From the NCBI RefSeq assembly GCF_000422545.1, contig NZ_KE383873.1:62001-126000 (forward strand): a stretch of 64,000 nucleotides of DNA, read 5' to 3'. How positions within the stretch are numbered: position 1 is the first letter of the stretch; each line of letters starts with the position of its first letter. This stretch comes from Desulfocurvibacter africanus subsp. africanus DSM 2603 (lineage in GTDB: Bacteria > Desulfobacterota > Desulfovibrionia > Desulfovibrionales > Desulfovibrionaceae). A program made the position numbers and the translations under genes. The notes under the pieces are model-generated. The model had not been told where the DNA came from, did not search any database, and saw nothing but the letters and a program-made list of their open reading frames with translations. This document shows positions 1-64,000 of the stretch, in pieces.

Positions 1-564
1 CAGCCTGTAGGTGGCGAAGGCGGTCTTCTGCTGCTCGGTGCCCTCCATGCGCGCGATATTCAGCAGCTCCTCGAAGGAGTATTCCGGATGCGACCGGCAT
101 TCCTCGAAAATCTCCCGAGGCAGCTTCTTCAGCTCCAGAATGCTCCTGACGTCCTCCACGGATACCCCCAGTACAGCAGCCAGCTGCTCCTTGGAGAAGC
201 CGTACGCCAGAGCCTGGAGCACGGCTTCGGCGCGCCGGCAGGGGGTTAGATCCGGGCGCAGGAGGTCCTCCACTACCTCGGCCTCCAGGCTATCGCCCGT
301 GCAGCATACGGCCGGTATAGTGGGCAGCCCTGCGGCCTTGGCTGCCCGGAGCCTGTCGACGCCGCCTATAATCTCTAGAGTGCCGTCTTGGCACACGCGG
401 AAGGACACGGGCCGCAACGAGCCTTGCTCGCGGCAGTGCTCCAGGATGCTTTCCTGGAGCGCGAGGTCCGCGGGACAGGCTTCGTCGAGCTCGGGGCTGC
501 ATGCGAGCTCATCCATGGGGACATGGTACATCTCTCCACGTTTGAACCTGGCGCCACTTCCCAT
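1..564 (-). CDS. ParB-like nuclease/HTH domain protein, 3' end outside window
   Basis: The first 188 residues of a ParB/Spo0J-like protein are visible, and the frame is open to the window edge. The N-terminal half has the ParB/sulfiredoxin-like fold signature: a conserved stretch LRPVSFRV, then GGVDRLRAAKAAGLPTIPA, which corresponds to the GERRxRA box with GGVDRLRA in its place. A helix-turn-helix follows near residues 118-145 (SKEQLAAVLGVSVEDVRSI). The start is an ATG preceded by GGGAGG at good spacing. No ParA partner is visible on this side, so it may be a stand-alone ParB-domain regulator rather than the chromosome-partitioning ParB. The altered GERR box supports that view but does not prove it. 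Confidence 0.75.
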   Translation of the reverse strand, partial: MGSGARFKRGEMYHVPMDELACSPELDEACPADLALQESILEHCREQGSLRPVSFRVCQDGTLEIIGGVDRLRAAKAAGLPTIPAVCCTGDSLEAEVVEDLLRPDLTPCRRAEAVLQALAYGFSKEQLAAVLGVSVEDVRSILELKKLPREIFEECRSHPEYSFEELLNIARMEGTEQQKTAFATYRL

Positions 565-796
565 TACGCACCTCCCGTCCGGCTTGGCTGATGGGGTTTT
601 GCCCCAGTCTACACCATTTCCGTTCCGCGAAGTCAATCGAAGCCGGTTCCGGTGCGTGCTAGCCGCCGCCAGCGTGCTGCTGAATTCCGCACCAGGCCTA
701 TCTAGTGAATATCTCGTGAATATGATCGCAAATTAACTTGTGGCCGGTGGAGACTCCGGGCAAAGTGGAATCGCTGCACACTTCCTGGAGGAACAT

Positions 797-1180
797 ATGG
801 CTAACGAAAAAGATCAAGATACGGCCCTGAAACCGCTGCTGCCGCTCATCGGCGAGAAAGGCGTGCAGCGGATTATCGAATACCGCGGCTATCGCGACGG
901 ATGGGATAAGGGCCGCGGCCGATCGTTACAGTCCGCTTCTTTGCGCATGCTCGTGGAGCTTGCCGGCTATCTGCCAACGTTGCCCGTCATGCCTGATGTC
1001 GTGTTGACGCATGATGGCAACATATCCCTGGTCTTTACAGACCTCGCCGGCAAATCCGTGGAACTGGACCTGTTGCCGGACGGCTACTACCTGTACTCGG
1101 AAGGTCTCGACAACCTGGAACGGGAGTTCGACAAAGGCGAGCGCAAGGATCTGCTGGCGCTTTTACGGAAGCTGGTTTGA
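797..1180 (+). CDS. Small conserved-looking hypothetical protein (127 aa)
   Basis: A soluble 127-residue acidic protein whose family I do not recognise. The ATG at 797 is chosen because CTGGAGG lies just upstream; a GTG 57 bases earlier has no such site. The N-terminal half is helical and charged (RYRDGWDKGRGRS-like region). The C-terminal half contains an alternating strand pattern (GNISLVFTDLAGKSVELDLLPDGYYLY), then a charged helix. This strand pattern resembles small proteins in which a beta-hairpin of the form 'W/F-x-D-x-G-x-x-V-E-L-x-x-L-P-D-G' is found, but no function follows from it. It is transcribed away from the ParB-like gene and stands alone. Confidence 0.6.
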   Translation: MANEKDQDTALKPLLPLIGEKGVQRIIEYRGYRDGWDKGRGRSLQSASLRMLVELAGYLPTLPVMPDVVLTHDGNISLVFTDLAGKSVELDLLPDGYYLYSEGLDNLEREFDKGERKDLLALLRKLV

Positions 1181-1289
1181 TCTGACCGGCGATCCAGGAC
1201 TCCCGGAACTGGCAGTTTCGGGTAACCCTGCCCGGAATCACTTGCGGGAACAGTGGCATCCAGATGCGCGGTTAGCGCCGGATAAAAAT

Positions 1290-1316
1290 GCGCACTCATT
1301 GCTGAAGAGAGTGCGC
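1290..1316 (+). terminator. Hairpin after the 797-1180 gene
   Basis: An 8-bp perfect inverted repeat (GCGCACTC / GAGTGCGC) with an 11-nt loop lies 110 bases after the stop codon. It is followed by TAATCGTCTTTCC, which is only weakly U-rich. It may be a weak intrinsic terminator. Confidence 0.35.
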
Positions 1317-1375
1317 TAATCGTCTTTCCGGGAGCGACCCTTTGGCTTGCCCAAGTCTTTGCAAACATTACTAAA

Positions 1376-1405
1376 CAGGGAGAGGGGACTGCGCCCCTCT
1401 CCCTG
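1376..1405 (-). terminator. Intrinsic terminator of the Grx/FTR operon
   Basis: A 12-bp perfect stem (CAGGGAGAGGGG / CCCCTCTCCCTG) with a 6-nt loop begins directly behind the stop codon of the leftward FTR-like gene. On the minus strand it is followed by TTTAGTAATGTTT, a broken U-rich tract. The stem is very stable. Confidence 0.7.
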
Positions 1406-1406
1406 G

Positions 1407-1754
1407 CTAACCTAGTCCCATGGCCTTCATGACTTTCTCGGCCGGTCGTCTCTCGGGCACGGTCTTGTGCTCGATCTTCCCTTCGTTCCATTCCTTGTTC
1501 ACGTACAGGGCGCAAAAGCAGGCGCCGTACTCCGCGACATCGGGGTCACGGTAGACGCAGGGGCAGACGATGTCCCGGTCCTCTTCGAAGGTGCCGATGG
1601 CCAGGCGGCAGGGGCAGGACATGTAGCCGTAACGCTCCTTGTTGACCAACAGGTTTTCCAGGAGCGGCATGGTGTAGCTCATGTCCGCGTTGAACAGGTA
1701 GCCCTTGGCTTCCTGAATCGGCTTGAGCTTCTCGTAAAGCTGCTTGGCGTCCAT
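1407..1754 (-). CDS. Ferredoxin:thioredoxin reductase catalytic-chain family protein
   Basis: A 115-residue protein with the three Cys pairs of the FTR catalytic subunit: CPC at 47-49, CPC at 64-66 and CFC at 79-81. In this family one cluster of Cys pairs holds a [4Fe-4S] centre next to a redox-active disulfide, passing electrons from ferredoxin to thioredoxin-type proteins. The spacing here (14 and 12 residues) and the last pair (CFC, not the canonical CHC) differ from plant and cyanobacterial enzymes. The gene starts 2 nt after the stop of a glutaredoxin-like gene, so the two are co-transcribed and are probably redox partners. The family is clear; the electron donor is inferred. Confidence 0.85.
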   Translation of the reverse strand: MDAKQLYEKLKPIQEAKGYLFNADMSYTMPLLENLLVNKERYGYMSCPCRLAIGTFEEDRDIVCPCVYRDPDVAEYGACFCALYVNKEWNEGKIEHKTVPERRPAEKVMKAMGLG

Positions 1755-1756
1755 GC

Positions 1757-2008
1757 CTAGGCTCCCAGGGCTGCCTGGAGTTCTTCCTTGTTGAAGCCCA
1801 CCAGAACCTTACCCCCGACTACCATGGTCGGGAAGGACAGGGCCGGATTGTGCTTTTTGACCTCATCGACCGCCTGCTGGCGTTCCTCGCCCGCGAGCAT
1901 ATCCACATAGGTGCAGTCGTACTCGACGTTGTTGCTTTCCAGGTATTCCTTGGCCTTCTTGCAGTGGATGCAGGTGCTCAGGGCATAAATCTTCACCTTG
2001 GCGGGCAT
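1757..2008 (-). CDS. Glutaredoxin-family thiol-disulfide protein
   Basis: An 83-residue thioredoxin-fold protein with the active-site motif CIHC at residues 13-16 and the cis-proline strand SFPTMVV near residue 60, both typical of NrdH/glutaredoxin-type proteins. The length matches the family. The C-terminal VGFNKEEL segment matches glutaredoxin helix 3. The gene sits immediately upstream of the FTR-like catalytic chain, which suggests that the FTR-like protein reduces this glutaredoxin directly instead of glutathione. The partner assignment is inferred from the 2-nt gene spacing. Confidence 0.85.
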   Translation of the reverse strand: MPAKVKIYALSTCIHCKKAKEYLESNNVEYDCTYVDMLAGEERQQAVDEVKKHNPALSFPTMVVGGKVLVGFNKEELQAALGA

Positions 2009-2109
2009 GGTGTGATCCTCCGGATTGTCTGGATTGGGGAAAAGCTAACTAGAGCCACAGTAATTCCCTTTGCCGAGGCTTCTGTCAAGCCGACCGGCTC
2101 AGGCAAAGT

Positions 2110-2994
2110 TCAAGCCGCCCTGCGGGCGAGGCGCGTTTCCAGCCGTCTGGCGGCCAGGGAGCAGGCCAGGCAGGCGAGCAGGTATAATCCGAGCACCGTG
2201 AGCCATATCTCGAAGGTGCGGTAGGTCGCGGCCATGAGCTCCAGGCCCTCGAAGGTCAGCTCCGGGATGGATATCACCGCCACGATGGACGAATCCTTGA
2301 TGGTCGAGATGAACTGCCCGGCCAGTGGCGGGATCATGCGCCGCAAGGCCTGGGGCAGGATGACGCGCGTCATGCGCTGCCAACGGGACAGCCCCAGGGC
2401 GTAGGCCGCTTCCCATTGGCCGCGCTCGATGGATTGTACGCCCGAGCGCACGATTTCGGCGATGTACGCGCCTTCGTACAAGGCCAGGGTAGTCAGGGCC
2501 GACAGGAAGGCCGCCAATCTGCCGGGCGGGGCCATGATCCAGGCCAGACGTTCCTGCCAGGCTTCGGACAGGCCATAGGCCAGCTCCTGCGCGCCCAAGG
2601 CGGTCATGATCCAGTCGCCCACGAAGAAGTAGAACAGGAACACCAGCACCAGCGGCGGCGTGTTGCGCATGGTTTCCACATACGTGCGCGCGCACAGGCG
2701 CAGGAACAGGCTGCGTGACACGCGGCACAGCCCGGCCGCCACGCCCGCGGCCAAGGCCAGCAGCATGGTCCAGGCCGCCAGACGCAGGGTGGCGACGAAC
2801 CCCTTCAGGAGCAAGCCGGGAGCAAGTGAGCCGTCCTCGCTCCTGCGCAGGATGGTCCGGCCCAGGAATGACCAGTCCCAGTCGTAGCCCAGCACCGTGG
2901 TCACGCGCCAAGCCAGCCAGCCGGCAGCGCCAGCCAGGACGAGCAGCAGGACGGCATCCAGGCCGGTAAAGCTTGTCGTGCGTTGCGGGTGCAC
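2110..2994 (-). CDS. Polar amino-acid ABC transporter, permease subunit (second)
   Basis: A 294-residue inner-membrane permease of the HisM/GlnP family. It has an N-terminal membrane segment (about residues 13-33), then the family core with transmembrane helices and the cytoplasmic EAA loop, visible as EGAYIAEIVRSGVQSIERGQ and following EAA around residues 175-200. The protein would import an amino acid together with the neighbouring ATPase and binding protein. It follows the binding-protein gene by 3 nt and is the last gene of a four-gene leftward operon. The two permeases of the operon share layout and motif but differ in sequence, as expected for a heterodimeric pore. Confidence 0.9.
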   Translation of the reverse strand: MHPQRTTSFTGLDAVLLLVLAGAAGWLAWRVTTVLGYDWDWSFLGRTILRRSEDGSLAPGLLLKGFVATLRLAAWTMLLALAAGVAAGLCRVSRSLFLRLCARTYVETMRNTPPLVLVFLFYFFVGDWIMTALGAQELAYGLSEAWQERLAWIMAPPGRLAAFLSALTTLALYEGAYIAEIVRSGVQSIERGQWEAAYALGLSRWQRMTRVILPQALRRMIPPLAGQFISTIKDSSIVAVISIPELTFEGLELMAATYRTFEIWLTVLGLYLLACLACSLAARRLETRLARRAA

Positions 2995-2997
2995 GGA

Positions 2998-3834
2998 TCA
3001 GGGCAGCCGATTGGCCCAGTCGCGGGTTTCGAACCAGTACGTGTAGCGTTCCGCGAACCAGCCCTCGGCCTGTACGGCGCGAATCCAGGAGTCCAGATAG
3101 TTGAGCGCGTCCGGATCGCCCTTGCGCACCGCTATGGCGTTGGGCTCGCTGGTGAAGGTGCCGGAGAAGGGCAGGAACAGCTTGTCCTTGTGCGCGATGG
3201 CCTCGAAGGCCGGCTTGGGCGCGGTGGACACGAAGGCATGGGCATTGCCGTTCAACAGCTCCTGCAAGGCCTGCGGCTCGGAGTCGAACAGGCGCAAAGT
3301 GGCCTTGGGCAGGTATTTCTGCGCGGCCTGGGCGGCGCTGGTGCCGGTGCGCGCGGCGATGACCACGCCGGGCTTGTCAAAGTCCTGCAGCTTGGAGAAG
3401 CCTTGGGCCTTCTGCCGGTGCGCCACCAGGGACATGCCCGTGACGTTGTAAGGGATGGAGAAGTTGACCTTGAGGGCCCGGTCCGGGCGGATGGACATGC
3501 CGCCGATGATCATGTCGAATTTGCCCGTGAGCAGGGCCGGGATGATGCCGGACCACTGCGTGTGCACCAGTTCGAGCTTCACGCCCATGTCCTGGGCCAG
3601 GCGGTTGGCCACATCGATCTCGTAGCCCATGAACTCGCCGTCCTTGTCCTTCATGGCCCAAGGCTCGAAGGTGGACATGCCCACGCGCAGCACGCCACGG
3701 CGCAGAACCTGCTCTATGGCGCTCTGGCTGGCCAGCTCCTGTTTCAAATTCGCGGCTTGCACAAGCGGGGCGGAGCAAAGCAGGAGGGCGATGCAGGCGA
3801 GGGCGAGAAGCGCTGTCGAAAGAATGTGGCGCAT
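2998..3834 (-). CDS. Periplasmic amino-acid-binding protein (SBP family 3)
   Basis: A 278-residue protein with a cleavable signal peptide (hydrophobic stretch to about residue 27, ending VQA-A). The mature part has the family 3 solute-binding fold: LRVGMSTFEPWAMKDKDGEFMGYEIDVA near the N-terminus, then IIPALLTGKFDMIIGGMSIRPDRA, the usual ligand-pocket segment with a conserved Arg. It would capture a polar amino acid in the periplasm and deliver it to the permease pair encoded on either side. Ligand identity cannot be read from the sequence. It lies between the ATPase gene and the second permease gene in one operon. Confidence 0.9.
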   Translation of the reverse strand: MRHILSTALLALACIALLLCSAPLVQAANLKQELASQSAIEQVLRRGVLRVGMSTFEPWAMKDKDGEFMGYEIDVANRLAQDMGVKLELVHTQWSGIIPALLTGKFDMIIGGMSIRPDRALKVNFSIPYNVTGMSLVAHRQKAQGFSKLQDFDKPGVVIAARTGTSAAQAAQKYLPKATLRLFDSEPQALQELLNGNAHAFVSTAPKPAFEAIAHKDKLFLPFSGTFTSEPNAIAVRKGDPDALNYLDSWIRAVQAEGWFAERYTYWFETRDWANRLP

Positions 3835-3888
3835 GAGGGCCTCCTTGGCTTGAGTTCATGCCGCATGGGCGGCGGGTGATGCGACGCT

Positions 3889-4656
3889 CTACAGAATCTG
3901 GCTCAAAAAGGCCCGCGTGCGCTCGTGACGCGGGTCCTCGAAGAAACTTTCGGGCGAGGCCTGCTCCACGATGCGTCCAGCGTCCATGAGCGCGATGCGG
4001 TCGCCCACTTCGCGGGCGAAGCCCATCTCGTGCGTGACCACGACCATGCTCATGCCTTCCAGGGCCAGTTCCTTCATGACCTCCAGCACCTCGCCGATCA
4101 TCTCCGGGTCCAGGGCGCTGGTGGCCTCGTCGAAGAGCATGATGCGCGGCCGCATGGCCAATGCGCGGGCGATGGCCACTCGCTGCTGCTGTCCGCCGGA
4201 AAGCTGGTGTGGGTAACGTCCGCCCAGGCCGGACAGGCCCACGCGATCCAGCAGGCGCACGGCTTCGTTTTCGGCTTCGCGTCGGGACCAGCGCCGCACC
4301 AGGCGCGGGGCCAGCATGATGTTGCCGGCCGCTGAGAGGTGCGGAAAGAGATTGAAGGATTGGAAGACCATGCCCACCTCGCGGCGGATGGCGTCGCGCG
4401 TGCGCTCCGAGAGCACGAGACCGTCCACTGTGACCTCGCCCGCGTCGATTTCCTCCAAGCCGTTGATGCAGCGCAGCAACGTGGACTTGCCGGAGCCGGA
4501 CGGTCCGATGATCACGAGCATCTCGCCCTGGCGCACGTGCAGGTCCACTCCGTCCAGGGCCAAAACCCCGCCGGGAAAGATTTTGCGTACGCCGCGCAGG
4601 CCGATGATCTCTTCGCCCAGGGTCTTGGTACGCGAATCCAGGGCTTTTTTGAGCAT
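3889..4656 (-). CDS. Polar amino-acid ABC transporter, ATP-binding subunit
   Basis: A 255-residue ATPase of the GlnQ/HisP type. The Walker A motif [11 protein letters not shown] is near residue 52, the Q-loop segment [11 protein letters not shown] near 98, the signature [15 protein letters not shown] near 157, Walker B with [13 protein letters not shown] near 177, and the switch His in VVVTHEM near 210. It powers the importer formed with the two permeases. The gene lies 10 nt after the first permease and 54 nt before the binding-protein gene. Confidence 0.92.
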
Positions 4657-4666
4657 GCCCGACCTC

Positions 4667-5485
4667 CTACGCCGTCAAGGTCATGCGCCGCTCCAGGCCG
4701 CTGGCGGCCAGGGACAGCACTGTGTTCAGGAGCAGGTACATGGCGGCCACGGTGAACCACACCTCGAAGGTCAGGAATGTGTCGGCCACGATGATCTGGC
4801 CCTGCATGGTCAGCTCGTGCACGGCGATGGTGCTGACCAGGGCTGAATCCTTGACCAGGGACACGGCTTGGCTGGTCAGCGGCGGGAGCACGCGGCGCAG
4901 GGCTTGCGGCAGCACCACGCGCACATAGGCTTGAGTCCGCGACAGACCCAGGCTGTAAGCAGCTTCCCATTGGCCGCGCTCCACGGACACGATGCCGGCG
5001 CGGATGATCTCGGAGGCGTAGGCGCCTTCGAAGAGCGTCAGGGCCAGGATGCCCGAGGCCAGACCGCCGATGCCCAGCACGGGCGACAAGGCGAAGTAGA
5101 TGAACAGAATCTGGATGAGCAGGGGCGTGTTGCGCACGGTCTCCAGGTAGGCCGTGGCCAAGAGCCGCCCCACGATCGAGGATGACAGGCGCAGCAAGGC
5201 CGTGGTCATGCCGAGGAGAGTCGCCAGGACCAGGCCGGCGGCAGTGATTTTCAGGGTTACGGCCAGGCCCTGCAGGAGTGGGCCGGCTGCGAGTCGGCCG
5301 TCTATATCCTGCAAGAGGTAGCGCGGCAGGCGGTACCACTGCCAATTGTAGCCCAGGCGTTCGGAGCCGGCCAGGGTCAGCCAGATCAGGACAGCCAGCA
5401 GCAGACAGAAACCCAGCAGATCCAGCAGAGGACGGGTCTTGTATCCAAGGTACGGGATGGGGAATCGAGTCATGGCGCGAGGCAT
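4667..5485 (-). CDS. Polar amino-acid ABC transporter, permease subunit (first)
   Basis: A 272-residue permease, first gene of the importer operon. It has an N-terminal membrane anchor (about residues 20-42), a periplasmic loop, then the HisM-type core. The EAA loop is visible as [20 protein letters not shown] followed by [11 protein letters not shown] near residues 155-180. A second in-frame ATG 12 bases downstream (5473) is equally plausible, since neither has a strong ribosome site. Upstream, 5486-5781 holds no gene that I can support. Confidence 0.88.
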
Positions 5486-5781
5486 ACGCTGTCCGGTAGC
5501 CGCAGGGGCTATGGCTTTTTTCCCGGCCCAGAGGGCTCGGTGCAGTCCAGGATGAAAAAGATGCGGCCCTGGCAGCGGACCGCGGACATGATGCGCCGCA
5601 TGGTGGCCTCCGCTCGCTTATCCCGCCATGCGTACTACTCTAACCCGGGTTTACTCAAACCTGCATGGCGGATTCCGAGTGCTCGGGCTTTGAGTAAGGA
5701 CGCAGGGGAAAAGGTGGATATGTGTATCGCTTTTTCTCGGCGCTGTCTCCCCGGAAAGACGCAAATGGCGTCCCTCGGCCT

Positions 5782-6486
5782 TCAAACCTCCAAAACGCGG
5801 TAGCAGCGGGCGGTCTCGCGCTCCAGCACAAAGCGGGACACATTGTAGACCGGGATGCCGCCGGGTGTGGATCCGTCGGGATGGCCGTGGTGCGCGTGGC
5901 CGTGGACGATGAAGTTGACCCCGCATTTGTCCAGGACCTCGGCCAAGCGCGATGTGCCCAGGAAGGGATAAAGCTCAACGGATTCGCCGGCCAAGGTTTC
6001 GCGGATGGGCGAGTAGTGCAGGATGGCCACGCGGCGCTCGGTGCGGATGGCGGAAATGGCCTGTTCCAGCCGCACGGCCTCGGCCACGCTCGTGCCCACA
6101 AAGCTTTTGAGCGCTCGCTCGCCGAAGGTGGCGATGGTGCGTGCACCGAAGCCGCCGCAGAAGCCTTTGGTGCCTACGAAGCCCACGCCGTCGATCTCGC
6201 AGGTCTCGCAGTCCAGCACACAGATGCCGGCGTCGCGCATCATGGCGTAGAGCAGCGCGTGCTGGTCGCTCTCGTGGTCGTGGTTGCCGACGACGGCTAC
6301 GATGGGGATGGACAGCTTGCGCAGGTCGGCCAACATGACAGCCATTTCCTCGGGCCTGCCCTTGTCGGCCAGATCGCCTGCCAGCAGAAGCACGTCGGCC
6401 TCGCGCTCCACGCCGGCCAGGATCGTGTCGGCCAGCCCGGCCGAATCCTCCTTGTAGTGCAGATCGCCGATGGCCGCGATCCTCAT
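5782..6486 (-). CDS. Calcineurin-like metallophosphoesterase
   Basis: A 234-residue cytoplasmic protein with all five metallophosphoesterase motifs: GDLHY (residues 7-11), GDLADKG (37-43), GNHDHE (67-72), a central His in LHYSP (near 156) and HGHAHHGHP (near 193). These place two metal ions for phosphoester hydrolysis. The substrate is unknown; the family includes nucleases, nucleotidases and phosphodiesterases. Its ATG overlaps the stop codon of the upstream nucleotidyltransferase-like gene (ATGA), so the two are translationally coupled. Confidence 0.88.
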   Translation of the reverse strand: MRIAAIGDLHYKEDSAGLADTILAGVEREADVLLLAGDLADKGRPEEMAVMLADLRKLSIPIVAVVGNHDHESDQHALLYAMMRDAGICVLDCETCEIDGVGFVGTKGFCGGFGARTIATFGERALKSFVGTSVAEAVRLEQAISAIRTERRVAILHYSPIRETLAGESVELYPFLGTSRLAEVLDKCGVNFIVHGHAHHGHPDGSTPGGIPVYNVSRFVLERETARCYRVLEV

Positions 6487-7283
6487 AGCGCCTCTCCCTT
6501 TTCGTTCACCAGGGGTTGGCTGGGCTTCACATTGCGGTATTCCCAGCGTTCCTGGTCCACGGCGAAGCGGTGCGGGTCAATGGCCGCGCCGAAGAAAATG
6601 GCCGGATCGCCAGGTGTTTTCCAGGTTGTGCGTACTTTGTCGAACAACTCGACCATGAGGTCCTGAGGCAGCCAGTCGGTATGGCCCGGATAGATGAAGT
6701 TGAACAGAAGCAGATGCCACAGGAGGATGGTGTCGTCGCCAAGAATGCGGCGCAGCCTGGCCCAATTCAGCCTGCCTTCCTGGGAGCGGATGAGGTGTGC
6801 GATGTCCGCTCCGTCGAAACGGTCGCTGCGGGCCACGTGGACTTTGGAGGCGACGAGTTCCTCGGGCCCGACCATGCGCGTGGACACGCCAAGGATCTCC
6901 AGGGGCCGGCTGTGAGTGAACCACTCGTCGTCGATGCGCACAAGGTTGCTTGGCAGGCTGAAGATGAGGTCCATGAAGTAGGGTCGCTGGTAGACCTTGG
7001 CCAGCCAGTGCGTGTCGGTGATCTCAGTCTCGTAGCCGGCTTTGGCCATGATCTCCAGGGCTGGCTTGAGCGACTTGGGCTGGAGGAAAATATCCATGTC
7101 CTTGGTGTCGCGCCAGATGGACGTGTAGGCGCACAGGGCAAAGGCTCCGCTCACTACATAGGGCACCCCGGAGTCATTCATGATGCGCAGCCAGTCGGCG
7201 AACAAACGAGCCTGTTCGGGTTTCAGGCTTTCGGCTGCCTGGTGCAGGCTGACCGGGGCGTGCTGCTCGGGCGCTGTCGGCAT
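6483..7283 (-). CDS. Nucleotidyltransferase-fold protein
   Basis: A 266-residue protein with the polymerase-beta-like nucleotidyltransferase signature: VPYVVSGAFALCAYTSIWRDTKDMDIFL near residues 40-68, where the Gly-Ser-like turn is SGAFAL and the metal-binding acidic pair is KDMDIF. A further acidic strand (YFMDLIFSL) gives the third carboxylate. It resembles stand-alone or AbiEii-like nucleotidyltransferases, but no AbiEi-type antitoxin gene is present. The start at 7283 has GGGGAG eight bases upstream; a start 42 bases further upstream lacks this. The partner through ATGA overlap is a metallophosphoesterase, which suggests a make/break pair acting on an unknown phosphoester. Confidence 0.75.
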   Translation of the reverse strand: MPTAPEQHAPVSLHQAAESLKPEQARLFADWLRIMNDSGVPYVVSGAFALCAYTSIWRDTKDMDIFLQPKSLKPALEIMAKAGYETEITDTHWLAKVYQRPYFMDLIFSLPSNLVRIDDEWFTHSRPLEILGVSTRMVGPEELVASKVHVARSDRFDGADIAHLIRSQEGRLNWARLRRILGDDTILLWHLLLFNFIYPGHTDWLPQDLMVELFDKVRTTWKTPGDPAIFFGAAIDPHRFAVDQERWEYRNVKPSQPLVNEKGEAL

Positions 7284-7551
7284 GCGTGTGCTCCCCTTGC
7301 AAAGGCCTGGGTATTGGCCGGTCAAGCCGGCAAGGCCGTCAGCCTAGCACGGTCGGGAGAGCATGGACAGAGGGATGGATATAATCGGGAAGAGCGTAGG
7401 CAACGTGGCGCGGTTCTGGAAACATGCGGGACGAAAGCAGGTCGGAGCTGTTCTCGCCTGCCGGTAAGCCGTAATGCCTTGAATTCAGACGGATTCCATG
7501 GGGTGATCCGCCGACAGGAATCAAAGCCGGCCTTTGCTTATAAAGACAGGC

Positions 7552-8214
7552 TTAGCGTGGGGAGGGCTGTTTCTCGATCTGGGGCATCCTCTCCTCAACA
7601 GCCGCTCGCACGGCGGTGAAAACTTCGTCCGGTCCGGGCGTGGCGTCAACAATCGCGAAGCGTTGCGAGTGCAGGGCGGCCCAGGTCAAGTAGCCCTCGC
7701 GCACGCGGTTGTGAAACTCCAGATCCTCGGCCTCGAAGCGGCCTTCGGCCTGAGCTTTGTTCTCGCGCACGTTGCGCGTCAGGGCTCGATTGAGGCCCAG
7801 AGCCGGCTCGATATCCATCAAGATAGTCAGGTCGGGCCACGTCCCGCCAACGGCCACGTCGTTGAACGTGTGCAGCAACCTGGGATCGAGACCCCGGCCG
7901 TAGCCCTGGTAGACCACGGTGGAATCGGCGAAGCGGTCGCAGACCACGACCTTGCCTTCGTCCAGGGCGGGGCGGATGACCGTGGCCACATGCTGGGCCC
8001 GGTCGGCCAGGTAAAGGAACAGCTCGCTTGTGCCCGTAAGGTCGCGGCTCTCCATTGACAGCAGGATGCGCCGCAGCTCCGTGCCCAGGCGGCTGCCGCC
8101 CGGTTCGCGCGTTACTGTCACGGTCCTGCCGCGCTCGGAAGTCAACCAAGCCACCAAGCGCTTGATCTGGGTGGTCTTGCCCGTGCCCTCTATCCCTTCA
8201 AAGGTAATAAACAT
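7552..8214 (-). CDS. tmk: Thymidylate kinase
   Basis: A 220-residue dTMP kinase, which phosphorylates dTMP to dTDP in DNA precursor synthesis. The P-loop [11 protein letters not shown] is at residues 4-14, the DR(F/Y) motif is [20 protein letters not shown] near residues 90-110, and the substrate-binding TREPGGS is at residues 35-41. Length and order match the bacterial enzyme. The gene start overlaps the 3' end of the YhaM-like gene by 25 nt, so the two are probably co-transcribed. Confidence 0.95.
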
Positions 8215-9218
8215 TGCGCGGGTCCCTTATCGTCCTTGCGGGTGTTTTTGCTTCCGGGCGTGGCCTTGGGGTGGAACAGATAACGATCCAGGGAGCGCAC
8301 GAAGGGCGACCAAGCGCCCTCGGCGGTATCCTCGCCCAGAGATTCGCTGACGGTCTTGAGTTTGGCGTCCAGGTTGTCGGCGTAATGCAGCACCAGCGCC
8401 TCCGCGGTCTTGGGCCGTTTGGGCGATCCGAAATCCAGCTCGCCATGGTGGCTGAGTAGCAGGTGCTTGAAATGAGCCTTGAGTTCATCGTCCAGGTCTG
8501 TGACCTTGGCCAGATGCGGCAGGAGCTTTTCCAGGCCGATGGCGATGTGCCCCAGCAAGCGGCCCTCGTCGGTATAGTCGCGCAGCAGGCCCGAGGTCAG
8601 CTCCCAGGCCTTGCCCAGGTCGTGGAAGGCCGCCGCCGCCAGAAGCACTTCGCGATCCAGCTCGGGATAGAGCCCGCAGAGTGACTGGCAGATGCGGCAC
8701 ACGGCCAGGGTGTGCTCCAGCAGGCCGCCGGCGTAGGCGTGGTGAATAGCCTTGGCGCCGGGCGCGAAGAGCAGTTTGCCCCGGACGTCCTGGTCCGCGA
8801 GTACGCGCTTGCAGAACTTTTTCCATGGCCCGTGCCTGAGTTCCTGGCGCAGCAGATCCTCCAGCTCCTCCAGCAGGATTTCGGGATCGACCTTGCTGCA
8901 GGGGATGAGCCCGCGCAGCAGCGACTCGTCCGGTTCGCAGGCCAGGAGTTCCAAGCGCTCGATGATTATTTGCGGCTGGTCGCGGAAGAGCTGCACCGCT
9001 CCCTCGGCCACGACGATATTGCCCGCGGCCAAGTTGGGGTACTGCTGGCTCAGGGGGCTAAATACCTTGGCCTCCAGGGACCCGGACGAGTCCTGCAGCT
9101 TGAGGCCCCAAAACGGGCCGTTCTTGCCTTGGGCCTGCCTGGCCTCGGCAAGGACGAACACGTCGGAGATGAAGTGGCCGGGCTGCATGTCCCGGATGAA
9201 AGTCTTTTTGGCGCGCAT
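8190..9218 (-). CDS. YhaM-like 3'-5' exoribonuclease (OB fold + HD domain)
   Basis: A 342-residue protein. Residues about 10-90 form a nucleic-acid-binding OB fold ([23 protein letters not shown]). Residues about 150-290 form an HD hydrolase domain with H..HH..HD..H ligands in [20 protein letters not shown] and LLLSHHGEL. This layout is that of YhaM/CBF1-type 3'-5' exonucleases. The start at 9218 is chosen because the protein [10 protein letters not shown] aligns with the usual family N-terminus; the ribosome site there is weak. An upstream extension of 32 codons has no family support. Confidence 0.85.
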
Positions 9219-9341
9219 GGGTATTCCGGAGGTTCTCTGTGTGCTCCGCTCCGACCCGGCATGGGGCGGCCGCACGAGAAAACTAGAAGTGGACTGAAAA
9301 CTGCCGCTTGTCAATTCAGCCAGACTGGCTTTGCATGAGCA

Positions 9342-9363
9342 GGGGCCGCCTTGCGGCGGCCCC
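9342..9363 (-). terminator. Intrinsic terminator-like hairpin after the di-haem peroxidase gene
   Basis: A perfect 9-bp stem (GGGGCCGCC / GGCGGCCCC) with a TTGC loop lies 84 bases beyond the stop of the leftward peroxidase gene and before the next leftward gene. No clear U tract follows in the minus direction, so its efficiency is uncertain. Confidence 0.55.
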
Positions 9364-9446
9364 TCTATTGATTGGATCAGGCCTGAGGTAGGGAATGCAA
9401 CGAACCCAAGTCTTCACATTCAACCGACCCTCCCCGAGTGAGGTTG

Positions 9447-10709
9447 CTACTTGCCTTTACCGTTACCCTTGTTCTGTTGCTCGTCCTGGTGGCGCATATT
9501 ATCCACATGCTTGGCTAGGCGATCCAGGCTCTTGAGCCCACGGTCCGTGAGCGTCTCCAGGAAGGCCACTATGGCATTCTCCTGATTGTCGCTCAAGCCG
9601 AGATTACCCATTAAAAAGGTCGGCGCCAGGGTAATCGGGTCGGGGACGTCCGGTCCGGGCCAGCCTGCTTCAGGTACGTCACGCGTATTGTAGAAGTGCA
9701 CAATCTCCTTGAGTGACGTGAAGAAACCGTTATGCCCGTACGGCCCGGACAGTGCGATGTTGCGCAGGGTCGGCGTCTTGAACAGGCCATTAAAGCTTCC
9801 TCCCGCGGGGGGAGCGATATCGGTCCGTCCACCCAGCCCGATATCCTGCGTCGTGGCAGGCGTTAAGGGCGGGACGCCGATGTTGTGGTAGTCATTATCG
9901 GTGAAGAGGTGCGGAGCGCTATTGTCGTTGGGGATGGCGTGACAGAAGGTACAGTTGGCCTGAGGAGTGTTCACTGGGTCGGGGTTATTTAAGAAGTTGG
10001 TTGTGAACAGGAGCCGGCCCTCTTCCTCCAGGGGCGCCAGCTTGGCCTTGCCAGCCAGGAAAAGGTCGTATTTGGAGTTGAACTGCCGGAGCATCTGGCA
10101 CTTCTCGAACGCGGCGATGGACTCGGCGATTTTGTCGTAAGCCGTCTCGGTATTGTTGAAGACGCCGACGCCCCAGATATCCTCGAAGAGACCGGCGTAG
10201 AAGGTCTTGCTGACCTTCAGCACGACTTCGTCCTTGTTTGCGTTGTTCATCTCCACGGGATTAAGGAACGGCTGCTTGGCCTGATCGGCCACGGTCGCGG
10301 CGCGGCCATCCCAGAAAAAGCCGCCTTGGAATCCGGTCAAGGAAAATGGATTGGGATTTGGACCGAAATCCGGAAGGAAAGCGACATAGGGCATTGTCGG
10401 CGCGTTCCTGGTGCCGAACAGCCCGGGGATGACGCCCTCGGAGACCGGCAGGTCGTTATCAGGATCGTCGAACCCCGCGCCGGGGAAATGGCAGCTGGCG
10501 CACGACTGCCCGGCCGGTTCGGATAAGGTCGTGTCGAAGAACAGGAACAAGCCGACCAGTTCCGTGGGGGTGAATTGCAGCCCCGTGAACTTTGCGATCT
10601 CGGCCGAGGCGTCAGGGAGTTTGAGCTTGGCCAAGGCCATGTGGGGTACTGTCAGCAGGAGCGCGAGTGCCGCGAGTGCAACGAGTTTAACTCTTGAAGT
10701 GCGGGTCAT
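9447..10709 (-). CDS. Secreted di-haem cytochrome c peroxidase/MauG-family protein
   Basis: A 420-residue exported protein. The start at 10709 has GGAGG seven bases upstream, which fixes it over an in-frame upstream ATG. A signal peptide (positively charged start, hydrophobic core, ending MALA) leads to two c-type haem sites, CASCH near residue 70 and CTFCH near residue 255, typical of the bacterial cytochrome c peroxidase/MauG family. Further family features are an R-N-A-P-T segment (GTRNAPTM) and FKTPTLRNI before the second-domain Met/His region (GPYGHNGFF). The C-terminus is unusually charged (NKGNGKGK). It probably reduces peroxide or oxidises a protein partner in the periplasm. The gene stands alone. 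Confidence 0.88.
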   Translation of the reverse strand: MTRTSRVKLVALAALALLLTVPHMALAKLKLPDASAEIAKFTGLQFTPTELVGLFLFFDTTLSEPAGQSCASCHFPGAGFDDPDNDLPVSEGVIPGLFGTRNAPTMPYVAFLPDFGPNPNPFSLTGFQGGFFWDGRAATVADQAKQPFLNPVEMNNANKDEVVLKVSKTFYAGLFEDIWGVGVFNNTETAYDKIAESIAAFEKCQMLRQFNSKYDLFLAGKAKLAPLEEEGRLLFTTNFLNNPDPVNTPQANCTFCHAIPNDNSAPHLFTDNDYHNIGVPPLTPATTQDIGLGGRTDIAPPAGGSFNGLFKTPTLRNIALSGPYGHNGFFTSLKEIVHFYNTRDVPEAGWPGPDVPDPITLAPTFLMGNLGLSDNQENAIVAFLETLTDRGLKSLDRLAKHVDNMRHQDEQQNKGNGKGK

Positions 10710-11227
10710 TGTTAGCCTCCGGTTCAGCGTGTGCGTTTCGAGTGTATATATCAACCCCCCAAAAAAGCCGTCTCTGCATGCCAAGGCAAATTGTTTTGTA
10801 GTTCTCGGATGTGTCTTGTTTGCTTGTTATGCTTCTGTTAAAGTAGCTTAATTGGTGCAAATATTGAATCATGTATACAAAACATACCGCAATGTCTGTA
10901 TGGACACATCTAGTTGAATGGATATGTTTTGTAAAATGAGTATTAAATAATTTGTAAAATTGGAAAACATTAATGGATATAAATGAAAACCAAGTATTAT
11001 ATGTTTTGTACATGTTTTTTCTCGCAATGGTAATTTTTAGCCTTTTGCGTATATGTGTCATGCCGAAATCGAGCTGGTTAGAGTCTTGATGCTAACTTTT
11101 CTCCAAGATCCATCGTTGCTTGTTTATAGCAATAGCTTTGCTCTATAATCAGGTGCTCAGTCATCTTGTATAGGACTTTAGTGCTGATTCAGAGGGTGAA
11201 TACTATTTGTTTTTAGGCCTAAACTAA
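10710..11227. other. AT-rich gene-free region with iterated TGTTTTGTA
   Basis: About 500 bases upstream of the di-haem peroxidase gene are clearly richer in A+T than the rest of the window and hold no gene I can support. A 9-mer TGTTTTGTA occurs at 10792-10800, 10876-10884 (opposite strand), 10925-10933 and 11002-11010. The last three share the longer core TATGTTTTGTA. The region could contain promoters and operators for the peroxidase gene. Confidence 0.55.
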
Positions 11228-11530
11228 TTATAGATAGAACACCTGATAAGGCACTGTGGCGTATCCTGTTGACATACTGGCATGTTGGACACGGATGCAG
11301 GACGGAAGTGCTTTACATTGGTCGTGCATTGCCGGGCCAAGCCCGGCCTGCCCGGCATTTATGACCGGCGTGGGCACGGACTGAGGCACAAGATCGAACT
11401 TGTCTTGCCAGGGAAGATCCAGGGACTCACGGCAGTATTCGACCGTGTCTGCGCATTGCTCGTGCCCGGCATGGTGGAGCCGGCCGATGTTCTCGCGGAC
11501 GCTGTCCTGGCGTGCCATCGAGTTCGGCAT
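11228..11530 (-). CDS. Doubtful open frame, possible gene remnant
   Basis: A 100-codon frame with GC-rich third positions in its first 60 codons (SVRENIGRLHHAGHEQCADT region), and degenerate codon use after a GC-rich hairpin (GCCGGGC-TTG-GCCCGGC near 11334-11350). No known domain is recognised. The first part may be the remains of a gene cut by recombination, or chance. I list it so that the region is not read as empty. Confidence 0.2.
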   Translation of the reverse strand: MPNSMARQDSVRENIGRLHHAGHEQCADTVEYCRESLDLPWQDKFDLVPQSVPTPVINAGQAGLGPAMHDQCKALPSCIRVQHASMSTGYATVPYQVFYL

Positions 11531-11681
11531 CCCTTTGCCGCATGCGCGGTGCTGGCTGTATCAGGGCTGTATTGGGAGACGGCCGGTCACGCGTCATTGA
11601 GGGCTATCCCCAGCAGAGCGGACCGTCGGTAAGGAAGGACAGGGCCGCCCTGGCAGGCGACCCTCTTCGCGCGTGGCAGCC

Positions 11682-13499
11682 TTATGGCGCGGACTGTACC
11701 GTGGCAGGCACAACCTGGAAGGGCAGCATCATCTCGTGATCCTCGTGCTCCAGAATATGGCAGTGCCAGACGAACAGGCCCGAGGGACCCTCGAACTGGT
11801 CGATGACCCGCGTGACGTGGCCGGGCGGGGACTGGAAGGTGTCCTTCCAGCCTATCTCCTCGGGGGCGGGCGGCACGGCTGGCCCCGTGTATAGGATCTC
11901 GCCAGTGGCGTCGTAGTGGTCGACGTCGAAGGGTCGCCTGTCCAGGATCTGGAACTGCCCCTGGTGGATATGGATGGGGTGCACGTCGTCCGTCAGGTTG
12001 ACCATGCGCCAAATCTCGGTGCTGCTGGAGCGGACCTCGATAGCCCGGACTTGGCCGGGCTCCAGGGGCTGCTGTGGGTCAACGACCACGTCGAACCAGC
12101 GCGTGCCGTCCAGCAGGGTCAGGGACCGGCCGAACTGGTCCTGGATCTCCTCCAGGGTGAAGGTACGCGTGATCAGTGCCGCCGACTCGGGCGTGCGTGG
12201 CACGTCGGCCAGCCTGGCCGGCAGGTCGGGCGAGTCGGTCTGAGTCCTCGCCCGGACCCGGAAGAGCATTATCTCGGGCAGGGGCTGGGAGTCGTTGGCC
12301 GGATCGGTCTGGACATCCAGGCCCTGGAAAGGCGTGAAGGCGTTGTTGTGCAGGATGAAGGACTGGCCGGCGTAGTCCGAGAAGTCGATGACGATGTCGG
12401 CGCGCTCGGCCGGCATGAGCAGGAGCCGCCTGGCTGTGGGGTCGGCGGGGTCAACGCCCTGGGTGAGGTCCACGGGCGAAGGAAGCAGGCCGCCGTCGGA
12501 GCCGACCTGGGTCAGGGCCGGGCCGGCCGCCCCCAGATCTGGCTCGTTGTCCGCGTCAGCCCGGACGAGCATGAGGTTGAGCGTGCGCGCGTTGCAGCCG
12601 TTGAGCACTCGGAAGCGGTACTTGCGCGGCTCGACCTCCAGGTAGGGCCAGACCTTGCCGTTGACCACGGCCGTGTCGGCGAAGAACTCCGGCGAAATGG
12701 ACGGAGTCGGGGCGGTGATGCCTGGCTCGTCCTCGGGCGTGAGCGGATAGTACAGGCCGCCGTCCTCGTAGAAGGACCTGTCCTGGATGAGCAAGGGGAT
12801 CTCGTGGCGGCCGCGGGGCAGGCCCAGTCGGCTCTCCAGTTCGCTGTCGCGGATGATGTAGAACCCGGCCAGGCCGGCGTAGACGTTGAGTCGGGTGATG
12901 CCGATGGTGTGGTCGTGGTACCACAAGGTGGTGGGCTCCTGCCGGTTGGGATAGGCATAGAGCCTGCGCGCCCAGTGCGGGCCGCGCTGGGCGAAGTCCT
13001 TGGTGAACCAGGCTTCGGGATACCCGTCGCTGTGGCCGGGGGTGTCTCCGCCGTGCAGGTGGACCACGGTGCGCACTGCCGGGCTGGGCGGCTCCGCTCC
13101 GTGAATGCTCGTATCCACGGGCAGCAGGTGCTCGGAGGGCAGCTCGTTGAGCCAGGTTACGAGGATCTTCTCGTTCGGCCGGGCCTCGATGGTCGGTCCT
13201 GGCCAACTGCCCGCATAGCCCCACAGCGTGGTCGGAGGAAGGTCGCGGTGCGCGAGTTGCTGGAACTGGGTCATGCGGACCTCATAGTAGAGCCTGCCTT
13301 GCAGCCTTCCCTTGGGCTGGAGCACGCCAGGCCTGGGCAGGACGTCCACGTACTTGGTCAAGGTGTCGGGGTCGAGCTTTTCCCTGCCCTGGCCGTAAGC
13401 CTGGTCGATAGTCTGGAGTGACACCGTTCCGGCAATCAGAATCAGCATCGCCAGGAACAGGGCGGCATAACCTTGGCCGAATATGCTGCGAAAGGACAT
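11682..13499 (-). CDS. Secreted multicopper oxidase (CotA/bilirubin-oxidase-like)
   Basis: A 605-residue multicopper oxidase. It starts at 13499 with GAGGAG upstream and has a signal-anchor or signal peptide (residues about 9-30). All four copper motifs are present: HLHGG (near 130), WYHDHTIG (near 185), HPIHIHQGQF (near 520) and WHCHILEHEDHEMM (near 583), the last giving the type 1 copper ligands Cys, His and Met. The long inter-domain loop rich in Asp and Pro resembles CotA-type laccases. It would oxidise metals, phenols or pigments and reduce O2 to water in the periplasm. In an anaerobe this points to O2 or metal detoxification, which is an inference. It stands alone. Confidence 0.9.
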   Translation of the reverse strand: MSFRSIFGQGYAALFLAMLILIAGTVSLQTIDQAYGQGREKLDPDTLTKYVDVLPRPGVLQPKGRLQGRLYYEVRMTQFQQLAHRDLPPTTLWGYAGSWPGPTIEARPNEKILVTWLNELPSEHLLPVDTSIHGAEPPSPAVRTVVHLHGGDTPGHSDGYPEAWFTKDFAQRGPHWARRLYAYPNRQEPTTLWYHDHTIGITRLNVYAGLAGFYIIRDSELESRLGLPRGRHEIPLLIQDRSFYEDGGLYYPLTPEDEPGITAPTPSISPEFFADTAVVNGKVWPYLEVEPRKYRFRVLNGCNARTLNLMLVRADADNEPDLGAAGPALTQVGSDGGLLPSPVDLTQGVDPADPTARRLLLMPAERADIVIDFSDYAGQSFILHNNAFTPFQGLDVQTDPANDSQPLPEIMLFRVRARTQTDSPDLPARLADVPRTPESAALITRTFTLEEIQDQFGRSLTLLDGTRWFDVVVDPQQPLEPGQVRAIEVRSSSTEIWRMVNLTDDVHPIHIHQGQFQILDRRPFDVDHYDATGEILYTGPAVPPAPEEIGWKDTFQSPPGHVTRVIDQFEGPSGLFVWHCHILEHEDHEMMLPFQVVPATVQSAP

Positions 13500-13909
13500 G
13501 GGCGACTCCTCACGGGCCGCTCGGCCCGCCACGGCTGTATGGTGAGCCCCCCTGGCGCGGCGCGAGCCAGTGCCGCCGCGCTGCCTTGCCTCTGCCGGGA
13601 CATGTGCCCAGACTCTATCCTCCCCGGTGTGTGCTGGAATTAAAAAAATACCAGGGGATCATAAACCTATCGCCAGGTTGCCCTGGATTGATTTATTGCT
13701 CCCCGCGCCGGACTTGACCGGACCAGGCATCGGGCTATGCTGAATTATTTGGCCCGCGTGGCTTCGTGGTGCGCGCCTGGGAGTTGCAGCCTTATCGTAT
13801 TTTCATATATAGTTTTCTGCTGGCGCAACCATGGGTTTGGCGCTGTCTCGTCCAACGGGCGCAGGCAGCCGGAATCCTCCATCATAAGGCAACCGCCCAA
13901 AGAGGATCG
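13500..13909. other. Divergent intergenic region between multicopper oxidase and surE
   Basis: No gene supported. It must hold both divergent promoters. An A-run with ATAAA (13640-13672) is the only AT-rich patch. Reading frames that extend surE upstream of 13910 lack family similarity. Confidence 0.5.
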
Positions 13910-14668
13910 ATGCGTATACTCCTGACCAACGACGACGGCATCCAGGCTCCGGGCCTGCGCGCGCTCTATCGCGAACTCAAGCGTGCCGGGCTTGAAGTGC
14001 ACTGCGTCGCGCCCATCTCCGAGATGAGCGCTGTGGGGCACGCCATTACCTTTGCCATGCCCCTGCGGGTCAAGGAATTCGTGGAGAACGGCTTCCGGGG
14101 CCAGGGCGTCTCCGGCACGCCGGCCGACTGCGTCAAGCTCGGCATCAGCACGCTGCTGGAGGCCAAGCCCGACCTGGTGGTCTCGGGCATAAACGCCGGA
14201 GCCAACGTGGGCGTGGATATCCTCTATTCGGGCACGGTTTCGGCGGCCACGGAGGGCGTGCTCATGGGCTATCCGGCCCTGGCCGTATCCATGGATACCT
14301 TTCACCTTCAGGATCCGGGCGAGCAGGCCGCCTGGACCGCGCGTTTCGTCCAGGATTTTGATTGGAGCGCCATACCGGACAAAACCGTGCTCAACCTGAA
14401 TTTCCCGCATTGTCCCTTGTCCGAAGCCAAGGGGCTCACACTCTGCCGCCAGACACCCGTGCCTTACGAGGACTGGTACGAACAGCGGAATGACCCTCGC
14501 GGACGGCCGTACTACTGGCTGGATGGTGTTATACCGCCAGAGAAGCTCGACGCCGCATCTGATCGCGCCCTGCTCACCGAAGGTCACATTACGCTCACGC
14601 CTCTGCGTTTCGATTTCACTTGCGAGCACACCCTCGAGTACCTGAAGGGGACCCTGAAAAGGTCCTGA
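13910..14668 (+). CDS. surE: 5'/3'-nucleotidase SurE
   Basis: A 252-residue SurE phosphatase, which removes phosphate from nucleoside monophosphates in stationary-phase survival. The N-terminus MRILLTNDDG carries the metal-binding Asp pair (residues 8-9). SEMSAVGHAIT contributes the catalytic Ser, and VSGINAGANVG near residue 96 the metal-binding Asn. GTVSAATEG follows. AGAGG lies upstream of the ATG at 13910. The gene heads a rightward run with fba and gapdh, although the spacing to fba (69 nt) leaves room for a separate promoter. Confidence 0.93.
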   Translation: MRILLTNDDGIQAPGLRALYRELKRAGLEVHCVAPISEMSAVGHAITFAMPLRVKEFVENGFRGQGVSGTPADCVKLGISTLLEAKPDLVVSGINAGANVGVDILYSGTVSAATEGVLMGYPALAVSMDTFHLQDPGEQAAWTARFVQDFDWSAIPDKTVLNLNFPHCPLSEAKGLTLCRQTPVPYEDWYEQRNDPRGRPYYWLDGVIPPEKLDAASDRALLTEGHITLTPLRFDFTCEHTLEYLKGTLKRS

Positions 14669-14737
14669 ATCCATATCACTTCCGCCGCGCGGCACCCTGA
14701 AACGGGAAGGGTGCCGTCAGCACTCAAGGAGAAAGCC

Positions 14738-15667
14738 ATGCCCCTCGTGTCCCCAGCCGAAATGTTCAAGAAAGCCTATTCCGGCGGCTATGCCGTTGGC
14801 GCATTCAACGTCAACAATATGGAAATCATCCAGGGCATCATGTCCGCGGGCGAGGAAGAGCGCGCGCCGCTCATCCTGCAGGTCTCGGCCGGAGCGCGCA
14901 AGTACGCGGGCCAGGACTATATCATCAAGCTCATGGAAGCCGCCGTGGCCCGCACGGACCTACCCGTGGCCCTGCATCTGGATCACGGACAGGACTACAC
15001 CATCTGCAAGGAAGTCATCGAGGCCGGCTTCACCTCGGTTATGATCGACGGCTCGCACCTGCCCTATGAGGAAAACATAAAGGTCACCAAGGCCGTGGTC
15101 GAGTGCGCCCGCGACAAGGGCGTGTGGGTCGAGGGCGAATTGGGCGTGCTGGCTGGCGTGGAGGACGAGGTACGCGCCGAGAAGACCATCTACACCGACC
15201 CGGACCAGGCCGTGGAGTTCGTGCAGCGTACGGGCTGCGATTCCCTGGCCATTGCCATAGGCACCTCGCACGGCGCGTACAAATTCAAGCAGGGCTCCAA
15301 CCCGACCCTGGACTTCGAGCGGCTGGAAAAGATCGGCAAGCTTCTGCCCGGTTATCCCATCGTGCTTCACGGCGCGTCCAGCGTGCCGCAGGAGTTCGTG
15401 GACATGGCCAACAAATACGGCGGCAAGATAGGCAGCGCCGTGGGCGTGCCCGAGGAGCTTTTGCGCAAGGCGGCTTCCATGGCCGTGTGCAAGATCAACA
15501 TCGACACGGATATCCGCCTGGCCATGACCGCCATCATCCGCAAGCATTTTGCCGAAAAGCCCGAAGACTTCGACCCGCGTTCCTACCTCAAGCCGGCTCG
15601 CGAGGCGGTCAAGCAGATGGTCCAGCGCAAGATGCGCAATGTCCTGGGCTGCTCGGGCAAGGCCTGA
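14738..15667 (+). CDS. fba: Class II fructose-bisphosphate aldolase
   Basis: A 309-residue zinc-dependent aldolase cleaving fructose 1,6-bisphosphate to dihydroxyacetone phosphate and glyceraldehyde 3-phosphate, or the reverse in gluconeogenesis. Zinc ligands are seen in LHLDHGQDY (near residue 83), in GTSHGAYKF (near 179) and in LHGASSVP (near 213). The phosphate-binding KINIDTDIR is near 255. AAGGAG lies upstream of the ATG at 14738. Its downstream neighbour encodes the next pathway enzyme. Confidence 0.94.
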   Translation: MPLVSPAEMFKKAYSGGYAVGAFNVNNMEIIQGIMSAGEEERAPLILQVSAGARKYAGQDYIIKLMEAAVARTDLPVALHLDHGQDYTICKEVIEAGFTSVMIDGSHLPYEENIKVTKAVVECARDKGVWVEGELGVLAGVEDEVRAEKTIYTDPDQAVEFVQRTGCDSLAIAIGTSHGAYKFKQGSNPTLDFERLEKIGKLLPGYPIVLHGASSVPQEFVDMANKYGGKIGSAVGVPEELLRKAASMAVCKINIDTDIRLAMTAIIRKHFAEKPEDFDPRSYLKPAREAVKQMVQRKMRNVLGCSGKA

Positions 15668-15776
15668 TCAGCGAGAACTCCCGGCCGGCCGACGACCGGC
15701 GGGGTTGTGTCCTCATGTGGAAGCTGGTCTATACTGGGAGCTATAGCAGGCAACCTTTCACTCGGGAGAGAAGCAT

Positions 15777-16769
15777 ATGGCAATCAAGATCGGACTCAAC
15801 GGCTTCGGCCGCATCGGCAAGAACCTGGCTCGGCTCATGGTTCAAGATAAGGATGTCGAGCTGGTCGTGTTCAACGCGCGCAAGGACCCCTCCATCTACG
15901 CTTATACCTTCAAGTACGACTCCGTGCATGGCAACTGGAAGGGCGAGGTCAAGGCCGAGAAGGATGGCATCGTCATTGACGGCAAGAAAATCCTCATGAC
16001 CAGTGACGAGGCCGGCAAGTGGCAATGGGGCAAGCTCGGCGTGGACATCGTGGTCGAGGCCACGGGCAAGTTCCGTGACCGCGAGTCCTGTCAGAAGCAC
16101 CTGGACTGCGGGGCCAAGAAGGTCATCATCAGCGCGCCGGGCAAGGGTGTGGACGCGACCGTGGTCTACAACGTGAACCACCAGGGCTACGACCCGGCCA
16201 AGCACCACATCATCTCCAATGCCTCGTGCACCACGAACTGTCTGGCGCCCGCGATTAAGGTCCTGCACGAGAAGTTTACCGTCAAGCAGGCGGTCATGAC
16301 CACGGTGCATGCCTACACCACGAGCCAAGCTCTCCTGGACAGCGCCCAGCCCAAGGATCCGCGCCGCGGCCGCGCCGCGGCCCTGAACTTCGTGCCCACC
16401 ACCACGGGCGCGGCCAAGGCCGTGAGCGAGGTGCTTCCCGACCTCAAGGGCAAGATCGACGGCATGGCCATCCGTGGCCCGGCCCCGGACGGCTCGCTGG
16501 TTGATCTCGTGTGCGTGGTGGAGAAGTCCACCTCCAAGGAGCAGGTCAACGAAGTCTTCAAAGCCGCGGCCAACGAAACCCTGGGTTACACCGAGGAGTA
16601 CGTCGTGTCCGGCGACATCGTGGGGGACACGCACGGCGGCGTGGTGGACGGCCTGAGCACCATGGTCAACGGCGGCACCCTGGTCAAGGTGCTCGTATGG
16701 TACGACAACGAGATGGGCTTCAACAACCAGCTCCTGCGCACCATCAAGCTCGTGGGCTCCAAACTGTAA
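15777..16769 (+). CDS. gap: Glyceraldehyde-3-phosphate dehydrogenase
   Basis: A 330-residue GAPDH with the nucleotide-binding GLNGFGRIGK and catalytic SNASCTTNC (Cys151), plus the His in TTVHAYT. The position after the second strand reads VVFNARKDP (Asn33-Ala34-Arg35). The usual Asp of NAD-specific enzymes, seen as the IND motif, is replaced by Ala-Arg. The Bacillus GapB enzyme, which prefers NADP and works in gluconeogenesis, has NAS at the same place. The gene is followed by a strong terminator. The cofactor preference is an inference. Confidence 0.94.
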   Translation: MAIKIGLNGFGRIGKNLARLMVQDKDVELVVFNARKDPSIYAYTFKYDSVHGNWKGEVKAEKDGIVIDGKKILMTSDEAGKWQWGKLGVDIVVEATGKFRDRESCQKHLDCGAKKVIISAPGKGVDATVVYNVNHQGYDPAKHHIISNASCTTNCLAPAIKVLHEKFTVKQAVMTTVHAYTTSQALLDSAQPKDPRRGRAAALNFVPTTTGAAKAVSEVLPDLKGKIDGMAIRGPAPDGSLVDLVCVVEKSTSKEQVNEVFKAAANETLGYTEEYVVSGDIVGDTHGGVVDGLSTMVNGGTLVKVLVWYDNEMGFNNQLLRTIKLVGSKL

Positions 16770-16794
16770 ACCGGCCGCGTCGCGGCATATCTTG

Positions 16795-16831
16795 AGGGAG
16801 CGGGGGCATTGTCCTCGCTCCCTCTTTTTTA
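16795..16831 (+). terminator. Intrinsic terminator of gap
   Basis: A 9-bp stem GAGGGAGCG / CGCTCCCTC with a 13-nt loop is followed by a run of T (16826-16831). It is a textbook rho-independent terminator, 26 bases after the gap stop codon. Confidence 0.9.
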
Positions 16832-16957
16832 GAGCATTTGCTTTTGAAAATGCTCTGCAAGCCATGCGTCGGCATGGCTTGCCGCTAGCTTCGGCGTAGG
16901 CGCAATTCACTTGCGCCGTCAACGCCGGAGCGGGCGTCTTAAAAGCAATATGCTCTA
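16831..16957. repeat. MITE-like dispersed element, copy 1
   Basis: A 127-bp element that is near-identical to sequences at 32653-32780 and 43558-43686. It begins TAGAGCATTTGC and ends GCAATATGCTCTA, giving imperfect terminal inverted repeats flanked by TA on both sides. Inside are a 9-10 bp hairpin (AGAGCATTT / AAATGCTCT), an 11-bp hairpin (GCAAGCCATGC / GCATGGCTTGC), GGCGCAA / TTGCGCC and ACGCC / GGCGT. There is no coding capacity. It sits at the end of the gap terminator. Confidence 0.85.
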
Positions 16958-17076
16958 ATAGATGCGCACATGCTGCATCTGGTGAGTGCATGCTTTACAG
17001 AGGGTTGCCTAACGTGTATTCGGATCGCGTATTTAATAACTGGGATTGAATGCCGTGAAAACAAGGTTGCCGATTT

Positions 17077-18780
17077 ATGCCGACGCAGAGCCCATGCCAT
17101 CTGCCCAGGGATAAGGTGCCCAATTGCAGGGCGGACCGGCGAAGGTTAATCGGACATACCATATTGGCCGGAGCATGCATGGCTGTGTGCATTGCCTTTC
17201 TTTGCACTCCGTTCGGCCTGCAGGCCTTAGCCCAACCCCTTGCGCTGCCAGCCTCCTCAGCCGTTTATCCCAACAGTCTGACAGCCTGCCTCGTGCTTCT
17301 GCCAGCCTTCCTCTTGCTGGTCGCCGCGGGCGCGTGGTTCGCCAAGCGGGCTCTGTCAATGCGCAGGGCCGAAGCGGAGTTGCGCAGTGTGGAGGAGCAC
17401 TTTCACCGCCTGCTCGATTTCGCGCCGGTCGGCATCTTCATGCATGACGGAACGCGCATCGTATATGCCAACCGCCGTTGCGCCGAATTCCTGGGCGAGG
17501 TTTCACCAGCCGATATCGTGGGCAAGCCCAATCTGAGCTTCGTGCATCCTGATTTTCACTCGCGCGTCGATGCCTATGTTGTCGAGCACCTGCAATTAGG
17601 CCAAAGCGTGCCCTTGGATGAGCAGATCTTCGTGCGCCAGGACGGCAGGGAGATCAGGGTCGAGGTTGCGGCCAGTCCGGTGGGGCTCGACGGCAGGCGT
17701 CTCGTGCAGGTGCTTTTCCTGGACATCACTGCCCGCAAGGCTGCGGAAGAGGAGTTGCGCAAGGCCGAGGAGCGCTATCGTACCCTGTTCGAGCAGGCTA
17801 TCGAAGGCATCTATCGTTCGACCATCGAAGGCCGCTTCGAGGAGGTCAACCCGCCCCTGGCCGCCATGCTCGGCTACGACTCGCCCGCGGAGCTGGTGGC
17901 GGCGGTGCGCGACATCGACTGTGAACTTTACGTGCCCACCGGACGCAGGGCGGATTTCCTGGCCAGCTTCGGCCAGGATGACAAGGCGTGCGGTTTCGAG
18001 TCCCAGGTGCGCCGCAAGGACGGGAGCGTCATCTGGGTCCTGGAAAACACGCGCGCCATCAGGGACGCTGTGGGCCGCATCATTCGCTTCGAGGGCAGCA
18101 TGGTGGACATCACCCTGCGCAAACAGGCGGAGCAGCGGCTCAAGGCATCGCTGGAAGAGAAGGAAATCATGCTCCGCGAGATTCACCACAGGGTAAAGAA
18201 CAACCTGCAGGTGGTCTCGGCCTTCCTAAGCCTGCAAGGCGATTCCCTGGCGGACCCAACGGTCAGAAACGCTTTCCGCGAGGGTCAGAACCGCATCCGC
18301 GCCCTGGCGGCCATTCACGAGTCGCTCTATCAGTCGTCCGACCTGCGGGGAATCGATCTCTCCGTGTATATCCCGCGCTTGGCCAAGCATGTGTTCAATT
18401 CTTATGTTCATGGTCCCGGCAAGGTGCGGCTTGCGCTGGACGTAGCTGCCGTGCAGGTCGCCATCGATACGGCCATCCCCTGCGGGCTGATCGTCAACGA
18501 GCTTCTGTCCAATGCGCTCAAGCACGGCTTTCCCGATGGCCGCAGCGGAGCCATCCGCGTCAGCCTGACCGGCGGGAACGGCCGGATCACGCTTGCGGTG
18601 CGCGATGACGGTGTGGGGTTGCCGGTTACGTTCGACCTGCAGAGTCGTAAGACCCTGGGCATGCAGATCCTGGGCGCGCTCGTGCAACAGCTTGGCGGCA
18701 ATCTGGAGTACGGTGCAGCCGATGGCGCGACGTTCTCCATAGCCTTCAGTCCCAAGAGCGGGACGCCTATCTTGAATTGA
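17077..18780 (+). CDS. Membrane PAS-PAS sensor histidine kinase (HWE/HisKA_2 type)
   Basis: A 567-residue kinase. Two membrane segments (about residues 26-48 and 67-90) flank a short periplasmic loop. Two PAS domains follow (about 105-225 and 235-350), the second with a PAC-type WVLENTRAI segment. The HisKA_2 phospho-acceptor helix is LREIHHRVKNNLQVVSAFLSLQ near residue 370. The HATPase domain has VNELLSNALKHGFP and DDGVGLP with LGMQILGALVQQL. HisKA_2 kinases usually signal to response regulators encoded elsewhere, and none lies next to this gene. An in-frame start is assumed at 17077, with no strong ribosome site there. It comes just after repeat copy 1. Confidence 0.88.
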   Translation: MPTQSPCHLPRDKVPNCRADRRRLIGHTILAGACMAVCIAFLCTPFGLQALAQPLALPASSAVYPNSLTACLVLLPAFLLLVAAGAWFAKRALSMRRAEAELRSVEEHFHRLLDFAPVGIFMHDGTRIVYANRRCAEFLGEVSPADIVGKPNLSFVHPDFHSRVDAYVVEHLQLGQSVPLDEQIFVRQDGREIRVEVAASPVGLDGRRLVQVLFLDITARKAAEEELRKAEERYRTLFEQAIEGIYRSTIEGRFEEVNPPLAAMLGYDSPAELVAAVRDIDCELYVPTGRRADFLASFGQDDKACGFESQVRRKDGSVIWVLENTRAIRDAVGRIIRFEGSMVDITLRKQAEQRLKASLEEKEIMLREIHHRVKNNLQVVSAFLSLQGDSLADPTVRNAFREGQNRIRALAAIHESLYQSSDLRGIDLSVYIPRLAKHVFNSYVHGPGKVRLALDVAAVQVAIDTAIPCGLIVNELLSNALKHGFPDGRSGAIRVSLTGGNGRITLAVRDDGVGLPVTFDLQSRKTLGMQILGALVQQLGGNLEYGAADGATFSIAFSPKSGTPILN

Positions 18781-19097
18781 TTCCTGGCTCCAGCGCAGGC
18801 CGGACATCGTTGCATGCCGCTCTTCCTTGCTATTGCGGTCAAGAACGGCCCGTCCTTAATCCGAACCCGTGCCGACCCTCCACGTTGGTTCCGCCTTGTT
18901 CGCAGTTGGGCGCTTGGCCGAAAATAATACACTAAACTGATCGGCATTTTTCAAGCCAAGACAGGTGCTTACTCCGGAATGCAAGGTCAGGAGCGGCTTT
19001 GCCGGCGTTTTCTTCCCGCTCCGAGTAGGGTATGCTCGGCTTTCAGTTCATGTTGCCCTGAATAGACAGCCCGCCCGTTCTCGGAGACCAAAGGACC
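18781..19097. other. Intergenic region before dnaE
   Basis: No gene supported. It is expected to hold the dnaE promoter; an AT-rich patch occurs near 18920-18955. Confidence 0.5.
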
Positions 19098-22000
19098 ATG
19101 CCCGACTTCGTCCATCTGCACTGCCATACTGAATTCAGCCTGCTGGACGGCGCGATCCGCATCAAGGATCTGTGCGCCAAGACCAAGGAATTCGGCTCGC
19201 CGGCCGTGGCCATCACCGACCACGGCAACATGCACGGTGCGGTGGACTTCTACATGAAGGCCAAGGATTGCGGCATCAAGCCCATCCTGGGCTGCGAAGT
19301 TTATGTGGCTGGCGAGGGCGGGGTGGAGGAGAAGGGCCCCGGCGCCAAGCGTCATCACTTGGTGCTGCTGGCCAAGGACCTCACGGGCTACCACAATTTG
19401 CTCAAGCTGGTTTCCAAGGCCAGTCTGCACGGTTTCCATTACAAGCCGCGCGTGGACAAGACTTGGCTCATGGAGCACGCCGAGGGGCTCATCGCCCTGT
19501 CGGCCTGCCTGGCGGGCGAGATCCCGCGCGTGCTCATGGGCCAGGGGCTGGACGCGGGCATCCGCACGGCCAACGAATACGCGCAGATATTTCCAGGCCG
19601 TTTCTACCTGGAAATGCAGGCCAATGGCCTGGAAGAGCAGTTCCGGGCCAACGAGTTGATTCGCAAGTGCGCCGATGCCACGGGATTGCCGCTGGTGGCC
19701 ACCAACGACTGCCACTATCTGACGCGCGAGGACGTCGAGGCGCATGACGTCCTCCTGTGCATCCAGACCGCGGCCATGGTCGCGGACAAGGACCGCATGC
19801 GCTTCGGCACCAGCGAACTGTACTACCGTCCGCCGCAGGAGATGGCGCGCGAGTTCTCGGACTGCCCGGAGGCCCTTGAGAACACGCTCAAGATCGCGGA
19901 CATGTGCAGCGTGGATTTGAACCTCAAGCAGCTTCACTTCCCCAAATATGATCTGCCCGCGGGCATGACCCTGGAGGACGAGTTCCGCAAGTTGTCCCGC
20001 GATGGCCTCAAGGAGCGCTTGGAGAAGCTGCCTTACACGGTTGACGAGCAGGCCTACTGGAAGCGCTTTGAGTACGAGCTGGACGTCATCTGCAAGATGC
20101 AGTTCCCAGGCTACTTTCTCATCGTGCAGGATTTCATCAACTGGGCCAAGCGCAACGCCATCCCCGTGGGACCAGGCCGCGGCTCGGCCGCCGGCTCCAT
20201 CGTGGCCTGGGCGCTCAAGATCACCAACCTCGACCCCATCCCCTACAACCTGCTGTTCGAGCGCTTCCTGAACGTGGAGCGCATCTCCATGCCGGATATC
20301 GACGTGGACTTCTGCGAGCGCAGACGCCACGAGGTCATCGACTACGTGACCCGCCACTATGGCGAGGACAACGTGGCCCAGATCACGACCTTCGGCACCA
20401 TGAAGGCCAAGGCCGCGGTCAAGGACGTGGGCCGGGCTCTGGGCATGAGCTTCGCGGAGACCAACCGCATCGCCAAGCTCATCCCCGAAGATCTCAAGAT
20501 GACCATCGGCAAGGCCTTGGACAGCGAGCAGGAGCTGCGCAACCTGTACGATCTCGATCCGCAGGTGCGCAAATGCCTGGACGTGTCCATTCGCCTGGAA
20601 GGGCTGTGTCGGCACTGCTCCACGCACGCCGCGGGCGTCGTCATCAGTCCCGGCCCCATGTCGGACTACCTGCCGCTGTACCGAGACAAGAAGGGCGGCG
20701 TGGTCACGCAGTACGATATGAAAAAGGTCGAGAAGGTCGGGCTGGTCAAGTTCGACTTCCTGGGCCTGCGCACCATGACCGTCATCCACGATACCCTGGA
20801 CAACATTCGTCTCCAGGGTCTGACCCCGCCGGACCTGGACGTCCTGCCCCTGGACGACCTGGAGACGTACAAGCTCTATTCGCGCGGCGACACCGACGGC
20901 ATCTTCCAGGTCGAATCCTCGGGCATGCGCAAGTACTTGCAGATGCTCAAGCCGTCCTGCTTCGAGGACATCATCGCCATGCTCGCCCTGTACCGTCCCG
21001 GTCCGCTGGGTTCGGGCATGGTCGACGAATTCATAAAGCGCAAGCACGGCGAAGTGGCCGTGACCTTCCCGCACGAGAGCCTGAGCGAGGTGCTGAAGCC
21101 CACCTACGGCGTCATCGTCTATCAGGAACAGGTCATGTCCGTGGCCCAGATCATGGCGGGCTATACTCTTGGCCAGGCGGATCTGCTGCGCCGGGCCATG
21201 GGCAAGAAGAACCCTGAGGAGATGGCCAAGCAGCGCGAGCGCTTCCTGTCTGGCGCGCGAGAGAAAAAGATCGCCGACGCCACGGCCAACGAGGTCTTCG
21301 ACCTCATGGAGAAGTTCGCCGAGTACGGCTTCAACAAGTCGCACAGCGCGGCCTATGCGCTCATCTCCTATCACACGGCCTATCTCAAGGTGCACCACAA
21401 GCACGAGTTCATGGCCGCCATCATGACCTCGGAAATCGAGAACCAGGACAAGATCCTCAAGTACATCAACTCCTGCCGGGATATGGAAATCAAGGTCCTG
21501 CCGCCGGACGTGAACGCCAGCCTGCGTCAGTTCACGGTGGAGCAAGGCCGCATCCGCTACGGTCTGGGCGGGGTCAAGAACGTGGGCGACGAGGCCATCA
21601 AGGACATCGTGGCCGCACGCGAGGCCGATGGCCCGTTCCGAAGCCTGCTGGACCTGTGCTGCCGGGCCAATCTGCGCAAGGTCACCAAGCGCGTGCTGGA
21701 AAGCCTCATCAAGGCCGGGGCGGTGGACGGCTTTGGGGCCACGCGCGCGGCGCTTATCGCCGGCCTGGACCGCGCCGTCGGCCTGGCCCAGAAGAAGCAG
21801 AAGGAGCGCGAGTCCGGCCAGATCTCCATGCTCGGGCTCATGGGCACCAACGAACGCGAGGCTGCCTTGCCCGGCCTGGGCGTGGCCTGCCCGGAGCAGT
21901 CCCTGGATGAGTGGCCAGACGACGAGAAGCTGCGCAACGAAAAGGAAGCCCTGGGCTTCTACTTGTCCAGCCATCCGCTGCTGGCCTTCCGCCACGAGCT

Positions 22001-22562
22001 GCGCCGCCTGCGCTGTTCGAGCCTGGAGGACTGCGCCGAGATGGGCGAGGGCATGCAGGTCAAGGTCGCGCTGCTCATCACGGGCGTCAAGGAGCATATC
22101 ACCAAGCGCGGCGACAAAATGGCCTTCTGCCAAGCCGAGGACCTGACCGGCGCAACTGAGCTGGTCATGTTCCCCGAGGTCTACCAGAAGGCCAAGCCGC
22201 ATATGGAAGGGGACCAGCCGCTACTCGTAACGGCCAAGATCAGCGAAATCGAAGGCGGTGACGGTGACGACGGAGAAGCTTCGTCTAAGCGGGCCAAGCT
22301 GCTGGCCGAAGATATCTGTCTGCTGTCTGGCGTGGTCTCGGTTGGCGAGGATCCGGTGGAGCTGTACCTGCCCAGGACGGCTTTCGATTCCGGTCGCATG
22401 GACACGCTCAAGGCCATTCTGGCTCGTTATCCGGGCCGAGCGCCGGTACAGTTTGAATTGACCTTGCCCGAGGGCTGCTGCCGCCTTCGCTTGGGGCCGC
22501 GCTACACCGTGGCGCCCACGGTGGATTTCTGGAAGGAGATCGAGGGGTGGCGCACGGCTTGA
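19098..22562 (+). CDS. dnaE: DNA polymerase III alpha subunit
   Basis: A 1154-residue replicative polymerase. The N-terminal PHP domain starts FVHLHCHTEFSLLDG and contains AITDHGNM, with metal-binding His/Asp positions. The polymerase core includes GPGRGSAAGSIVAWAL (near 356) and PDIDVDFCERRR (near 396), which carries two of the catalytic Asp residues; the third is in the KFDFLGL region (near 550). RPGPLGSGMVDEFI follows, with helix-hairpin-helix motifs near residue 830, and a C-terminal OB-fold (near 990-1080, VKVALLITGVKEHITKRGDKMAF). Length and order match DnaE1-type enzymes. AAAGGA precedes the ATG. Confidence 0.97.
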   Translation: MPDFVHLHCHTEFSLLDGAIRIKDLCAKTKEFGSPAVAITDHGNMHGAVDFYMKAKDCGIKPILGCEVYVAGEGGVEEKGPGAKRHHLVLLAKDLTGYHNLLKLVSKASLHGFHYKPRVDKTWLMEHAEGLIALSACLAGEIPRVLMGQGLDAGIRTANEYAQIFPGRFYLEMQANGLEEQFRANELIRKCADATGLPLVATNDCHYLTREDVEAHDVLLCIQTAAMVADKDRMRFGTSELYYRPPQEMAREFSDCPEALENTLKIADMCSVDLNLKQLHFPKYDLPAGMTLEDEFRKLSRDGLKERLEKLPYTVDEQAYWKRFEYELDVICKMQFPGYFLIVQDFINWAKRNAIPVGPGRGSAAGSIVAWALKITNLDPIPYNLLFERFLNVERISMPDIDVDFCERRRHEVIDYVTRHYGEDNVAQITTFGTMKAKAAVKDVGRALGMSFAETNRIAKLIPEDLKMTIGKALDSEQELRNLYDLDPQVRKCLDVSIRLEGLCRHCSTHAAGVVISPGPMSDYLPLYRDKKGGVVTQYDMKKVEKVGLVKFDFLGLRTMTVIHDTLDNIRLQGLTPPDLDVLPLDDLETYKLYSRGDTDGIFQVESSGMRKYLQMLKPSCFEDIIAMLALYRPGPLGSGMVDEFIKRKHGEVAVTFPHESLSEVLKPTYGVIVYQEQVMSVAQIMAGYTLGQADLLRRAMGKKNPEEMAKQRERFLSGAREKKIADATANEVFDLMEKFAEYGFNKSHSAAYALISYHTAYLKVHHKHEFMAAIMTSEIENQDKILKYINSCRDMEIKVLPPDVNASLRQFTVEQGRIRYGLGGVKNVGDEAIKDIVAAREADGPFRSLLDLCCRANLRKVTKRVLESLIKAGAVDGFGATRAALIAGLDRAVGLAQKKQKERESGQISMLGLMGTNEREAALPGLGVACPEQSLDEWPDDEKLRNEKEALGFYLSSHPLLAFRHELRRLRCSSLEDCAEMGEGMQVKVALLITGVKEHITKRGDKMAFCQAEDLTGATELVMFPEVYQKAKPHMEGDQPLLVTAKISEIEGGDGDDGEASSKRAKLLAEDICLLSGVVSVGEDPVELYLPRTAFDSGRMDTLKAILARYPGRAPVQFELTLPEGCCRLRLGPRYTVAPTVDFWKEIEGWRTA

Positions 22563-22856
22563 GCAGGTCAGCGCGCTCCTGGTCCCCTCGGTTTATTGGC
22601 GGAATTAAGGGCGCGCAGGCACCCGCGATCCTCGCTCAGCTTCTCATGTTCAAGGGCTTGCGGGCGATTGGGTTTGTTTCGTAATTTTTGGTCTGCTGTA
22701 AACCTGGACTCTCTTGGAATTCTCGCCAACAACTAATTATTATACCAGAAGATCCTCCGAGCCCCAAACATATCGCCATGGCCTTCAAGGCCATCGCATA
22801 TGGATGGTCGTCGGGTGCAAGGCATCCGTCTTGTTTCCTAAAGAGGTTTATTGGGC
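22563..22856. other. Intergenic region with a long inverted repeat
   Basis: Between convergent dnaE and a small leftward gene. A perfect hairpin ATGGCCTT-C-AAGGCCAT lies at 22778-22794, extended by CATAT/ATATG arms (22769-22801). A second, weaker inverted repeat (GGATG / CATCC) follows. It may act as a bidirectional transcription barrier. No gene is supported. Confidence 0.5.
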
Positions 22857-23198
22857 TTATTCCTCCAGGTCGGGTGGATCGTTTTTTCCGCAGGGAATGG
22901 CCAACTCCAGCGCGGCCACGGCAATACCCACCAGCTTCCAATCCCCCGAGACCACAGCATAGCAGAGATTGACCAGGGCTACTTCCAGGGCCTCGCCGGC
23001 TTTATCTTTGCCAAAAATCGTGTGTTCCTTGCCCAGGCTGGCGCACATGAGCGTGTCGTTGACCTTGAGCATGCGCCGGCCGCTCTCGATCAGGTGTCTA
23101 AGACGAACGTCGTCGAAGTCGATGATCGTATCGTAAGTTCTCGGGGGCATATACATCCATTGGCGAGCTGACGCCGGAGTCTGCTTATCTGTTGTCAT
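22857..23198 (-). CDS. Hypothetical protein (113 aa)
   Basis: A small soluble protein of unknown function. It begins MTTDKQTPASARQW and has a helical-and-strand pattern (RTYDTIIDFDDVRLRHLIESGRRMLKVNDTLMCAS) and an acidic C-terminus (NDPPDLEE). The frame continues upstream for about 290 codons, but that part runs antisense to queD and dtd and is not credible. The ATG at 23198 was chosen because the protein-like composition begins there. The ribosome site is weak; MYMPPRTY 42 bases further in is an alternative. No domain is recognised. Confidence 0.55.
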   Translation of the reverse strand: MTTDKQTPASARQWMYMPPRTYDTIIDFDDVRLRHLIESGRRMLKVNDTLMCASLGKEHTIFGKDKAGEALEVALVNLCYAVVSGDWKLVGIAVAALELAIPCGKNDPPDLEE

Positions 23199-23405
23199 AG
23201 AAAGGAAACGCGCTTTTTCTAAGGATATGCGTAATAAAAGTAAAGCTTCGGCGGGCTTTTGTTCGCAGGTCCTATGCCATGATGTCTTCGGCCGGACCCG
23301 GCGGGATCCAAGTAGTTGTGGGACGCCATGAGCGGTGGTATGCAAAGCGACAAACGTCAAGCGGCGGACTTCCTGCCGCAGGCAAGGTAAATCGATGGAG
23401 AGGGG

Positions 23406-23801
23406 ATGGGTACAGGCAGATGGCGGCTGACCGTGCGCGAGGAATTTTCGGCCTCTCACCAGCTGCGTCATTACCAAGGCAAGTGCGAGGCCCTGCACGG
23501 CCATAATTTCGGGGTCGAAGTGAGCATCGAGGGCGATCGCACTGACGAGCGCACGGGCATGCTGCTGGATTTCAAGGTGCTCAAGGACATCACCCGTGAA
23601 TGCGTGGGACTGCTCGACCACAAGCACCTGAACGACCTGGAGGCCTTTGCCGGCGAGAATCCCTCTTCCGAGCACCTGGCCCGCTTTCTGTTTCGTGAGA
23701 TCGAAGGTCGCCTGGGCGGCTACGCAGTGAGCCTGGTCGAGGTCACGGTGGCCGAGAAATCCAGTCAGTCCGCAACATATTTCGAGCCTGGCGAAAAATA
23801 G
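23406..23801 (+). CDS. queD: 6-carboxytetrahydropterin synthase (QueD family)
   Basis: A 131-residue member of the 6-pyruvoyl/carboxytetrahydropterin synthase family, which acts early in queuosine (preQ0) synthesis. Zinc-binding His are visible in FSASHQLRHY and in LHGHNFGVEV (two His). The catalytic Cys lies in GKCEALHGHN. LDHKHLND and the SSEHLARFLF segment complete the active site. The length is right for bacterial QueD. GGAGAGGGG precedes the ATG. Other queuosine genes are not in the window, so a different pterin role cannot be excluded. Confidence 0.9.
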   Translation: MGTGRWRLTVREEFSASHQLRHYQGKCEALHGHNFGVEVSIEGDRTDERTGMLLDFKVLKDITRECVGLLDHKHLNDLEAFAGENPSSEHLARFLFREIEGRLGGYAVSLVEVTVAEKSSQSATYFEPGEK

Positions 23802-23807
23802 GCGGCC

Positions 23808-24287
23808 ATGCGCTTTCTCCTGCAGCGAGTTCGGCATGCCACTGTGCGTGTGCGCGAGCCGGCCGGCTGGCGCGTGAGCGGCTCCATAAATCAGGGATTC
23901 GTATTGCTGGCCGGTTTCGGCCGCGAGGACGGCTGGGATTTGCCCGAATCGCCGGTCTGGAAACGCATGATCGAAAAAGTGCTGGATCTGCGGGTTTTCG
24001 CGGACGAGGTCGGCAAACTCAACCTGAGTCTGCGTGAGGCCGGCGGGGAAATGCTCGTGGTCTCGCAATTCACGCTGTATGCCGACTGCCGGCGAGGCCG
24101 GCGGCCGTCGTTCACCGACGCCGCTCCGTCCGCCGTGGCCGAGGCTTTGTTCGAACGCCTTGGCTCGGATTTTGAATCTGCTTTGCCCGGCCGGGTGGCG
24201 CGAGGCGTCTTTGGCGGCGACATGGAGGTTGAGCTGGTCAACTGGGGCCCGGTGACCATCTGGCTGGACTCCTCGGAACTCTCGTAG
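23808..24287 (+). CDS. dtd: D-aminoacyl-tRNA deacylase
   Basis: A 159-residue DTD, which hydrolyses D-aminoacyl-tRNA and so recycles tRNA charged by mistake with a D-amino acid. The family motifs SQFTLYADCRRGRRPSF (near residue 83) and NWGPVTIWLDS (near 144, matching the GPV motif) are present. The gene begins 6 nt after queD, so the two are likely one transcript. Confidence 0.94.
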   Translation: MRFLLQRVRHATVRVREPAGWRVSGSINQGFVLLAGFGREDGWDLPESPVWKRMIEKVLDLRVFADEVGKLNLSLREAGGEMLVVSQFTLYADCRRGRRPSFTDAAPSAVAEALFERLGSDFESALPGRVARGVFGGDMEVELVNWGPVTIWLDSSELS

Positions 24288-24330
24288 CAGACCGCCCCTT
24301 CCATAGCGGGTCGGTCGGTCGGGATTTGAG

Positions 24331-24759
24331 ATGGAAGAGTACTTCCTGCGGACAATGGCCGCGCCGCATCAGGCGCGCAAGCTATCCAAGACGGCTGTCT
24401 TTCTGTTGCGGCAGTATCTTCTCGACGAGGAGCTGTTGCACGATATCGATCTAGCCTTGTGCGAGGCCTGTTTCAACGTGGTCATGCACGCCTATCCCGA
24501 TGGGCGCCTAGGGGATGTGGAGATTGCGGTGCGTTTGGAGCCCGAGGGATTCGTGGAATTGCGCGTGGCCGATTGGGGGCGGGGCCTGGATTGGGAGCGC
24601 GTGCGCTTCGAAAATCCGGGAGCATCCGCCGAGAGCGGCCGCGGGCTGTTCATCCTGCGCAAACTCGCGGACGCGCTGGAATACGGCAGCGCAGAAGGCA
24701 AAAATCAAGTCGTCATACGCAAAAACATCGGAAGTTCAGCATGGAAGAATTCCGCGTAG
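24331..24759 (+). CDS. RsbW-like anti-sigma regulatory kinase (ATP-binding)
   Basis: A 142-residue GHKL ATPase of the RsbW/SpoIIAB family. The N box is ALCEACFNVVMHAYP (near residue 45), followed by the G1 box VADWGRGLDW (near 80) and a G2-type SGRGLFILRKLAD (near 100). Such proteins phosphorylate a STAS-domain partner and bind a sigma or other regulator. The next gene encodes a STAS protein and overlaps this one by 19 nt, which makes them the likely partner pair. The regulated target is not identifiable from the sequence. Confidence 0.85.
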   Translation: MEEYFLRTMAAPHQARKLSKTAVFLLRQYLLDEELLHDIDLALCEACFNVVMHAYPDGRLGDVEIAVRLEPEGFVELRVADWGRGLDWERVRFENPGASAESGRGLFILRKLADALEYGSAEGKNQVVIRKNIGSSAWKNSA

Positions 24760-25082
24760 ATACCATAGGCGAAGCGAGGGTGATCCGCTTCGCGGGCGAA
24801 ATCACCATGGATAACGCCCAGGAACTCAAAAATCGCGGCCGTCAGGTCGTAGAGGGCCAGGGCCGGGCCGTGGTCATGGATCTTTCCAAAGTCACCTTCA
24901 TCGACAGCTCCGGCATAGGTTTCCTCATCGTGCTCAAGTCGCGCTGCGACGAGGCTGGTAAACGCTTTGCGCTGCTCTCCCCGAGCGTCCAGGTGCGCAA
25001 GACCCTGCGGCTGGTGCAGCTCGACGCCATCTTCCCGGTGGCGGCCAATGAAGGGGACTTGGCCAGGATTCTGTCCCTGTGA
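24741..25082 (+). CDS. STAS-domain anti-anti-sigma-like protein
   Basis: A 113-residue protein that matches the RsbV/SpoIIAA family: FAGEITMDNAQELKNRGRQVVEGQ, then VVMDLSKVTFIDSSGIGFLIVLKSRC with the phosphorylatable Ser in DSSGIG (near residue 56). ATG at 24741 lies inside the end of the preceding kinase gene, indicating translational coupling. Unphosphorylated, such a protein would release whatever the RsbW-like kinase holds. Confidence 0.88.
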   Translation: MEEFRVDTIGEARVIRFAGEITMDNAQELKNRGRQVVEGQGRAVVMDLSKVTFIDSSGIGFLIVLKSRCDEAGKRFALLSPSVQVRKTLRLVQLDAIFPVAANEGDLARILSL

Positions 25083-25103
25083 GAAACTTGCCCATATTTC
25101 CCA

Positions 25104-26795
25104 GTGCACGATAAGCAAAATACCACATATCGGGCCACGCCATCGGGCGACGGCGACATTCTGTTGAGCGTCGACGGCAAGACCTGGCGATTGCTGGGCC
25201 GATCCGGGGCCGAAACAGAGTTGCGGCCGGCGCGTGAATTCCTGGCCTCCAACCGCGGCTTGCCCGTGGTCATCGGCGCGGGCATGGGCAATGCCTTGGC
25301 CCTGCTGCTGGGCAGCGGCTGCGGTCCCGTGGCCGTGGTGGACTGCGAGAAGGCCATTCAGGACCTGAGCGGCGCGCGCGAGCGTTTCGGTTTGGCCCCA
25401 GGCGTTACCTGGATAGACGCCTCCAGCGCCGAACAGGCCCTGCGGGAGCTGACCCGTTGGCAGGAGGCCAACGGTGGGGCGCCGCTCATGCCCATCGTGC
25501 ACCCGGTTTATCTGCGCCTGCGCCCAAGCTATTATCTGGCTCTGCGCGAGAGCTGCCGCGCGAGCCGCAGCTTCGATTTCTGGTCCCGCGCGCGCTATCC
25601 GAAGTTCACGTCCTGGCCTCCCAGGCTCCTGCTCCTGTCCAGCCGTTATTTCCTCATGGGCGAGATGGAAGCCGCCTGCAAGCGCTTGGGCGTGCCGCAC
25701 CGCTTCTTAGATATCGGCGACAAGGAGCGGGGCAGCACCGAATTCGTGGAGATGCTCCTTTCGGCCGTGGTGGAGTTTAAGCCCGACTTCGTGCTGACGA
25801 TCAACCATTTGGGCGTGGACCGCGAGGGCGTGCTCATAGAGCTGCTAGCCCGCCTGGAGCTGCCGCTGGCCTCCTGGTTCGTCGACAACCCGCACCTCGT
25901 CCTTTCGCTGTACAAGCGCCTGGACAGTCAACTCACGACAATCTTTGCCTGGGACCGCGACAACGTTCCCTCGCTCAAGGCCCAGGGCTTCGCCAATGTG
26001 GAATACCTGCCGCTGGGCGTGGACCTGGAGCGCTTCCGTCGACCGACGTACCAGCCGGCCCATCATCCCTGGCGGGCGCGCATATCCTTCGTGGGCAACT
26101 CCATGCTCTCCAAGGTCGGCCACCGGCTAAAGGGCGCCAAGGCTCCGCGGCCGCTTATTCTGGCCTATCGCGAGGTGGCTCGGGCCTTTGCCGCGAGCGA
26201 GGCGCGTTCGGTGCGCGACTTCCTGGCCGCAGGGTATCCGGATCTTTTTACCCTATATGAGGCCCTGCCGAGCCTGGAGCAGCGCCTGGCCTACGAGGCC
26301 CTGCTGACCTGGGAAGCCACCCGGCGCTACCGCCTGTCCTGCGTGGAAAAGATTTTGCCTTTCGAGCCCCTCATTGTCGGCGACAGGCTATGGAAAACAG
26401 CCCTCAAGGGCCGTAGCGAACCTTGGCGCTGGCACCATGAACTCAGCTATTACTCGGACTTGCCCGGCTTCTATCCGCTCAGCGACATAAACTTCAACTG
26501 CACGAGCAAGCAGATGAAGGGCGCGGTGAACCAGCGCGTGTTCGATGTTCCCGCCTGCGGCGGTTTCGTGCTTTCGGATTACCGCGAACAGATGGAGGAT
26601 CTTTTCGAGCTGGGCCGCGAAGCCATCTGCTACCGCGATCCGGAGGAGATCCCCGAACTCGTCCGCTTCTACCTGGACAACCCGGCCGCGCGGGAGCGCG
26701 TTGCCCGCGCTGGCCGCGAGCGCGTGCTGCGCGACCACGGCTACGATTTGCGCCTTACTAAGCTCATGCGCGCCATGCAACGCCTGTATGGCTAA
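25104..26795 (+). CDS. Glycosyltransferase, CgeB/DUF3880-like
   Basis: A 563-residue soluble protein. The N-terminal third has a nucleotide-binding-like GAGMGNALALLLGSGCGPVAVVDCEK. The middle part (DFVLTINHLGVDREG, LASWFVDNPHLVLSLYKRLDS, EYLPLGVDLERF) is typical of the CgeB-like/DUF3880 group. The C-terminal third is a GT4-like domain, with KGAVNQRVFDVPACGGFVLSDYREQMEDLF before a dehydrogenase-like tail. The start used is GTG at 25104; a strong ribosome site is not visible. It overlaps the next glycosyltransferase gene by 8 nt. Its place before fliK suggests flagellin or surface-glycan modification, which is only an inference. Confidence 0.72.
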   Translation: MHDKQNTTYRATPSGDGDILLSVDGKTWRLLGRSGAETELRPAREFLASNRGLPVVIGAGMGNALALLLGSGCGPVAVVDCEKAIQDLSGARERFGLAPGVTWIDASSAEQALRELTRWQEANGGAPLMPIVHPVYLRLRPSYYLALRESCRASRSFDFWSRARYPKFTSWPPRLLLLSSRYFLMGEMEAACKRLGVPHRFLDIGDKERGSTEFVEMLLSAVVEFKPDFVLTINHLGVDREGVLIELLARLELPLASWFVDNPHLVLSLYKRLDSQLTTIFAWDRDNVPSLKAQGFANVEYLPLGVDLERFRRPTYQPAHHPWRARISFVGNSMLSKVGHRLKGAKAPRPLILAYREVARAFAASEARSVRDFLAAGYPDLFTLYEALPSLEQRLAYEALLTWEATRRYRLSCVEKILPFEPLIVGDRLWKTALKGRSEPWRWHHELSYYSDLPGFYPLSDINFNCTSKQMKGAVNQRVFDVPACGGFVLSDYREQMEDLFELGREAICYRDPEEIPELVRFYLDNPAARERVARAGRERVLRDHGYDLRLTKLMRAMQRLYG

Positions 26796-28221
26796 GCTTC
26801 CCATCCTCATCCTGCAGATGCAGCGCATGGGGGACACCATCCTGACTTTTCCCCTCGTGCTGTGGTTGACGCGGCGTTATCCGGGGCATCCCGTGTGGAT
26901 CGTGGCCGAGCGCGTGTTCTACGAGGCGCTGATGTCCGTGAGTCCGGCCGTGACGTACTTCCCCTGGGAGGGCACCGGGCGACTGCTCAAGGAGCGCTTC
27001 CTGCTTTGCCTGAACCTCTCCCATCGGCCCGAAGCCGCTGATTTGGCTGGACGCGTGCAAGCCGAGGCGACATTCGGGACCGTGGCCGCGCCGGACGGGG
27101 CGCACTACATCAATGGGTTCTTCCAGCTTTACCGAGCCGCACTCACACACTGCAACCGGCACAACCGTTTGCATTGGGCCGACCTGAACGCCCTGGACAT
27201 CGTGCCCTTGGACGAACTGCGCGCCACGCGCTGGCCTCTTCCACGCACTTTGAGCCAGAATGCGCGAGCCGTGGGCTTGTTCGTGGGCGCCAGCGAGCGG
27301 GCCAAGCGGCCCGGCCCGGGTTTCTGGGCCGCATTGTCCGACGAGTTGCACGGCAGAGGCTTTCGGCCGGTGCTCTTCGGCGGTCCCGGAGAGCGCGAGC
27401 TTGCCGCCGAGATCCAGCGTCGCGCCCGATGCCGCGTGCTCAACCAGGCCGGTCGCCTTGGCTTGGGCGAGCTTGCCGCCGTGTGCCAGACCATGCAGCT
27501 CATGATCACCCCGGACACGGGTCCCATGCACCTGGCGGCCTGGACCGGCGCAAAGGTGCTCAACCTCTCCATGGGGCCGGTCAATCCCTGGGAGACCGGA
27601 CCTTACCAGCCTGGGCACTATGTGCTGCGCACGGCGAAAAGTTGCGTGGGTTGCTGGGAGTGCGGCAGAAACAGCCTGGACAAGCAGGGCGACGGCTTGC
27701 CCTGCCACGAGACATTCGCCCCCCCCCGTGTGGCATTGCTTGCTTCGCTGCTTACAAAGGACAGGCCGGGCGACTTGGAGCGGCTGCGTTTGCCGGGTGG
27801 GCGGTTGCTGCTTACCGCGCGTGATGACGCTGGGCTTTACACCTTGCGGCCCGTCATAAGAGCCGCGCCCGAGGCTCGCGAACTGGTCAGCCGTCTGTGG
27901 TCGGCTTTTTTCGGCTGGCGCGCAGGCCTGTGGGGCCAGGATCGGCCCGCCAAGGATGCACGGGCATTGCTGCAGTCCCAGCCCAAGCTGTCCATGGCCT
28001 TGCGTGGCGTATTGCCGCGTTTCGGTCGCGAGTTGCGCCGCAGCCTGGCCGGCAAGGCCGTCACCCTGGACCATAATTTCTGGAGGGCCGTACCGCCCAT
28101 GGCGCGACCCTTGTCGAGTTGGCTGCATCTCTTTCTGCAGAACGCCGACTACAGCCTCCGCGCCAAGCGCGAGTCCCTGGAGATGCTGGAAGTCTTGAGC
28201 ATCTTCCTGGCAGACTCCTAA
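26788..28221 (+). CDS. Glycosyltransferase family 9 (heptosyltransferase-like)
   Basis: A 477-residue protein of the ADP-heptose:LPS heptosyltransferase superfamily. The N-terminus MAKLPILILQMQRMGDTILTFPLVLWL matches the family start, and VGLFVGASERAKRPGPGFW and MITPDTGPMHLAAWTGAKVLNLSMGPVNPWETGPYQPG are the second-domain motifs. A Cys-rich patch follows (SCVGCWECGRN, then CHETF), and about 150 C-terminal residues have no obvious family match. The ATG lies inside the end of the upstream gene. The sugar acceptor is unknown. Confidence 0.8.
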   Translation: MAKLPILILQMQRMGDTILTFPLVLWLTRRYPGHPVWIVAERVFYEALMSVSPAVTYFPWEGTGRLLKERFLLCLNLSHRPEAADLAGRVQAEATFGTVAAPDGAHYINGFFQLYRAALTHCNRHNRLHWADLNALDIVPLDELRATRWPLPRTLSQNARAVGLFVGASERAKRPGPGFWAALSDELHGRGFRPVLFGGPGERELAAEIQRRARCRVLNQAGRLGLGELAAVCQTMQLMITPDTGPMHLAAWTGAKVLNLSMGPVNPWETGPYQPGHYVLRTAKSCVGCWECGRNSLDKQGDGLPCHETFAPPRVALLASLLTKDRPGDLERLRLPGGRLLLTARDDAGLYTLRPVIRAAPEARELVSRLWSAFFGWRAGLWGQDRPAKDARALLQSQPKLSMALRGVLPRFGRELRRSLAGKAVTLDHNFWRAVPPMARPLSSWLHLFLQNADYSLRAKRESLEMLEVLSIFLADS

Positions 28222-28320
28222 TCCTTCCTACCTGCCGTTTCCATCCGCGGCAGGGAAAAAACTACCTCCTCTTTTGTAATCGTTTCTTTACAACTCCTTG
28301 TATTCATTAGGTGCAGCAAC

Positions 28321-28337
28321 TTGGAACGGCTTTTGAT
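28321..28337 (+). promoter_or_regulatory. Possible sigma-54 promoter of fliK
   Basis: TTGGAACGGCTTTTGAT fits TGGCACG-N4-TTGC at GG and most -24/-12 positions, with GA in place of GC at -12. It is 27 bases before the fliK ATG, and the leader includes the ribosome site AAGGAG at 28350-28355. Confidence 0.4.
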
Positions 28338-28363
28338 CCTATGCTGGTCAAGGAGTTCCAACG

Positions 28364-29980
28364 ATGCAAATTCTTCCCTGCGATGGATATGGACGCGAAG
28401 CCGGAACCACGAGCTCGGACTGGTCCTTGAGTTCGGGCAGCGAGGCCGCTTCGGCCTTTGCTGGGCTTCTGAGCCAGCATGTCGCCTCCAATAATCCAAC
28501 CACCACTTCCGATTCGTCCTTGAACGTCCAGGCTGATCGGCATGCCAGGGCCAACAGCGAAGAGCGGCTCCGGGCCGAGGCTGATTCGCCCGCAGGCCGC
28601 GCTGTGGCAGATCGCAAGGTGGGCAAGGAAGAATATTCCACCGTGCGCGAGGAGTTGCGCGCGCAAGGGTATGCGGAATCCGATCTGGACCGCCTGGAGC
28701 AGCGCGTCTCCGAAGGTGTGACTTGGCGCGAGTTCCAGCGCGATCTTTCGGAACTGGCTCGCAAGGCGCGACTGGGCAATAGCGGTGCTATCGGCCTTGA
28801 GAATGTCAACGCGCTGCAGAGCCTGTTCCAGAAAGCCGGCTTTTCCGGGGCCGAGGCCGAAAGCCTGGTCAAGAGCCTTGACGCGGGCAACTCGCGGCAG
28901 GTGCTGGAGGCCCTCAAGCGTCAGCTCGAGAGCCTGCCGGCCGACAAGACTCTCAGTCTGCGGCCCGCCGAACTCAAGGCCTTGGGTGACGCCTTGGGAT
29001 TGAACGCCCGTGGCAAGGAATCCCTGCGGGGCTATCTGAACCAGGGCACGGGCGCCAACGGCCGCATGCTCGCTTCGCCCGAAAGTCTGCGCGGTATTCT
29101 CACCGTGATGCAGAACGAATCCACGGACGGCCTCGACTATATCCAGCGCATGGATGCCATGCAGAAGCTCGTGGGCGACGTGCTGCAGCAGGCCCGAACC
29201 AAGGCCTCTGGCGAGGCCAATGCCGACCGCATGGGCCAGGATGCCGGTGACAAGCTCCTGAACGCCAGCAAGAACGACATGAAGACCAAGCATGCCCAGG
29301 GACTCGGCGAAAAGCATGCGGATAAGGCGGGCGAAAAGACGGACGACTCGATCGGCGACAAGGCCAGGGATGAGCATCTCAAGGACCTGGGAAACAGAGC
29401 CCAGGACAAGCTGACCCTGCCCAAGACGCAACCGCTAACGAGCGCGGTCGCCGATGCGGGGGCGCAGGTCAAGACCAATTTTCAGGTTCCCACGAGTCCG
29501 ACCCAGAGTGTGCCGTCCCAGGCGCAACTCTTTCAGCAGGTGAACAGCGGCATTCTGCAGAACCTGGGAAACGGCGGGCAGCAACTGACCATCAATCTGA
29601 CTCCCGAGGAACTTGGTTCGCTGCAGGTCATGCTGCAGGTCCGCGATAAGGAGCTCTCGGCCGTGATTCGCGCCGACTCTCCTGAAGCGGCCAAGGCCTT
29701 GAGCGACCAGCTGGCCCAGCTCAAGCAGACTCTTGAGCAACAAGGCTTCAAGGTCTCCAGTCTGGAGGTGCAGACCGGCCTGTCCAACCAGCACGGGTTC
29801 AACGCCTGGTCGGGCGCGGAGGGCCATAATTTCTTGCAGGAGCGCCAGGAGCGAGCCCGGATGCAGCGCCTGTCCTCCCTGCGCGGGCAGACCGCAGAAA
29901 ATGGAATAACGACTCAAGCCCCCGTGACCGCAGGGATGGGCAGGGGCGTGAGCAGCGATTCAGTGGATATTTTCGCTTAA
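28364..29980 (+). CDS. fliK: Flagellar hook-length control protein
   Basis: A 538-residue FliK. The N-terminal two thirds are polar and low-complexity, containing LSSGSEAASAF and long Ala/Gly/Glu/Lys stretches expected of the flexible ruler. The conserved C-terminal Flg_hook domain is at about residues 405-480: QQLTINLTPEELGSLQVMLQV, then IRADSPEAAKALSDQLAQLKQTLEQQGFKVSSLEV. This domain switches the export apparatus from hook to filament substrates. fliK, flgD and flgE follow in order, as in most flagellar clusters. Confidence 0.92.
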   Translation: MQILPCDGYGREAGTTSSDWSLSSGSEAASAFAGLLSQHVASNNPTTTSDSSLNVQADRHARANSEERLRAEADSPAGRAVADRKVGKEEYSTVREELRAQGYAESDLDRLEQRVSEGVTWREFQRDLSELARKARLGNSGAIGLENVNALQSLFQKAGFSGAEAESLVKSLDAGNSRQVLEALKRQLESLPADKTLSLRPAELKALGDALGLNARGKESLRGYLNQGTGANGRMLASPESLRGILTVMQNESTDGLDYIQRMDAMQKLVGDVLQQARTKASGEANADRMGQDAGDKLLNASKNDMKTKHAQGLGEKHADKAGEKTDDSIGDKARDEHLKDLGNRAQDKLTLPKTQPLTSAVADAGAQVKTNFQVPTSPTQSVPSQAQLFQQVNSGILQNLGNGGQQLTINLTPEELGSLQVMLQVRDKELSAVIRADSPEAAKALSDQLAQLKQTLEQQGFKVSSLEVQTGLSNQHGFNAWSGAEGHNFLQERQERARMQRLSSLRGQTAENGITTQAPVTAGMGRGVSSDSVDIFA

Positions 29981-30010
29981 CGAAAGAGCAAAACCAGGGA
30001 GTGGTTTGCC

Positions 30011-30721
30011 ATGAGTATGCTGACCAATATCACGGGTTCCTCGTCGGCCATCGATCCGTACGCGAGCACGCCCAAGTCAAAAAGCGGCGCCTTGGACCAA
30101 TCGACCTTCCTCAACCTCCTGATGGCTCAGCTCCAGCACCAGGATCCGCTGAACCCCATGGAAGACAAGGACTTCACCGCCCAGTTGGCCCAGTTCTCGA
30201 GCCTTGAGCAGTTGAACAAGATCAACGAGGGCATCGAGGGCCTCAACTCCAGCGCGGGCCGTCAGGACATGCTGGGCGCGGTGAGCTTCATCGGCAAGGA
30301 CATCCGAGCATTCGGTAATACGGTCAGCAAGGAAGGGACTTCCATCACCAAGGCCTTCTACGAACTGGAGGAGCCGGTGTCGGATATGTACGTCAATGTC
30401 TACGACTCCTACGGAGCGCTCGTGGATACGGAGAAGGTCGGTGCGCGCCAGGCCGGCTCCTACGAATTCCAGTGGGACGGCACTGACTTCAACGGCGCGA
30501 AATTGTCCGACGGCACCTACACCATGGCCATCGCCGCCGAGAACGCCAAAGGCGAATCGGTTATGGTCTACACCGAGGTCAGCGGAACGGTCAGCGGAGT
30601 GAGCGGCGAGAGCGGCATTCCCATGCTGCGTCTTAGCGATGGACGGACCGTGAGCTTCTTCAATGTCAAGGAAATCGTCGGCGACGGCGATTCCAACAAT
30701 ACCGACGACTCGGACGCATAA
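30011..30721 (+). CDS. flgD: Flagellar hook assembly scaffold protein FlgD
   Basis: A 236-residue hook-cap protein, needed to polymerise FlgE at the growing hook. The N-terminal FlgD motif DQSTFLNLLMAQLQHQDPLNPMEDKDFTAQLAQFSSLEQL (residues about 27-66) is diagnostic. The remainder has the Tudor-like and FN3-like domains (EFQWDGTDFNGAKLSDGTYTMAI). GGGAG precedes the ATG. The acidic C-terminus (DGDSNNTDDSDA) is unusual but not alarming. The gene is 30 nt after fliK and 39 nt before flgE. Confidence 0.94.
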   Translation: MSMLTNITGSSSAIDPYASTPKSKSGALDQSTFLNLLMAQLQHQDPLNPMEDKDFTAQLAQFSSLEQLNKINEGIEGLNSSAGRQDMLGAVSFIGKDIRAFGNTVSKEGTSITKAFYELEEPVSDMYVNVYDSYGALVDTEKVGARQAGSYEFQWDGTDFNGAKLSDGTYTMAIAAENAKGESVMVYTEVSGTVSGVSGESGIPMLRLSDGRTVSFFNVKEIVGDGDSNNTDDSDA

Positions 30722-30760
30722 AGGCGACCGGGATAAATTTTATCATCAAGGAGGAGACCT

Positions 30761-32431
30761 ATGGGCCTGTCAGCTTCCATGTTTTCCGGCGTCACCGGAC
30801 TTAAAGCCCACGGCGACAAGATGGGTGTCATCGGCAACAACATCGCCAACGTGAGCACCATTGGTTTCAAGGGTGCGCGCATGTTCTTCCAGGATGTCAT
30901 CAGCCAGGACATCCCCACGGCTGCCGGCATCGGCCAGGTGGGCCGCGGCGTGAGCATCGGCGCCATCTACGCGGACTATACCCAGGGCGGTTTCGAGACT
31001 ACCGGCGAGGCCACGGACCTGGCAATCGGCGGCAAGGGCTTCTTCATCGTCAAGAAGAAGAACGAGGACACGAGCTACTACACCCGCGCCGGGAACTTCC
31101 GTTTCGACAAGGACGGCTACCTGGTGGATCCGAACGGGCTGGTGCTCCAGGGCTGGCGCGCGGAGCGCTCCGACCCGACGGCAGCCGTGTCCGGCGTCAC
31201 GACCAATACCAACACGGTACGCATCGTGGGCACCCCCACGGACATCCGCCTGAACAATTTCCAATCTCCGCCTCAAGAAACCACCAACGTCACGGTCATC
31301 AGCAATCTCGACTCGAGTGAAAAGAGCCGGGCCGAGAGCACGACCGATCCGTTCTTCGCCATGTTCGAGGTCTGGGACGGCACCCAGGAGACCCCGCTCA
31401 CCGAGGCGCAGTACAGCTATCAGGCCACCGTCAAGGTCTTCGACGCCAACGGCAACGCTCACGACCTGACCGTGTATTACGACCAGGTGACCTTGAGCAA
31501 CTCCGGCGGCCGCAAGGTCTGGGAGTACATGGTCACCTCGAAGCCCACCGAAGACGGCCGCATCTTCAGCAACGGCGGCGGCGTCCTCACTAACGCTCGG
31601 GACACGAGCGCAGCCGGCGTGCTCATGATCGGCACCCTGTCCTTCAACTCCTCGGGCGAATTGGAGAACCAAACCGCCTTCACGCTCCAGGCCGGATTCA
31701 ATCCCGCGGTCCCGGGAGATTTCAAGGACCTGACCAACTGGGAGTTGGCCGATTTCTCCCAGAGTGGCTATCCGACTTTTACGGCCAACTTCCTGGGCGA
31801 GGAGAACGCCAGCGCTACCGACGCACTGAACCCATCGCTCATTGAGCTCAACCTTGGCCTGCGCAACGGCAACCTGAGCGCCACCGGCTGGAGTGCGGTA
31901 ACTGACGCACAAACCATGTCCACTACCTTTAATACGGGCTTGGTGAATCCCACAGGCACTGACATCGCCGGCCTGCCCAAGTTCCAGGGCAGCGAGCTGC
32001 AGGCCACAGCCACCACGTCGTACGCCGAGAAGGGCTCGTCCACGCTCTTCCAGGCTCAGGACGGCTATGCCGCCGGACTGCTGTTGGGCGTGGCCGTGGA
32101 CAGCGACGGCATCTTGAGCGGCCGCTACTCCAACGGCCAGATCCTGGAGCTGTTCGCCATCACCCTGGCCGACTTCAACAATCCCTGGGGCCTGCGGCGC
32201 GAGGGCGGCAACCTGTTCATGGACACGAGGGACTCGGGCGGGGCCATCACCAACCAGGCTAACCGAGGCGGCAAAGGCTCCATCGCCTCCAACTCCATCG
32301 AGCAGTCCAACGTGGACATGGCCGACGAGTTCGTGCAGATGATCACCACTCAGCGCGGTTTCCAGGCCAACGGCAAGGTCATCACCACCGTTGACACGCT
32401 GCTTGGCGAGGTCATCAACCTCAAGCGATAG
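30761..32431 (+). CDS. flgE: Flagellar hook protein FlgE
   Basis: A 556-residue hook subunit. It starts MGLSASMFSGVTGLKAHGDKMGVIGNNIANVSTIGFKGARMFF, the flagellar rod/hook N-terminal motif, and ends with IEQSNVDMADEFVQMITTQRGFQANGKVITTVDTLLGEVINLKR, the conserved C-terminal domain. Large surface-exposed middle domains lie between. AAGGAGG is six bases before the ATG. A strong terminator follows. Confidence 0.95.
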   Translation: MGLSASMFSGVTGLKAHGDKMGVIGNNIANVSTIGFKGARMFFQDVISQDIPTAAGIGQVGRGVSIGAIYADYTQGGFETTGEATDLAIGGKGFFIVKKKNEDTSYYTRAGNFRFDKDGYLVDPNGLVLQGWRAERSDPTAAVSGVTTNTNTVRIVGTPTDIRLNNFQSPPQETTNVTVISNLDSSEKSRAESTTDPFFAMFEVWDGTQETPLTEAQYSYQATVKVFDANGNAHDLTVYYDQVTLSNSGGRKVWEYMVTSKPTEDGRIFSNGGGVLTNARDTSAAGVLMIGTLSFNSSGELENQTAFTLQAGFNPAVPGDFKDLTNWELADFSQSGYPTFTANFLGEENASATDALNPSLIELNLGLRNGNLSATGWSAVTDAQTMSTTFNTGLVNPTGTDIAGLPKFQGSELQATATTSYAEKGSSTLFQAQDGYAAGLLLGVAVDSDGILSGRYSNGQILELFAITLADFNNPWGLRREGGNLFMDTRDSGGAITNQANRGGKGSIASNSIEQSNVDMADEFVQMITTQRGFQANGKVITTVDTLLGEVINLKR

Positions 32432-32456
32432 ACCTGAATCCGTAAGCGGCAAAAAA

Positions 32457-32494
32457 GGCCGCGCCCGTGAAAGCGGGCGCGGCCTTTCCTTTTT
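32457..32494 (+). terminator. Intrinsic terminator of fliK-flgD-flgE
   Basis: An 11-bp stem GGCCGCGCCCG / CGGGCGCGGCC with a 6-nt loop is followed by TTTCCTTTTT (32485-32494), 26 bases after flgE. A-rich sequence before the stem would make it bidirectional. Confidence 0.92.
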
Positions 32495-32652
32495 AAAACT
32501 GTCCGCCCGTTGCCCCGCCTGCCGCTACCGACGGCCAAGTCAAAGTATCGTGCCCGTCCGCCCTTAGCAGCCTGGTTAAAAATGGGTTGTGCGGGCCAGG
32601 ATGGTTGTTTTCAACAGTCAGTCAGACCTGATTACCGCCGATATAAGCTGTT

Positions 32653-32780
32653 TAGAGCATTTTGCTTTTGAAAATGCTCTGCAAGCCATGCGTCGACATG
32701 GCTTGCCGCCGCGTAGGCGTAGGCGCAATTCACTTGCGCCGTCAACGCCGGAGCGGGCGTCTTAAAAGCAATCTGCTCTA
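32653..32780. repeat. MITE-like dispersed element, copy 2
   Basis: A 128-bp copy of the element also found at 16831-16957 and 43558-43686. It begins TAGAGCATTTTGCTTTTG and ends AAAAGCAATCTGCTCTA. Stem 1 is AGAGCATTTT / AAAATGCTCT. Stem 2 (GCAAGCCATG / CATGGCTTGC) is shortened by one pair because the loop reads CGTCGA. It lies between the flgE terminator and the flagellin promoter. Confidence 0.85.
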
Positions 32781-33088
32781 GAGCAGCCTATGGCAATTTG
32801 CCAACGAATTGAGCTTGTCCAGGGGTATGCCGTTGCTGATTAAGCTTTGGACAAGGAAAGCTCTTCCTATTTCCTGTGCAAATTGATTCAGCCAGGACAG
32901 AGACATTGGATTTCCAGCGAAAGTAATAGCTCAACATTTCATGCAGCCAACTTCGGGAAGCCGTGCAGGGTACTTTTGGCCGCACCTGATCGAGTAGAGG
33001 AAAGAAAGTCCTGCCCACGGACCAAGGAAGGGCGGAAAAGTCTACCGGTCTTCTAATTAACTCATTGCAATATATGAATCTTCTCGAA
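32781..33088. other. Intergenic leader region of the flagellin gene
   Basis: About 300 bases upstream of the sigma-54 promoter, with no gene supported. Enhancer sites for an NtrC-type activator would be expected here, but I cannot point to a clear palindrome. Confidence 0.4.
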
Positions 33089-33104
33089 TGGCACCCGCAT
33101 TGCT
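33089..33104 (+). promoter_or_regulatory. Sigma-54 promoter of the flagellin gene
   Basis: TGGCACCCGCATTGCT at 33089-33104 matches the -24/-12 consensus TGGCACG-N4-TTGC with one mismatch (C for G). It lies 53 bases before the flagellin ATG, leaving a leader of about 40 nt that contains AAGGAGG. Transcription would need RpoN and an enhancer-binding protein. Confidence 0.85.
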
Positions 33105-33156
33105 CAATGCAGACAACGACACGGAAGGGTTTTGCTAGAACAAGGAGGTTTCGAGC

Positions 33157-34071
33157 ATGTCTTTGGTTATCAATCACAACCTTATGTCCATGAACGCGGC
33201 TAGGAATCTGAACACCTCATACGGCAACTTGAGCACGTCCACCCGACGCCTGTCCTCGGGTCTGCGTGTCGGCACGGCGGCTGACGACGCCGCCGGCCTT
33301 GCCATCCGCGAACTCATGCGCGCCGATATCGCGTCTTACAACCAAGGCGTGCGTAACGCCAATGATGCCATCAGCCTCATCCAGACGGCCGACGGCGCGC
33401 TGCAGGTCGTGGACGAGAAGCTGATACGCATGAAAGAATTGGCGCAGCAGGCCGCCACGGGCACCTACAACTCCGATCAGCGCCTGATCATCGACTCCGA
33501 GTACCAGGCCATGGCCTCGGAAATCACGCGTATCGCCAGCGCGACCGATTTCAACGGCACTTATTTGCTCAACGGCAATCTTTCCAAGAATCCTGGAATG
33601 ACGGCAGGCCAGTCCCATGATGGCAGCGGCCTTAAGTCCACTGGCCCGCTGAAGATTCACTTCGGCACAGGCAACGATTCCGCAGAGGACTACTATTACA
33701 TCACTATCGGCGGCTGCACGGCCTCGATGCTGGGCATGGGCATGAGCGCTGACGCCAGCGCAATGGGACGCACCATCTCCACGCAGGCCAGAGCTCAGGA
33801 AGCCCTCACGGCCATCAACGCGGCGATCACCTCCAAGGACAACATCCGCGCCCACCTCGGCGCCATGCAAAACCGCCTGGAGAACACGGTCACCAACCTG
33901 CAGATCATGGTCGAGAACCTGCAGGCTTCCGAATCGCGCATCTCCGATGTGGATGTCGCCTCCGAGATGACCGAGTTCGTGCGCCAGCAGATCCTGTCCC
34001 AGTCCGCCGTAGCCATGCTTGCCCAGGCCAACTCCCTGCCCAAGATGGCCATGCAGCTCATCGGCGGTTAG
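33157..34071 (+). CDS. fliC: Flagellin
   Basis: A 304-residue flagellin, the filament subunit. The N-terminal D0/D1 motif MSLVINHNLMSMNAARNLN and STRRLSSGLRVGTAADDAAGLAI is diagnostic, and the C-terminal half ends with ASEMTEFVRQQILSQSAVAMLAQANSLPKMAMQLI, also diagnostic. The variable centre (about residues 140-215) is short, so the protein is smaller than enterobacterial FliC. It contains a single Cys187, rare for a filament subunit. Glycosyltransferase genes upstream (25-28 kb) may act on this central region. Confidence 0.95.
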   Translation: MSLVINHNLMSMNAARNLNTSYGNLSTSTRRLSSGLRVGTAADDAAGLAIRELMRADIASYNQGVRNANDAISLIQTADGALQVVDEKLIRMKELAQQAATGTYNSDQRLIIDSEYQAMASEITRIASATDFNGTYLLNGNLSKNPGMTAGQSHDGSGLKSTGPLKIHFGTGNDSAEDYYYITIGGCTASMLGMGMSADASAMGRTISTQARAQEALTAINAAITSKDNIRAHLGAMQNRLENTVTNLQIMVENLQASESRISDVDVASEMTEFVRQQILSQSAVAMLAQANSLPKMAMQLIGG

Positions 34072-34099
34072 CTTTTCCAGCTTACCGGTACGTGAAAGA

Positions 34100-34120
34100 G
34101 CGCCCTTCGGGGCGCCTTTT
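34100..34120 (+). terminator. Intrinsic terminator of the flagellin gene
   Basis: The stem GCGCCC-TTCG-GGGCGC followed by CTTTT is 29 bases after the flagellin stop. The TTCG tetraloop favours stability. It lies between convergent fliC and rnc and may serve both. Confidence 0.8.
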
Positions 34121-34142
34121 CATTTTGGTCCACCTGTTTTGG

Positions 34143-34844
34143 CTAGTCTTCGCCCAGGTGCTCAATGGCCAGCCGTGCGGCATTCTGCTCGGCCCTCTTA
34201 AGGCTCGCGCCCGTGGCTGCGAAGGAAGCGCCCTCGGGCAGGCGTACCTCCACTTCGTAGATGCGGGCGTGATCCGGGCCGCTGGTGCCAAGCTGAGCAT
34301 AGATCGGCCTTATCTTGAAGCGTTGCTGTGTTATCTCCTGCAGCCTGGTTTTGTAATCCTTGACCTTGGGCAGATCCGCGGTCTCGGGCAACAGATCCTG
34401 GAATGTCCTTGATACGAACTCCCGAGCCGCCAGATAGCCTCCGTCGAGGAACACGGCCCCGAGCAGGGCTTCCAGGGCATCGGCCAGCACGGAATCCCGA
34501 TCGCGGCCACCCTGGCTCTCCTCGCCGCGCCCGAGCAAGATGAGGCGATCCAATCCCAGATCCCGGGCTCGTTGAGCCAGGGTCTTTTCCTTGACCAGAC
34601 GGGAACGGATGCGGGTGAGCTGGCCTTCGTGCGCCATGGGAAAGCGTTGGAAAAGGCACTCGGATATTGCCAGCTCCAGGACCGCATCGCCCAGAAATTC
34701 CAGGCGCTCGTTGCTCTCCAGCGCGAGTTCGTGCTCGTTTGCATAGGAGCTGTGGGTCAAAGCTCGGGCCAGGTACGCCGGCTGTCCGAAATGGTAGTCG
34801 AGTTCTGCTTGGATCGCGGCGAGTCGATCCATGTCCATGGGCAT
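34143..34844 (-). CDS. rnc: Ribonuclease III
   Basis: A 233-residue RNase III, cleaving double-stranded RNA in rRNA maturation and mRNA turnover. The signature NERLEFLGDAVLELAISE is near residue 44, and ADALEALLGAVFLDGG near 122, together supplying catalytic Glu/Asp residues. The C-terminal double-stranded RNA-binding domain is at about residues 160-230 (DYKTRLQEITQQRF and ASFAATGASLKRAEQNAARLAIEHL). Length is typical. Confidence 0.95.
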   Translation of the reverse strand: MPMDMDRLAAIQAELDYHFGQPAYLARALTHSSYANEHELALESNERLEFLGDAVLELAISECLFQRFPMAHEGQLTRIRSRLVKEKTLAQRARDLGLDRLILLGRGEESQGGRDRDSVLADALEALLGAVFLDGGYLAAREFVSRTFQDLLPETADLPKVKDYKTRLQEITQQRFKIRPIYAQLGTSGPDHARIYEVEVRLPEGASFAATGASLKRAEQNAARLAIEHLGED

Positions 34845-35005
34845 GTCTTGTCCTCCTTGGAATTCATTCGCTTACCGTGTAAACAGCATCTGCGTCAAAA
34901 TGTGGCGCGGGGCAGGCCGGGCCATGACCGGCCCAGTAATCACGCGAGTTGAAGCCGAGGCCCTGTCCTGGTACATGCAAGCAAATGCTCCACGAGGAGG
35001 ACGCG

Positions 35006-36067
35006 ATGGCCGGCATCTATATTGGCTCCACAGCCGGATACTCAGGCAAGAACATGGTAGTCATGGGTCTTGGCCTGAAGCTGCAGAAAGAAGGCTACAA
35101 CGTGGGCTACATGAAGCCCGTGGGGGCCATGCCGATCACCGTGGGTGACCGGTCCGGGGACGAGGACGCCCGCTTCGTCCAGGATGTGCTCGGTCTGGAT
35201 GACGATCCCGCCGCAGTCACGCCGGTGCTCGTGACCCAGGATTTCAAGATCCGAGCTTTTGGCGGCCACTGCGAAGATCTCATGACGCCCATCGAGGAAA
35301 ACTACAAACGACTTTCCCAGGGGCGCGACGCCATGCTCATCGCAGGTTCGGGCTCCATGTACTCGGGCAAGTACTGTGGCGTGGACGGCGTGTCCGTGGT
35401 CAAGCGCCTGGGAGCGAAGGCGATGGTCATCGACCGCTTCCATAAGGAGCTCAACTACGACTATCTGGCCGTGCTCCGAGAGGAGCTTGGCGAAGCCATG
35501 ATAGGCGCTGTGCTCAACGACATCCCGCCCACGTTCATGGACGAGGTGCAGTCCATGATCAAACCTTTCCTGGAGCGCAAGGGCGTCAAGGTCCTGGGCG
35601 TCATCCCCAAGGATCCGCTCATGGGCGCCATAAAGGTCGGCGATCTGGCCCAGCGACTCGGGGGCAAGGTCATCTCCGCAGCTTCCAAGGCCGAGCGCGT
35701 GGTGGAGAATTTCCTCATCGGCACCATGCAGGTCGAAAACTTCATGACCCACTTCCGCAAGAACAAGAACTCGGCGATCATCGTGGGCGGCGACCGTTCC
35801 GACGTGCAGCTCGTGGCCCTGGAGGGCGATTGCCCTTGCCTCGTGCTCACGGGCAATCTTTATCCCAACGACATCATCCTGACCCGTTCCGAGGTTCTGG
35901 AGATCCCCATAATCATGGTCCGCGAGGATACCTACACCGTGGCCAAACGTATGGAAACGATCCTCTCCAGGCACAAGCTGCGCGACGTGATCAAGATCCG
36001 CCAAGGCGCGCAACTCGTATCCAGCTCCATCGATTTCGAGTACCTGAAGCAGGTGGCTGGGTTGTAA
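35006..36067 (+). CDS. BioD-like AAA_26/DRTGG-domain protein
   Basis: A 353-residue protein. The N-terminal part is a dethiobiotin-synthetase-like P-loop domain: YIGSTAGYSGKNMVVMGLGLKLQ (residues about 4-27). The C-terminal part is a DRTGG domain, recognisable near residues 215-330 (MTHFRKNKNSAIIVGGDRSDVQLVAL then ILTRSEVLEIPIIMV). This combination forms the N-terminal half of long phosphate acetyltransferases (Pta) and also occurs alone as a presumed regulator of acetyl metabolism. No PTA catalytic domain follows. The ATG at 35006 has GAGGAGG upstream. Confidence 0.82.
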   Translation: MAGIYIGSTAGYSGKNMVVMGLGLKLQKEGYNVGYMKPVGAMPITVGDRSGDEDARFVQDVLGLDDDPAAVTPVLVTQDFKIRAFGGHCEDLMTPIEENYKRLSQGRDAMLIAGSGSMYSGKYCGVDGVSVVKRLGAKAMVIDRFHKELNYDYLAVLREELGEAMIGAVLNDIPPTFMDEVQSMIKPFLERKGVKVLGVIPKDPLMGAIKVGDLAQRLGGKVISAASKAERVVENFLIGTMQVENFMTHFRKNKNSAIIVGGDRSDVQLVALEGDCPCLVLTGNLYPNDIILTRSEVLEIPIIMVREDTYTVAKRMETILSRHKLRDVIKIRQGAQLVSSSIDFEYLKQVAGL

Positions 36068-36213
36068 TCAGGAAGGCGCCGGCCCAGGCCTCAAGGTATT
36101 TCATATCCCATGGCCAAGAGCTGGGGACGCGCCGTGTCATGAGGCAAGAGAGGTCTGCTGATGAGCTGCGTAGATCCTGGCTAGGCTTGTCTTGAATAAC
36201 CCTTGTGGTGAGA

Positions 36214-36234
36214 CGGGAGGGCAAGCCCCTCCCG
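36214..36234. terminator. Hairpin between convergent genes
   Basis: A perfect 8-bp stem CGGGAGGG / CCCTCCCG with a 5-nt loop (CAAGC) sits between the DRTGG gene and rnhA. No strong U tract is present on either strand, so it is a weak or bidirectional terminator. Confidence 0.5.
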
Positions 36235-36252
36235 CTTATCGTGCAAGCGGCC

Positions 36253-36726
36253 TTAGCCGGGATATCCCGTGTCCACCGGCAAGCCGGTCTTCTGGGCTGC
36301 GGACCTGGCCAGTTGGTCGCAGCGCTCGTTCTCGCGGTGTCCGCTATGGCCCCGGACCCAATGAAAACGCACTTGGTGCGTGGCCAGCAGGGGCAGCAAC
36401 CGCTGCCAGAGATCCTGATTCTTGACCGGCTTCTTCTCGGAGTTTTTCCAGCCGTTGCGCTGCCAGGAGTCGATCCAGCGCTTCTCGATGGCGTTGCGCA
36501 CGTATTGTGAATCAGTCCACAGATCCACGCGGCAGGGGTGTTTGAGGGCCGTGAGGGCCTCGATGACCGCGAGCAGTTCCATGCGGTTGTTGGTGGTCAG
36601 CTTGTAGCCCCCGAAAAGCTCCTTGCTGTGCTCGCCCTCGGTCAGGATGGCGCACCAGCCGCCGGGGCCGGGGTTGCCCAGACAGGAGCCATCGGTAAAG
36701 ATCGTGACGCTGTTATCCATGGCCAT
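36253..36726 (-). CDS. rnhA: Ribonuclease HI
   Basis: A 157-residue RNase HI, which cuts the RNA strand of RNA:DNA hybrids. The catalytic Asp-Glu-Asp-Asp set is seen in [34 protein letters not shown] and [19 protein letters not shown]. The length is typical of bacterial RnhA. The upstream gene overlaps its start by 14 nt. Confidence 0.95.
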
Positions 36727-37216
36727 TGACCGCCTCCAATCGTTCCAGTATCAGCGCCAGGGCGCTTTTGAGACCCTCGGGCCAGCCGGGGCCGTTCCAG
36801 TATTGCTCGAAGTGCGCTTCGCGCAGGTAGCGCAGAAATTCCTGGCCCAAGGCATTGGCCACCAGGCCGGGAACCTCCAGGACCACCAAGCGTGTTTCGG
36901 GATTGAGGCCGATGTAGAGCGTGCGGGGATCCTGCTCAGGCACCTTGAGCACATCGGCCACCACCTGCAGCCGGAACTTCAGCCCGTAGCGTTCCTCCAG
37001 AATCCTGGCGAAGGAACGCACGCTTTCCAAATCCTCTCCGCCCAGGGTTCCCGTGGCGTCGGAAATGGCTTGGTTGGACTTGATGCGCTCGATGGCCCGC
37101 TCGTTGTTCTGCCAAAAGGCCCAGGCCACGAACAGGAATACCAGGGCCAGACCCAGCAGGCGGACGAGGGACGTGCCGGCGGAGCGGCCACTTCGCTTGG
37201 GCAGCAAGATGCTCAT
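36713..37216 (-). CDS. Single-pass membrane protein of unknown function (167 aa)
   Basis: A protein with an N-terminal transmembrane segment (about residues 17-37, [19 protein letters not shown]) and a soluble domain thereafter: [55 protein letters not shown]. The strand-rich pattern and the position of ERYG and GLNP recall TPM-type domains, but the signature is not strong enough to assign. It lies directly upstream of rnhA and overlaps it, so the two are co-translated. Confidence 0.65.
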
Positions 37217-37357
37217 GACTGTTCCCTAGGGAGCGTTTGATGGCTATTGAACTGCGGGGGGACATACGCTGTTTCGCCGACCCTTGGCAAGTTTCCGCGC
37301 CGGCCGTGGCGGCGCGCGCGTGGTGATAATCAAGCCGAAGTAGGGAGTAATAAGTGC

Positions 37358-37963
37358 ATGGACGAGAAAAAGGGTATTTCCAAGGCCGCGGCAGGGATCA
37401 TAGCCGTACTGGCGTTTGCCGCCGGTCTCTTCGTGGGTGTCGTGGTCAGCAACGAAACGCGTCAGGAGCTCGTGTCGCCATCGCCCGTGGCTGGGCCGTC
37501 TGTTCCTGCAGGGCCGCAGGTTCCGGCGGACATGGCCGATCACATCGCTCATCTGGAGGCGGAGGCCGCCAAACAGCCGGGTGACGCTGACACCTGGATC
37601 AAGCTGGGCAACGCGTATTTCGACACGAACCAGGCCGAGAAAGCCATCCGAGCCTATGAGCGGGCCTTGGAGATCGCGCCTGGAAATGCCGACGTTTTGA
37701 CGGACCTGGGCGTCATGTACCGTGCCGCCGGCCAGCCGGCCAAGGCCGTGGAGCAGTTCGATAAGGCCATTGCGGTCAATCCCGCGCATCAGATCGCCCG
37801 GCTGAACAAGGGCGTCGTGCTGCTGCATGATTTGAAGCAGCGTGAGAAGGCCGTGCAGACCTGGGAAGACCTGCTCGCGTTGAATCCCGGAGCCGTGGCG
37901 CCGGGCGGCAAGCCCGTGGCCGAGCTTGTCCGCGAGCTGAAGGCCGGCGCGCCCGGCAATTAG
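37358..37963 (+). CDS. Membrane-anchored TPR protein
   Basis: A 201-residue protein with an N-terminal membrane anchor (residues about 9-32, AAAGIIAVLAFAAGLFVGVVV), a Pro-rich linker (SPSPVAGPSVPAGPQVPA) and three tetratricopeptide repeats (about residues 75-180, e.g. AEKAIRAYERALEIAPGNADVLTDLGVMYRAAGQPAKAVEQFDKAIAVNP). TPR domains bind peptides or proteins. The ATG at 37358 follows AGGGAG at a long but acceptable distance. A partner is unknown. Confidence 0.85.
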   Translation: MDEKKGISKAAAGIIAVLAFAAGLFVGVVVSNETRQELVSPSPVAGPSVPAGPQVPADMADHIAHLEAEAAKQPGDADTWIKLGNAYFDTNQAEKAIRAYERALEIAPGNADVLTDLGVMYRAAGQPAKAVEQFDKAIAVNPAHQIARLNKGVVLLHDLKQREKAVQTWEDLLALNPGAVAPGGKPVAELVRELKAGAPGN

Positions 37964-37978
37964 AGCTATTCAAGTAAT

Positions 37979-38004
37979 GGGAGAGGGGGCCGCCTCTCTC
38001 CCAT
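37979..38004 (+). terminator. Hairpin after the TPR gene
   Basis: GGGAGAG pairs with CTCTCCC around a G/C-rich loop, immediately behind the stop codon. ATATATTC follows, so the U tract is weak. Confidence 0.5.
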
Positions 38005-38200
38005 ATATTCACCCCGCCTGCGAGCGCGGCCCGAACCCTGCGGACACCTACGCCGCCCAGCACCCGCCGCGCCTTTCCGCCCTTGCTGATATAATCCCCC
38101 ATTTGTTCTCATTCCATGCCTTGCGTGCCGCTCCTATGCTGAAGCATCGTGGCCTGCGTCCATTTTTGGCAGGCCACGGGCACAACCCCGGAGGTGGAGC

Positions 38201-38782
38201 ATGATCAAGCAAGGGAGCTTCGCAAACATTCGCAACAGCGCAGCCGCATTCCTGCTCATTTGCTGCATTACACTCATGCCGTTCGGACAGGCGCTCGCCG
38301 CAACGGCCAAGGAGATCGACACGGGCGTGGAAGTCGCCCTGGAGCGCTTCGCCAAGGAGGTCAATGGAGGCAAGGAGTTCCTGGACAGCGCCAAAGGGGT
38401 GCTGGTCTTTCCGGATGTCTACAAGGGCGGTCTTGGCATCGGCGGCCAGTACGGCGAGGGAGCCCTGCTGATGGGCGGCAAGACCATGGACTACTACAAT
38501 ACCGTTTCCGCCTCCTTCGGTTTCCAGGCGGGCGGCCAGGTCTACACGCTCATCTTCGCCTTCATGCAGCAGGAGGCGCTGGAAAAGTTCCGCCAGAGCA
38601 AGGGCTGGGAAGTCGGCGTCGACGCCTCGGTGGCCCTGATTAAGGTCGGTGCGGGCAAGCCGCTCAACACCATGAACATCAAGGACCCCATCGTGGCTTT
38701 CGTTCTGGGGCAGAAGGGACTCATGTTCGACCTGTCGCTGCAAGGCACTAAAATCACCAAGCTGGACAAGACCAAGAAGTAG
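38201..38782 (+). CDS. SYLF (YSC84-type) lipid-binding domain protein, exported
   Basis: A 193-residue protein with a signal peptide (hydrophobic to about residue 33, ending ALAA). The mature part is the SYLF/YSC84 domain: FLDSAKGVLVFPDVYKGGLGIGGQYGEGALLMGGKTMDYYNTVSASFGFQAGGQVYTLIF. SYLF proteins bind phosphoinositides or membranes. The role in bacteria is unclear. AGGTGG-like bases precede the ATG. It stands alone behind its own terminator. Confidence 0.85.
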   Translation: MIKQGSFANIRNSAAAFLLICCITLMPFGQALAATAKEIDTGVEVALERFAKEVNGGKEFLDSAKGVLVFPDVYKGGLGIGGQYGEGALLMGGKTMDYYNTVSASFGFQAGGQVYTLIFAFMQQEALEKFRQSKGWEVGVDASVALIKVGAGKPLNTMNIKDPIVAFVLGQKGLMFDLSLQGTKITKLDKTKK

Positions 38783-38801
38783 GCTCTAGCTTCTTTCACT
38801 A

Positions 38802-38829
38802 CGGGCGCAAGGCAAGCCTTGCGCCCGTT
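38802..38829 (+). terminator. Intrinsic terminator of the SYLF gene
   Basis: A perfect 12-bp stem CGGGCGCAAGGC / GCCTTGCGCCCG with a two-base loop, followed by TT. It separates the SYLF gene from the convergent terC gene and may be bidirectional. Confidence 0.75.
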
Positions 38830-38856
38830 CAACCTTCAGCTTAGCCCAGCCGCTGT

Positions 38857-39579
38857 TCAGGCTTTGCCTATCCTGCGCATGCGCAAATTCATGAATTCCA
38901 CGAACAGCGAAAAGAACATGGCGAAGTAGATGTAGCCGCGATCGATATGTCGGCCCAGGCCCTCGGCCACCAGGAACACGCCCACCAAGAGCAGGAAGCT
39001 GAAGGCCAGCATCTGCACCGTGGGATGCTTGTTAACGAAGTTGCTCACCGGACCGGAGAAGATCAGCATGATTACAACGGAGATGACCACGGCCGCTATC
39101 ATGATCTCGATGTGCCTGGACATGCCCACGGCGGTGATGACGGAGTCCAGGGAAAAGATCACGTCCAGGGCGACGATCTGAGCGATGGCGCTGCCCATGG
39201 ACGCGGCGGCCTTTTCGGCTGCTGCGTGCTCGGTGGGGTTGCCCGTGGTCTTCTCGTGAATTTCCAGCGTGGCCTTGGCCAGCAGGAACAGCCCGCCCAG
39301 GAGCAGCACCAGGTCCTTGCCGGTGACGGTGTGTTCGAGCACCGGCAATTGGAATAGTGGAGCAGTCAGGCGCATTACCCAAGTTATGCCCAGCAGAAGC
39401 AAAATGCGCGTGAACATCGCCAGTCCAATGCCCCATTTGCGTGCGCGATCCCTGTGTCGTGGATCCATGCGGCCCGTAATGACCACGATGAACACGATGT
39501 TGTCGATGCCGAGCACGATCTCAAGGCTCGTGAGCGTAAGCAGGGCCAGCAGGGCTTCGAAGGTCATCAGTTCGGGCAT
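38857..39579 (-). CDS. TerC-family integral membrane protein
   Basis: A 240-residue protein with about seven transmembrane helices. The family motif LEIVLGIDNIVFIVVITGRM is near residue 18, and a second Asp-rich stretch VALDVIFSLDSVITAVGM near residue 136. TerC-type proteins are linked to Mn or other metal efflux at the inner membrane. The length and helix pattern fit the short TerC group. Confidence 0.9.
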   Translation of the reverse strand: MPELMTFEALLALLTLTSLEIVLGIDNIVFIVVITGRMDPRHRDRARKWGIGLAMFTRILLLLGITWVMRLTAPLFQLPVLEHTVTGKDLVLLLGGLFLLAKATLEIHEKTTGNPTEHAAAEKAAASMGSAIAQIVALDVIFSLDSVITAVGMSRHIEIMIAAVVISVVIMLIFSGPVSNFVNKHPTVQMLAFSFLLLVGVFLVAEGLGRHIDRGYIYFAMFFSLFVEFMNLRMRRIGKA

Positions 39580-39804
39580 GCTTCCAGTCCTATTTCAAGT
39601 GCTGTGATGCGGCGTTGCCGCGGGAGTATATGCGTAAGTAAGCTTCCAGCGCAACCAAGTGGTGGCGGTGGCGCGCGACAAGGCTCTGCGATGGTTCATT
39701 GCGGGGGAGGCCGGCCTAAAAGAGTGCAGGCTTTCAAATGGCTTGAGCTTCTGCCATACTTATCGGCGAATCTCGGACGGTTTCATCCTGCAAGGAGACG
39801 TTTC

Positions 39805-40476
39805 ATGACTCATTACCGCCTGCTTCTGCCTGCGCTGATTGTTGTCACGGCCCTGGCACTGATGTCCTCCGTTTCGCTCGCGGACGCCCAGAGCGCCGAC
39901 ACCGGCCTGGAGCGTTCGGTCATCGAGTTGTGGAACACGTGCACTGTTCCCCGCCCGCCTGAGCTGAAGCCAGTGGAACTGGATCCCAAGACCACGGCCT
40001 ATCTCGTTCTGGACATCGAGGAGCTGACCTGCAACGAGTCGAGTCGCCCGCGCTGCCTCAAGGCCGTACCGGGCATAGCGGCCTTTCTTGCAAAGGCGCG
40101 CGCCGCGAAGATGCCCGTGGTCTATTCCCTCACCCGGCGAGGCACGCCCGAGACCATCCTGTCGCCCGTGAAACCCAGACCGGACGAGCCCGTTGTGCAG
40201 GCCAGCGTGGACAAGTTCGTGGGCACGGACCTGGAGAAAATATTGCGCGAGAAAGGCGTAAAGACCGTGGTCGTCACGGGCACGGCGGCGAATGGCGCTG
40301 TGCTGCACACGGCCGTGGGCGCGGCCATTCGCGGCTTCGACGTGATCGTGCCCGTGGACGGCATGCCAGGGACCACGCTCTACGAGGAACAGTATACGGC
40401 CTACCACATCGTTGCCGCGCCGGGCGTCAGGGACAGATCCCTGCTGACGCGTTTCGGACTGATGACTATCAAGTAG
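39805..40476 (+). CDS. Exported isochorismatase-fold protein lacking the catalytic Cys
   Basis: A 223-residue protein with a signal peptide (to about residue 27). The isochorismatase-like hydrolase fold is recognised from AYLVLDIEELTCN (catalytic Asp70), VQASVDKFVGTDLEKIL (Lys137) and VVVTGTAANGAVLHTAVGAAIRGFDVIVPVDGM. The last motif is normally GxxTxxCV; here the Cys position is Ala165. Thus the Asp and Lys are kept but the nucleophile is lost, as in some isochorismate-type enzymes that do not use a covalent step. AAGGAG precedes the ATG. Confidence 0.82.
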   Translation: MTHYRLLLPALIVVTALALMSSVSLADAQSADTGLERSVIELWNTCTVPRPPELKPVELDPKTTAYLVLDIEELTCNESSRPRCLKAVPGIAAFLAKARAAKMPVVYSLTRRGTPETILSPVKPRPDEPVVQASVDKFVGTDLEKILREKGVKTVVVTGTAANGAVLHTAVGAAIRGFDVIVPVDGMPGTTLYEEQYTAYHIVAAPGVRDRSLLTRFGLMTIK

Positions 40477-40540
40477 CCTGCCAAGCGACGTTAGGCCGAA
40501 TTGGCTGGGGCTCAGTAGATCCGTGATCCTTGCATGCAAA

Positions 40541-40578
40541 GCGGGCAGCTTGGTTGAACAAGCTGCCCGCGTGATTTT
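40541..40578 (+). terminator. Intrinsic terminator after the isochorismatase-like gene
   Basis: A perfect 12-bp stem GCGGGCAGCTTG / CAAGCTGCCCGC with a 6-nt loop, followed by GTGATTTTT. It lies 65 bases after the stop and before the convergent phosphohexomutase gene. Confidence 0.85.
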
Positions 40579-40677
40579 TCGGATCTTTTCGGATTATTCC
40601 CGGGCATGAGGCGGCTGACGGGCATGGCGCCCGGCGGCATGTGCGTGCAGATGCTTGCCGCGTTTGCGGTTGTCCGA

Positions 40678-42072
40678 TCAGGCTTCAGAGGTGACGGGTT
40701 TTACCGATTCCAGGGCCTCCTGAATCCAGGCCTGGATCTGGTCTTCCACCTCTTGCCTGAGTGCGGCCAGACGCTCGGCGCTCTCGGCCTCGAAGCGCAG
40801 GACGAGCACTGCTTGGGTGTTGGAAGCGCGCACGAGCCCCCAGCCGTCGGGGAAGAGAATGCGCGCGCCGTCCACGTCGATGATCTCGCGCGTGCGCCTG
40901 AAATGCTCCTGGGCCTTGGCGACGATGGCGAACTTGATTTCCTCGGGGCAGTCCACGCGGATTTCCGGCGTACTGTAGGTGCGCGGCCAGTGCGCGAGCC
41001 TCTCCGAAAGCGGCGCGCCGCCTTCGGAAAGAATCTCCACGAGACGCAGCGCCGCATAGGTGGCGTCGTCATAGCCATGGTAGCGGTCGGCGAAGAACAT
41101 GTGCCCGCTCATTTCGCCTGCCAGGCGCGCGCCGGTTTCCTTCATCTTGGCCTTGATGAGCGAATGGCCGGTCTTCCACATGAGCGGAACGCCGCCAAGA
41201 TCCTCGATTTCGCGATACATGAGGTGCGAGCATTTGACCTCGCCGATGACCGTGGAACCGGGGTAGTCGCGCAGCATGTGGCGGGCGTAGATTGCCAGGA
41301 GCTGGTCCCCGAACATGAGCCGGCCTTTTTCGTCCACCACGCCGATGCGGTCGTCGTCGCCGTCCAGCCCGATGCCGCAGGCCGCGCCTGTTTCGAGGAC
41401 CTTGGCCTGCAGAGCATGCATGTATTTTTCCACAACCGGATCGGGATGGTGGTTAGGAAAGTTCCCGTCCGGTTCGCAGTACAGCTCGATCACCTCGCAA
41501 CCGACCCGGCGCAGCAGTTCGGCGGTTATGAGTCCGCCCGTGCCGTTGCCGCCATCCACCACGACCTTTACGGGCCGCTGCACGCGGGCCTGAGAGGCCA
41601 GTGCATCGAGGTAGGTTGGCACAATGCCCCGGGGGGTTATTGTGCCCGAACCCTGGACGAAAACGCCGGAGGCCATGGTTTCGTAGATCGCCTGCACCTG
41701 CTCGGTATGGGCGGTTGTCTCGCCGGCCCAGACCTTGAAGCCGTTGAATTCCGGCGGATTGTGGCTGGCCGTGACCATGACTCCGGCCTGGTAGCCCAGG
41801 GTCTTGGCCGCGAAGTAGAAGGCCGGGGTAGGCACGAGATCCAGCAGAAGCACGTCTAGGCCGCAGGAGGCAAGACCCTTGGCCAGGCGCTCCTGGTAGC
41901 CGGGAGAGGAGTGGCGGCAATCGTGGCCTACAACTGCCTTGGTCCAGCCATGGCTGTGAAACCAGGTGCCGCAGGCCCGGCCCAAGGTCTCGACCCAGTC
42001 GAGGTCGAAATCCCTGTCCACGATGCCTCGGATGTCATAAGCGCGAAAGACTTCCTTGTTGATCGGCTTCAT
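40678..42072 (-). CDS. Phosphomannomutase/phosphoglucomutase
   Basis: A 464-residue alpha-D-phosphohexomutase, converting mannose- or glucose-6-phosphate to the 1-phosphate for sugar-nucleotide synthesis. FRAYDIRG begins the protein. The phosphoserine loop is VMVTASHNPPEFNG (near residue 102), the metal-binding loop is GIGLDGDDDRIG (near 250), and the sugar-binding loop is GEMSGHMFF (near 332). RASNTQAVLVLRFE is the phosphate-binding segment. The two-substrate AlgC type is a reasonable reading. A sugar epimerase gene is divergently encoded next to it. Confidence 0.92.
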   Translation of the reverse strand: MKPINKEVFRAYDIRGIVDRDFDLDWVETLGRACGTWFHSHGWTKAVVGHDCRHSSPGYQERLAKGLASCGLDVLLLDLVPTPAFYFAAKTLGYQAGVMVTASHNPPEFNGFKVWAGETTAHTEQVQAIYETMASGVFVQGSGTITPRGIVPTYLDALASQARVQRPVKVVVDGGNGTGGLITAELLRRVGCEVIELYCEPDGNFPNHHPDPVVEKYMHALQAKVLETGAACGIGLDGDDDRIGVVDEKGRLMFGDQLLAIYARHMLRDYPGSTVIGEVKCSHLMYREIEDLGGVPLMWKTGHSLIKAKMKETGARLAGEMSGHMFFADRYHGYDDATYAALRLVEILSEGGAPLSERLAHWPRTYSTPEIRVDCPEEIKFAIVAKAQEHFRRTREIIDVDGARILFPDGWGLVRASNTQAVLVLRFEAESAERLAALRQEVEDQIQAWIQEALESVKPVTSEA

Positions 42073-42504
42073 TCCTTCTCCTGCTCAAGTATTTTGATCG
42101 CGGGCTTGCGCCGCGTTCGGTTCCGCCGGGACTGCTGCCGGGACGGAAAAGGATGGCCCTGACCGTTTGCGCGCGGGCAGGGCATGCGTCACCCACCGCC
42201 AAATGATATCTGATCCTCGGCCAGGCCGTAAATGGTTTAGAAGCGGAAGAAATCCACCGCCCCGGCCAAGTTGTCGATGCAGTCCGTTCCGCGTCCGCGC
42301 ATTTTCCCAAGGATAGGCGGGTTTTGATTCGCGTCCTCGGCTTGAGCATTGCCTCGACCTCCTGTAGGAATTCGGGCTGGCAGCTTGGTGAAAGTCCGTG
42401 TGAATGGCCCGCCACGGGTGAGCATTCGGTGTGACATAGCCTTCCGCCGGCCGCGACGGAATCGCCTGCGGCAGTCCAGCAACTCGACCATCCAGAGGAA
42501 TGCC
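42073..42504. other. Divergent intergenic region, phosphohexomutase/epimerase
   Basis: No gene supported in 430 bases. Both promoters should lie here. Upstream extensions of either reading frame lack family similarity. Confidence 0.5.
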
Positions 42505-43512
42505 ATGACCGTGCTTGTAACTGGCGCCGCCGGTTTCATCGGCTCTCATGTTTGTGAAAAGCTCCTGGCCCAGGGACACGAGGTTGTCGGCCTGGACAAC
42601 CTGACGCCCTATTACTCGGTGCAGCTCAAGAAGGATCGTCTTGCCAAGCTCCTGCCTCTCAAGGGCTTCACCTTCCTGCCCCTGGATATCAAGGAGCGCG
42701 AGGCCACGGCCCGGCTGTTCGCCGAGCAGCGCTTCGATTACGCCATCAATCTGGCCGCGCAGCCCGGGGTTCGCTACAGCATTGAGCATCCTGAATCGTA
42801 TGTGGATTCCAACCTCGTGGGTTTCGGCAATATCCTTGAAGGCTGCCGTCACTCGGGCGTCAAGCATCTGGTCTATGCCTCATCCAGCTCCGTATACGGC
42901 TTGAACACGCGCATGCCCTTCAGCGTGCATGACAACGTGGACCATCCCATAAGCCTATACGCCGCCACCAAAAAGGCCAACGAGCTGATGGCCCACTGCT
43001 ACAGCCATCTCTACCGGTTGCCGACCACGGGCCTGCGTTTCTTCACCGTATATGGTCCATGGGGCAGGCCTGACATGTCGCATTTCCTGTTCGTTAAGGC
43101 CATTTTCGAAGGCAAGCCCATCCAGGTCTTCAATCATGGCAAAATGCGCCGCGATTTTACTTACATAGACGACATCGTCGAGGGTGTGGTCAGGGTCATG
43201 GATGCGATTCCCGAGCCAAATCTCGCGTGGGATGGCCAGCGCCCCGATCCCGGCACAAGCCCTGCGCCGTATCGCATCTTTAATATCGGAAACAACAACA
43301 GCATTGAGCTGGAAGAGTATATCACGGCCATGGAAGAGGCCATCGGCAAGCCGGCTCTGCGCAATTACGTGGACATGCAGCCAGGCGATGTGCAGGCAAC
43401 CTATGCAGATGTGGATGACCTGGCCAAAGCCGTTGGCTTCCGCCCCACTACGGATATCAGAACCGGCATCGCCAAGTTCGTGGAGTGGTACAGAAGATAT
43501 TACAACGTATAG
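42505..43512 (+). CDS. NAD-dependent sugar epimerase (UDP-glucuronate 4-epimerase-like)
   Basis: A 335-residue short-chain dehydrogenase-like epimerase. The NAD-binding motif MTVLVTGAAGFIGSHVCEKLL starts the protein, and the catalytic SSSSVYG (Ser/Thr) and YAATKKANE (Tyr-x3-Lys) triads are visible near residues 128 and 152. VYGPWGRPDM and the IAEGVVRVMD-type region correspond to the UDP-glucuronate epimerase/CapI subgroup. It would supply a sugar nucleotide for surface polysaccharide. GAGGAA precedes the ATG. Confidence 0.88.
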   Translation: MTVLVTGAAGFIGSHVCEKLLAQGHEVVGLDNLTPYYSVQLKKDRLAKLLPLKGFTFLPLDIKEREATARLFAEQRFDYAINLAAQPGVRYSIEHPESYVDSNLVGFGNILEGCRHSGVKHLVYASSSSVYGLNTRMPFSVHDNVDHPISLYAATKKANELMAHCYSHLYRLPTTGLRFFTVYGPWGRPDMSHFLFVKAIFEGKPIQVFNHGKMRRDFTYIDDIVEGVVRVMDAIPEPNLAWDGQRPDPGTSPAPYRIFNIGNNNSIELEEYITAMEEAIGKPALRNYVDMQPGDVQATYADVDDLAKAVGFRPTTDIRTGIAKFVEWYRRYYNV

Positions 43513-43557
43513 AGTAGAGGTAGATAAACAGAGGCTTGTCTCTCAGGCCATTCAGTT

Positions 43558-43686
43558 TAGAGCATTTTGCTTTTGAAAATGCTCTGCGAGCCATGCGTCG
43601 GCATGGCTTGCCGCTAGCTTCGGCGTAGGCGCAATTCACTTGCGCCGTCAACGCCGGAGCGGGCGTCTTAAAAGCAATCTGCTCTA
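43558..43686. repeat. MITE-like dispersed element, copy 3
   Basis: A 129-bp copy of the element at 16831-16957 and 32653-32780. It has the same ends (TAGAGCATTTTGC and GCAATCTGCTCTA), TA on both sides and the same four hairpins, with one G:T pair in stem 2 (GCGAGCCATGC / GCATGGCTTGC). It sits between the epimerase and the convergent carboxypeptidase gene. Confidence 0.85.
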
Positions 43687-43793
43687 GAAGTCCGATAGCG
43701 ATTGCATGACTCGCGAGGGGCTCGCCTTATCCGGAAGTCCCAGGCGAGAGGGCCGGGAGGGTAAAAGCTCCTCGGCACCCGCGCAAACGTCCT

Positions 43794-45647
43794 TTAACTG
43801 TTATCGCCAAGCATTTCAGATTGCGCTGGAGCTTTGCTTTGCGCCGGAGTCTCGCTAATGAGCGTCATGGACGAGATGGGCGAGAAGGTGGTCATCTGGC
43901 GCAGGGAAAGTTCCAGGCGCTCGCCGCTCTTGAGTTCAAATGAATCTCCCCAGGGCAGGGGCGTCTGACCGGCCAGAGCCAGCAGCTTGTCCCGTGCTCC
44001 ATTGCTCCAGGCCTCGGCCAAGGTGTAGCGGCCGGACGCCAGCAGCGTCGCTTCGCCTGCCCGCCAGTCAAGGACGATCCGTCGGCCGTCCTCGGCCTGA
44101 AGCACCAAGGCCTTGAGCCTGCGCGGCACGATGCGAATGAAGAATTCGTCCCGAGACTGGCTGGGAGTCTCTCGCGCCACGCGGCAGAGCCACTCATCGG
44201 GCTTGTCCGTGGGCACCAGCCAATGCTGTAGGAACATGCTTGGATCGAGGATGATCTCGGGCCCGCTGTCCTGACCGTCATTGAGCGTGCGGTTGGCTAT
44301 GAAGCCCTTGAGGTTGAGCACTTCATCCTTGCCGCCGTGAATTCCCTCAAGCACGAGTTGGTCGCCGACGACAGCCTCAAGCGTTCTCCCCGCAGGTATA
44401 ATGCGCAGGCTCCCGTTGTGCCAACAGACGAACCAGGGCGTTTGGCCGGGCTCCGCCTTTGGCCATGTGCCGGCCCACTCCACGGGGATGCTGGTCAGGG
44501 TAGTCCCGTCTGCGCGGACCTCCAGGGATCTAAAAGGTATTAAGGGCAGGCGCGGAGTTTCCAGGAGGTTGATCTCTGGCCGATCCGAGGCGAAGACGCC
44601 AACGGCGCCGGCCGCGCCGGCTTTGACTTGCGCGTTCGTGAGTCCAAGGTCCTCGGCCGTGAGGGCAAGCGGCTCGTAAGACAATAGTTTCAGAGGTGCC
44701 GGTCTGGTTGATCCCACCGACTGCGCTCCAACGCGTAAGACCGGCGCTACGATACGCGCTTGCTCGATGAGCGTATCCTGATCAGCTACCTGCAGGTGCA
44801 GTCCGAACTGCTCCAGGAGGAGCACTGTGGCGCGCAGTTGCTGGCTGACCTTCCATTCGACCTGCACGATATCCTTGCTCACCTCAATGGCGAAGGCAGG
44901 AATGGACCGGTTTTTCAGCGCATAGCAGGTCAATGATTTGAGCTGCTCGGCATGGGGCGAGTCGGGCCTGAAGGTATCCGTGGAAAACAGCCGAAAGCGG
45001 AAGTCGGCCGTGGTGATGGGCTGGTTGAGCCTGTCGAGTACGGAGTTGACGTAATTGGCCAGAAAAATCCTGTTCTCGAAAACAGGCGTGTCGATGATGA
45101 TCGACTGTCCGTAGCGCCGGGGATTGCGCAGATTGTCCACCCATACCGGGTTATAGAAACCGGAGCCCTCGTGCAGGTGGATGAAGGCGTCGGCCTGAGC
45201 CAGGAAGAAGCGGATGGCCCGGGCCAGATGGTCTTCATAGAATTCGTTGTAATCGCGATCGAAGCGGCGGTTGAGGTCAACGTTGATCTGCCGCTGGCGC
45301 TTGTGGATGGACGGCACGTTGGCCCTGGGGATGATGATGAGCCGCCCATTGTCCAGCTTGGCGTGGGTGAGCTGCTGGGCAGTGAGAAAGCCCGCGATCT
45401 CGTCGCCCTGGATGCCGCCTTGGACCATGACCGTGGGGCCGGGCTTCGCGCCTTCCAGGATATACACGCGCAGAGGGTACTGCGTGCCTTGAAAGATGGT
45501 GAACTCGGCTCCGGTTGCGGGCCGCGCAACGACCAGCAGGGCCGCCAGGACCAGTAGTGCACTGGTGACCTGCCGATACACTGCGCGTGGCCAGCGGACG
45601 TACCTTGTCAGCCATTGGACCAGGCGGACGGAGCAAGGGAAAGGCAT
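43794..45647 (-). CDS. M99-family (Csd4/Pgp1-like) murein carboxypeptidase
   Basis: A 617-residue exported protein. A signal peptide (hydrophobic residues about 29-41, ending TGA) is followed by the M14/M99 carboxypeptidase fold. The zinc site reads GGIQGDE, with Gln80 and Glu83, and the His is in FIHLHEGSGFY (near residue 157-159). Gln in place of the usual first His is the hallmark of Helicobacter Csd4. NVDLNRRFDRD carries the substrate Arg, and AFAIEVSKDI the catalytic Glu. The enzyme would trim peptidoglycan tripeptides to dipeptides in the periplasm. The start at 45647 is ATG; a GTG 81 bases upstream overlaps the preceding gene. It is last in a three-gene run. Confidence 0.85.
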   Translation of the reverse strand: MPFPCSVRLVQWLTRYVRWPRAVYRQVTSALLVLAALLVVARPATGAEFTIFQGTQYPLRVYILEGAKPGPTVMVQGGIQGDEIAGFLTAQQLTHAKLDNGRLIIIPRANVPSIHKRQRQINVDLNRRFDRDYNEFYEDHLARAIRFFLAQADAFIHLHEGSGFYNPVWVDNLRNPRRYGQSIIIDTPVFENRIFLANYVNSVLDRLNQPITTADFRFRLFSTDTFRPDSPHAEQLKSLTCYALKNRSIPAFAIEVSKDIVQVEWKVSQQLRATVLLLEQFGLHLQVADQDTLIEQARIVAPVLRVGAQSVGSTRPAPLKLLSYEPLALTAEDLGLTNAQVKAGAAGAVGVFASDRPEINLLETPRLPLIPFRSLEVRADGTTLTSIPVEWAGTWPKAEPGQTPWFVCWHNGSLRIIPAGRTLEAVVGDQLVLEGIHGGKDEVLNLKGFIANRTLNDGQDSGPEIILDPSMFLQHWLVPTDKPDEWLCRVARETPSQSRDEFFIRIVPRRLKALVLQAEDGRRIVLDWRAGEATLLASGRYTLAEAWSNGARDKLLALAGQTPLPWGDSFELKSGERLELSLRQMTTFSPISSMTLISETPAQSKAPAQSEMLGDNS

Positions 45648-45693
45648 AACCCCCGCCTGTTCCTGGGCAAGCGACCTAGTTACGCTTGCCTGG

Positions 45694-46401
45694 CTAGGAA
45701 AGGATCTGGCTGAGCGGGAAAGTTTCACTGAATACCATTGTTCCGTTATCGCTACGACGGATATTGAGGCGGATGCCGAACAGGTCGTTGCCCTTGATGC
45801 CGGAGGGTATGCCGAAGACCGTTCGCACGCGTTTGAAACGCTGGATGCTGAAGTTCAGGTCCTCGGTAGTGATCGTGGGCTGCACGAGTTGCCCCGTGCG
45901 TGTGATGATGGCGAGATGCACTACGCCCGAGAGCGTCGAGTCCGCCACGAGGTTGTTCAGGTCGAAGCGTACCTGAAGCTTGTCGCCCTGTAGTCGGGCC
46001 TGGAAGTTATCCACGTTCGCCTGCTGCAGGTCCACATGGGTGAAGATTTCGTTGAGGTCGATATTGCTTGGGATCTGAGGCGACTCGGTCTCCACCGAAA
46101 CGGAGCCGATAAGAGCGTGCAGTTCATCGGGGTCGTTGGATTGGAGGATCTGCTCGACATTTTCAAGCCGCTCCAATTTTACCCTTGCCTCGGTGAGCGT
46201 AATCTGCAGGTTACGGTTGTCCACGCGCAGCTTATGGCTTTCCAGCCAGAAGCGATAGCCCGTGAAGAACCCAGCCAAAGCCAGAGTCACAAGGAAGATT
46301 TCAGCGTAAATGAAGGCCTTGAGCCATATTTTGCTGAGCCTGAAACGCCGGACTTGGCTATCGTCGCGCATGAGCAGCAGACTGTACTTGGAGCTTGCCA
46401 T
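45694..46401 (-). CDS. Coiled-coil membrane protein between Csd6- and Csd4-like genes
   Basis: A 235-residue protein that I do not recognise. A transmembrane segment lies at about residues 27-48 (FIYAEIFLVTLALAGFFTGYRFW), a coiled coil at about 52-85 (LRVDNRNLQITLTEARVKLERLENVEQIL), and a strand-rich C-terminal domain thereafter (GDKLQVRFDLNNLVADSTLSGVVHLAIIT). The ATG lies inside the preceding stop codon (TGATG), so translation is coupled to the L,D-peptidase gene. The position suggests it anchors or scaffolds the two murein enzymes, an inference only. Confidence 0.75.
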   Translation of the reverse strand: MASSKYSLLLMRDDSQVRRFRLSKIWLKAFIYAEIFLVTLALAGFFTGYRFWLESHKLRVDNRNLQITLTEARVKLERLENVEQILQSNDPDELHALIGSVSVETESPQIPSNIDLNEIFTHVDLQQANVDNFQARLQGDKLQVRFDLNNLVADSTLSGVVHLAIITRTGQLVQPTITTEDLNFSIQRFKRVRTVFGIPSGIKGNDLFGIRLNIRRSDNGTMVFSETFPLSQILS

Positions 46402-48047
46402 CAGTTGCCCTTTCTCCAGTATTCGGCGGAAATGAGCCATTGCTCGCCGTGTGGTTCGAGGATGAGGGTCTTGGTTCCGGTATCCGTATATCCGTTGGAG
46501 CTTTCGTAAACTTGGCGGAAAGCAACTTCGATGCCTTTGGGATGCAGGGCGATGCGTCGGTTGGACAGCTCAACGCGCGTGGGGGGATTGTCGGCCCATA
46601 AGGTTTGTTTGTGTTCCATGACGGCCTTGAGGCCGTTGCGGCCCTGCTGATGCGCACCGGGCAGGTACAGCGCCGCGTAGCCATCCAGATCCGCTCGTTC
46701 CCAGGCTGCCTGCCACAAGGACAAAGCTTCGGATACAGATTTGGTGACGTGGGCCATATAGCGCTGTTCCAGGTCAGACGGAGGCTGATCGTACTCCTGA
46801 CCAACGATCCGCCAGACGCCCTTTGGGTCCTTTTGCCAATACAGGCGCTTGCGCACTGCGGATGTGATGCCTGGCGCGCGGTAAACCTGGTCGAAGGCGG
46901 TCACCCAGTAGTCCGGGCCCGGAAGGGCCGTGATGTCGTCGAGCACGACCTGGATCCAGGGCATGCGTGCGAACAGGCGTTCCTTGTTGGCTTTGAAGGC
47001 CTCGAACGATTCCCCGCCCGAGCGGCTGTATTTCCGCGGGGCGTAGAAGGAGAAAAATGTATCGCTCTTGTTCTGCCAAGCCTTGGCCCACTCGCGCACC
47101 ATGGCGATAATGGCGTTGGCCTCGCCCGAGTGGGACTGCCCGTCCGGCGGCCAGGCTATCTTCTGGGCGATGATCACAGGCGTGCCACGGCCAAGGGTGC
47201 TGCTTAGACCATGCAGGTCGGGAGTGTTTAGGGCCACGCAGCCCCGCGTCTCCATGGGCACGATCTTGCCGCCGCGGCCGTGAATCCAGATGCCGTACCC
47301 TGTCTTGCCCTCGATGCGATCCACGGGATTGGGGAAGTTCAAGGTGTAAGCGATGTCTCCATAGAGCTGATAATCCAGGCCGGTGGTAAGCTTGCGTTGG
47401 ATGAAGTAGACTCCCTCGGGCGTGCGCAGATCACCCTCGCGGTACTTGTCTCCAGCCACTTGGCCCGTGGCGCAAGGCAGTTCGACGGCCTTGCGCAGGG
47501 GGCTGCGCCGTTCCATGAGAAAAAAGGTCTGGCTGGCCTTGTCGATGGCCAGGAAGCGGACGGGGGAATTCTCATGTTCGGGAATGGTAAGATGCCAAGT
47601 GTCGCCGATCGTCTGCGCAGGTGGGGCCATGCTCATGGCTGCCTTGGGATCGCCTTCGGGCACGAGGGCCGCTTCCGGCGTGGGTACCGGCGCTGTGCCT
47701 GCTTCGATGCCGGCCTGAGCGCCGGCATCGAAGCCTGCCTCGGGTTCGCTGACAGTCGCTGGTTCCGAAGGCATGGAATTTTGAGCCGTGGCCGAATCGT
47801 TCAAGGGCAAGGCATCGGCAATTACAGGTCCTTGCTCGTCAACCGAGTTCCGAGCGTCCGCAGCCGATGGATAGGCCGTGACTGTGACCAGCAGGAACAA
47901 GATCCAGAATCCGACTTGCAGGTGAACTGGGGCTCGCGCCTCGCGAGCGCGGGACGGACGTGTGCCTCCAGGCAAGCAGGGAGTCGCTGGATAACGTGAG
48001 CCATGCCTGGGGCATGGAGCCAAACTGGGCTTGGGGCAACGAGTCAA
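46401..48047 (-). CDS. YkuD-domain L,D-carboxypeptidase/transpeptidase with NTF2-like domains (Csd6/Pgp2-like)
   Basis: A 548-residue exported protein. The membrane segment is at about residues 45-62. A Pro/Ala/Glu-rich linker leads to the YkuD catalytic domain (about 160-300), with GYGIWIHGRGGKIVPMETRGCVAL holding His256 and catalytic Cys270 (HGxx...TRGC). Two NTF2/SnoaL-like regions follow (about 310-420 and 430-548). This layout is that of Helicobacter Csd6, an L,D-carboxypeptidase that trims tetrapeptides to tripeptides, with one more NTF2-like part. No ATG is available; TTG at 48047 has AGGTGG at a good distance and is preferred, with TTG at 48053 as alternative. Confidence 0.83.
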   Translation of the reverse strand: MTRCPKPSLAPCPRHGSRYPATPCLPGGTRPSRAREARAPVHLQVGFWILFLLVTVTAYPSAADARNSVDEQGPVIADALPLNDSATAQNSMPSEPATVSEPEAGFDAGAQAGIEAGTAPVPTPEAALVPEGDPKAAMSMAPPAQTIGDTWHLTIPEHENSPVRFLAIDKASQTFFLMERRSPLRKAVELPCATGQVAGDKYREGDLRTPEGVYFIQRKLTTGLDYQLYGDIAYTLNFPNPVDRIEGKTGYGIWIHGRGGKIVPMETRGCVALNTPDLHGLSSTLGRGTPVIIAQKIAWPPDGQSHSGEANAIIAMVREWAKAWQNKSDTFFSFYAPRKYSRSGGESFEAFKANKERLFARMPWIQVVLDDITALPGPDYWVTAFDQVYRAPGITSAVRKRLYWQKDPKGVWRIVGQEYDQPPSDLEQRYMAHVTKSVSEALSLWQAAWERADLDGYAALYLPGAHQQGRNGLKAVMEHKQTLWADNPPTRVELSNRRIALHPKGIEVAFRQVYESSNGYTDTGTKTLILEPHGEQWLISAEYWRKGN

Positions 48048-48166
48048 GGCCAAACCACCTACAGTGTTTATTCGTCAAGCTCGACACGGGCATGACCAAC
48101 TGTGCCCATGGGACCGCTACGGGTTGTGGCCATCCCGGGGTAATAGGGGACCGGCGTATCCGGGCC

Positions 48167-48727
48167 CTAACGGGCTAATTCAAGCAATTCCCTTCGGGTG
48201 AAGATGGGCTTGAGCGTATGGCCCGCGGCGGCCAAGTTGTCACGGCCGCCTTCCTCTCTGTCCAGGACACAAAGCACCGTGGCGACCGTAAGGCCGGCGT
48301 CGCGCACGCGCTCAATTGCCTTAATCAATGTTCCGCCGGTCGTAACCACGTCTTCCAACATGGCCACCCGGTCGCCAGGCTGGAAGTTCTTGAGGCCTTC
48401 CAGATACTGGTTGGTGCCGTGCCCCTTGGAAGCCTTGCGCACGATAAAACCGGGCAAAGGCCTACCTTCCAGATAGGAGACGACGGTCACGGCCGAGATC
48501 AGGGGATCCGCGCCGAGCGTCATTCCGCCGACACCATGTATGGATGGATCATCGACCATATCCAGAAAAAGTTTACCGATGAGCCAGGAACCTTCCGGAT
48601 GCAGAGCTGTTTGTTTGCAGTCGAAGTAGTAATCACTCTTGCGCCCGGAAGTCAAAACAACCTCACCGGCTACATAGGACTTCTCCATAAGGAGTCGAGC
48701 CAAGCGTTTCTTTAGCGACAGGTCCAT
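48167..48727 (-). CDS. pyrE: Orotate phosphoribosyltransferase
   Basis: A 186-residue OPRTase, forming OMP from orotate and PRPP in pyrimidine synthesis. The PRPP loop is AMLEDVVTTGGTLIKAI (near residue 122), and the catalytic loop is FIVRKASKGHGTNQYLEG (near residue 95). LTSGRKSDYYFDCKQTALHPEG is the family N-terminal motif. Its ATG overlaps the stop of purB (TAATG), so translation is coupled. Confidence 0.95.
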   Translation of the reverse strand: MDLSLKKRLARLLMEKSYVAGEVVLTSGRKSDYYFDCKQTALHPEGSWLIGKLFLDMVDDPSIHGVGGMTLGADPLISAVTVVSYLEGRPLPGFIVRKASKGHGTNQYLEGLKNFQPGDRVAMLEDVVTTGGTLIKAIERVRDAGLTVATVLCVLDREEGGRDNLAAAGHTLKPIFTRRELLELAR

Positions 48728-50034
48728 TATTCAAGCACCCTCGTATATACTACGTCCTCGTGACGCAGGTAGAAGCCCATATCGAAGACCTCGTCCAGTC
48801 TGTCTGCGCCCAGTCTGCCGACAATAGCAGAGTCGGCGCGCACTGCTTCGGGAAAGTCGCGGCGTTCTTCCCAACAGAGCATGGCTATCCGCTGGACCAT
48901 CTCATAGGCTTCTTGACGCTGGAGCCCAGACTCCACCAGAGCCGTGAGCACGCGTTGCGAAAAAAAGAGTTGTTGAGAGCTTTTCAAATTCCGTTCCATG
49001 TTCTCGGGTATGATGCGCAGGTTGCGCAGCAGCCCTGCAAGACGGGATAGCAGATAATGCGCCAGGATGGTCGAATCGGGCATTATGACCCGCTCCACGG
49101 AAGAGTGGGAAATGTCCCGCTCGTGCCACAGGGCCTGGTTCTCCATGGCGGCCAAGGCGTTGCCGCGCAACAATCGGGCCAGACCGCTCATGTTCTCGGC
49201 CGAGATGGGGTTCTTCTTGTGCGGCATGGCCGAGGAGCCTTTTTGGCCCTTGGCGAAGCCTTCTTCCGCTTCGCGCACCTCGGTGCGCTGCAAGTGGCGC
49301 AGCTCCACGCACAGACGTTCAACTCCACCGGCCATGAGGGCCAAGGTGGTGAAGAAGTTTGCGTATCGGTCGCGCTGCACGATTTGTGTGGAGACCGGAT
49401 CCACCCTTAAACCGAGCAGCTCAAGGGCCGTTTCCTCGACGTCGGGCGTCAGCGCCGTGTAGGTGCCCACCGCGCCAGAAAGCTTGCCGACGCGCACGTC
49501 ATCCATGGCTTGTTGCAGGCGCGTCCGGTGGCGGGCGAACTCGGCGTAGAAACCGAGCATCTTGAGGCCGAAGCTGGTGGGCTCCGCATGCACGCCGTGG
49601 GTGCGTCCCATGCACAGCCGGCCCTTATGCTCCAAGGCCAGCTTGCGCAGAACGTCCAGCAGGACGTCCAGGGCGTTGCCTACCAAGCTGCCGGCTCTGG
49701 CAAGCAGCAGGCTGTTGGCCGTATCCACGATGTCCGAGGACGTACAGCCTAAATGGATATAGCGCGAGACCGGACCCACGCGTTCTTCCACGGCCGTCAA
49801 AAAGGCTATGACGTCGTGGCGTGTGCGCTCCTCGATTTCCAGCACCCGGGCGCTGAAGGATTCATCGATGGGAAAGACGGTCTTAGACTCGATCTCGGCC
49901 ATGGCCTCCTTCGGAATGACGCCGGCTTTGTGCCATGCTCGGCAAACCGCCAGCTCCACCTCCATCCAGGCGCGAAATTTGTTTTCCTGGGTCCAAAGGG
50001 CACCCATCTCAGGGCGTGTGTAGCGTTCGATCAT
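48727..50034 (-). CDS. purB: Adenylosuccinate lyase
   Basis: A 435-residue fumarase/aspartase-superfamily enzyme, acting twice in purine synthesis (SAICAR and adenylosuccinate cleavage). [13 protein letters not shown] (near residue 95) and the signature [16 protein letters not shown] (near 264) with the catalytic Ser are present, as is [12 protein letters not shown] (near 144). Length and order match PurB. It is downstream of fmdB by 66 nt. Confidence 0.95.
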
Positions 50035-50073
50035 GCTGTGCTCACATGGGGTTTTATGAAAGGCCGGACATGA

Positions 50074-50097
50074 AAAAGGCAGCCGAAGCTGCCTTTT
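50074..50097 (-). terminator. Intrinsic terminator after fmdB
   Basis: A 10-bp palindromic stem AAAAGGCAGC-CGAA-GCTGCCTTTT. Read leftward it ends in TTTTTCATG. It lies between fmdB and purB and may only partly terminate. Confidence 0.8.
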
Positions 50098-50099
50098 GC

Positions 50100-50414
50100 T
50101 CAGGAACCGCTGGTTGTCCCGCTGGTTCCCGTCGCAGTGGATTCGGAGCCGCCGCCCGAGGCAGGCGTGGATGCGTCGCCGCCAGCCTTGGGTCCATCGC
50201 TTGTTGAGCTAGGTCCTTTGCTGTTGCTGGGGGAAGGCCGGCAGTAGTCGGTGGTGTACCAGCCGGACCCCTTGAGGACAAAGGACGTATTGGAGATGAG
50301 GCGCCTAGCCTTGCTGCCGCAAACCGGGCAGATCAACTCGCGTTCCTTGTAATCCGTCTGCCATTCCTCGAAGATTTGCTCACAGTCGGTGCAGCGGTAT
50401 TCGTAAATGGGCAT
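50100..50414 (-). CDS. FmdB-family zinc-ribbon protein
   Basis: A 104-residue protein. MPIYEYRCTDCEQIFEEWQ, with CxxC, then CPVCGS gives the four zinc-ribbon Cys of the FmdB/CxxC_CxxC_SSSS family. The tail from about residue 60 is rich in Ser, Gly, Thr and Pro, longer than usual. The start at 50414 is set by the conserved MPIYEY. FmdB-type proteins are possible regulators; the function is not established. Confidence 0.88.
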   Translation of the reverse strand: MPIYEYRCTDCEQIFEEWQTDYKERELICPVCGSKARRLISNTSFVLKGSGWYTTDYCRPSPSNSKGPSSTSDGPKAGGDASTPASGGGSESTATGTSGTTSGS

Positions 50415-50524
50415 GCTTGAACTCCTGACGAAAAAGCATTGGCCGGAAAAAGCGAGGCTTCGGCCGGCCTGAACCATCACCACAGGAGGGTGAAATAAAA
50501 CTTAAGGAAAAGAAGTCAAAGATC

Positions 50525-50635
50525 TTAGGACTTGGCCGCGGCCTTTGCTTCGTGGATGCGCTGCTTGAGGCGTTCCTTGCGGCGCTTGCGCTTGCGATCC
50601 AGTTCCTTCATGCGCTCGTGCTTTTTCTGAGCCAT
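50525..50635 (-). CDS. Very small, highly basic protein (36 aa)
   Basis: A 36-codon gene missed by length-limited gene finders. The protein starts MAQKKHERMKELDRKRKRRK and continues with RIHEAKAAAKS, almost entirely Lys/Arg/Glu and helical. AGGAGG lies nine bases before the ATG, stronger than most sites here. It precedes fmdB and purB. Charge and length are like ribosome- or nucleic-acid-associated peptides; I do not know its role. Confidence 0.75.
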   Translation of the reverse strand: MAQKKHERMKELDRKRKRRKERLKQRIHEAKAAAKS

Positions 50636-50940
50636 GTATTGGTTCCTCCTTGCATGGTTGGGTATTCGGATAAAGAAAAGAACTTAACTCGGGCTAGGGG
50701 AGTTGTAAAGGGCGCAGGCCGGAAGCAACACTCCGCGACAAAGCCGAGCGTCATTTTGCGCTAGGGCAGGTTGCCGCTTACCGAAGCACTGTTGCGCCAT
50801 GTGTCCATAATTATTGGATCTGGCAAATGCAGCCCAACAAAAGAGAAACTTGGCTGCAACAGGCAAGCCAATGCGCCCTGTGCGACTTGTTCCGGCCGCG
50901 AGGCGTGGCCGGTCGAGCAAATCCCCCAAAAGCCTTTTCG
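50636..50940. other. Intergenic region upstream of the 36-aa gene
   Basis: No gene supported. It must hold the promoter of the fmdB-purB-pyrE run. An open frame here (50684-50992) lacks ribosome site and family similarity. Confidence 0.5.
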
Positions 50941-52581
50941 CTATTTGCCAAAGGGGCAATGCGGATATTTGCACTCCACGCACTCCTTGCACATGGCGCC
51001 GTGGCCCAACCTGGCCAGGTCGCGCCGAGTCACGGGCAGGTCGGCCAGCAGCCGAGGCAGGAGCAGGTCGAAGCTCGTGGTCTTGAAGAAGAGCGCGCAG
51101 GCCGGCACGCCGAGCACCTGCACGTTGCCGATGCGCGCCAACAGGGTCATGGCGCCCGGCAGCACGGGCATGCCGTAGAGCATGTCCGTGGCTCCAGCGT
51201 CTTGCAAACCCTGGCGCGTCACGTCGTCCGGGTCCACGGACAAGCCCGCGGTGGTTACGATGAGATCGGCCCCGGCTCCGAGCAGTTCCTTCACGCCGTC
51301 GCGGATTGCCTGGCGGTCGTCGGGCCGTATGAGCGTCTTGACTACCGTGCCGCCCAAAGCTTCGATCTTGGGAGTCAGCGTGGGGGCGAACTTGTCCTGG
51401 ATGATACCCTGGAAGACCTCGGTGCCCGTGATGAGCAGGCCGGCGCGGGCGCGGCGCAAGGGCGCCACGCGCAGCACCGGACCTTTATTCAGCACGCTCA
51501 GGGCCTTGTGCAGGTTGGGGCGGGAGAGATAGAGCGGAATGGCCCGCGTACCGGCCACGGCTTCGCCCCGGCGCACGACGGAGTAACAGTGGCGCGTGGC
51601 GCACATGACGTCGGGCACGAGATTGAGGGCTTCCAGCAGATTTTCGTCAACCACCAGCAGTCCGTCCTGGGCGGCCAGCAGGGTGATCTTGCCCTCGTGC
51701 GGCGGGCCTTTCTTCTCCAATGAACCCTCGCGGCAAAGGACCTCGGCAAAGGCTTCGGCTGCTTCGTCCTCGTGCACCCACTCGGGACCGGGCTGCACGT
51801 CCCCCTGCACGTAGACATGCATGCGGCCCATCTGCTGCAAGCGGCACACGTCGCCCACGCTGAGTTGCTGGCCGGCCTTGAACTCGGCGCTCTTGCTCTG
51901 GCCGGGTACGATGCGGGTCATGTCGTGCAGGGTGGTCTTGCCCGCGGCCTGCTCCACGCTCACGGAGGCCAAGCGAGGTTGGACTAAAATCTCGGATTCG
52001 CCGGTCTCCACATATGGCGCTTCGCCCTGGCAGCCTTTACAGATTGCCCCATGGGCCTTGGGAAAAGCTTCACCGCACAGGGGGCAGACCGCAATGGCTC
52101 CCTTGCTCGTCTTGCCGATGAACCTGGGAGCCGCCTTTACCGCCTGCATGGTGAGCACCGACTCGCCTGCCTCACGCATCTGCTGGCGCAGCTTGTCCGA
52201 ATCCTGTTCTCGCTTGGATTTGAGCTTGAGGTACCAGGAGCGGATCTCGTCATATCCCCCAAGCTTGTCGACATCCAGAAACACGCGTACCCCTTCACCC
52301 GTGAACTTGTTGAACAGGCTCAGGGCATAGCGGTCCAGGTTGACGATCTTGAGCCAGCCGTTGCCGGCGGTGCAGGGTGTGAGCAGCTGGATGGCGTCCG
52401 GCAGGCAGCTGGCCGCCTCGCTGATGGCGTCGTAAAGCACGCCTTCGGGCATGTGCCGCTTGGCCATCTCCACCATGTAGCCACCCACGATGAGGCCCGG
52501 GGCCGGATAGCTGTGAAAGCGGCCTATGAGGTCCAGGTACTCATCGAACGTGTATTGACCGACATTGCCTTTTTCGCTCAT
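50941..52581 (-). CDS. FmdE-like domain fused to MoeA/MogA-like molybdopterin-binding domain
   Basis: A 546-residue fusion. Residues about 1-150 are FmdE-like (LIGRFHSYPAPGLIVGGYMVEMA and LTPCTAGNGWLKIVNLDRYALSLFNKFTGEGVRVF). A zinc-finger follows (CPLCGEAFPKAHGAICKGC, near 185-205). Residues about 370-520 are the molybdopterin-binding domain (GLLITGTEVFQGIIQDKFAPTLTPKIEALGG, then ADLIVTTAGLSVDPDD). The last residues hold CKECVECKYPHC, i.e. Cys531, 534, 537 and 542, an Fe-S-like pattern. It probably acts in molybdenum or tungsten cofactor handling. It overlaps the ModE-like regulator gene (ATGA). Confidence 0.82.
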   Translation of the reverse strand: MSEKGNVGQYTFDEYLDLIGRFHSYPAPGLIVGGYMVEMAKRHMPEGVLYDAISEAASCLPDAIQLLTPCTAGNGWLKIVNLDRYALSLFNKFTGEGVRVFLDVDKLGGYDEIRSWYLKLKSKREQDSDKLRQQMREAGESVLTMQAVKAAPRFIGKTSKGAIAVCPLCGEAFPKAHGAICKGCQGEAPYVETGESEILVQPRLASVSVEQAAGKTTLHDMTRIVPGQSKSAEFKAGQQLSVGDVCRLQQMGRMHVYVQGDVQPGPEWVHEDEAAEAFAEVLCREGSLEKKGPPHEGKITLLAAQDGLLVVDENLLEALNLVPDVMCATRHCYSVVRRGEAVAGTRAIPLYLSRPNLHKALSVLNKGPVLRVAPLRRARAGLLITGTEVFQGIIQDKFAPTLTPKIEALGGTVVKTLIRPDDRQAIRDGVKELLGAGADLIVTTAGLSVDPDDVTRQGLQDAGATDMLYGMPVLPGAMTLLARIGNVQVLGVPACALFFKTTSFDLLLPRLLADLPVTRRDLARLGHGAMCKECVECKYPHCPFGK

Positions 52582-53024
52582 TCTTTTTCGTCTCCATCGA
52601 GTTCGGACGGCTCGCCAGGTTCGAACGGTTCCGGCCCACCGAAGGGACGGACTTCGAAGGGGAATAACCCGTGGGAAGTCTCCAGGGCGTAGCGCTCCAC
52701 GTCCGCGTGCCAGCGCTGGAAGGACTTCACCAGGCTTTCGCCAAGCGGCGTGAGGGTAAAGCCGCTACGGCCGCCGGAACTGACCACCAGCGGCAGGCCC
52801 AGCAGGTCCTCGGTTTTCTTGAGCCTGCCCCAGGCCGCTCGATAGGACATGCCCATGGCCTTGGCCGCCTTGTTGAGCGAGCCCAGTTCATGCACCTTGG
52901 CCAGCAGCATGGCCCGGCCCAGGCCGAGCACCATGCCGCCCTCAACCTCCAGCCAGAGGTGCAGCCGCATTCTTGGTTGCAGTTCTCCTGGCATCTCATC
53001 GGCAGATTTCATGGCTTTTCTCAT
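52578..53024 (-). CDS. ModE-like winged-helix regulator
   Basis: A 148-residue protein. A winged helix-turn-helix of the ModE N-terminal type (RLHLWLEVEGGMVLGLGRAMLLAKVHELGSLNKAAKAMGMSYRAAWGRLKKTEDLLGLPLV) fills most of it, and the tail is acidic (EPGEPSELDGDEKE). The molybdate-binding TOBE domain of full ModE is absent. Start at 53024 is uncertain: MRKAMKS or MKSADEM, both weakly supported by ribosome sites. It precedes the FmdE/MoeA-like fusion with ATGA overlap and likely controls it. Confidence 0.8.
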   Translation of the reverse strand: MRKAMKSADEMPGELQPRMRLHLWLEVEGGMVLGLGRAMLLAKVHELGSLNKAAKAMGMSYRAAWGRLKKTEDLLGLPLVVSSGGRSGFTLTPLGESLVKSFQRWHADVERYALETSHGLFPFEVRPFGGPEPFEPGEPSELDGDEKE

Positions 53025-53205
53025 GCTTATGTTAAGTTGAGCATAATAAGAGGCGATAACCGCTTTTGGACGGCTTTGCAAGTGAAAGAGTTTTGAGCAA
53101 GACACAGTCCGGAAGCATGGTCTATTACAGGGCGGGCGTCCTTGACGCAGTTGTGCGGCTTTCGTAGTTGTGCCTGTTTCGAAAAAAGACGATCACGAGA
53201 GCTCC

Positions 53206-54627
53206 ATGGTCAAATCCGTCCGCACGCCTGCGCTGCCTCGCACCGCCGCCTGGCGGGACATCTGGTCCCTGGCCTGGCCGCAGACGCTGCTGATGTTCTG
53301 CAACTTCCTCATCGGCTTCGTGGACGTATGGGTGGCCGGCCGCATCGGCAGCGATGTGCAGGCCTCCATGGGCATGATCAACCAGCTCCTGTTCTTTTTT
53401 CTGGTGGTAGCCACGGCCGTGGCCAACGGGAGCGTGGCGGCCATCAGCCAGTCAATGGGCGCAGGCTTGCCCAGGAGGGCTTTGCGCTATACCGGGCTAG
53501 TGCTGGAGGTCGGCCTGGTCATGGGCTTGGCGATTTTCGCGCTAGGCATGTTCATCGACGACGGCCTGCTTGCCCTGCTGCAGGTGCCGGACGGCCTGCG
53601 GCCTATTACGAGTTACTTTCTGGACGTTTACCTGCTGCTCCTGCCTGTCTATTACCTTTTCCTCATCACGCACGCCGTGTTCCGCGCCCAGCGCATGGTC
53701 TTCGTGCCGCTTTTCTCCGGCATCATCACCGCGCTGGTGAATACCGTGGCTGACCTGGGATTGGGGCTGGGCATGTGGGGCCTGCCGAATCTCGGCTATC
53801 AGGGCGTGGCCTGGGCGACTTTCTTCTCCGTGAGTTGCGGCACGCTGTTCAACCTGTTCGTGCTCTGGCGCAGGGGGCTCCTGCGCCGGGAGAGCTTCGC
53901 CCCCTGGTGCTGGATTCGCCAAGCCTGGCCCTATCTGTTCAGGGTGGCCTGGCCGGGCGGCCTAATGCAGGTCGTGTGGCAATCGGCCTACTTGGCCCTG
54001 TTCGCCGTCACCGGCAGCCTGCCGCACGAGAACGTGGCCGCCCTGGCCGGCATGTCCGCTGGCATGCGTGTGGAGGCCGGCCTGTTCCTGCCGGGCTTCG
54101 CCTTCAATATGACCGCCTCCATTCTTGTGGGCGAATATCTGGGTGCGGGCCGGCCCGACATGGCCAAGCGCGCGACCTACCGCATTCTGGGTGTGGGCGT
54201 GGCTGTGCTCACGCTCGTGGCCGTGGGCGTCTGGCTGGTCATGGAGCCCCTGGCAGCCTTCGTGGCCCCTGATCCGGCGGTGCAGGCCCAGGCCATGGGC
54301 TATCTGCGCTGGAATCTGCTGGCCATTCCTTTCACCCTGACCTCCATGATCCTGGCCGGAGCCCTGGCCGGAGCAGGAGCAACCATCTACAACCTGCTGG
54401 CCTTCGGCTGCGCGGCCTGGCTCGTGCGCGTGCCCACAGCCTATATCCTTGGCCATCATGTGCTGGGGGATTCCACCGGTGTATGGATTTCCATGTTCGT
54501 ATCTCAGGTGTTCCAGTCCAGCCTGGCCTTAGGTATCTTCCATTTCAGAGACTGGTCCAAATTCGCCATGCGGCGACGCAAGACCCTAACCGGAGCCACC
54601 AATGGAACTCAGCTTCGAACCCATTAG
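53206..54627 (+). CDS. MATE-family multidrug/metabolite exporter
   Basis: A 473-residue membrane protein with twelve predicted helices. The first repeat starts AWRDIWSLAWPQTLLMFCNFLIGFVDVWVAGRIG; the second starts at about residue 240 (YLFRVAWPGGLMQVVWQSAYLALFAV). Such NorM/DinF-like proteins export drugs or metabolites against Na+ or H+. An ATG at 53206 is used; a GTG 36 bases earlier is possible. The downstream DUF2156 gene overlaps its end by 26 nt. Confidence 0.88.
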   Translation: MVKSVRTPALPRTAAWRDIWSLAWPQTLLMFCNFLIGFVDVWVAGRIGSDVQASMGMINQLLFFFLVVATAVANGSVAAISQSMGAGLPRRALRYTGLVLEVGLVMGLAIFALGMFIDDGLLALLQVPDGLRPITSYFLDVYLLLLPVYYLFLITHAVFRAQRMVFVPLFSGIITALVNTVADLGLGLGMWGLPNLGYQGVAWATFFSVSCGTLFNLFVLWRRGLLRRESFAPWCWIRQAWPYLFRVAWPGGLMQVVWQSAYLALFAVTGSLPHENVAALAGMSAGMRVEAGLFLPGFAFNMTASILVGEYLGAGRPDMAKRATYRILGVGVAVLTLVAVGVWLVMEPLAAFVAPDPAVQAQAMGYLRWNLLAIPFTLTSMILAGALAGAGATIYNLLAFGCAAWLVRVPTAYILGHHVLGDSTGVWISMFVSQVFQSSLALGIFHFRDWSKFAMRRRKTLTGATNGTQLRTH

Positions 54628-55471
54628 AATCGCCCGTCGCGAGGAGTACCGGAGCCTCCTGGCCCGTTGCCCGCAGCCTGCCTCGGACTACAGCTTCATC
54701 AACCTGTGGGGCTGGCAAGAGGTCTACGGCCTGGAGTGGGCCTTCCAGGACGGGCTTGTCTGGATCCGCCAGACCTTGCCCGAACCGGTACTGTGGGCGC
54801 CTATTGGCGACTGGGCCGCGGCGGATTGGAAATCCATGGCTCATTTCGTGGCGGGCAGGCGCTTTATCCGCGTGCCCGAGAAGCTCGCCGAGCGCTGGCT
54901 GAACCTCTTTTCGCCATATATCAAGGAATCTCGCGGCCATTGGGATTACGTCTACCTGGTTAAGGATCTGGTCGATCTGGAGGGGGAGCGTTTTCGCAAG
55001 AAGCGCGAGCAGTTCGAGACTTTCGTGACGGGTCATGCCAGCGAATACTACGAGATGGGCCCCGATTGCGTTGAGGAGGCCCTCGACATGCAGGCCGAAT
55101 GGTGCCGCTGGCGCGACTGTGAAGAGTCGGGGGCCTTGATGGCCGAGAACACGGCCATTGTGCATGTGCTGGAAAACTGGGATCGGCTGCCCGAGCTCCT
55201 GGGCGGGGCCATCCGGGTGGATGGCAAGCTGGTGGCCTACACCGTGGCCGAGCAATTGTCCGAGGACACGCTGGTCATCCACTTCGAGAAGGCCCACGCA
55301 AACCTCGAGGGCGCGTACCAGGCTATCAATCGGCTATTCCTGGCCCACACGGCCTCGTTCTATCGCTACGTCAACCGCGAGCAGGACCTGGATGAGCCGG
55401 GTTTGCGCAAGGCCAAGCTCTCCTACAATCCCATATCCTTCGTGCACAAGTTCGAGCTGACCTTTACATAG
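54602..55471 (+). CDS. DUF2156 (phosphatidylglycerol lysyltransferase C-terminal-like) protein
   Basis: A 289-residue soluble protein. The DUF2156 fold is recognised from SDYSFINLWGWQEVYGLEWAF (near residue 28), then the GNAT-like second half (GGAIRVDGKLVAYTVAEQLSEDTLVIHFEKAHANLEGAYQAINRLF, YVNREQDLDEPGLRKAKLSYNP). In MprF the homologous domain transfers an aminoacyl group to lipid; here no membrane domain is attached. Its start lies inside the MATE gene, so the two are coupled. Confidence 0.82.
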   Translation: MELSFEPIRIARREEYRSLLARCPQPASDYSFINLWGWQEVYGLEWAFQDGLVWIRQTLPEPVLWAPIGDWAAADWKSMAHFVAGRRFIRVPEKLAERWLNLFSPYIKESRGHWDYVYLVKDLVDLEGERFRKKREQFETFVTGHASEYYEMGPDCVEEALDMQAEWCRWRDCEESGALMAENTAIVHVLENWDRLPELLGGAIRVDGKLVAYTVAEQLSEDTLVIHFEKAHANLEGAYQAINRLFLAHTASFYRYVNREQDLDEPGLRKAKLSYNPISFVHKFELTFT

Positions 55472-55474
55472 TCG

Positions 55475-55496
55475 CCTGGGCCATAGCCGGCCCAGG
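55475..55496 (+). terminator. Hairpin after the DUF2156 gene
   Basis: A perfect 8-bp stem CCTGGGCC / GGCCCAGG with a 6-nt loop follows the stop within 4 nt, without a U tract. Confidence 0.55.
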
Positions 55497-55696
55497 CCAG
55501 GGACTGGCCTGGCGGCAGCCACGTATCCGGCGATGCAATACGCATTGCCGGGTGTGCAGTGTTGGGGTTTTGGATGTTGCTCTGCCGCTTTGACCCAGAA
55601 CCCGGCAGATCACTCCCCTTGGCGTGGGCCAGGGCGACGACCTCCAGCCGTGCTGTCTTGTACGATTGCTCCGGCTGGCGGAAGCGTTCTCGGGCG

Positions 55697-56230
55697 TCAG
55701 TCAATCAGGAAGCGTTCAATGCACCAGGCCAGTCGCAGACGCAGATGGTCCGATGCCTCGCCCAACTCCTCCAGTATGAGTCGCGCCTCGTCTGCGTAGC
55801 CTTGGCGACGCTCTCTGTTCCAGGTGGGGCGCGGATCGCTCAGGTTGGCGATGCGATCGGCCAGCTTGACCATCCAAACCTCTTTCGCCTGCTCGCGGAT
55901 GCGTCGCAGGCTGTCGCGCATCTGCTCCAGCTTGCCTGGGATAGCCGGGTCCTTGCTCAGGGCCAGCACTCCGTCGGCGATGCGTCGGTTGAAGGCCATT
56001 TGCAGTTGGGCGTGGCTTGTGGCCGTATCCTCGATGATGTCGTGCAGTATGGCGCAGGGCAGAGCCAAGTCTGCGTTGCCGCCTTCGGCAACCAGAGCCG
56101 CCGTGACCTCCAGGGCCACGCTGCCGATGTGCACGAGATAAGGCAGGTCGTTGTCGGGCATGGTCTGGCCGGCATGGGCCAGGGCGGCGAAATGCCAAGC
56201 CCGCACGTGTAGCCCTTGGGTCCAGGGCAT
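55697..56230 (-). CDS. HD-domain hydrolase (SpoT/MESH-like)
   Basis: A 177-residue protein. The HD pattern is PYLVHIGSVALEVT (His), then AILHDIIEDT (His-Asp) and VWMVKLADRIANL (Asp), which matches the ppGpp-hydrolase-like HD group (SpoT/Mesh1). The start at 56230 has CGGAGG upstream. No synthetase domain is present. It would hydrolyse ppGpp or another nucleotide; this is an inference from the fold. Confidence 0.82.
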   Translation of the reverse strand: MPWTQGLHVRAWHFAALAHAGQTMPDNDLPYLVHIGSVALEVTAALVAEGGNADLALPCAILHDIIEDTATSHAQLQMAFNRRIADGVLALSKDPAIPGKLEQMRDSLRRIREQAKEVWMVKLADRIANLSDPRPTWNRERRQGYADEARLILEELGEASDHLRLRLAWCIERFLID

Positions 56231-56595
56231 GCTGTGCCTCCGTAGCTGGTCGAAGTTTATTGGCGCATGGTGCGGTCTGCACCGACATGCGCGGATTGTT
56301 CGCACGATGCGTTGTCCGCAGGTCGGGCGTATCGATATGCCGGTCGGAGTTCATATGGGCTGATCTGGCGCAATGCGCTTCCCGAGTTGTCGCAGGTGGT
56401 TGGCTGCCTGTACGTCAAGGCTGCCTTCGACTCAAGCAATCGATGTGTCTGGAATGAACAGTATGTCCGGGGAGTTGTCAGCAGTGTTCTGAAGGGCTAC
56501 TAAGAGCGCTTTGACCACATGCTGCATCAGCCGGAATTTCTCGTTAAAAACCTGTCGACAGGCGATCGCTTGCGGCGGAATTCACGGAGGCACCC
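56231..56595. other. Intergenic region between two HD-domain genes
   Basis: No gene supported. The two divergent HD genes both start a few bases after a CGGAGGCA-type ribosome site. Both promoters should be here. Confidence 0.5.
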
Positions 56596-57132
56596 ATGCT
56601 CGAACGTCAGGAAGCCTTGCGTCTGCTCAATGAAAACACGCCCGAGGCGCACCTCATCGAACATGCCCTGGCCAGCGAGGCGGTCATGCGCGGTCTGGCC
56701 CGCCGCTTGGGTCGCGAGGAGGACATGTGGGGATTGGCCGGGCTGTTGCACGACCTGGATTATTCCGCCACCAAGGAAGATCCGGCGCGCCACGGCGTCA
56801 CGTCCGCGGACCTGCTCCAGGGCCGATTGCCCGAAGAGGCAGTCCAGGCCATCCGCGCCCATGCCTGGGAGATGAACGGAGTGGAGCCGAAGAGCGACTT
56901 CGATTACGCCCTGCGCTGCGGCGAAACCGTCACCGGCCTGGTCAGCGCGGCGGCCCTGGTGCGGCCCGACGGCATGGCCGGCATGCAGGCCTCCAGTCTA
57001 AAGAAGAAGATGAAGGACAAAGCCTTTGCGCGCAATGTGCGTCGCGAGGTTATCCGCGAGTGTGAGAAGCTCGGGCTGGAATTGACGGAATTCCTGACTC
57101 TCGCCATCGAGTCCATGGCAGCGCTTCGCTAG
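56596..57132 (+). CDS. HDIG-type phosphohydrolase
   Basis: A 178-residue protein with the HD signature HLIEHALASEAVMRGLARRLGREEDMWGLAGLLHDLDYSAT (HD near residue 54), followed by AIRAHAWEMNG with another His. This pattern is typical of short HDIG phosphohydrolases. The start has CGGAGG upstream. Substrate unknown. Confidence 0.85.
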   Translation: MLERQEALRLLNENTPEAHLIEHALASEAVMRGLARRLGREEDMWGLAGLLHDLDYSATKEDPARHGVTSADLLQGRLPEEAVQAIRAHAWEMNGVEPKSDFDYALRCGETVTGLVSAAALVRPDGMAGMQASSLKKKMKDKAFARNVRREVIRECEKLGLELTEFLTLAIESMAALR

Positions 57133-57174
57133 CGGGGCACTGCGGCCGTATCCTTCGTTTCGACCTGGCGGTGA

Positions 57175-57840
57175 TCATTTGATTACGCGGCGTATTGCAT
57201 GGATGCGTCCGGCCCAGTAGGCCCCGGAAAGAGATTCCTCGCGCACGCGGCCGCCGCTTCGGGGGCTATGGATGAAGGTGTTCCCGCCGGCGTAGATTCC
57301 AGTGTGCAGATAAGGCTGCTTCCCGCCCAGCTTGAACACGACGATATCGCCCGGATGCATCTGGTCGGCAGGCACGGCTTGGCCGGCGCGGGTCTGTTCC
57401 CAGGTGGTGCGCGGCAGGTCGACACCGTGTGTCTCGTAGACCCAGACCACCAGTCCGGAACAGTCGAAGCCCGAAACAGGTGACATGCCGCCAAAGCGAT
57501 AGGGCGTGCCGATCACGGAACGCGCCTTGGCCACTACGGATTGACGCAAAGTGGCAGCCGACTGATGCACTTGCGGATACGCTCGACCGTCAGGCGCAAT
57601 TTCCTTCGGTTCGACGGCTGGGACGGGCTTGGCCGCAGGCTGGGCAGGTCGAGCTTGCGTGCTAGGCGGAGCCGTCGGCTGCTCCAGATTGTTGCGCTGA
57701 CCGATTGAGCGTTGTTCCACCGGTGGCCGGTGCGAGCTGCAGGCGCTTAGAATAAGCAGCATCAGAAAGGCCGCCAGAGCGTTCCGGAGGATAGGGCGCG
57801 GAAGGCCGCAGGCGGTGTGGACCACAGGGGCTTGGTGCAT
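57175..57840 (-). CDS. NlpC/P60 endopeptidase lipoprotein
   Basis: A 221-residue lipoprotein. The lipobox LSAC (Cys34) follows a hydrophobic segment, then a Pro/Ala-rich linker (about 45-80). The NlpC/P60 domain is at about residues 100-215, with YRFGGMSPVSGFDCSGLVVW (catalytic Cys) and LHTGIYAGGNTFIHSPRSGG (catalytic His). It would cleave peptidoglycan stem peptides at the envelope. It is divergent from the MltB-like gene. Confidence 0.9.
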   Translation of the reverse strand: MHQAPVVHTACGLPRPILRNALAAFLMLLILSACSSHRPPVEQRSIGQRNNLEQPTAPPSTQARPAQPAAKPVPAVEPKEIAPDGRAYPQVHQSAATLRQSVVAKARSVIGTPYRFGGMSPVSGFDCSGLVVWVYETHGVDLPRTTWEQTRAGQAVPADQMHPGDIVVFKLGGKQPYLHTGIYAGGNTFIHSPRSGGRVREESLSGAYWAGRIHAIRRVIK

Positions 57841-58004
57841 GCTCGTTATGATCGTAGCAGGGAACGTGTTTAAGTTCGTGTATATTTTTTTGAACAGGCA
57901 TTCAAGCGAGATGGAATGGCAAACGAGCCCAAGCGTAAAGACGCGGGCTGGACACCATTGAAACCCTTGGGCTAGGGTGGAGCCAAAACGAGTCTTACCT
58001 CTTC

Positions 58005-58937
58005 ATGTTCATAATACGACAAATTAGGATACATCCTTGGTTCTGGCTCCTGATTGGGGGGCTGCTCCTGCTTGGCGTGGGATTTGGCGGCCGATTTCTA
58101 CCACAAAGCGGTACCGGCCTGACGGAATGGACGCCACTCCTGGAGCGGTTGGCCAATGACGGACACGATCCAGGCGAGCTGCGCGTCGTGTTTGGGGACT
58201 CAAGAGCGCGCTACGACCCTTCGGCCATGGCCTCGAAGCTCCAAGCCCTTCTGCGCCAGCGCCGGCAAGCGCGCGGCGAACCCGGTGAACAGCCGGAAGT
58301 CTATGGCAGGTATCTTTCTCCCTTGGCCCTGGCTGGCGCGCGCGGCTACCTGGACCTGCATCGCGGGGTCTTGGAAAATGCCGAAAGCCTTTACGGGGTG
58401 GACAAGGAGATCCAGGTGGCCATCCTGCTCATCGAAAGCAAGCTGGGCATGACCACCGGCAGCGACGACGCCCTGCTGATCCTGGCCAGCATGGCCATGT
58501 CGGCGGACTTTGAGAGGGTCAAGCCGCACATCGGCTGGGGCAGGCTCGATCAGGAAGAGCAGGCCTGGATCGAGGCGCGTAATGCGGACAAGGCTGCTTG
58601 GGCCTACCGTGAACTGGATGCGCTTCTACGCTACGCAAGGATGGCCGGTCGCAGTCCCTTGGATATCCCAAGCTCCGTTTATGGAGCCATCGGTTACCCC
58701 CAATTTATGCCCAGCAATGCTCTGGCCTACGGGGTGGACGGCGACGGCGATGGGATCGTCGACCTGTTCACCACGGCCGACGCCGTGCATAGCCTGTGCA
58801 ACTTCCTCAAACGCCACGGCTGGCGCGAGGACCTCGTCCTGGACCGCAGGCACGAGGTTATCTACAAATACAATCACGACAACGTCTACGCACGAACTGT
58901 GCTGGCCATAGCCGACCGGCTAAAGGGCAAGGCATAA
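58005..58937 (+). CDS. Lytic murein transglycosylase, MltB/SLT-like
   Basis: A 310-residue membrane-anchored protein. The N-terminal transmembrane segment is at about residues 12-30 (FWLLIGGLLLLGVGF). The catalytic Glu is in VAILLIESKLGMTTGS (near residue 148), the MltB ES(K/R)LG motif. SSVYGAIGYPQFMPSNALAYGVDGDGDGIVDLF is the typical active-site segment with a Ca-binding-like loop. It would cleave glycan strands, releasing anhydro-muropeptides. Confidence 0.9.
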   Translation: MFIIRQIRIHPWFWLLIGGLLLLGVGFGGRFLPQSGTGLTEWTPLLERLANDGHDPGELRVVFGDSRARYDPSAMASKLQALLRQRRQARGEPGEQPEVYGRYLSPLALAGARGYLDLHRGVLENAESLYGVDKEIQVAILLIESKLGMTTGSDDALLILASMAMSADFERVKPHIGWGRLDQEEQAWIEARNADKAAWAYRELDALLRYARMAGRSPLDIPSSVYGAIGYPQFMPSNALAYGVDGDGDGIVDLFTTADAVHSLCNFLKRHGWREDLVLDRRHEVIYKYNHDNVYARTVLAIADRLKGKA

Positions 58938-59124
58938 GCGACCCTGGAGCATCAGTTCGCATTGCTGCAGGCAGCCACAGGGCCTTGCACTTATCAGCCT
59001 GCAGGCCAAGCGGGACTCTCTCCATGCGCTAAACACGAGTTTTCTCTCGCTTCCAGATCGGGAACTCCGGCTGCCGCGATGCGGCCAGCCCCGAGTCGGG
59101 TGATGCCATTTCGGCCAAGAAAAG

Positions 59125-59150
59125 CCGGGAGAGACGTCTGCCTCTCCCGG
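59125..59150 (-). terminator. Intrinsic terminator of the pepP-DUF4911-zinc ribbon operon
   Basis: A 9-bp stem CCGGGAGAG / CTCTCCCGG with an 8-nt loop lies 14 bases beyond the last stop and on the minus strand is followed by CTTTTCTT. Confidence 0.8.
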
Positions 59151-59163
59151 TGCAAGGTTCGAC

Positions 59164-59370
59164 TTACAGGCGGTCCAGAGGCACCCAAGCCAACTTGTCT
59201 TCCAGATCGTCGTCAATGCTATCGGAGTGTCGAGAGAGGGGGTCTTCCGTGCCGCAGTACCTGCAGCGTAGCATGACCCCGCTTCAGGCGCGGCGCAGGT
59301 TCAGGGGACGGCCGCAGTTGCGGCAGGCCGCTTTGCTGTCTTGTGTGGGCTGTTTGTGCAGGAACGTCAT
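59164..59370 (-). pseudogene. Zinc-ribbon protein gene with an in-frame UGA
   Basis: Sixty-eight codons in one frame with a UGA (59284-59286) as codon 29. Before it the protein reads MTFLHKQPTQDSKAACRNCG and ends RPLNLRRA; after it come SGVMLRCRYCGTEDPLSRH and IDDDLEDKLAWVPLDRL. Cys16, Cys19, Cys36 and Cys39 form an obvious four-Cys zinc ribbon across the UGA, so the frame is one protein. The start overlaps the preceding stop (ATGA), so translation begins here by coupling. It is either a pseudogene, a read-through gene or a Sec protein; a SECIS-like hairpin follows. Confidence 0.7.
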
Positions 59371-59672
59371 GGGCGTTTAGGGGTAGAGGTTACAGGACCG
59401 TCGTGGGGCGTCCTGATGATGGAGAAGGGCACGCTCTCGGCCATCTCGGACAGGCCCTGTTCGAGTTCGGCGGCCATGTCCGGGCTGAATACCACGCGAA
59501 CTAGGGCGCGCCTGCGGTCGAGCACCGTAAAATAGGCTAGATGCCCCCTGGCTTCCAACAAGAAGCGGAACAGGGCCATGCGCTCCGGCGCGATCTCCAC
59601 ATAAAGCCTTTCGGACCATGTGGGTCGCGCGTGCCTCCGGGGCGGGCATCCGGTGTTCCGCAGAGGCCTCAT
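59367..59672 (-). CDS. DUF4911-type protein (101 aa)
   Basis: A 101-residue protein: PTWSERLYVEIAPERMALFRFLLEARGHLAYFTVLDRRRALVRVVFSPDMAAELEQGLSEMAESVPFSII. The compact beta-alpha-beta pattern matches small proteins often placed beside pepP in this group (DUF4911). Its ATG overlaps the pepP stop (ATGA), and its own stop overlaps the zinc-ribbon start. No known activity. Confidence 0.72.
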   Translation of the reverse strand: MRPLRNTGCPPRRHARPTWSERLYVEIAPERMALFRFLLEARGHLAYFTVLDRRRALVRVVFSPDMAAELEQGLSEMAESVPFSIIRTPHDGPVTSTPKRP

Positions 59673-60739
59673 AGTATTTCGCAGCCGTTCTCGGTGACCA
59701 GGACCATGTACTCCCAGCGGATGCCGCCCCAGGTCGGATCGTAAAGACCTGGTTCCACGGTCACAAACATGCCGGCCTGAAGCGTGGTCTCGGCCAGGCG
59801 ACCGAGGCTGGGCGGTTCGTGCGTTTCCAGGCCGATGCCGTGGCCCAGGCCGTGAGTGAACTGACTTGCCACGCCGTGCCGATCCAGGTGGTTCCATGCC
59901 GCCAGGTAGGCTTCGCGGGCGGGCAAGCCGGGGCGGATGATGTCGATGGCGGCTTGCTGCGCCCCCCGCACCAGCTCCATTGTACGCTGGAAGCGCTCGG
60001 ACGGCTTGTCGCCCACCCAAAAGGTGCGCGTCTGGTCCGAACAATAGGCCCCCAGCCGGCAACCCATATCCACGAGCACCAGCTCGTTCTCGCGGATGGC
60101 CGTTGCGCCGGGGATGGCGTGAGGCAGGGCCGCGTTGGGGCCCACGCCCACAATTGTCTCGAAGGATAACTCGCTGGCCCCGCCGTTGCGGAAGGCCTGC
60201 TCCAGCTCCCAGGCCAGCGCTTCCTCGGTCTTGCCGGGCACGAGCAGCCTGGGAGTAAGGCCGAAGACCTCATGGTTCAGGCGGCATGAGCGGCGCATGA
60301 TCTCTATCTCGCCGGGCTCCTTGATGATGCGCAGCTCTTCCACCAATCCTTTGGTGGGCTTGAGCGTAAGCCCGTTCGAAAGATCGAGCCAGGTCTGCAC
60401 GCACAAGGCCTGGGACTCCACGCCGATGGTCCCCAGGCGCAGCCCTGCCAGGAATTCGCGGATCTTCTCGTTTCGCGCCTGAGCGTAGATGAAGACATTG
60501 TCCTCGTCCCAAAGTCGCCGAGCCGCATCCAGATAACGCGGATCAGTCAGCAGCCAGTCCGGGCCGTTACGGGTGACCAGCAGATAGCCGGCTGATTCGT
60601 TGCACTGGGGATCGTGCAGCTCGAAGCCGCTCAGATAAAAGCGGTTGGCTGCCAGACTTACCAGCAACGCGTCCAGACCCTCGCGGGCGAGCAGAGGGCG
60701 CAGCTTTTCACGTCGGGCGGAGTGAGTGTGCTTGTTCAT
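59669..60739 (-). CDS. Xaa-Pro aminopeptidase (M24 family)
   Basis: A 356-residue M24B peptidase that removes an N-terminal residue before Pro. The N-terminal creatinase-like domain is at about residues 1-135 and the pita-bread catalytic domain thereafter. Metal ligands: LVDMGCRLGAYCSDQTRTF (two Asp), HGLGHGIGLETHEPP (His), EPGLYDPTW (Glu) and GIRWEYMVLV (Glu). It is the first gene of an operon with two small proteins. Confidence 0.92.
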   Translation of the reverse strand: MNKHTHSARREKLRPLLAREGLDALLVSLAANRFYLSGFELHDPQCNESAGYLLVTRNGPDWLLTDPRYLDAARRLWDEDNVFIYAQARNEKIREFLAGLRLGTIGVESQALCVQTWLDLSNGLTLKPTKGLVEELRIIKEPGEIEIMRRSCRLNHEVFGLTPRLLVPGKTEEALAWELEQAFRNGGASELSFETIVGVGPNAALPHAIPGATAIRENELVLVDMGCRLGAYCSDQTRTFWVGDKPSERFQRTMELVRGAQQAAIDIIRPGLPAREAYLAAWNHLDRHGVASQFTHGLGHGIGLETHEPPSLGRLAETTLQAGMFVTVEPGLYDPTWGGIRWEYMVLVTENGCEIL

Positions 60740-60960
60740 GTTGGTTCCTAAGAATAGTAGAATTTGCTTTGTCTGATGCCATTTCTCTGCAGCCAGGGCA
60801 TTCGGGCTACCTTCTATATCTGCATAGGCGGCGAGAGGTTCAAAAGAGTCGACCCGGGGCGGACTCGGTCATAGCAATGAGTTGGAGGACGAACGCTTCA
60901 CGTCTGCTCGCATCTGGCGGGTATTTCTGGTCCGCACTGTCTGTTTGCAACAGGCTTATG

Positions 60961-62015
60961 TCATGTCCGCGCTGCCAGCAAGCGGCGCAGGGTGGAAGTT
61001 ATTTTGGGGGCCCAGGCTTGATAGCTGTAATCGTACTCGGCGCGTTGCCGACCGGCGTGTCCCATTGAGCGACGCAACTCTGGGCAGCATGCCAGTGCAA
61101 AAAGGACTTCCTGCCACTGCTTAGCATCATGGGCATGGAAGCCCGTCACGCCATTGACAACGACCCTGCCCGCATCTCCCACGGGTGAACTGACTACCGG
61201 CAACCCGAGGCCCATGTACTGTATAGCTTTGTACCCGCAGCGACCAAGAGACCGGTTGTCGCTGATGAGCGGCATGAGACCTACATCGAAGGCAGCCATT
61301 GCCTTGTACTGCCCTTCAACGCTCCAAGGGACGAACTCCGCCTTGATTCCCTCAAGTTCAAGCGGCTTGGAAGAGACAATGCGCAGAATACTCGGCCTTG
61401 GAGGGCACAAAGAGTTTCGCGCAGAATGTCTTTGATCGGCTCGAAATCGACCAAGTTCTGAGCATGGCCTATCCAGCCGAAGACAATAGGCGAGTTCGTA
61501 TCGCTTGGGTTGACCCTGGAATGACGCTTGTATTCCTCGATATCAATACACGAGGGGATAATCTCGATCTGTGGGTTGAATCGTGAGGCGTAGAGGGCAA
61601 GATAGTCGTTTCCGCAAAACACAGCATCGGCGTTCTGCAGGAGATATTGAAGGCGCGGCAGTCCCTTGGCATGACGTTGTTTGGCCCAGGAATCATTCTT
61701 CATCGACGGGTGCAGTTCGTACATGGCATCGTCGATGTCGTAGACCAAGTTTTTGCTTAATAAACGTACAAGTCGAGCGAAAAGCGTATTCGGTATGACT
61801 TTTTGTAGTACCACAATATCGTGCCGAGGTGCGTTCCAGAGGAACTTGGAGAGGAAACTCAGCAGCTTAAAAACATTCTTTTTACGTGGGTTAACCAGAA
61901 CCCGCCCTTCAATACCATCTTGTTTCAAGTAAGGGAGAAGATCGAAGATGCGAACTCTGCTGCTGGCAAGTCCTTGGTCGGATCTTGAGATGAAAAGAAC
62001 TTTGATAGGCTGCAT
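60961..62015 (-). pseudogene. Glycosyltransferase (GT4-like) split by a frameshift
   Basis: The first 200 residues in one frame (MQPIKVLFISRSDQGLASSRVRIFDLLPYL, LVYDIDDAMYELHP, IFCGNDYLALYASRF) are a GT4-like N-terminal domain. The second domain continues in another frame near 61395-61425: SILRIVSSKPLELEGIKAEFVPWSVEGQYKAMAAFDVGLMPLISDNRSLGRCGYKAIQYMGLGLPVVSSPVGDAGRVV. Together they make a complete glycosyltransferase; a single base change splits them. It may be a true pseudogene, a phase-variable gene or an assembly error. Confidence 0.8.
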
Positions 62016-62328
62016 GCCACCTCTAGCTCGAACTCATGTTTGCGGGAATGCCCATTGGAAGTTGCCTGTTCTGCAGGTTCTTGCCGAGTGCCGTTGGCCG
62101 GGGCGACTACCTCCAGGCCTCCTCTAGCAGTCATGCCAGCCCTAAGTCCAGCACGGCTGGCAGCAGAAGCTGCGGAAGCGGCGTGCGTGCAAACCGACAT
62201 GGAACAGCTTCCAAAGGCCGCTAGATTTCGTCCTGGCGAAACGATTCTTTAAATGCTAAATTCTAAAGACTTGGTCATGATAAAGCTAGTATTGATTCAT
62301 TTTTCTATATCCCATTAGTCAAACATAA
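62016..62328. other. Intergenic region before the O-antigen ligase gene
   Basis: About 310 bases without a supported gene. The last 90 bases are AT-rich and should hold the promoter of the rightward ligase gene and of the leftward glycosyltransferase. Confidence 0.5.
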
Positions 62329-63648
62329 GTGAGTCTGGGCGTGGTACGCATTGGAGAAGATACGATTGCCTTGTGTTCAAAGGCCATTAACCGAACCAAT
62401 ATCGCCAGGTACGCATATAACCTGCTCTGGCTTGGAGCGGGAATCTTCATCTTGTTCCTCCCTCTTGGCCGCTCTTTTCGTGAAATCGGAGCTCTGCTGG
62501 CTCTGGTTGGATTGATATTGTATTACTGCAGTGACTATCCCAGTTCGAATCTGAAGCGTTTTGGTGGGATGATTTGGCCTTATGTGCTCTTGATCGGACT
62601 GATCATATTCAAATGTTTCCATACGATTGACTTAGAGGGAGGACTGGACACACTATGGTCAGTCTCATACAGGAGTTTCCCCTTCTTTTTTGTAGGAATA
62701 GAGTTGGCGCGTGGCAAGCAGAAGTTGAAAATGTTAGCATTCCTTTTCGCTGTAATGAGCTGCTATGAGGGATTAGATGGTGTATATCAGTATGTAACAG
62801 GAGTGGATTTATTTCGGGGAGAGCCCATCAGGAAACTTTACGCGGATAGTTTTCGGCTGACTGGATCTTTCGCGCGGGTGGGCAACGTCCTATCTATATC
62901 GCTGGTAATTGGGATGGGTCTTTTCTACGTTCTGCCCCGGGACTGGCCACGTTGGCGTTCTTGGCTGGTTACAGCCCTAGTCTTAGCTCCAGGGATGTAC
63001 CTTCTGATTTTTACAAGAACAAGAAGCTCTTACGTCGGATTTGCCGTAGCGTTGCTGCTCCTGTGGGTTTTGCACAGGGGATTCGACTGGAAGAAGATCC
63101 TTTTGCCCCTTGCTGTTGGATTCGGATTGGCCTTCTTTGGGCCACAACGAGTTACTTTTTCGCAGGTGCTCAAGGACGGCCGCATTACCGACCTATGGCC
63201 GTTCGCCATCGAGGTGTTCAAGAACTGGCCGATTCTTGGCTCTGGGGTCGACACGTACAACCCAGCGTTTAGGTCCCTGGGATTGGTACCTAGCCAAGAT
63301 AGCATCACCATCCCCCATCCGCATAACATATACCTGCAGTTCCTAGCCGAAACGGGAGTTATCGGCTTCGCCACGCTCATGCTCTTCCTGATGGTCTATA
63401 GTCTGTGGTTTCTCAAAAGAATCGCAGGGGGCCTCAGGCAAGGACAGGACAAGGAATACTGGGGATTGCTCTCATTTTTCGGTTGCGCCTACATGGGCTA
63501 CATGGCCACGGCCATTAGTGCACACAGCTTTTTCCGTGTTTGGTGGCTCGGTCTGTCCATGCTCGTCTTGGGCGTGACACTCGGCGGCTGTGTCTGGGCA
63601 GAAAGAGAGAAGGACGAGGTGCGTTTCGTTAGGAGTGGCGACTCCTAG
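62329..63648 (+). CDS. O-antigen ligase/polymerase family membrane protein
   Basis: A 439-residue protein with about ten to twelve transmembrane helices. The large periplasmic loop motif of the Wzy/WaaL family, DTYNPAFRSLGLVPSQDSITIPHPHNIYLQFLAETGVIGF (near residue 315), with the key His in HPHNIYLQ, is clear. Start taken as GTG at 62329 (weak ribosome site); MSLGVVRIGED is the resulting beginning. Its stop (CTAG) is shared with the convergent gene. It would join or polymerise surface glycans. Confidence 0.85.
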   Translation: MSLGVVRIGEDTIALCSKAINRTNIARYAYNLLWLGAGIFILFLPLGRSFREIGALLALVGLILYYCSDYPSSNLKRFGGMIWPYVLLIGLIIFKCFHTIDLEGGLDTLWSVSYRSFPFFFVGIELARGKQKLKMLAFLFAVMSCYEGLDGVYQYVTGVDLFRGEPIRKLYADSFRLTGSFARVGNVLSISLVIGMGLFYVLPRDWPRWRSWLVTALVLAPGMYLLIFTRTRSSYVGFAVALLLLWVLHRGFDWKKILLPLAVGFGLAFFGPQRVTFSQVLKDGRITDLWPFAIEVFKNWPILGSGVDTYNPAFRSLGLVPSQDSITIPHPHNIYLQFLAETGVIGFATLMLFLMVYSLWFLKRIAGGLRQGQDKEYWGLLSFFGCAYMGYMATAISAHSFFRVWWLGLSMLVLGVTLGGCVWAEREKDEVRFVRSGDS

Positions 63649-64000
63649 GTTTTGTGTTGTCTAGCGATAAGCCCCTGCAGCAAATCTTCAAAGCGCCTGC
63701 CCTGGGTATCGATATTAAAGGCAGCCTTGCACTGCTCCCAAGCTGCCTGCTTCCAGGTCATGACCTGCGCATCGTCCGCGCGGAGCAGGCATTCCAATGG
63801 CGCTAGCAGGTCGTCGGCTTCCATGCCGGCCAGCAGGCCGTGCAGGTTAGCGGCGGGCCATATCTCGCGCACTCCGCCTACGTCTCGAGCTACAGGGCAC
63901 AGGCCTTGGGCCATGGCTTCCAGCAGTGTATTGGGCAACCCCTCGGCGTAGGAAGGCAGCACGAAGGCGTCGCAATGGCGCAAATGTGAAGTTACATCGG
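63645..64000 (-). CDS. Glycosyltransferase family 4, C-terminal part
   Basis: The C-terminal 118 residues of a GT4 glycosyltransferase; the gene begins beyond the window. The frame is open to the edge, with DVTSHLRHCDAFVLPSYAEGLPNTLLEAMAQGLCPVARDVGGVREI matching the GT4 donor-binding motif (the E-x7-E pattern in EGLPNTLLEAMA). It overlaps the ligase stop by four bases at CTAG. Confidence 0.85.
   Translation of the reverse strand, partial: DVTSHLRHCDAFVLPSYAEGLPNTLLEAMAQGLCPVARDVGGVREIWPAANLHGLLAGMEADDLLAPLECLLRADDAQVMTWKQAAWEQCKAAFNIDTQGRRFEDLLQGLIARQHKT

Follow-up and report, generated by a model that had tools for sequence, protein, structure and literature searches.

How the trimming of peptidoglycan could be confined to one flank of a cell is a question on which the authors of a study on the shape enzyme Bd1075 wrote that they were aware of no mechanistic basis for the targeting of one lateral wall (PMC8938487). 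The question arises again at a locus of Desulfocurvibacter africanus subsp. africanus DSM 2603, where two predicted successive trimming enzymes (LDT and M99) are encoded together with a membrane protein (MID) whose arm resembles the bactofilin-docking arm of LmdC, which suggests how trimming could be aimed. Both enzyme kinds are already known, and what is new here is MID and its LmdC-like arm.

Organization of the locus

In the window, the whole stretch of 64,000 nucleotides that was analysed, the three leftward ORFs were found at the place given for them in a preliminary description of the sequence (Table 1), and the ATG of MID at 46401 overlaps the stop codon of LDT as TGATG. Promoter and terminator scans did not score above shuffles.

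Table 1. Features of the locus, with positions in the window
Feature	Position	Strand	Basis or remark
LDT, predicted Csd6/Pgp2/Bd1075-type LD-carboxypeptidase	46401..48053	-	two NTF2-like domains; start codon uncertain
YkuD catalytic domain of LDT	47169..47552	-	residues 168-295 of 550-aa ORF; His258, Gly259, Cys272, Cys+2 = Ala
First NTF2-like (Cds6_C) domain of LDT	46803..47111	-	profile match
Second NTF2-like domain of LDT	46413..46736	-	Tyr516 aligned with Bd1075 Tyr274, Trp546 with Bd1075 Trp303
MID, 235-aa putative membrane adaptor	45694..46401	-	ORF, structure model
N-terminal tail of MID, KY..L.MRDD..VRR.R..P.W	46321..46401	-	by sequence related to LmdC tail
Membrane helix of MID running into coiled coil	46138..46332	-	model residues 24-88
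Ig-like beta-sandwich of MID	45697..46038	-	model residues about 122-235
M99, predicted Csd4/Pgp1-type DL-carboxypeptidase with C-terminal beta domains	43794..45647	-	profile and structure matches
M99 catalytic domain	44790..45443	-	QxxE...H metal site and Csd4 Arg/Glu residues
pyrE-like phosphoribosyltransferase	48167..48727	-	upstream neighbour, kept in relatives
purB adenylosuccinate lyase	48727..50034	-	upstream neighbour, kept in relatives

The two outer genes

LDT matched the YkuD profile (E 2.9e-15) and, over two stretches, the NTF2-like family Cds6_C (PF24125; E 4.6e-27), and among solved structures it matched 7o21 (1.5e-30), Csd6 (4xzz; 2.6e-28) and Pgp2 (6xj6; 4.9e-26), in agreement with the YkuD L,D-peptidase with two NTF2-like parts described previously; the catalytic Cys named there is present, its number in the longest ORF being 272 and not 270. 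In an alignment of 33 rows, comprising the window and 32 of the 39 fetched LDTs, the catalytic His and Cys were kept in every row and both the Gly and the Ala two residues after the Cys in 31, while six long sequences and the shortened L110 were left out; among these seven, six retained the His and Cys motifs and L110 had neither. Ala occupies the same position in Csd6 and Pgp2 and Arg in most transpeptidases (PMC8938487); this residue is only a pointer to the removal of D-Ala from tetrapeptides without transpeptidation. In the second NTF2-like domain, the Trp at the position of Bd1075 Trp303 was found in 33/33 rows and the Tyr at that of Tyr274 in 30/33. LDT thus shares with Csd6 of Helicobacter pylori, Pgp2 of Campylobacter jejuni and Bd1075 of Bdellovibrio bacteriovorus the His-Gly-Cys of the YkuD domain and a C-terminal NTF2-like domain, and its assignment to this type of LD-carboxypeptidase is, judged by sequence, nearly certain. 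It differs from them in being encoded beside MID and the enzyme of the next step, and in the number of NTF2-like domains, which is one in each of the three known proteins (PMC8938487) and two (36 ORFs) or three (3 ORFs) in the 39 LDTs. Translation could begin at 48053, at 48047 or, more likely, at a GTG close to 47927 that immediately precedes a signal-peptide-like stretch; matches in relatives begin mostly at residue 131-157.

M99 was recognized by the Peptidase_M99 profile (E 2.6e-30, 106 bits against a curated cut-off of 27) and by the solved structure of Csd4 (4q6m; 2.5e-23), which was also the best Foldseek match of its model (2.1e-24; Z about 29), and the carboxypeptidase assignment of the preliminary description therefore stands as near certain, at the level of profile and model. 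The zinc-site residues it had listed as Gln80, Glu83 and a His are present, although the former two are Gln107 and Glu110 if the GTG at 45728 is taken as the start, with HLH at 184-186. Loss of these residues in homologues had been named as evidence to the contrary; all six active-site residues (Q, E, H, R, R, E) were kept in 24/24 aligned rows, that is, the window and all 23 fetched operon-type M99s. Like Csd4 of H. pylori and Pgp1 of C. jejuni, the protein combines the QxxE...H site with beta domains behind the catalytic one, and equivalents of Csd4 Arg86, Arg94 and Glu222 could be placed by eye on the alignment. However, M99 is longer than Csd4 (572 modelled residues versus 414-437 in Csd4 chains); its rear half is beta-rich, as a layout of catalytic, beta-barrel and Ig-like domains would require, but since the alignment to Csd4 chains lies within model residues 13-462, ending by residue 462 at best, at an rmsd of 9.5-16.3, the rear beta part appears to be extra or rearranged.

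MID and its front half

No reliable match to MID was found in Pfam, NCBIfam or PDB sequences. The structure model consists of a single long helix followed by a beta domain, which agrees with the previously described 235-aa protein with one membrane segment and a coiled coil. The beta domain resembled part of the beta-glucuronidase 6d8g (Z 11.3, rmsd 2.2, 103 aligned), and a second structural search returned mostly glycosidase beta-sandwich parts, which we take to be Ig-like. Foldseek matches, mostly to Kir channel tails with TM-scores of about 0.3, were judged to reflect generic beta-sandwich likeness, and DUF6776 was rejected as a family for MID, as it gave a weak match in 2 of 30 members (best E 1.4e-3), the MID of the window and the rest being scanned without a match. 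A scan of named genomes with the MID sequence alone yielded no relative, while a scan with the MID alignment did.

The front half of MID, namely cytoplasmic tail, membrane helix and coiled coil, shows by sequence comparison a relationship to the corresponding part of LmdC-type M23 peptidases. This comparison used the LmdC-like M23s of the same clade, with the divergent rows L064, L065 and L066 dropped from the 24 of the LmdC profile. In hhalign, the arms of MID and LmdC scored 48.7 against a mean of 17.2 for column shuffles (sd 4.2, maximum 35.3, n=150), and the tails alone scored 20.2 (shuffles: mean 8.2, maximum 16.2; 0/300 as high). When shuffling was restricted to the tail columns, the average was still 34.4, and the true arm beat 150/150 of either kind of shuffle. 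When 4628 ORFs were searched with the LmdC-arm HMM, 16 MID ORFs, 24 M23s and nothing else were retrieved at E<=1e-3, and the MID-arm profile found five M23s of another family at 19.5-27.5 bits. With the tails alone, the MID HMM found no M23 at E<=10, and the LmdC HMM found seven MIDs at E<=10, the best at 0.72. The tested Hyphomonas neptunium peptide was recognized by the local LmdC profiles (2 and 51 of 5000 shuffles as high) but not by the MID profiles (3544 and 2728 of 5000), and the link of MID to this peptide is therefore indirect. In addition, model residues 1-23 formed no strands, with pLDDT values of 56 and 64 for residues 1-20, so that the beta-hairpin of LmdC is not reproduced in the tail as modelled at this low confidence. 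An M23 peptidase domain, sought in MID with profiles and in the model, was absent, the Ig-like domain standing in its place, and MID was for this reason not filed as LmdC. The preliminary description had called the middle protein unrecognized and perhaps a scaffold; the former holds in that no reliable family was found, and the latter can now be refined to a protein with an LmdC-like arm and an Ig-like end that is tied to bactofilin by occurrence.

Occurrence of the genes together and with bactofilin

Gene order in other Desulfovibrionales and the state of straight-rod relatives had been pointed out as informative comparisons. The order purB-pyrE-LDT-MID-M99 was widespread across the Desulfovibrionales, and five genomes from further families of the phylum also had the trio. 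LDT, MID and M99 were contiguous in 23 of 78 relatives, and LDT adjoined MID in 49 of the 57 that have MID. Other counts run against a simple rule that equates the trio with a curve, namely LDT-MID without adjoining M99 (26/78), MID without adjoining LDT (8/78, seven of them in one genus, Desulfonatronum) and LDT-M99 without MID (3/78). A search of 395 phylum genomes with the MID profile gave 15 matches outside the family of the window, comprising eight LDT-MID or trio loci, five LmdC-type M23s and two unplaced. In G046, presumably the chromosome of Lawsonia intracellularis, MID lies beside an LDT frame without a catalytic domain.

Among 79 genomes of the order, MID was present in 58 of 66 with bactofilin and in 0/13 without (Fisher 7.7e-10, phylogeny ignored), the 13 bactofilin-less genomes amounting to about four losses and including G054, whose single bactofilin match was below the cut-off. 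Similar results were obtained for M99 (47/66 versus 0/13, in the same genomes) and for LmdC (22/24 versus 0/5), while one patchy control gene was found in 13/66 and 5/13, respectively (p 0.16). Eight genomes with bactofilin lacked MID. A second Fisher table was drawn up without 12 low-quality genomes, and a table by genus without the mixed genus g7. In the genus that we take to be the straight-rod Desulfomicrobium (1cc1 and 4kl8 being, we assume, structures from Desulfomicrobium baculatum), bactofilin, MID and M99 were all missing in 6/6 genomes, in line with what the preliminary description would expect of straight rods; in this one genus LDT was still found behind pyrE in 5/6.

Discussion

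On balance we favour the reading, probable though far from assured, that the trio forms a module for targeted trimming of peptidoglycan, in which MID ties both enzymes to bactofilin and which bends the cell. An exported LDT would remove D-Ala from tetrapeptides, converting tetra- to tripeptides like Csd6 and Pgp2, and an exported M99 would remove meso-DAP, converting tri- to dipeptides like Csd4 and Pgp1. MID would span the inner membrane and is likely to dock with its short cytoplasmic tail on a bactofilin scaffold, its coiled coil taking the Ig-like domain into the periplasm, where this domain might hold or place the enzymes by contact with them, or grip the wall. Trimming restricted to a single flank would leave fewer stems for cross-linking there, and from this we infer a role of the trio in setting cell curvature. 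Precedents exist for the docking step, since the tail of LmdC binds bactofilin in Hyphomonas and is required for placement at the inner curve in Rhodospirillum (PMC10945521). Because the bactofilin-LmdC pair has been reported to reduce curvature in R. rubrum (PMC10945521), the effect here may have either sign. MID shares the arm with LmdC of H. neptunium and R. rubrum by way of the clade's own LmdC-like M23s, and differs in its peptidase-free end. By description, it also resembles Csd5 of Helicobacter pylori, a non-enzymatic membrane protein that binds the bactofilin CcmA with its cytoplasmic N-terminus and extends to the wall at its opposite end; Csd5 differs in having an SH3 domain that binds peptidoglycan (PMC9507126). 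PMC4599014, PMC4220969, PMC8069399 and PMC10151779 served as further background.

We regard it as unlikely that the two enzymes set curvature alone, LDT being placed by its NTF2-like domains, and that MID, a separate bactofilin partner working for example with LmdC or with the elongasome, only happens to lie in the same operon. Bd1075 offers a precedent, since its gene is monocistronic and the protein is directed to its site by the NTF2 domain, in which Trp303 and Tyr274 are important (PMC8938487), and the corresponding residues are kept in the second NTF2-like domain of LDT. The relatives with MID away from LDT, and those with LDT-M99 alone, also fit such an independence. However, LDT adjoins MID in most relatives that have it and the same order is met again in other families, while in the presumed Desulfomicrobium genus LDT has been kept behind pyrE where MID, M99 and bactofilin are gone. 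Still less probable, in our view, is that the module trims the wall for other ends, such as wall recycling, insertion of envelope complexes or stress, and plays no part in curvature. This would be consistent with the position of the genes behind the housekeeping genes purB and pyrE, with the missing of trio parts from some lineages, and with the open-licence literature, where our searches revealed no published phenotype for the Desulfovibrionales: no paper united Desulfovibrio, "cell curvature" and carboxypeptidase, those on bactofilin and Desulfovibrio were off-topic by title and abstract start, and titles and abstract starts mentioned no such operon. Against it, the characterized relatives Csd6, Pgp2, Bd1075, Csd4 and Pgp1 have all been described as altering cell shape, and MID and M99 track bactofilin.

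The likeness of the arms, each a membrane helix with coiled coil and basic tail, might also be convergent, and phylogeny might account for the link to bactofilin. Coiled coils do align easily, as the average retained after tail shuffling illustrates, the MID model has no hairpin, the tail-only HMMs do not cross, and the bactofilin losses are few. We nevertheless consider convergence very unlikely, as the tail exceeded all 300 of its column shuffles and the whole arm all 150 of either kind, the arm profiles picked each other with no further ORF at E<=1e-3, and the MID-arm profile reached M23s of another family.

The favoured reading, with MID as the tie to bactofilin, makes the binding of its tail to bactofilin a concrete and cheap question in environmental vibrioid bacteria, and MID is in any case a gene family without Pfam or NCBIfam annotation that is present across an order and beyond. 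We put forward tentatively, and with somewhat more doubt than confidence, that MID is the first member of an as yet unnamed family of adaptors that dock on bactofilin, lack the LmdC peptidase and instead recruit two carboxypeptidases which trim in succession and whose genes flank their own, representing a general curvature machine of the phylum and the missing physical link that aims wall trimming at one flank.

Bactofilin was beside MID in none of 129 loci scanned; it was found in two of them, both times by LmdC-like M23s (L197 and L198, in G051 and G053). Seven relatives carry a second MID-like gene (eight loci, L189-L195 and L199), near which no bactofilin was found in the eight loci, and L196, at first regarded as a further paralogue, encodes an LmdC-type M23. 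In the genome of the window, the bactofilin gene lies directly after a gene of the rodA/ftsW family.

Enzymes of the trio

The trio (Table) encodes a YkuD protein (LDT), a membrane protein (MID) and an M99 peptidase (M99), and as far as sequence permits, the enzyme families of LDT and M99 and the gene order are established. The nearest solved structures to LDT, the only YkuD match in the genome, are by sequence 7o21 (E 1.5e-30), 4xzz (2.6e-28) and 6xj6 (4.9e-26), described as Bd1075 of Bdellovibrio, Csd6 of Helicobacter and Pgp2 of Campylobacter, respectively (PMC8938487), while M99 matches the Csd4 structure 4q6m (E 2.5e-23). Family profiles, structure matches and conserved active sites thus agree with the Csd6-like and Csd4-like assignments of the preliminary description.

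Genes of the trio and their coordinates in the window
Feature	Position	Direction	Description
Trio	43794-48053	leftward	three genes
LDT	46401-48053	leftward	YkuD domain; Cds6_C (NTF2-like Pfam family) matched in two stretches
MID	45694-46401	leftward	235 aa; ATG start overlaps LDT stop as TGATG
M99	43794-45647	leftward	Peptidase_M99, 106 bits (cut-off 27)

The catalytic His and Cys of LDT are present in all rows of a 33-row alignment (the window's LDT and 32 of 39 fetched) and the Gly in 31; among the 7 LDTs left out, 6 retain both motifs, and in L110 the domain is lost. Residue Cys+2 is Ala in 31/33 rows, as reported for Csd6 and Pgp2, where most transpeptidases have Arg (PMC8938487), which favours a carboxypeptidase rather than a transpeptidase. 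For M99, the equivalents of the metal-site Gln, Glu and His, the two Arg and the Glu base of Csd4 (roles described in PMC4220969), placed from the alignment of the window's M99 with the Csd4 sequence, are invariant in all 24 rows (the window's M99 and all 23 fetched of operon type), so that the absence of Gln, Glu and His from homologues, named beforehand as counting against a curvature module, was not found. The M99 structure model (mean pLDDT 87) has Csd4 as its best match (Foldseek E 2.1e-24), with Z 28.2-29.5 over 305-365 residues, yet an rmsd of 9.5-16.3. Since Pgp1 is reported to need Pgp2 to produce its substrate (PMC10151779), LDT and then M99 should, by analogy, act in succession.

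The NTF2 domain of Bd1075 is reported to bring the enzyme to the convex cell face, and its Trp303 is described as absent from other such enzymes (PMC8938487). The LDTs analyzed here carry the equivalents of Bd1075 Trp303 and Tyr274 in a second NTF2 domain, where they align with Trp546 (in the second-last column of the LDT-Bd1075 alignment) and Tyr516 of the window's LDT; the former position is Trp in 33/33 rows, the latter Tyr in 30 and Phe in 3. Two NTF2 domains were found in 36/39 LDT ORFs and three in 3/39, the latter being frames of 766-807 aa (L107, L108, L113).

The middle protein and the LmdC arm

MID belongs to a protein family without a name, in which an arm of LmdC type (tail, membrane helix and coiled coil) is followed by an Ig-like domain. 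The preliminary description left it unrecognised, which holds in that no family made a reliable claim to it in family-profile and sequence searches (DUF6776 matches only 2/30 members, best E 1.4e-3), and which the arm and the domain now supplement. Across 30 aligned members (the window's and 29 relatives'), the tail pattern K...MRD...V...R before the membrane helix is invariant. The model (mean pLDDT 83) has a single helix at residues 24-88 and a beta-sandwich from about residue 122, while residues 1-20 show low confidence and no strands. The sandwich matches part of beta-glucuronidase 6d8g (Z 11.3, rmsd 2.2, 103 residues), a fold we take to be Ig-like. A second MID-like gene occurs elsewhere in seven relatives (eight loci, L189-L195 and L199); its open frame measures 311-352 aa, with one exception of 1842 aa, and the stretch read around it contains no bactofilin.

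An M23 peptidase encoded in the window's genome (L038) likewise has a tail, a membrane helix and a coiled coil; it was aligned with relatives' copies into an LmdC-like set of 24, three divergent ones being left out. The front 100 residues of MID scored 48.7 in hhalign against those of this set, compared with a mean of 17.2 (sd 4.2, maximum 35.3) for 150 column shuffles and of 34.4 (maximum 41.7) when the tail columns alone were shuffled; tail against tail alone scored 20.2 (maximum 16.2 among 300 shuffles). Among 4628 ORFs, some of which duplicate one gene through overlapping loci, the LmdC-arm profile matched 16 MID ORFs, 24 M23s and nothing else (E<=1e-3), and the MID-arm profile 103 MIDs, 2 M23s and nothing else, while tail-only profiles hardly crossed. 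The MID-arm profile also scored 19.5-27.5 bits on five M23s of another family. One study reports that the Hyphomonas LmdC tail binds bactofilin in vitro (about 15 micromolar) and that inner-curve enrichment is abolished in Rhodospirillum when the LmdC tail is altered (PMC10945521). The Hyphomonas peptide was recognised by the local LmdC profiles (tail, 2/5000 shuffles as high; arm, 51/5000) and missed by those of MID (3544/5000 and 2728/5000), and the tie of MID to this tested peptide therefore runs via the local LmdCs.

Gene order across relatives

Best matches (MID, E<=0.01; LDT and M99, E<=0.001) were compared in 78 relatives, one genome per species, genes being counted as adjacent when they share a strand and are separated by less than 1500 bases. 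The complete trio is contiguous in 23 relatives; 26 have LDT-MID without an adjoining M99 (which lies elsewhere in 18 and is absent from 8), 8 have MID without adjacent LDT, 3 have LDT-M99 without MID, 7 have LDT alone, and 11 have neither LDT nor MID, one of them with an M99. Upstream of LDT lies purB in 39/40 neighbourhoods fetched for their matches; L094 is an unlinked M99 copy. Among 31 named loci from a MID-alignment search, 17 hold the complete trio, 11 hold LDT-MID with no M99 visible, contig ends truncating some of these, and the other 3, which carry the label Desulfonatronum or Desulfonatronaceae, hold MID without LDT. The MID profile matched 30 of 395 genomes from the phylum, 15 in the window's own family and 15 in others. 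The latter show LDT-MID-M99 in the same order at five loci (L216, L217, L219, L225, L228), LDT-MID with no M99 within the short flank at three (L220, L222, L223) and LmdC-type M23 peptidases at five (L218, L224, L226, L227, L229); at L221 and L230 neither LDT nor M99 showed. The operon is old, and its order recurs in other Desulfovibrionales, among whose curved members the preliminary description had suggested looking, and beyond the family. In clade f3/g51, M99 directly follows LDT with no MID between (L095:5493-8455, L112:3284-6315). A Desulfonatronum-type genome has, by eye, a short lipoprotein-like gene in LDT's slot behind pyrE and before MID (L020:827-2193).

Co-occurrence with bactofilin

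In the window's genome there is a single ordinary bactofilin, besides an odd match within a frame of 585 aa; in the region L002:111-3002 (C4), the bactofilin gene lies directly behind an FtsW/RodA-family gene, with two ATP synthase B-subunit genes on its other side. Bactofilin exceeded the cut-off in 66/79 genomes, the 13 without it including G054, whose one match fell below. MID is tied by occurrence to bactofilin, being present in 58/66 genomes with it and 0/13 without (Fisher 7.7e-10), in 53/56 and 0/11 after removal of 12 low-quality genomes, and in 45/51 and 0/5 by genus (p 1.2e-4), with the mixed genus g7 set aside (G046 has bactofilin and MID, G006 neither). The bactofilin absences represent about four losses by our tally from genus and family codes, and the real strength is therefore below the Fisher values. 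M99 follows the same distribution (47/66 and 0/13), as does LmdC (22/24 and 0/5 in 29 genomes, counted when the match extended into the query's first 20 residues). LDT, found in 62/66 and 5/13, is thus not tied to bactofilin in the way that MID and M99 are, and a control gene of the window with a patchy distribution occurs in 13/66 and 5/13 (p 0.16). No MID gene lay beside a bactofilin gene in 129 loci. In G053 of clade f3/g51, an LmdC-like M23 adjoins a bactofilin gene (L198).

Relation to cell shape

The trio is best read as a trimming module that is docked on bactofilin and would bend the cell, a reading that is moderately probable as a whole. Docking of MID to bactofilin is rather probable, and a role of the trio in curvature quite likely. 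In genus g55, bactofilin, MID and M99 are missing from 6/6 genomes, while LDT is kept behind pyrE in 5/6. The [NiFeSe] hydrogenase of one of these genomes (G070) differs by eye from 4kl8, which we take to be that of Desulfomicrobium baculatum, at 6 of 451 residues, plus the selenocysteine. Desulfomicrobium cells are described as short rods, straight or ellipsoidal, that lack the Desulfovibrio curve (PMC8069399). The absence of MID, M99 and bactofilin from g55, probably straight-rod Desulfomicrobium by the hydrogenase match, fits a curvature role, and equal presence of the trio in straight-rod relatives, which would have spoken against the original proposal, was not seen in these six genomes; as g55 is one lineage, this evidence is suggestive only.

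Two cases count against a strict rule equating the trio with the curve. Desulfonatronum, whose cells are curved, has MID without adjoining LDT or M99. G046, probably Lawsonia intracellularis, keeps at L110:5103-6937 MID beside an LDT frame of NTF2 domains only, in which no YkuD motifs were found, and a search of this genome for M99 found none; by its domain content the frame may be a targeting remnant without its enzyme.
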